Positions 1-17,153 of a stretch of 17,153 nucleotides of DNA are shown here, piece by piece; the stretch's first letter is position 1, and every line of letters begins with the position of its first letter. The notes below the pieces were generated by a model. That model worked only from the letters and a program-made list of their open reading frames with translations. It did no database searches and was not told where the DNA came from. The position numbers and the translations under genes were made by a program. Origin of the DNA: Gordonia sp. UBA5067 (GTDB lineage Bacteria > Actinomycetota > Actinomycetes > Mycobacteriales > Mycobacteriaceae); contig NZ_DIAX01000036.1 in assembly GCF_002414845.1 (NCBI RefSeq), positions 1 to 17,153 on the forward strand. Reading direction: 5' to 3'.

Positions 1-9
1 GCACTCTGA

Positions 10-417
10 AGTCCGAAGAGCCAGTTCACCCTCGCTGCCGGCCGCGGGATTTGGGGCTTCCCGAAGACGCTCGCCGAGTTCGAGGTCGACCACGAGTCAT
101 CGCACAAGCGCGGCGCGGTGCGCGCCGACGGCCGGGAGATCGTCGATCTGGAAATCGCACGCGGCATTCCGGTGCCCGATCAGCCCGGCGGAGCCACACT
201 GCAGGCCTACTCCCACCTCGACGGGATCACCCGCCGCACGCCGTGGCAACTGTCGGAAACCAGTGGCGTGCGCACCCGGGTCGGCGGCGCAAAGCTGATC
301 CTCGGCAGCCACCCCATCGCCGATGAGCTGCGCGATCTCGACCTCTCGCGCCACGCCCTCCTGACCTCGTCGGTCGCGCACCTGCAGATGGAGTTCCAGG
401 ACGCAACCGCCTGCTAG
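10..417 (+). pseudogene. Acetoacetate decarboxylase-family protein, C-terminal part, probably frameshifted
   Basis: The reading frame from 10 to the TAG at 415-417 encodes the second half of an acetoacetate decarboxylase-family protein (PF06314 type). Visible are the signature region AAGRGIWGFPKT (codons 34-69), then a body containing AYSHLDGITRR, and the usual end LLTSSVAHLQMEF. In the clostridial enzyme the equivalent stretch holds the Schiff-base lysine followed by a second lysine. Here the first is kept (codon 64-66) and the second is Thr, so decarboxylase activity cannot be assumed. The frame is closed by a TGA at 7-9, although family members have roughly 100 residues before this motif. 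Removing one C of the CC at 21-22 would join this frame to the +3 frame, which is open to the window edge. A one-base frameshift (real, or a sequence error) is therefore the likeliest explanation. A shorter start at GTG 118 would omit the signature and is unlikely to be real. Confidence 0.6.
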
Positions 418-446
418 CCGGCCTCGCGACCGAGGGCCGCTAGCGG
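411..446. terminator. Bidirectional hairpin terminator between convergent genes
   Basis: The two genes end 22 bp apart and the gap forms a strong stem. GCTAGC at 413-418 pairs with GCTAGC at 439-444, and inside it GGCC (420-423) pairs with GGCC (435-438), followed by TCG/CGA (424-426 with 431-433). The loop is CGAC at 427-430. There is no U-tract, as is common for actinobacterial terminators. Each GCTAGC arm contains the TAG stop codon of one gene (415-417 on plus, 440-442 on minus). Confidence 0.6.
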
Positions 447-3400
447 ACAAGTCGCAGGAGCTCGAGCTGCGCCACCCGTACCGGCGCGCGGAACACCAAC
501 CGGTAGGCGGTACTCGGCTCCGCATCGACGGTGAAGATCCGCGTCTGATTCGCCCACCGGAACTGAGCGGTTTGCACGCCCACAGTCGCCCACTCCCCGT
601 CGGCCCGCCTTCGCTGCACCTCCCACGCACATGCACTCGGCTCAACGATGGTCAGCGTGTAGTGGTCGAGCGCCGTCGGGGCGACGAACGCCCATCCGAT
701 CGCCGCCCCAGCGGCCAGGATGGTCGGCGCGGTGGCCGAGGAATCATCGAACGCGTTGGCCGCGTCCGCGCCGCCCAGTGCGCCCGATCCGTTCGGCGAC
801 GTCAAATCGATCGGCGGCGCGGGTGGCCCACCGGCGGCGGTGAGCGACGGCGGCACCGTCCCGGCAGCCCACTCCGACGGCCTCGGCCCAAGGTCGAACT
901 CGATGACCGCCCCGCCGGCGAGGCGGCTGCGTTCGATGGTGATGCGCTTCCACGGCCTCCCATCAACCCGTACCCCCTGCACGTAACAGTTGTCCGGCGA
1001 TGCCTCGGGGGCCACGATGTCGAGGTGGGCGCCGTTCTCCAGCGTCCACGTCAACCTGGGGAAGGCCGGCGCGCACAGCACGAACTGACTGCTGCCAATG
1101 GTCAGCGGATACAACCCCGATACCGCGAACAGATACCACGCAGATAGCTCGCCGTTGTCCTCGTCTCCCGGGTAGCCCTGTCCCAGATCCGAGCCGGCGA
1201 ACAGCCGGTGCACGGCAGCACGCACGATCGCCTGTGTCTTTGCGTGCGCCAAGCTGCCCGGGCGGGAGGCGAACGCGTACATGAACGGAATATGGTGGGC
1301 GGGCTGGTTGGACAAGGCCAGCATTCCCATCCGGATGTCGCGGGCTTCGCGCATCTCGTGGATGACTACCGGATACCCACCCATGAACTCCGGCCGACCT
1401 GTCTCCGGCAACGCCATGAAGGCGTCGAGCCGCTCCTCCAGCGCCGCCCGCCCGCCATACAGCTCCGCCAGGCCCTGCCCGTCCTGGGGGGCGGTGAATC
1501 GAGTCCCCCACGCATTGGTCTCGGTGTAGTCGGTACCCCAGTCGCGCGGATCGAACGCCCCCGGCCGCCACCGCCCCGAGCGGTCCCGGCCACGGAAGAA
1601 CCCGGTCTCCTCGTCGAACATCAGCGCAAAGCGGGCAGCCCGGGCGGTGAACCAGGTCGCATTCGCGGCAAACTCCGACGCCCGTCCATGACTCGGGTAG
1701 CGAACCGCCAGGTAGCGCGAAAATGCCGCGATGGCCGCGTCGTTGATGGCCGCGTCGATCGTCCACGACATGCCCTCGTGCGCCTCGATGTCGGCATAGC
1801 CGGTGAACATCGAGCGGGCCATCCCCTTACGGCCGACCCGTGGACTCGGAGACGGGACGGTGGCGTTGCGCAGACAGGAGTCGTAGGCGTCGAGCTCCGC
1901 GAAGTCGCCGAATTCCCCGATCCCGGCCAGCGCCGCGTCGGCGAACACCGCATCACTCGAGGTGCCGGTCATGATGTCAGCGGCTCCCGGGGCCGACCAG
2001 CGACTTACCCAGCCGGCTTCGCGAAAGTGCTCGACGAACCCGTCCAACAACCGTCCGGTGAGTCTGGGAACGAGCAGGGTGCGCAGCGGCCAACTCGCCC
2101 GATACGAGTCCCAGAAGCCGTCGGTGACGGTGAGCTCCCCATCGACGATGCGCCGGCCGGTGTGCGACGGGGAGTCCGGGGCGTCGGACCGATCGGCGAA
2201 CGGCGAAGCGTATCGCCATCCCGCCGGGGTGCGCTCGGATGCCGTGTTGGGGTACAGGTGTAGGCGATACAAGCAGGAGTACAGCGTCGTGAGCTGGTCG
2301 GCCGTCGCGCCGTCGACCGCAACTCGGCCGAGGACCGGCATCCACTGATCGCGCGTGGCGACCGCAACGGCATCGAATGCCGGCCGGTCCCGGCCCCCAG
2401 TCGCAGGTACTGGACCGCGGGCGGCGTCCAAGGCCAGATTCCGCCGGGCCTGTTCAAGGCTGATGTGCGATGTCCCAATCGCAACGGTGACTGAACGATC
2501 GGCATCGGTCAGCCCGACCGTCAGTGTGCCGAGCACCGACTCACGCGCATGGCCGGGGTACCGCCGCGCACTCAACACCCGCCCGTGAACCTCGACGTGG
2601 ATGTAGGTGCGCGGCGCCCGGACAAGCCCGCCCGGCCCGTCAACATATCCCGTGGCCGTATATCGCTCCCCCGGTATCGGGTCGGGGAATTCCAGGAACC
2701 CGTCGCCGTCGATCTGGTCGAACACAAGCGAACCGGTATCGCCGCCGTAGGTGGCGCGCAGCCACACCGAGTGCGAGGCGGCGGTCAGCTCCGCGCGGAT
2801 CGGCTCGTGGATGCCGTCGTCGAGAAGCACCGAATACAGGTGTGGCCGATCGACCTCGTCGTCGTGGGAGAAGGGCAGGGCCCGCGCGTCACGATCGGGG
2901 TTGGGGTGCGCCAGCGGATGCGGGAACACCTGGAAGCTGCCCCGGTCGCCCATCCAGGGCGACGGGATGTGCGAGGTCGCAAAGGCCTGCAGACACGGTC
3001 GCACACTCGCATTGTCGGTTGACCGATCCTGCGGCGGATTCGAGCCGACCCGGCTCGCCTCATGGTACGAGTACGGCCAGCCCCGGTTGCCGCCATCGGT
3101 CATCGGGAGGCCGAAGACAAACCCATGCGGAACGGCCACCAGGGGCGCGCACCCGCCGCGAGAGAAGCGATCCGACGAGAAGGTCCCGCGGGTGGTGCGA
3201 ACTGCCTCGACTGGACTCCTGGGGGGCCCGGCGGCCGCAACGATGTCAATCCGGTCGACGTAGCCGTGCTGCTGCCGGTCCCCATGATCCCCGTCGGCGC
3301 GGGCCGGAACCCAGCCGATCAGCTCGACGCGGTCAACAGTTCGGCCGGCCCACCCGCGCAGCACAATCGTTCGCGACGACCACTGATCCACTGCCAGCAT

Positions 3401-3787
3401 CCGCGCTTCGTACTGTGACCGGGGGTCCACTGGAACGCCGTACTGATCCGGCGCGCCGCCATCAGAGAGTCGCGCACCATCCTCGAATACAACGTCGACG
3501 CCTACCGCCGTCGCGGCATAGCCATCGAGCACATCGGGCTCGACATCGTCGAAGACGGGGAACACCGAGAACCGCAGAAGTACGCCAGAGGGGAGTTGGC
3601 GGCCTTCTAGGCCGGTCTCGGTGATTGTCGCCCGCCATTGCTGTCCGACGGGTCCGACGAATCGGTAGCACCAGGGATGTGCTGAGGTCAGGCCGACCTC
3701 AGGCTTCGCGTTGACGGCATATACCGGTCCCGAACCTCGAACAAGGTCGGGTTGGGCGAGCCGACCGGGCTGCACTGGCTTCGGCAC
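440..3787 (-). CDS. Glycoside hydrolase family 92 (alpha-mannosidase-type) protein
   Basis: This 1115-residue protein starts at GTG 3785-3787. GH92 enzymes are calcium-dependent exo-alpha-mannosidases, mostly alpha-1,2 or alpha-1,3. An N-terminal beta-sandwich part (to about residue 480) precedes the (alpha/alpha)6 barrel from about residue 490. Family marks are DGFWDSYRASWPL (about 550-563), YTETNAWGTRF with Glu756 in the position expected for the general acid (my alignment from memory), SNQPAHHIPF (826-835) and GDEDNGELSAWY (874-885). Residues from about 985 to the end, after a Pro-rich linker, resemble a discoidin/F5-8C-like beta-sandwich, possibly carbohydrate binding. I see no signal peptide or lipobox, and the frame upstream reaches a stop after only ten codons, so no N-terminal extension is available. 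That is odd for a family that is usually secreted. It is the last gene of the minus-strand run, 30 bp after the adenylation-like fragment. Likely substrates are mannosylated glycolipids or glycans. Confidence 0.9.
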   Translation of the reverse strand: MPKPVQPGRLAQPDLVRGSGPVYAVNAKPEVGLTSAHPWCYRFVGPVGQQWRATITETGLEGRQLPSGVLLRFSVFPVFDDVEPDVLDGYAATAVGVDVVFEDGARLSDGGAPDQYGVPVDPRSQYEARMLAVDQWSSRTIVLRGWAGRTVDRVELIGWVPARADGDHGDRQQHGYVDRIDIVAAAGPPRSPVEAVRTTRGTFSSDRFSRGGCAPLVAVPHGFVFGLPMTDGGNRGWPYSYHEASRVGSNPPQDRSTDNASVRPCLQAFATSHIPSPWMGDRGSFQVFPHPLAHPNPDRDARALPFSHDDEVDRPHLYSVLLDDGIHEPIRAELTAASHSVWLRATYGGDTGSLVFDQIDGDGFLEFPDPIPGERYTATGYVDGPGGLVRAPRTYIHVEVHGRVLSARRYPGHARESVLGTLTVGLTDADRSVTVAIGTSHISLEQARRNLALDAARGPVPATGGRDRPAFDAVAVATRDQWMPVLGRVAVDGATADQLTTLYSCLYRLHLYPNTASERTPAGWRYASPFADRSDAPDSPSHTGRRIVDGELTVTDGFWDSYRASWPLRTLLVPRLTGRLLDGFVEHFREAGWVSRWSAPGAADIMTGTSSDAVFADAALAGIGEFGDFAELDAYDSCLRNATVPSPSPRVGRKGMARSMFTGYADIEAHEGMSWTIDAAINDAAIAAFSRYLAVRYPSHGRASEFAANATWFTARAARFALMFDEETGFFRGRDRSGRWRPGAFDPRDWGTDYTETNAWGTRFTAPQDGQGLAELYGGRAALEERLDAFMALPETGRPEFMGGYPVVIHEMREARDIRMGMLALSNQPAHHIPFMYAFASRPGSLAHAKTQAIVRAAVHRLFAGSDLGQGYPGDEDNGELSAWYLFAVSGLYPLTIGSSQFVLCAPAFPRLTWTLENGAHLDIVAPEASPDNCYVQGVRVDGRPWKRITIERSRLAGGAVIEFDLGPRPSEWAAGTVPPSLTAAGGPPAPPIDLTSPNGSGALGGADAANAFDDSSATAPTILAAGAAIGWAFVAPTALDHYTLTIVEPSACAWEVQRRRADGEWATVGVQTAQFRWANQTRIFTVDAEPSTAYRLVFRAPVRVAQLELLRLVR

Positions 3788-3817
3788 GCGCGCCAGTCCG
3801 GCAGGTAGCGCTCCGTG

Positions 3818-4102
3818 CTAGCTGACGGCGCGCAGACGTGCGGCCGGCACGATGTCGCGGCTGAGCCAGGCCAACACCTCGACAACCGATTCGCTGCGCG
3901 AGACGCTCGGCAACGAACCCATGATTCCGGCCGTGAGGGCCGCTGACGGCCCGAGACCATGACGACTCAGGACGGGCTCGTAGTCGTGGATGATCCTGTC
4001 CAGGTCACCATAAGAGACCGCGCAGTCGCCAAAACGGGCCGCGGTCAGTCGCGGTGTAGCCAGTGCACGGCTGCTGACGTGGTCAATCACCTGCGTCATC
4101 AT
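3818..4102 (-). CDS. Short protein resembling only the N-terminus of an adenylation (AMP-binding) domain
   Basis: The 94-residue product starts with MMTQVIDHVSSRAL. The start at ATG 4100-4102 (or 4097-4099) is chosen because GAGGGG lies 6 nt before the first ATG. The open frame runs further upstream but has no such signal and looks non-coding there. Residues 10-55 fit the beginning of NRPS adenylation and acyl-CoA synthetase domains: ALATPRLTAARF, then VSYGDLDRII (compare the usual TYxELD), then VLSRHGLGPSAALTAGI. Everything needed for catalysis (the AMP-binding loop and all later core motifs) is absent. It sits between mbtH (177 bp upstream) and the GH92 gene (30 bp downstream, same frame, separated by the TAG at 3818-3820). 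It could be a relic of a lost NRPS or a conserved accessory protein. The intact SD and clean reading frame favour a translated gene. The resemblance is by eye only. Confidence 0.6.
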   Translation of the reverse strand: MMTQVIDHVSSRALATPRLTAARFGDCAVSYGDLDRIIHDYEPVLSRHGLGPSAALTAGIMGSLPSVSRSESVVEVLAWLSRDIVPAARLRAVS

Positions 4103-4279
4103 GTCGATCCCCTCAGATCTCCGCGTGGTGCGCTGCCCTCGTGGGCGTTGCGCAATGTCCTGGAGATTCCCAGAACACTCACAGTATTGCACGAATCCTA
4201 CGGCTCCGGGAAGCCCTAGGGCATTAAGTCCATGTTTCGTCAATCGGGGTCGACTACCCGAATGCAACGGAAACACTAC

Positions 4280-4510
4280 CTACTTCCCAGCCGCCTTGGC
4301 GTCGGCCTCCATGGCCTCGATCAGGCTCTTGGGCCGCAAGTCAGTCCAGTTCTCCTCGACGTACGCCAAGCACGCCTCGCGGCTGTCTTCGCCGAACACC
4401 TTGTTCCAACCAGCCGGAATATCAGCGAAGGTGGGCCACAGCGAGTGCTGATTCTCGTCGTTCACCAGCACGAAGAAGCGGCCGTCCTCATCATCGAATG
4501 GGTTGGTCAT
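4280..4510 (-). CDS. MbtH-family protein (NRPS adenylation-domain chaperone)
   Basis: A 76-residue protein of typical MbtH length. It carries the full family signature: [10 protein letters not shown] (17-26), IPAGW (31-35) and [17 protein letters not shown] (47-63), including the conserved tryptophans W25, W35 and W55. MbtH proteins bind adenylation domains of nonribosomal peptide synthetases and are often needed for their folding or activity in the cytoplasm. The start ATG at 4508-4510 (MTNPFDDED, the usual N-terminus) is preferred over an upstream one 16 codons earlier because of a perfect SD 9 nt ahead. It lies 71 bp after the DrrA-like ATPase in the same direction. No NRPS is seen in the window, so its client must be encoded elsewhere, unless it acts on the short adenylation-like protein downstream. 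Which pathway it serves cannot be told from here. Confidence 0.96.
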
Positions 4511-4519
4511 CTGTTGCGT

Positions 4520-4526
4520 CTCCTTT
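4520..4526 (-). promoter_or_regulatory. Ribosome binding site of the mbtH-like gene
   Basis: AAAGGAG on the minus strand, 9 nt before the ATG at 4508-4510. It decides the start as MTNPFDDED rather than the longer in-frame MRKRGAH, which would place this SD inside the coding region. Confidence 0.8.
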
Positions 4527-4581
4527 GATGCCGGGGCGTGGGCACCCCGTTTTCTCACGTCGATTATGCCCGAGGGGCAAT

Positions 4582-5841
4582 TCAGTTGTCAGTGCGGCCC
4601 TGCTCGGTCAGTTTGAGAAACACATCGTCGAGCGACGGGCTTCGCATACTGATGTCGGCCAGGCTGATGTCGGCGGCCGTGGTGCGGCGCACCACCTCGA
4701 CCAGCACCTCGGCACCCGACTCCGCCGGAACCGAGATCGACGTCTCGCCGAGTGCCACGCCGCCCGCCGGCAAAAGATCGGCCACCGCCTCCGCCAGCCG
4801 GGACAAATCACTCGCGCGGGCTGGCGTAACCTCGCAGACCGCTCCCCCGGTGGCGGCCTTGAGTTGCTCAGCCGTGCCCGAGGCGACCACCCGGCCATGG
4901 TCGATCATGACGATATAGTCCGACAGCAAGTCGGCTTCCTCAAGGTATTGCGTGGTCAGAAGGATCGTCACCCCCCGGTCCCTGAGCCGCTCGATAAGCG
5001 CCCACACCTCCTGGCGGCTTCGGGGGTCGAGTCCGGTCGTCGGCTCGTCGAGAAAGAAGACCGCTGGCTCAACCACCAGGCCGCACGCGATATCGATCCG
5101 GCGACGCATCCCACCGGAGTACTTCGAAACCTTCCTGTCACCCGCGTCGATCAGATCGAACTCGGCCAACAACTCGTCGGCGCGTGCTCCGGCGGCAGCT
5201 TTCGCAAGCCCGTGCAGCCGGCCGAACAAGACGAGGTTGGCCCGCCCGCTCAACGCCTCATCAAGCGCGGCGAACTGCCCGGTGAGCGCGATACTCCGCC
5301 GCACCTGGGCCGCCTCCGCCACCACATCGTGACCGGCCACCCGGACCACGCCCCCATCAGGGCGCAGCAGGGTCGTCAGCATATTGACAGTTGTGGTCTT
5401 GCCGGCGCCGTTGGGCCCCAGCAGTGCCAACACTGTCCCCGCCTGCGCAACCAGTGATACGTCGTCGACGGCGACAGCATCGCCGAACGTCTTGCGCACC
5501 CCGATCACTTCGATGGCTGGACCGTCCAGCGGCATGCGCGCACGGGCCTCTCGAGACGCGGTCGCACGCACCGGCGCAAGTTCGTCGACACCAACAACCG
5601 CGGGTTCGTCGGCGACTTCCGACTCGCTCATTCTCTGACTCGATTCTGCTCCGTAGTAAGCGTCGAAGACCTCCGCGACCGCGATGACATTCGGCTCCAC
5701 GTCCGGCTTCGCACGTTCGGCCCGGTGTGTGGACCGGACGACTGCCGGACGCGTCGGAGTGACCGCGGGCCCGGACGATGCGGACAGTGTGACAGCAGGC
5801 CGCGTCGGAGTGACGTTTGTCGGCGGCTCCAGTGCCGGCAT
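4582..5841 (-). CDS. DrrA-type ABC exporter ATP-binding protein with N-terminal extension
   Basis: A 419-residue ATPase of the daunorubicin-resistance (DrrA) class. It should energise the two ABC-2 permeases encoded just upstream to export a hydrophobic product across the membrane. The nucleotide-binding domain starts near residue 109. Walker A is GPNGAGKTT (142-150), the Q-loop Gln is 189, the signature is YSGGMRRR (241-248), Walker B is VFFLDEP (261-267), and the switch region is [11 protein letters not shown] with Gln298 where most ABC ATPases have His, as is usual in DrrA proteins. A C-terminal part of about 100 residues ending [12 protein letters not shown] is typical of the family. Residues 1-105 are extra: Pro/Ala/Glu-rich, with VTPTRPAV occurring twice (10-17 and 27-34). 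The ATG at 5839-5841 is supported by GAAGGGA 7 nt upstream, so the extension appears to be translated. The gene lies 48 bp after the permease. Confidence 0.93.
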
Positions 5842-5889
5842 TCGGCAGTCCCTTCGTCAGTCGCAATCAGGGATTCCATCGCGTCCAAT

Positions 5890-6699
5890 CTACCGGCCCA
5901 ACGCGGCGCGCTGATAGCCGCGCACCGCAGGCAACGCGAACACCAGGACCGCACCCACGGACCACGCGACGACAGCCAGCAGGTCGGCCGCCACCGGGCC
6001 ACCCGATGCCAGGTGCTTCATCACGTTGATCGCCGGAGTCATCGGCTGGTACTGGACGATGGGCTGTATCGCCCGCGGGTACTGATCGATCGGGGTGAAG
6101 CCCGAATTGAAGAACATGAGCAACGTACTCAGCAACGAGACGACAGACAAAATCGGCGACATCGGCGGGGTGTTCACGGCCAGCGCGAACACGACCAGGG
6201 AGAACGCGACCCCGAAGAGCACGGCCACCAGCAGCAGCCCCATGGCGGGCAACAACCCCTGGGTGAACCGGAACCCCATCGCGGCTCCGGCGGCGAGCAG
6301 GAGCAGAGTCACGCCGACAATACGCACGACCTCGACGAATATTCGCGACGTCAACTCCGCGGCGCGGTTGATCGGCAAGACATGGAGCCTGGCCAACAAA
6401 CCCGTCTGTCGTTCGGCGTTGAGTCGCACCGCGCCGGTCACCGACCCGAACATGGCACTGACCAGGATGACCAGCGGAACAGTGCCGTAGATGCTGTCCT
6501 GTCCCGCAGCCTGGCCGACCACTTCGCCGAACACAACTTTGAACAGGAACATCGTCAGCAGGGGCACCGCGATGATCTGGATCAGCGTGGGGATGTCGCC
6601 CGCCAGCACTCGAAGCTGACGATCGGCGAGGAGCAGACTGTGACGCAACCACCCGCGCAGCGACCGTTCGGCGGCGCTCGTCGACGGGGCCGCGCTCAC
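5890..6699 (-). CDS. ABC-2 type exporter permease (DrrB-like), second of pair
   Basis: A 269-residue membrane protein with about six hydrophobic segments in ABC-2 permease arrangement. A cytoplasmic N-terminus is followed by a first membrane segment (IQIIAVPLLTMFLF). Further on are RLNAERQTGLLARLHVLPI, typical of the coupling region of DrrB-type permeases, and the motif MFFNSGFTPIDQYP before the last segment. The start is GTG 6697-6699, which overlaps the TGA of the preceding permease (GTGA), with AAGGGGG about 9 nt upstream, so translation is probably coupled. A longer open frame to 6768 exists but its added residues (MVCGTAGPRRG...) are antisense-like and lack an SD. With the partner permease and the downstream ATPase it should form a heterodimeric exporter. 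The substrate is unknown; a peptide or glycolipid product is suggested by the mbtH and mannosidase neighbours. Confidence 0.92.
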   Translation of the reverse strand: MSAAPSTSAAERSLRGWLRHSLLLADRQLRVLAGDIPTLIQIIAVPLLTMFLFKVVFGEVVGQAAGQDSIYGTVPLVILVSAMFGSVTGAVRLNAERQTGLLARLHVLPINRAAELTSRIFVEVVRIVGVTLLLLAAGAAMGFRFTQGLLPAMGLLLVAVLFGVAFSLVVFALAVNTPPMSPILSVVSLLSTLLMFFNSGFTPIDQYPRAIQPIVQYQPMTPAINVMKHLASGGPVAADLLAVVAWSVGAVLVFALPAVRGYQRAALGR

Positions 6700-7448
6700 G
6701 AGTCGGCCCCCTTCGTCGTGCCTGCCACAACCAGCGCCGCGCCGAGGACCAGCAGTCCCGCACACCACCAGACGGCGGGGGCGATCACCGCTGCCGTCGC
6801 CGTGCCGTCATTGAACGCCCGCATCGCCTCGGCAAAACGCGAGATCGGCTGATGGCGGACGAACGGGGCGATCCATTGCGGAAATCTCTCAGCGGGCATG
6901 AATCCCGATGACAGCATTCCCAGTACCAGCACGGGCAGAGCGAGTACCTGACTGGTCGCCGCCGGCGAACCGGCAAGCAGCCCAATCCCGTCGGCGAGCA
7001 GCACCAAGCCAATCCCCACCCCGAATGCCAGGGCAAGGAGTCCGACCGTTCCGGATATCCCCGCACCGGGCCGCCATCCGATGACCACGCTGACCACCAC
7101 CGCACACGCCAGTGACACGATGAGCAACGCGGCGTTCGCGGCCAACCGCGCCGACGCCGGAAGCAGAAGCGGCATCGGCAGGGAGCGAAATCTGATGTTG
7201 ATGCGGTTCACCCGGTCCATGGCCACCCGGATTGCCGCCGCGCTCGCCGCGAACGCCACCGACTGCAGGGTGATGATCGGCATCAGAAAAGCGGCATAGT
7301 CCATCCCCGGCGCCTGGTTCATCATCGATCGCATCGGCAAGTAGAAACATACGGCCAACAACACCGGAGACAGGAGGGCCGTGACGAACTCGCCGTTGCG
7401 AGCAATCGAGGCCATCACGCGCATCGACAGCGCCCACCATTGCCTCAT
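6696..7448 (-). CDS. ABC-2 type exporter permease (DrrB/DrrC-like), first of pair
   Basis: A 250-residue membrane protein, the first gene of the minus-strand run. It shows about six hydrophobic segments and the ABC-2 family features RVNRINIRFRSLPM (coupling helix area) and MLSSGFMPAERFPQWIAPFVRHQPIS, which matches FNSGFTPIDQYP in its partner. The start is ATG 7446-7448. A TAnnnT box ends 8 nt before it and a weak AGGA lies 5 nt before it, so translation is either leaderless or from a very short leader. The 3' end overlaps the next permease by 4 bp. DrrABC loci more often place the ATPase first, but here the order is permease, permease, ATPase. Its product should be half of the export channel. 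Confidence 0.9.
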   Translation of the reverse strand: MRQWWALSMRVMASIARNGEFVTALLSPVLLAVCFYLPMRSMMNQAPGMDYAAFLMPIITLQSVAFAASAAAIRVAMDRVNRINIRFRSLPMPLLLPASARLAANAALLIVSLACAVVVSVVIGWRPGAGISGTVGLLALAFGVGIGLVLLADGIGLLAGSPAATSQVLALPVLVLGMLSSGFMPAERFPQWIAPFVRHQPISRFAEAMRAFNDGTATAAVIAPAVWWCAGLLVLGAALVVAGTTKGADS

Positions 7449-7456
7449 GATGTCCT

Positions 7457-7462
7457 ACTCTA
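7457..7462 (-). promoter_or_regulatory. -10 box of the exporter/mbtH/mannosidase run
   Basis: TAGAGT on the minus strand, with 8 nt between it and the ATG at 7446-7448. This spacing puts the transcription start at or next to the start codon. No good -35 is visible. It is probably the main promoter of the whole run, because the internal gaps are short except for the 177 bp gap after mbtH. Confidence 0.5.
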
Positions 7463-7640
7463 ACCCCTGAGCCGATCAGCGATGACTCCCCTGTACCCGC
7501 CCACTTGGCCCTGCTGGCGTGCTCCACGAGTGCGGTTGACCGTCGGCGTCCCGTACGACCCTCGCACCAGGGTCCATGGTCCTGCCGGGCCGAGACCAAT
7601 GTCATGACGTTTCGATTTCTGATTTCCCCTGCTCACGACG

Positions 7641-7646
7641 TAGAAT
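7641..7646 (+). promoter_or_regulatory. -10 box of the flavodoxin gene
   Basis: TAGAAT with 8 nt before the ATG at 7655. This predicts a leaderless transcript and favours ATG 7655 over the ATG at 7649, which would lie too close to the box. Confidence 0.55.
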
Positions 7647-7654
7647 TGATGCTC

Positions 7655-8104
7655 ATGTCCACTGTGATTCTGTACGGCACCGAGACCGGAACCGGCGAGC
7701 TGGTCTCCGATTCGATCGCCGACATCCTCGCCGCCGAGCACGATCCGTCGATCTACGACATGACCGACTTCGCCGTCGGCGATCTCAACCCCAGCGACTT
7801 CGTCATCGTCGTGTGCTCCACCTACGGTGAGGGCGAACTACCCACCGGGGCACTGCCGTTCGCCGACGAGCTCGACGCCAATAAGCCAGACCTGTCCGGG
7901 CTGCGCTTCGCGGTCTTCGGCCTGGGCGACACCGTATATGGCGAAACCTTCAACCGCGGCGGCGAGATCATGGCCGAAATGCTGACCAACTTGGGTGCCA
8001 CCCAGGTCGGCGAGCACGGCCGCCACGACCTGTCCTCCGACATCAAGCCGACCACCCAGGCCGAAGAGTGGGCGCAGACCATCGCACCACTCATCAACGG
8101 CTGA
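7655..8104 (+). CDS. Flavodoxin-domain protein (MioC-like)
   Basis: A 149-residue single-domain flavodoxin, presumably an FMN-binding one-electron carrier in the cytoplasm. The phosphate-binding loop is YGTETGTGE (7-15), where the T-x-T-G-x-T pattern is seen. The FMN-contact loops STYGEGELPTGA and FGLGDTVYGETFNRGG follow in the expected order, and the tail GEHGRHDLSSDIKPTTQAEEWAQ is typical of MioC and the flavodoxin domains of CysJ or P450-reductase proteins. No reductase domain is attached. The open frame runs upstream to 7505 but has no recognisable sequence there. The start at 7655 gives the normal N-terminus (MSTVILYGTETG) and is preceded by a -10 box. It is divergent from the exporter run and convergent with the DMT-type transporter, with stop codons only 1 bp apart. 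Its redox partner is not encoded here. Confidence 0.92.
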   Translation: MSTVILYGTETGTGELVSDSIADILAAEHDPSIYDMTDFAVGDLNPSDFVIVVCSTYGEGELPTGALPFADELDANKPDLSGLRFAVFGLGDTVYGETFNRGGEIMAEMLTNLGATQVGEHGRHDLSSDIKPTTQAEEWAQTIAPLING

Positions 8105-8105
8105 C

Positions 8106-9014
8106 CTATTCCGCTTCCCGACCCGTCGCATCCCGCTGATGCGGCGGGTCGGCTGCTGTCTTGACGATCCGCTGCTCGAGGTGGTGCTCGTGGACGGTGT
8201 CGGCGCGCGAGGCGGCCAGCCGGGCCAGTTCGATGACCGCGCGGATCATCAGCGCGAGCACGATGCCCAGGAACAGTGCGGTCGTCACACCGACCTTGAT
8301 CTCCTCACCGAGGACCAATAGGCCCAGGGCCATCGCGACAGCCGGTTCCATCACGTTCATCGCCGGAAATGACGTCTGCAGGTCACCGGCGCCGAAGCCG
8401 CGTTGCTGGGCGACGATCGCCCCCGGCGCAACGACCAGCAGCACGTAGATCGACGCATGACTGAAGACCTCGTGCCAATCGGTCATCGCGCGCATGATCA
8501 CCGACTTGACCAGCAGCGCCGACACACCGAAGAGGACTCCGGACGCCAGCCCGTAAAACAGCGCGCGATAGTGGTTGCTGCGGGACTTTTCGGCCAGTGC
8601 GACCAGGACGGCGACCGCGACGATAACCGCGGTCGTGGCGATGGCGAGAGTCGCCACGTCGGGTCGCCGTGCCGACTGCTCCGGTCGCGCGATCACCAGA
8701 AATGTCCCCACGCACCCGACGAGCACCAGACCCCACGCCCATTCGTTGCCACGCGGGTGCCGATCGTCGGCCCACGCTTCCAGCGGTAGGGCGAAGAGCA
8801 CCGCGAGGACGATGAGCGGCTGTACCAGCAGGATCGGCCCCAATCCGAGCGCTGTCGCCTGGGCGGCGAAGCCGAGAATCGCAATGCCGGCGCCGAGCCA
8901 CCATCTGGCGTTGATGGCACCGGATTCAGCGGACTCGCGCTGACGGACCACCGTCCCCAGGGCGATGAGCAACGCAGCAAGGACCGCGAGGATCGCCGGA
9001 AGCCAGGTGTGCAC
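8106..9014 (-). CDS. DMT (EamA-like) family membrane transporter
   Basis: A 302-residue, largely hydrophobic protein with about nine to ten membrane segments and two related halves, as in drug/metabolite transporters. Features are an N-terminal AILAVLAALLIALGTVVRQR, then LGPILLVQPLIVLAVLFALPLEA in the first half and FPAMNVMEPAVAMALGLLVLGEEIKVG in the second. The last phrase, with acidic residues after a hydrophobic helix, is characteristic of the second repeat. The substrate is unknown. The charged tail after about residue 270 is cytoplasmic-looking. The start is GTG 9012-9014 with a -10-like box 7 nt upstream. The 3' end overlaps the hairpin that probably ends the convergent flavodoxin transcript. 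Confidence 0.85.
   Translation of the reverse strand: MHTWLPAILAVLAALLIALGTVVRQRESAESGAINARWWLGAGIAILGFAAQATALGLGPILLVQPLIVLAVLFALPLEAWADDRHPRGNEWAWGLVLVGCVGTFLVIARPEQSARRPDVATLAIATTAVIVAVAVLVALAEKSRSNHYRALFYGLASGVLFGVSALLVKSVIMRAMTDWHEVFSHASIYVLLVVAPGAIVAQQRGFGAGDLQTSFPAMNVMEPAVAMALGLLVLGEEIKVGVTTALFLGIVLALMIRAVIELARLAASRADTVHEHHLEQRIVKTAADPPHQRDATGREAE
8118..8152. terminator. Hairpin at the flavodoxin / DMT convergent junction
   Basis: CCGACCCGTCGCAT (8118-8131) pairs with ATGCGGCGGGTCGG (8139-8152) over 14 positions, with one G-U pair. The loop is 7 nt. It lies 13 bp past the flavodoxin stop and inside the last codons of the DMT gene, so it can end the plus-strand transcript. There is no U-tract. 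Confidence 0.6.
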
Positions 9015-9021
9015 ACGTCCG

Positions 9022-9027
9022 ATTATC
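9022..9027 (-). promoter_or_regulatory. -10-like box of the DMT transporter gene
   Basis: GATAAT on the minus strand, 7 nt before the GTG at 9012-9014. It differs at the first base from TATAAT, but the position matches the other leaderless-type starts in the window. Confidence 0.4.
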
Positions 9028-9069
9028 CCTGAACGATGGGCATACCGTCGCCCCGGGCGGTGCCAGTCC

Positions 9070-9441
9070 CTACCGTGGAGTCAGGGTGATCCGCGCTGTG
9101 ACCGACGGGTGCCTGGGCAGGACCCATAGATACGAGATGCCGGCGTAACCGTTGCCGACCTGCCAGAAGTCGCGGCGATTGATCGTCCCCGCGGTGAGAT
9201 ATCCACCCCGCCGGGTCGGGGTCACCTCGTACCAGGTTTCCTCGTCGGCGAGATAGATCCGGTTGCCGCGCACGATTGCCGGCGAGGTGAGGATCTTGTG
9301 GCCCGCCTCGCCCCACACGGTGTATGTATAGTCACCCGGCCGGATCGCCGCCTGGGCAGGCGACGCACCGACCGCGACGGCACCCGACGCGATGGCCGCC
9401 GTCGCGAGTGCGGTCGCAACGATTCGCCTCATTCTCTGCAT
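9070..9441 (-). CDS. Small secreted protein of unknown function
   Basis: A 123-residue precursor. The N-terminus has charged residues (MQRMRRI), a hydrophobic stretch (VATALATAAIASGAVAVGA) and a signal peptidase I site after SPAQA (about residue 31-32), giving an exported protein of about 91 residues. The mature part is rich in Tyr, Trp, Thr and Gly (RPGDYTYTVWGEAGH, DEETWYEVTPTRRGGY, ISYLWVLP) and looks like a small beta-rich fold. I do not recognise a family. It has no cysteines, so disulfides are excluded. GAGGGG lies 10 nt before the ATG at 9439-9441, supporting this start. It stands alone on the minus strand, 55 bp upstream of the DMT gene and divergent from the methyltransferase. Confidence 0.8.
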   Translation of the reverse strand: MQRMRRIVATALATAAIASGAVAVGASPAQAAIRPGDYTYTVWGEAGHKILTSPAIVRGNRIYLADEETWYEVTPTRRGGYLTAGTINRRDFWQVGNGYAGISYLWVLPRHPSVTARITLTPR

Positions 9442-9610
9442 TGGTATTGCTACCCCTCGTTGTGCCTCGGTCTGGTGCCCAGGTCGATTTCGTCAGACAC
9501 TACCGGCGGCGCCGAGCATTTTCCTCTGAACTGCACCCCCAGGGGCACCCGGCCGCTGACGGGCGCATCTGCACCCCTCGGCCGGCGCGGCCGACGGGCA
9601 CAATGACGGT

Positions 9611-10417
9611 ATGAGTGAATCGCAGTCCTTTCCGTCGTTCCATTCCGACAAAGTCGGCCAAGGCCAGCAGGAAGTCTTGATCTCCGTCCTCGACCAGCAG
9701 GCAGAGCTGGCCAGCATTCAACGCATGCGCTCCTGGGCATCCGGTGCGCTGGCCCTCCGTCCCGGCGAGCGTGCCCTCGACATCGGGTCGGGCACCGGAT
9801 CGGAGGTGGTGGCGATGGCCGCGGCCGTCGGCGCGGACGGCCGAGCGATAGGCGTCGATCCCAACCCCGACATGGTCGCGCTGGCGGCATCACGAGCAGC
9901 GGGAACGCCGGCCGCTTTCGTCGAAGGGAATGCCTACCAGCTGCCCTTCCCCGACGACAGCTTCGACGCGGTGCGCTGCGAACGCGTCTTCCAGCACCTT
10001 GATCGCCCGGAACGGGCCGCCGCCGAGATCGCCCGCGTGTTGCGCCCCGGCGGCCGGGCTATCGTCATCGACAGCGACTGGGCGACGGCCATCATGCACC
10101 CCGTCGATCCCGAGATCGTCGCGGCCCTGATGGGCCCGCGTGCTGCGCAGGCGCCCAACCGTAACTCGGGCCGTCGGCTGCGAGGTCTGCTCACCGGTGC
10201 CGGCTTCACCATCGACGACATCGGATCGGAAGCGGTGATCTTCGACCCGGCGATGTCCGCGCCGATGTATGCGGCACAGGCGGCGGCGGCGGTAGCGTCG
10301 GGAATCATCACCGCGGCGCAGGCCGACCAGGCGGCCGCCGAAATCGAGCACGGTATCGCCACCGGGGACTACCTGTTCTCGGTCACCATGTACGCGGTAG
10401 TGGGTCACCTGGCCTGA
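9611..10417 (+). CDS. Class I SAM-dependent methyltransferase
   Basis: A 268-residue protein with a standard Rossmann methyltransferase core. Motif I is LDIGSGTGSE (56-65), the acidic residue after strand 2 is Asp83 in GVDPNPDM, motif II/III is GNAYQLPFPDDSFDAVRCERVFQHL (split here by function: SAM contact, then the strand 4 region), and LRPGGRAIVIDSDW (144-157) is strand 5. This layout is closest to the UbiE/COQ5-like Methyltransf_11 group. The substrate is unknown, and the C-terminal 100 residues (Ala-rich helices) probably form the substrate side. No SD is present. The six bases before the ATG follow CACAAT (9599-9604), which could be a weak -10 for a leaderless start. A hairpin follows at 10446-10480. 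Confidence 0.9.
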   Translation: MSESQSFPSFHSDKVGQGQQEVLISVLDQQAELASIQRMRSWASGALALRPGERALDIGSGTGSEVVAMAAAVGADGRAIGVDPNPDMVALAASRAAGTPAAFVEGNAYQLPFPDDSFDAVRCERVFQHLDRPERAAAEIARVLRPGGRAIVIDSDWATAIMHPVDPEIVAALMGPRAAQAPNRNSGRRLRGLLTGAGFTIDDIGSEAVIFDPAMSAPMYAAQAAAAVASGIITAAQADQAAAEIEHGIATGDYLFSVTMYAVVGHLA

Positions 10418-10445
10418 TCTCCCGTTTCCCGTCCTCGGATGCGCG

Positions 10446-10480
10446 AGGGTCGGCGCGGGACCGAGGGTTTGTCCGACCCT
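10446..10480 (+). terminator. Candidate stem-loop after the methyltransferase gene
   Basis: AGGGTCGG (10446-10453) pairs perfectly with CCGACCCT (10473-10480) around a 19-nt loop. It lies between the methyltransferase stop and the next -10 box, so it could be a terminator or an operator. There is no U-tract. Confidence 0.35.
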
Positions 10481-10485
10481 GGCGA

Positions 10486-10491
10486 TACCGT
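10486..10491 (+). promoter_or_regulatory. -10 box of the small-protein / SixA pair
   Basis: TACCGT, 7 nt before the ATG at 10499-10501, with no SD in between. It predicts a leaderless transcript covering both genes. Confidence 0.5.
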
Positions 10492-10498
10492 TGGTTCC

Positions 10499-10765
10499 AT
10501 GGGATCTTCTGACGAGCTGGAGCGTCTGGTGACGCTGGACCGCGACCAGATCGAGCAGGTCTGCGCTGACGCGACCCACCTCCCGGAGTTCATCGGGCTG
10601 TGCCGGGACACGTTCGACGAACATCTCCTCGCCTACGATCGGTGGGTCGACGACGACGACATGCGAGCACAGTTCCACTGGCAGGAAGCCGTCGCCTGGC
10701 GCGAGACGGCAGCCCTGCTGACCATCATGTGCGACGGAGCCTCGTCGCAGCGGCGCACCGCGTGA
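10499..10765 (+). CDS. Small acidic protein of unknown function, coupled to sixA-like gene
   Basis: An 88-residue protein starting MGSSDELERLVTLD. I do not recognise a family. It is predicted largely helical and acidic (DRWVDDDDMRAQFHW), with two cysteines in the N-terminal half (CADATH, LCRDTF) and one near the end. It has no signal peptide or membrane segment, so it is probably cytoplasmic. The start is set by the -10 box 7 nt upstream. Its TGA (10763-10765) overlaps the GTG start of the SixA-like gene (GTGA). This suggests coupled translation and a shared role, for instance as partner or regulator of the phosphatase. That role is an inference from position only. Confidence 0.75.
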   Translation: MGSSDELERLVTLDRDQIEQVCADATHLPEFIGLCRDTFDEHLLAYDRWVDDDDMRAQFHWQEAVAWRETAALLTIMCDGASSQRRTA

Positions 10766-11244
10766 GCCGCACCCTCGTCCTGCTCCGGCACGGGAAGTCG
10801 GCGTACCCGGCCGGGGTCCCCGACCATGCCCGTCCATTGGCCCCGCGCGGTGAGCGGCAGGCCGCGCTGGCCGGTGAGTGGCTGCGCGACGAAGGACTCC
10901 GTTTCGACGCGGTGCTCTGTTCCACGGCGCGCCGGACCCGCGAGACGCTCGAACGTACCGGTGTATCGGCACCGACTCAGTATCTCGACGACCTCTACGG
11001 CGGCTCACCCTCGCAAATCCTTGAAACCATTCGCATCTACGCCCCCGACTCCGCGCGCATTCTGCTCGTCGTCGGACATGTGCCCGGTATGCCCGACACC
11101 GCGTTGGCACTTGACCCCAGCGGCGACGTACCCCGATTCCCGACATCGGCCTACGCCGTCGTGACGATCGGCGTGCCGTGGCCACAGATCGGACTGACGC
11201 CGGACGCCGCTGCTCGACTGGTCGGCGTACGCATCCCCCGGTAG
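10762..11244 (+). CDS. SixA-like histidine phosphatase family protein
   Basis: A 160-residue protein of the histidine phosphatase (phosphoglycerate-mutase-like) superfamily, in the short SixA form. The catalytic motif is LVLLRHGKS with His10, which becomes phosphorylated in this family. Arg57 lies in STARRTRET and the second catalytic His106 in VVGHVPGMP. SixA in E. coli removes phosphate from phosphohistidine proteins. Actinobacterial members of this size are usually annotated as SixA-like or hypothetical, so the substrate is open. The start is GTG at 10762-10764, overlapping the upstream stop. The protein then begins MSRTLVLLRHG, which is the normal distance to the RHG motif. The longer open frame from 10600 runs through the upstream gene. 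Confidence 0.9.
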   Translation: MSRTLVLLRHGKSAYPAGVPDHARPLAPRGERQAALAGEWLRDEGLRFDAVLCSTARRTRETLERTGVSAPTQYLDDLYGGSPSQILETIRIYAPDSARILLVVGHVPGMPDTALALDPSGDVPRFPTSAYAVVTIGVPWPQIGLTPDAAARLVGVRIPR

Positions 11245-11248
11245 CACC

Positions 11249-11254
11249 TAGGAT
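11249..11254 (+). promoter_or_regulatory. -10 box of the YbjQ-family gene
   Basis: TAGGAT, 7 nt before the ATG at 11262-11264. It argues against the in-frame ATG at 11253, which overlaps the box. Confidence 0.5.
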
Positions 11255-11261
11255 GGGCGCC

Positions 11262-11657
11262 ATGCTTATCGTCACCACCAACGACATCCCCGGGTACCGC
11301 ATCGAGGCCGTGCTCGGCGAGGTCATGGGCATGACCGTGCGCTCGGCCAATATCGGCGCCAACTTCGTCGCCGGCTTTCGCGCAATGGGCGGCGGTGAGG
11401 TCACCGAGTACACCAAGCTTGTCTACGAGTCTCGCCAGCAGGTCTGCCAGCGCATGTGGGAGCAGGCAATGCAGCGCGGGGCGACTGCCATCGTTGGTGC
11501 TCGTTTCGATACCGGCTCGATCGGCGCCCAATTCTCCGAGGTCTGCGCGTACGGCACCGCCGTTGTCGCCGTGCCGATTCCGGCGGGTGAGACCGGATCG
11601 ACCCCTCAGTCGGCGTCCGACGCGTACGCCCGTGTCGCACCGAGTCCCCTCCCGTAG
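11262..11657 (+). CDS. YbjQ/UPF0145 family protein
   Basis: A 131-residue protein of the YbjQ (UPF0145) family, whose members form a small oligomeric heavy-metal-binding-like fold but have no settled function. Typical features are the N-terminus MLIVTTNDIPGYRI, the loop GEVMGMTVRSANIG, an AxxRAMGGGEVTEYTKL helix region and the later GATAIVGARFDT strand followed by VCAYGTAVVAVPI. The C-terminal 20 residues (AGETGSTPQSASDAYARVAPSPLP) are probably disordered. The start at 11262 matches the family N-terminus and the leaderless-type promoter. It is 17 bp downstream of the phosphatase gene but appears to have its own promoter. No membrane segment is seen. Confidence 0.9.
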   Translation: MLIVTTNDIPGYRIEAVLGEVMGMTVRSANIGANFVAGFRAMGGGEVTEYTKLVYESRQQVCQRMWEQAMQRGATAIVGARFDTGSIGAQFSEVCAYGTAVVAVPIPAGETGSTPQSASDAYARVAPSPLP

Positions 11658-11677
11658 CCCTGTTTGCAACACGAATG

Positions 11678-11725
11678 TCATAAAGCAGCGCCGACTCACG
11701 CTGCTGGATGACATTTGCGCTGCGC
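11678..11725 (+). repeat. 48-nt palindromic element, left copy
   Basis: AATGTCAT (11674-11681) and AGCAGCG (11684-11690) pair with CGCTGCT (11699-11705) and ATGACATT (11708-11715), leaving an 8-nt loop and two A-G mismatches. GTTTGC (11662-11667) and GCAAAC (11724-11729) can extend the stem. The stretch 11678-11725 aligns without gaps to 12732-12779 with 38 of 48 identical bases. The A-T pair at 11684/11705 is a T-A pair in the right copy. It lies between the YbjQ-family gene and the nuclease-like gene. Confidence 0.8.
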
Positions 11726-11759
11726 AAACGCGCCCGGATCAGCCTGCTGCGCGAATGTC
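11710..11759 (+). repeat. Second, overlapping inverted repeat before the nuclease gene
   Basis: GACATTTGCGC (11710-11720) pairs with GCGCGAATGTC (11749-11759) over 11 positions, including one G-U pair. The left arm is part of the right arm of the preceding hairpin, so the two structures exclude each other. GACATTCGCGC, the reverse of the right arm, occurs exactly at 12764-12774. Confidence 0.6.
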
Positions 11760-11796
11760 GGGGAACCGACGGCCGGTGGGCCGCGTCTAACTGGGC

Positions 11797-12765
11797 ATGA
11801 CACCCTATCCCCGCGATGCCTACGGCCTGATCCGTCGTGCGGCCGCCAACGCGGTCGATATCTCCGACCATGAACTGCGAACATCCGTTGTGTCCGGTCG
11901 ACTCCTGCGTCTGACCCCTGGCGTGTTCGTCGAACCGAGTAACGAGTTCGATGGACCCGCGGGCCGCGACCGATTCTTTCGGCTGCGGTCGATCGCCGTT
12001 GCGACCTCCGACGCCGATCGCGATCTGGCGCTGAGCCACACCTCCGCGGCCACCATGCACGGCCTTGCCCTCCTGCGCCCTGATCAGCGATGCGTGCATC
12101 TCACCAACGGACTCGGCGCCGGTGGACGGATCCGCGCGGGCCGGCATGTCCACTCGGCGCCCTTGACCCCCGGGGAGACCGTGCGCATCGAGGGCGTCGC
12201 GGTCACCTCGCTGGCACGCACAGCGGTCGACGTCGCCATCATGGGCGACTTTGCTCAGGCGCTCACCGCGTTCGACGGTGCACTGCGGTCGACGGCCGAT
12301 CGAGACATCATGGGTTGCACGCTGGCGGCGAGACGCCGTGGAATCCGTGCGGCCCAACGGGCGCTCCCCCTGGCCACGAACAGCTCGGAGAGCGTCGGTG
12401 AATCGTGGAGTCGCGCGCAGATGATTGACGCCAAGATCCCGCCGCCAACCTTGCAGCAGTCCTTCCGCTGCGCCGGCGGAAACTATCGCGTCGACTTCTG
12501 GTGGGAGGCCCACCGGCTAATCGGCGAGTTCGACGGGGCGATCAAGTACGGCCAGTCGCGCAGGCCCGGCGAGTCGATCGAGCAAACCGTCATGCGCGAG
12601 AAGCGGCGCGAGGACGAACTACGCGCACTCGGGTATCTAGTTCTCCGGTGGACCTGGGACGACCTCCGCACCGGGAAGATGGTGCCGCTCCTCCGGTCGT
12701 GGATCAACCGACCCGCCGAGCAGCACCATTCTCATCGTGCAGCGCCGATCGGCGCTGCACGATGA
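11797..12765 (+). CDS. AbiEi-like N-terminal / DUF559-type PD-(D/E)XK nuclease-fold protein
   Basis: A 322-residue protein with two parts. Residues 1-50 look like the winged-helix start of type IV toxin-antitoxin AbiEi-like regulators (ELRTSVVSGRLLRLTPGVFVEPS), followed by a middle region with LALSHTSAATMHGLAL and VTSLARTAVDVA. Residues 195-300 match the DUF559/Vsr-like nuclease fold: ESVGESWSR (Glu202), YRVDFWW (Asp233), LIGEFDGAIKYG (Glu244, Asp246) and REKRREDELRALGYLVLRWTW. Such fusions are common in actinobacteria and their role is not settled; DNA cleavage is inferred from the motif set. No SD or clear -10 lies before the ATG. The last residues (HSHRAAPIGAAR) and the TGA are encoded by the right palindromic element, and a related element lies upstream. 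There is no toxin partner beside it. It ends 16 bp from dinB, tail to tail. Confidence 0.85.
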   Translation: MTPYPRDAYGLIRRAAANAVDISDHELRTSVVSGRLLRLTPGVFVEPSNEFDGPAGRDRFFRLRSIAVATSDADRDLALSHTSAATMHGLALLRPDQRCVHLTNGLGAGGRIRAGRHVHSAPLTPGETVRIEGVAVTSLARTAVDVAIMGDFAQALTAFDGALRSTADRDIMGCTLAARRRGIRAAQRALPLATNSSESVGESWSRAQMIDAKIPPPTLQQSFRCAGGNYRVDFWWEAHRLIGEFDGAIKYGQSRRPGESIEQTVMREKRREDELRALGYLVLRWTWDDLRTGKMVPLLRSWINRPAEQHHSHRAAPIGAAR

Positions 12766-12779
12766 CATTCGCGCTGCGC
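12732..12779 (+). repeat. 48-nt palindromic element, right copy, overlapping the gene end
   Basis: Positions 12732-12765 form a perfect 34-nt palindrome: TCATCGTGCAGCGCCGA is followed directly by its own reverse complement. The next 14 nt (ending TTCGCGCTGCGC) match the left copy. The element is in the same orientation as the left copy, with starts 1054 bp apart. Its ATGA supplies the stop codon of the nuclease-like gene. For dinB, transcribed leftwards and ending at 12782, the palindrome could act as a terminator. Confidence 0.85.
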
Positions 12780-12781
12780 GA

Positions 12782-13849
12782 CTATCGCAGGTCGGCGGTC
12801 GGCACGAGGTCCAGCCGGACGCCCAGTAGTCGAACTGCCCGCCCGGATTCGAAGTCGTCGAGCAGGTCGTGCACCACCGGTTCGATCCTCTCGAGGTCGA
12901 CGGTGGCCGGCGCCAACATACGCGACTTGGTCCGGGTGAAGAATGTGGCGGTACGCACCGTCACCGCCACCCGGGAGACGATGCGCCCCTCGTCGACGAC
13001 CTGCGCCACAACCTCGGCCACCAAACCTTGCAGAGCGGCGTGCAGGTCAGCCGGATCGGTCAGGTCGGTCGGGAACGTGCACGAATGCGAGTGTGACTTC
13101 GCCTCCCACGGCTCGACGGTGATCGTCGAATCACCACCACCGCGGCACAGTACGTATAGCCAGTTGCCCTGGTGGGGACCGAAGGCCGCAATCAAGTCGT
13201 CCCTGGGCGTCGCCACGAGATCGTTCACCGTGCCCACTCCCATCCCCGACAACTTCGCCGCCGTCTTGGGACCAACGCTCCAAAGTTCGCGTGTCGGTTG
13301 CTCACCCATCAACTCGCCCCAATTGTTCGCGTCGAGCGTGAAGATGCGCGGCCCGTAGTCAACAGGTCGTCGTTTGGCGATGTTCGTCGCCATCTTGGCG
13401 CGCTGCTTGTTGTCACTAATGCCGATTGACGCGGTCAGCCCGGTCTGGCGGCGGATCGTCGCGATAATGTCGCCGGCCAACCGGGCCGCCTCCCGATCGT
13501 CGACGGCACCCACCCCCAGATATGCCTCGTCCCACCCCCACACCTCGAGCGGACCGAAACCACCCAATACTGCCATGACCTGCGCTGACGCGTCGTCGTA
13601 GGCCTCAGTATCGAGCGGCAGGAACACCGCCTCGGGCACCTTGCGGAACGCGGCGCGCAACGGCATCCCGGCACGCACCCCGCGCTGTCGGGCCTCGTAC
13701 GACGCGCAGGTCACCACCTTGCGTGCCTGAGTGGGATCCCCGTGCCCGCCGACGATGACGGGTAATCCAATCAACTCGGGGCTGCGCCGACGCTCGACCG
13801 ACACTTGGAACTGATCGAGGTCGACGTGGAGAACACGTGCCGGACCCAC
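12782..13849 (-). CDS. dinB: Y-family DNA polymerase IV (DinB2-like)
   Basis: A 355-residue translesion DNA polymerase. The palm starts with VLHVDLDQFQVSVE, where Asp10 is the first metal ligand. The second site is WGWDEAYLGV with Asp107-Glu108. The fingers motif VVTCASYEARQRGVRAGMPLRAA and the thumb region ELWSVGPKTAAKLSGMGVGTVNDL follow, then a little-finger domain ending VRLLGVRLDLV. The wording of the little finger (EPWEAKSHSHSCTFP) is like mycobacterial DinB2. The steric-gate position, Phe or Tyr in most Y-family enzymes and Leu in M. smegmatis DinB2, is Gln15 (codon 13805-13807). There is no obvious C-terminal beta-clamp peptide. The GTG at 13847-13849 is favoured because a TAnnnT box lies 6 nt upstream and the N-terminus then has normal length. 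It is 57 bp downstream of the lipoprotein gene but seems to have its own promoter. Confidence 0.93.
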   Translation of the reverse strand: MGPARVLHVDLDQFQVSVERRRSPELIGLPVIVGGHGDPTQARKVVTCASYEARQRGVRAGMPLRAAFRKVPEAVFLPLDTEAYDDASAQVMAVLGGFGPLEVWGWDEAYLGVGAVDDREAARLAGDIIATIRRQTGLTASIGISDNKQRAKMATNIAKRRPVDYGPRIFTLDANNWGELMGEQPTRELWSVGPKTAAKLSGMGVGTVNDLVATPRDDLIAAFGPHQGNWLYVLCRGGGDSTITVEPWEAKSHSHSCTFPTDLTDPADLHAALQGLVAEVVAQVVDEGRIVSRVAVTVRTATFFTRTKSRMLAPATVDLERIEPVVHDLLDDFESGRAVRLLGVRLDLVPTADLR

Positions 13850-13855
13850 GATCTC

Positions 13856-13861
13856 AGAGTA
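13856..13861 (-). promoter_or_regulatory. -10 box of dinB
   Basis: TACTCT on the minus strand, 6 nt before the GTG at 13847-13849, with no SD. A leaderless transcript is likely. I see no LexA-type box nearby, so the sequence gives no sign of SOS control. Confidence 0.45.
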
Positions 13862-13906
13862 GCCCGCAGTGGCTGGACACGACTCCGGACGGGCGCCGAG
13901 CCGGGA

Positions 13907-14335
13907 CTAGCGCTTGGCGCGGGTGCAGTTGGGTTCTTCCGGCCGTTTCGGCCACAGACAGATGTCGATGAAGGTCTGCTGCTCGAAGCCGCCGCCGTCG
14001 ACGACCGTGTACGCGTCGCCGTTGGTGCCGGTATACGTGGCACCGCCACCCGTTCCGCCCTCGGACGTCACGATGGTTGTCACCTGCCAGCCCTTGTCAC
14101 GCAGAGCGTTGCGGTAGGCGACCATCGCCGGCCCCGGGGCGGCGGCGGCCTGGTAGTGGAATCGGATTCCGTTGTTGGAGATCGGGTCGGGACCAACCGT
14201 GTTCGTCACGTTCGCCGGCGCCGGCACAAGAGCCTTCAGATCGACCGGCGCCGCCTCGGACGACTTGGCACACCCCGACAGCACGAGCCCGGCGACCAGC
14301 ACGACCGCCGCGATGGCGCTAGATGAACGAGTCAT
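13907..14335 (-). CDS. Putative lipoprotein of unknown function
   Basis: A 142-residue precursor. After MTRSSS comes the hydrophobic stretch AIAAVVLVAGLVLSGC, with a lipobox (LSGC) and acylated Cys22, so the mature protein should be anchored on the outer face of the membrane. The mature part begins AKSSEAAPVDLKALVPAPANVTNTVGP and continues with SNNGIRFHYQ and a segment of the form YRNALRDKGWQVTTI that resembles small domains common in mycobacterial lipoproteins. A Gly/Thr-rich loop (GGTGGGATYTG) follows. Two further cysteines (CLWP, NCTR) could form a disulfide. No named family is recognised. AGGAAGG lies 7 nt before the ATG at 14333-14335. It precedes dinB in the same direction. Confidence 0.85.
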   Translation of the reverse strand: MTRSSSAIAAVVLVAGLVLSGCAKSSEAAPVDLKALVPAPANVTNTVGPDPISNNGIRFHYQAAAAPGPAMVAYRNALRDKGWQVTTIVTSEGGTGGGATYTGTNGDAYTVVDGGGFEQQTFIDICLWPKRPEEPNCTRAKR

Positions 14336-14363
14336 TGACCGACCTTCCTCTGGTGAGAAGAAA

Positions 14364-14369
14364 ATCGTA
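14364..14369 (-). promoter_or_regulatory. Candidate -10 box of the lipoprotein gene
   Basis: TACGAT on the minus strand, 28 nt before the ATG. It leaves a leader of about 20 nt that contains the AGGAAGG ribosome binding site. No -35 match is seen. Confidence 0.35.
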
Positions 14370-14430
14370 CGGCCACCGCAGCCGAGGCCATCGGCGAATA
14401 CGCAAAGTCGGGGTAGCCCCCAAGCCGGAT

Positions 14431-14464
14431 GGCGGGGACCCGCACGTCAACACGGGTCCCCGCC
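14431..14464. repeat. 12-bp perfect inverted repeat in the non-coding stretch
   Basis: GGCGGGGACCCG (14431-14442) pairs with CGGGTCCCCGCC (14453-14464) around a 10-nt loop. It is very stable but has no U-tract on either side. It is too far (about 275 bp) past rpoC, behind another terminator, to be the main rpoC terminator. Confidence 0.6.
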
Positions 14465-14679
14465 GTTCTCAAGCCCCGGTTTCCGCTGAGGGGGGACGGA
14501 GGCGCCGAGGTCGGCCTGACCTGTAGTCGGGGGCTTGCCCAACTACTGTCCCGCCGGTCGTCGCGCGGGGCACGAGTAGTCGACTACCCGAATCGGCACG
14601 GCGAAGCAGCCACTACCTGCCGGCGAGGCGCAAACCCGAACAGGTCCGAAGCGACCTCGACGCCGCCAATCCAGCCGAA

Positions 14680-14722
14680 AGCAACAACCTCCAACTCGAT
14701 TCCCGAGTTGGAGGTTGTTGTT
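14680..14722 (-). terminator. Intrinsic terminator after rpoC
   Basis: AACAACCTCCAACTC (14683-14697) pairs perfectly with GAGTTGGAGGTTGTT (14705-14719) around a 7-nt loop. Flanking bases 14680-14682 and 14720-14722 extend the stem to about 18 pairs. On the minus strand the hairpin starts 17 bp past the rpoC stop and is followed by GCTTTC, a partly U-rich tail. Confidence 0.85.
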
Positions 14723-14739
14723 CCGTACTGGAAAGGCGA

Positions 14740-17153
<2,414 letters not shown>

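Follow-up and report, generated by a model that had tools for sequence, protein, structure and literature searches.

The stretch of DNA analysed here, called the window, comprises 17,153 nucleotides from Gordonia sp. UBA5067 and corresponds to one entire contig. A gene on the forward strand at positions 11797-12765 codes for a protein of 322 amino acids, described from its open reading frame, Pfam and PADLOC searches and its predicted structure as an AbiEi-like part followed by a DUF559/Vsr-type nuclease. The AlphaFold2 (AF2) model of the protein has a pLDDT of 93.8. Residues 1-194 (11797-12378, forward strand) align with AbiEi in structure comparison, and residues 197-308 (12385-12720, forward strand) form a Vsr/I-Bth0305I-type nuclease domain whose best structural match among the chains compared is the catalytic domain of the homing endonuclease I-Bth0305I (3r3p). 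The residues E202, D233, E244, D246, G247 and R271 are invariant in 74 out of 74 family proteins. The PADLOC models identified the protein as AbiEi with an E value of 1.1e-14, and the Pfam match to PF04480 (DUF559) reached 21.9 bits for a cut-off of 20.6, this family being matched at E<=0.1 by only one of 16 family members. The neighbours of the gene are of the YbjQ and IMS/DinB types, and no AbiEii nucleotidyltransferase toxin is encoded next to it in the window. The gene family is multi-copy, with five members in the own genome and matches in 35 of 36 relatives of the same genus, 209 matches in total and 14 of them in one relative.

The gene is bracketed by two palindromes of about 64 nt each, centred at 11694.5 and 12748.5 and given no strand. 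The upstream (left) palindrome, delimited by sequence, fold, repeat search and covariance model, covers about 11662-11727, and the downstream (right) one covers about 12716-12781. The gapless match of 38 out of 48 bases between 11678-11725 and 12732-12779 reported in the first-pass annotation was reproduced by alignment, and a repeat search extended this pair to 60 nt (11666-11725 and 12720-12779, 77%), the longest repeat found in the window. Both copies also fold into hairpins, as had been claimed, with -33.1 kcal/mol for 11661-11735 and, for the right copy, as part of a fold of -56.5 kcal/mol over 12701-12800. The right copy does provide the final codons and the stop of the gene, which ends at 12765; such an overlap is uncommon in the family, the palindrome starting at least 28 nt before the stop codon in 3 of the 48 loci with a downstream palindrome. 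Each arm contains two direct copies, 19 nt apart, of a half-site A with the sequence GCARCRC, a feature that the first-pass annotation had overlooked, as it had the promoter described below. On the left these are GCAACAC (11666-11672) and GCAGCGC (11685-11691), inverted at 11698-11704 and 11717-11723, and on the right GCAGCAC (12720-12726) and GCAGCGC (12739-12745), inverted at 12752-12758 and 12771-12777. In the alignment of five palindrome copies from the own genome the half-site columns are the least variable and the spacers the most variable. The exchange of A-T for T-A at 11684/11705, from which conserved pairing had been deduced, is present, but the pair counts are not clearly above those of shuffled alignments, covariation among the five copies being as high in 67 of 500 shuffles and the paired cells as many in 47 of 500; structures slid along the same copies scored far lower. 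An additional half-site-like stretch (CTGCTGCGCGAATGTC) lies at 11740-11755, between the left palindrome and the promoter described below, and is perhaps the remnant of a second palindrome. Elsewhere in the window, a hairpin with a loop of 4-5 nt directly 3' of an rpoC-type gene (14682-14720) is of the ordinary terminator type.

Between the left palindrome and the gene, at 11762-11790 of the forward strand, we found a promoter-like box, GGAACC-N16-CGTCTAA, 6 nt 5' of the ATG, so that the transcript would be leaderless if the box is used. Judged by the SigM consensus, it is probably ECF/SigM-like. Within the 60 nt preceding the start codon, the pattern GGAACC-N15..17-CGTCYAA with at most two mismatches was found at 59 of 69 family loci and before one of 220 control ORFs, where all possible starts among the first 60 codons were allowed. 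The box stands inside the brackets, and the smallest gap between palindrome and start codon, 36 nt, is about the length of box plus leader. The order palindrome, promoter, gene and palindrome thus makes a self-contained unit.

The first-pass annotation had proposed to test whether the palindromes cluster around genes of this kind, and they do so throughout the genus. The 69 loci examined were the best match of each of 29 relatives, the five own-genome members and 35 loci chosen among those listed of the 209 same-genus matches. A long palindrome was counted when it scored at least 12, measured at least 40 nt and lay within 250 nt of the gene, cut-offs that were fixed after the first loci had been inspected. 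By this measure 49 loci have a palindrome upstream, 48 downstream, 37 on both sides and 60 on either side. The fair control, 207 ORFs from 20 stretches of 10 relatives (400 kb), gave 8 upstream, 14 downstream, 22 on either side and 0 of 207 on both, so that an even spread without enrichment near the gene family is not what is seen. Stricter cut-offs left 31, 27 and 17 of the 69 loci bracketed on both sides and again none of the controls. Orthologous loci are not independent; the 69 loci fall into 33 locus groups, of which 21 contain a member bracketed on both sides. Among additional loci, 11 of 21 from named Gordonia and 5 of 11 from Williamsia were likewise bracketed on both sides. A control in the own genome (0 of 308 ORFs, 524 kb) is weak, since its contigs were selected for containing family genes or hits of the model, and since the gene of the window escapes the longest-frame ORF caller used for it. 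The 400 kb of control DNA hold 25 long palindromes, two of which, both in genome G035, resemble family palindromes by eye. The scan found no long palindrome at 9 of the 69 family loci, among them a group of three at one locus in three species (L038, L104 and L105); here gene and promoter box are kept, possibly as a domesticated copy. At another locus (L382, in G067) both palindromes remain around a family gene that is broken into two frames, and the genome contains several solo palindromes of that type.

The position of the downstream palindromes, very stable hairpins that begin 0-15 nt past the stop codon in 35 of the 48 loci having one, would suit a transcription terminator, and the first-pass annotation had named a dispersed terminator family as the dull alternative. 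Bidirectional terminators that resemble one another by common descent would account for this placement. However, at least five T in the 10 nt following the palindrome were found in only 1 of 88 palindromes of at least 50 nt in the sense direction and in 2 of 88 in the antisense direction, similar copies stand upstream of the gene, and the sequences are gene-specific and built on half-sites with a 19-nt period. Moreover, at one of the orthologous sites described below (locus A) a short GC hairpin of the terminator type, distinct from the palindrome, belongs to the gene adjacent to the unit. We therefore disfavour this explanation and regard it as highly improbable.

The layout seen in the window recurs in the genus. 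In 80 palindromes of at least 50 nt, taken from the 69 partly orthologous loci, an arm matches itself at an offset of 19 nt in 60% of positions compared to 28% after shuffling; no other offset from 5 to 27 exceeds 33%, and 19 nt is the best offset in 58 of the 80. The element therefore consists of four half-sites, A-19-A followed by A'-19-A'. The palindromes differ between paralogues, and those upstream and downstream of one gene are alike, with a median local score of 44 in 39 pairs compared to 9 between genes. The own partner ranks first in 28 of these pairs, and in the other 11 a palindrome belonging to a different gene, in many cases an ortholog, matches equally well or better. Across different loci the similarity of the palindromes follows that of the proteins (rho 0.29, reached in 0 of 300 permutations). 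Divided by protein region, rho is 0.28 for residues 1-75 (0 of 300), 0.35 for residues 76-190 (0 of 300) and 0.16 for residues 191-305 (3 of 300), the region 76-190 of the AbiEi-like part thus tracking the palindrome type best.

In the main rival to a mobile unit, the palindromes are autoregulatory operators: the AbiEi-like protein would repress its own gene through the upstream inverted repeats, and the downstream copy would aid looping. The promoter of AbiEi contains two 23-bp inverted repeats to which the protein itself binds, and Rv2827c binds two such pairs (PMC7319586). The alignment of residues 1-194 with AbiEi and the tracking of palindrome type by residues 76-190 agree with such a role. 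Against it, the palindrome lies 5' of the promoter box and not over it, the conserved nuclease site is left unexplained, and an operator needs neither an equally strong downstream copy nor the gene-free copies and the inverted, solo and empty states reported below. We consider an operator function unlikely on balance.

The genome-wide search with a covariance model, which the first-pass annotation had suggested, did reveal dispersed copies, most of them with no family gene nearby. A model built from three copies found at least six places in the own genome of 3.0 Mb, 150 of 549 first-look candidates having been scored; the window and contig C21 hold two each, and C61 and C33 one each. No family gene lies within 1.5 kb of any of the four that are not in the window. 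Similarly, the palindrome of the unit in genome G010 occurs at no fewer than seven places there, two at the unit itself and five at which the 3.1 kb fetched contain no family gene. The palindrome of locus L021 is matched in at least 12 of 59 genomes, and G012, G067 and G018 contain many such places. Altogether, 44 loci obtained from palindrome searches represent 39 distinct places, and a family gene lies within 1.5 kb at seven of them. If the palindromes were operators, the dispersed copies would be a regulon or decayed operators. At three loci (L366, L370 and L240) gene-free palindromes stand just 5' of a multi-copy gene that, by eye, is of the DUF222-HNH type and 13E12-like, and the palindrome seems to travel along with it. 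One solo palindrome (L376, G010:1179273) is located at a synteny break; 59 of 59 genomes match its surroundings, mostly in the right flank, and the left flank has its matches elsewhere.

Comparison of flanks showed that units of different species share one place in opposite orientation. The flank of locus A is present in 58 of 59 genomes, and 30 of these loci were fetched: 11 contain a unit (three in one orientation, eight in the other), two have a fragment or a weak match to the family, and 17 show no family match. Among these 17, a solo palindrome stands at the same point in G030 and G073, of a type unlike that of most units there, and a degraded palindrome was recognized by eye in G021 and G065. 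Genomes G017 and G021 are 96% identical across the 2237 nt leading up to the unit. Locus B (n = 30) showed the unit four times in one orientation and five times in the other, once in two pieces, fragments in one case and no unit in 20. The first-pass annotation had proposed to look for empty sites and had held that a gene always present would speak against a mobile unit. The unit is in fact absent at orthologous loci, but a clean, letter-perfect empty site with a target-site duplication was not found at the dinB locus of G074 and G008 or at the G010 solo copy. At the locus of the window, the gene order in G074 is ybjQ, another gene and dinB, and a partial family match of 32% lies beyond ybjQ on the side away from dinB; in G008, dinB is immediately preceded by a SixA-like gene. 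In both genomes, unit and long palindrome are absent between the genes of the dinB locus, and the neighbours differ as well.

PD-(D/E)XK nucleases are frequent in restriction systems, and the turnover of genes at fixed loci could also be seen as a swapping of immunity genes. The enzyme would then be a defence or restriction-like nuclease, and the genomic palindromes its self-marks, decoys or anchoring sites. This fits the PADLOC call (AbiEi, E 1.1e-14) and the occurrence of differing palindrome types at one locus in different species; on the other hand, we saw no constant defence partner next to the unit of the window, and palindromes on both sides have no obvious role in defence. We find a self/non-self nuclease improbable, though not as remote as a family of terminators.

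On this evidence we lean towards reading the gene and its palindromes as a unit from a multi-copy family of palindrome-bracketed nuclease genes that would work like a REPtron or a homing element. Cognate pairs, solo copies, inversion and empty sites are most simply explained if the palindromes both delimit a mobile unit and serve as the sites that its nuclease recognises. The AbiEi-like part may recognise its own palindrome via the four half-sites, and the Vsr/EDxHD-type nuclease domain may cut at or near it; repair by recombination would then copy or swap the palindrome, or the entire palindrome-promoter-gene-palindrome unit, into other sites. Recombination between the two palindromes would invert the unit or delete it, leaving a solo palindrome, and homologous recombination of similar palindromes could give inversions and solo remnants with no need for a special enzyme. 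Many species carry their units at a small set of shared loci, which is also compatible with inheritance accompanied by inversion and gene conversion rather than with frequent jumps. The REP-like unit of the first-pass annotation is thus strongly supported in its architecture, by genus-wide clustering, gene-specific palindromes and dispersed gene-free copies; binding, cutting and spreading of the palindrome by the protein we infer.

The symmetric layout with four half-sites is unlike that of the integron attC site, the cassette-like alternative in the first-pass annotation. Palindrome-bracketed nuclease units are already known in kind, and the Gordonia version rests on a different enzyme. As in the REP/RAYT systems, a gene for a DNA-acting enzyme is bracketed by cognate palindromes, copies are dispersed and several co-evolving types exist in a genus (PMC2817692, PMC3116915). 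However, the REP/RAYT enzyme is an IS200/IS605-like (HUH/Y1) transposase, unrelated to the AbiEi-like and Vsr-type protein, and the Gordonia unit is therefore not a RAYT member. The Gordonia palindromes, mostly of about 56-86 nt with four half-sites and a 19-nt period, differ from REPs; they occupy at least roughly 4 to 15 places per type in the genomes searched, compared to the more than 100 copies given for REPs, and bracketing is not universal (both sides 37/69, either side 60/69), whereas "always" is stated for RAYTs. For RAYTs an absence of multiple copies and of changes in chromosomal location is reported (PMC2817692), in contrast to the many paralogues per genome and the units inverted or absent at orthologous sites found here. 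IS200/IS605 elements are likewise small and flanked by imperfect palindromes (PMC3116915), with an unrelated enzyme. The EDxHD/Vsr-type homing endonuclease I-Bth0305I shares the catalytic fold of the Gordonia nuclease domain, but the Gordonia gene is free-standing, carries an AbiEi-like part and has intact palindromes on both sides instead of a split recognition site. The AbiEi antitoxins of type IV toxin-antitoxin systems share the AbiEi fold; the Gordonia protein adds a nuclease domain, and its neighbours in the window are of the YbjQ and DinB types rather than the AbiEii nucleotidyltransferase. Among the papers listed by searches of open-access PMC, we recognised none on DUF559/AbiEi genes with palindromes. 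The Gordonia family appears to be an independent counterpart of the REP palindrome/transposase systems found in other bacteria, the standard model for the spread of short bacterial palindromes. A second arrangement, in Actinobacteria, with an unrelated enzyme, many paralogues per genome and sister species that show empty, solo or inverted sites, would make co-evolution of the REP type testable by comparison, and the paired types of protein and palindrome form a natural set for reading the DNA-recognition code of the AbiEi-like domain.

The promoter box, which allows a direct test of when the units are active, is common to other genes. With a fixed N16 spacer, the pattern has 24 matches at no more than one mismatch in the own genome, compared to five for the reversed pattern. 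They include all five family genes, three of them exactly; some are likely due to chance (by eye, three seem to lie within genes), and no ORF closely follows one of the exact matches. The box also precedes genes of EspC-like (above the Pfam cut-off), DUF6802-like (below the cut-off), M23 peptidase, GmrSD/HNH and DUF4192 types. An exact box (L388/L412, G000:C40:44790) lies 3.8 kb 5' of the genome's two WXG100 matches (48563-49141), on the same strand; a frame of 626 codons on the opposite strand, from the longest-frame ORF list, separates them, so that a common operon is not established. In Mycobacterium smegmatis, SigM activates esxUT of ESX-4 upon cell contact in conjugal transfer (PMC10906988). 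We infer that the Gordonia box is that of SigM, and from the SigM-driven expression of ESX-4 the units may be homing elements whose activity is tied to mating. The nuclease would be made when foreign Gordonia DNA arrives, and cutting at the palindromes would copy or swap units and palindromes between donor and recipient chromosomes. Selfish palindrome elements of such a new class, which would have converged on REPtrons and whose nuclease would be expressed from an ECF (SigM-like) promoter common to ESX-type secretion genes, are a speculative extension that we hold to be doubtful. The same promoter box, with one mismatch, also precedes further AbiEi-like genes of another subfamily (L405 and L403), the first with weak REase_MTES_1575/DUF559 matches below the cut-offs and the second AbiEi-like by eye only.
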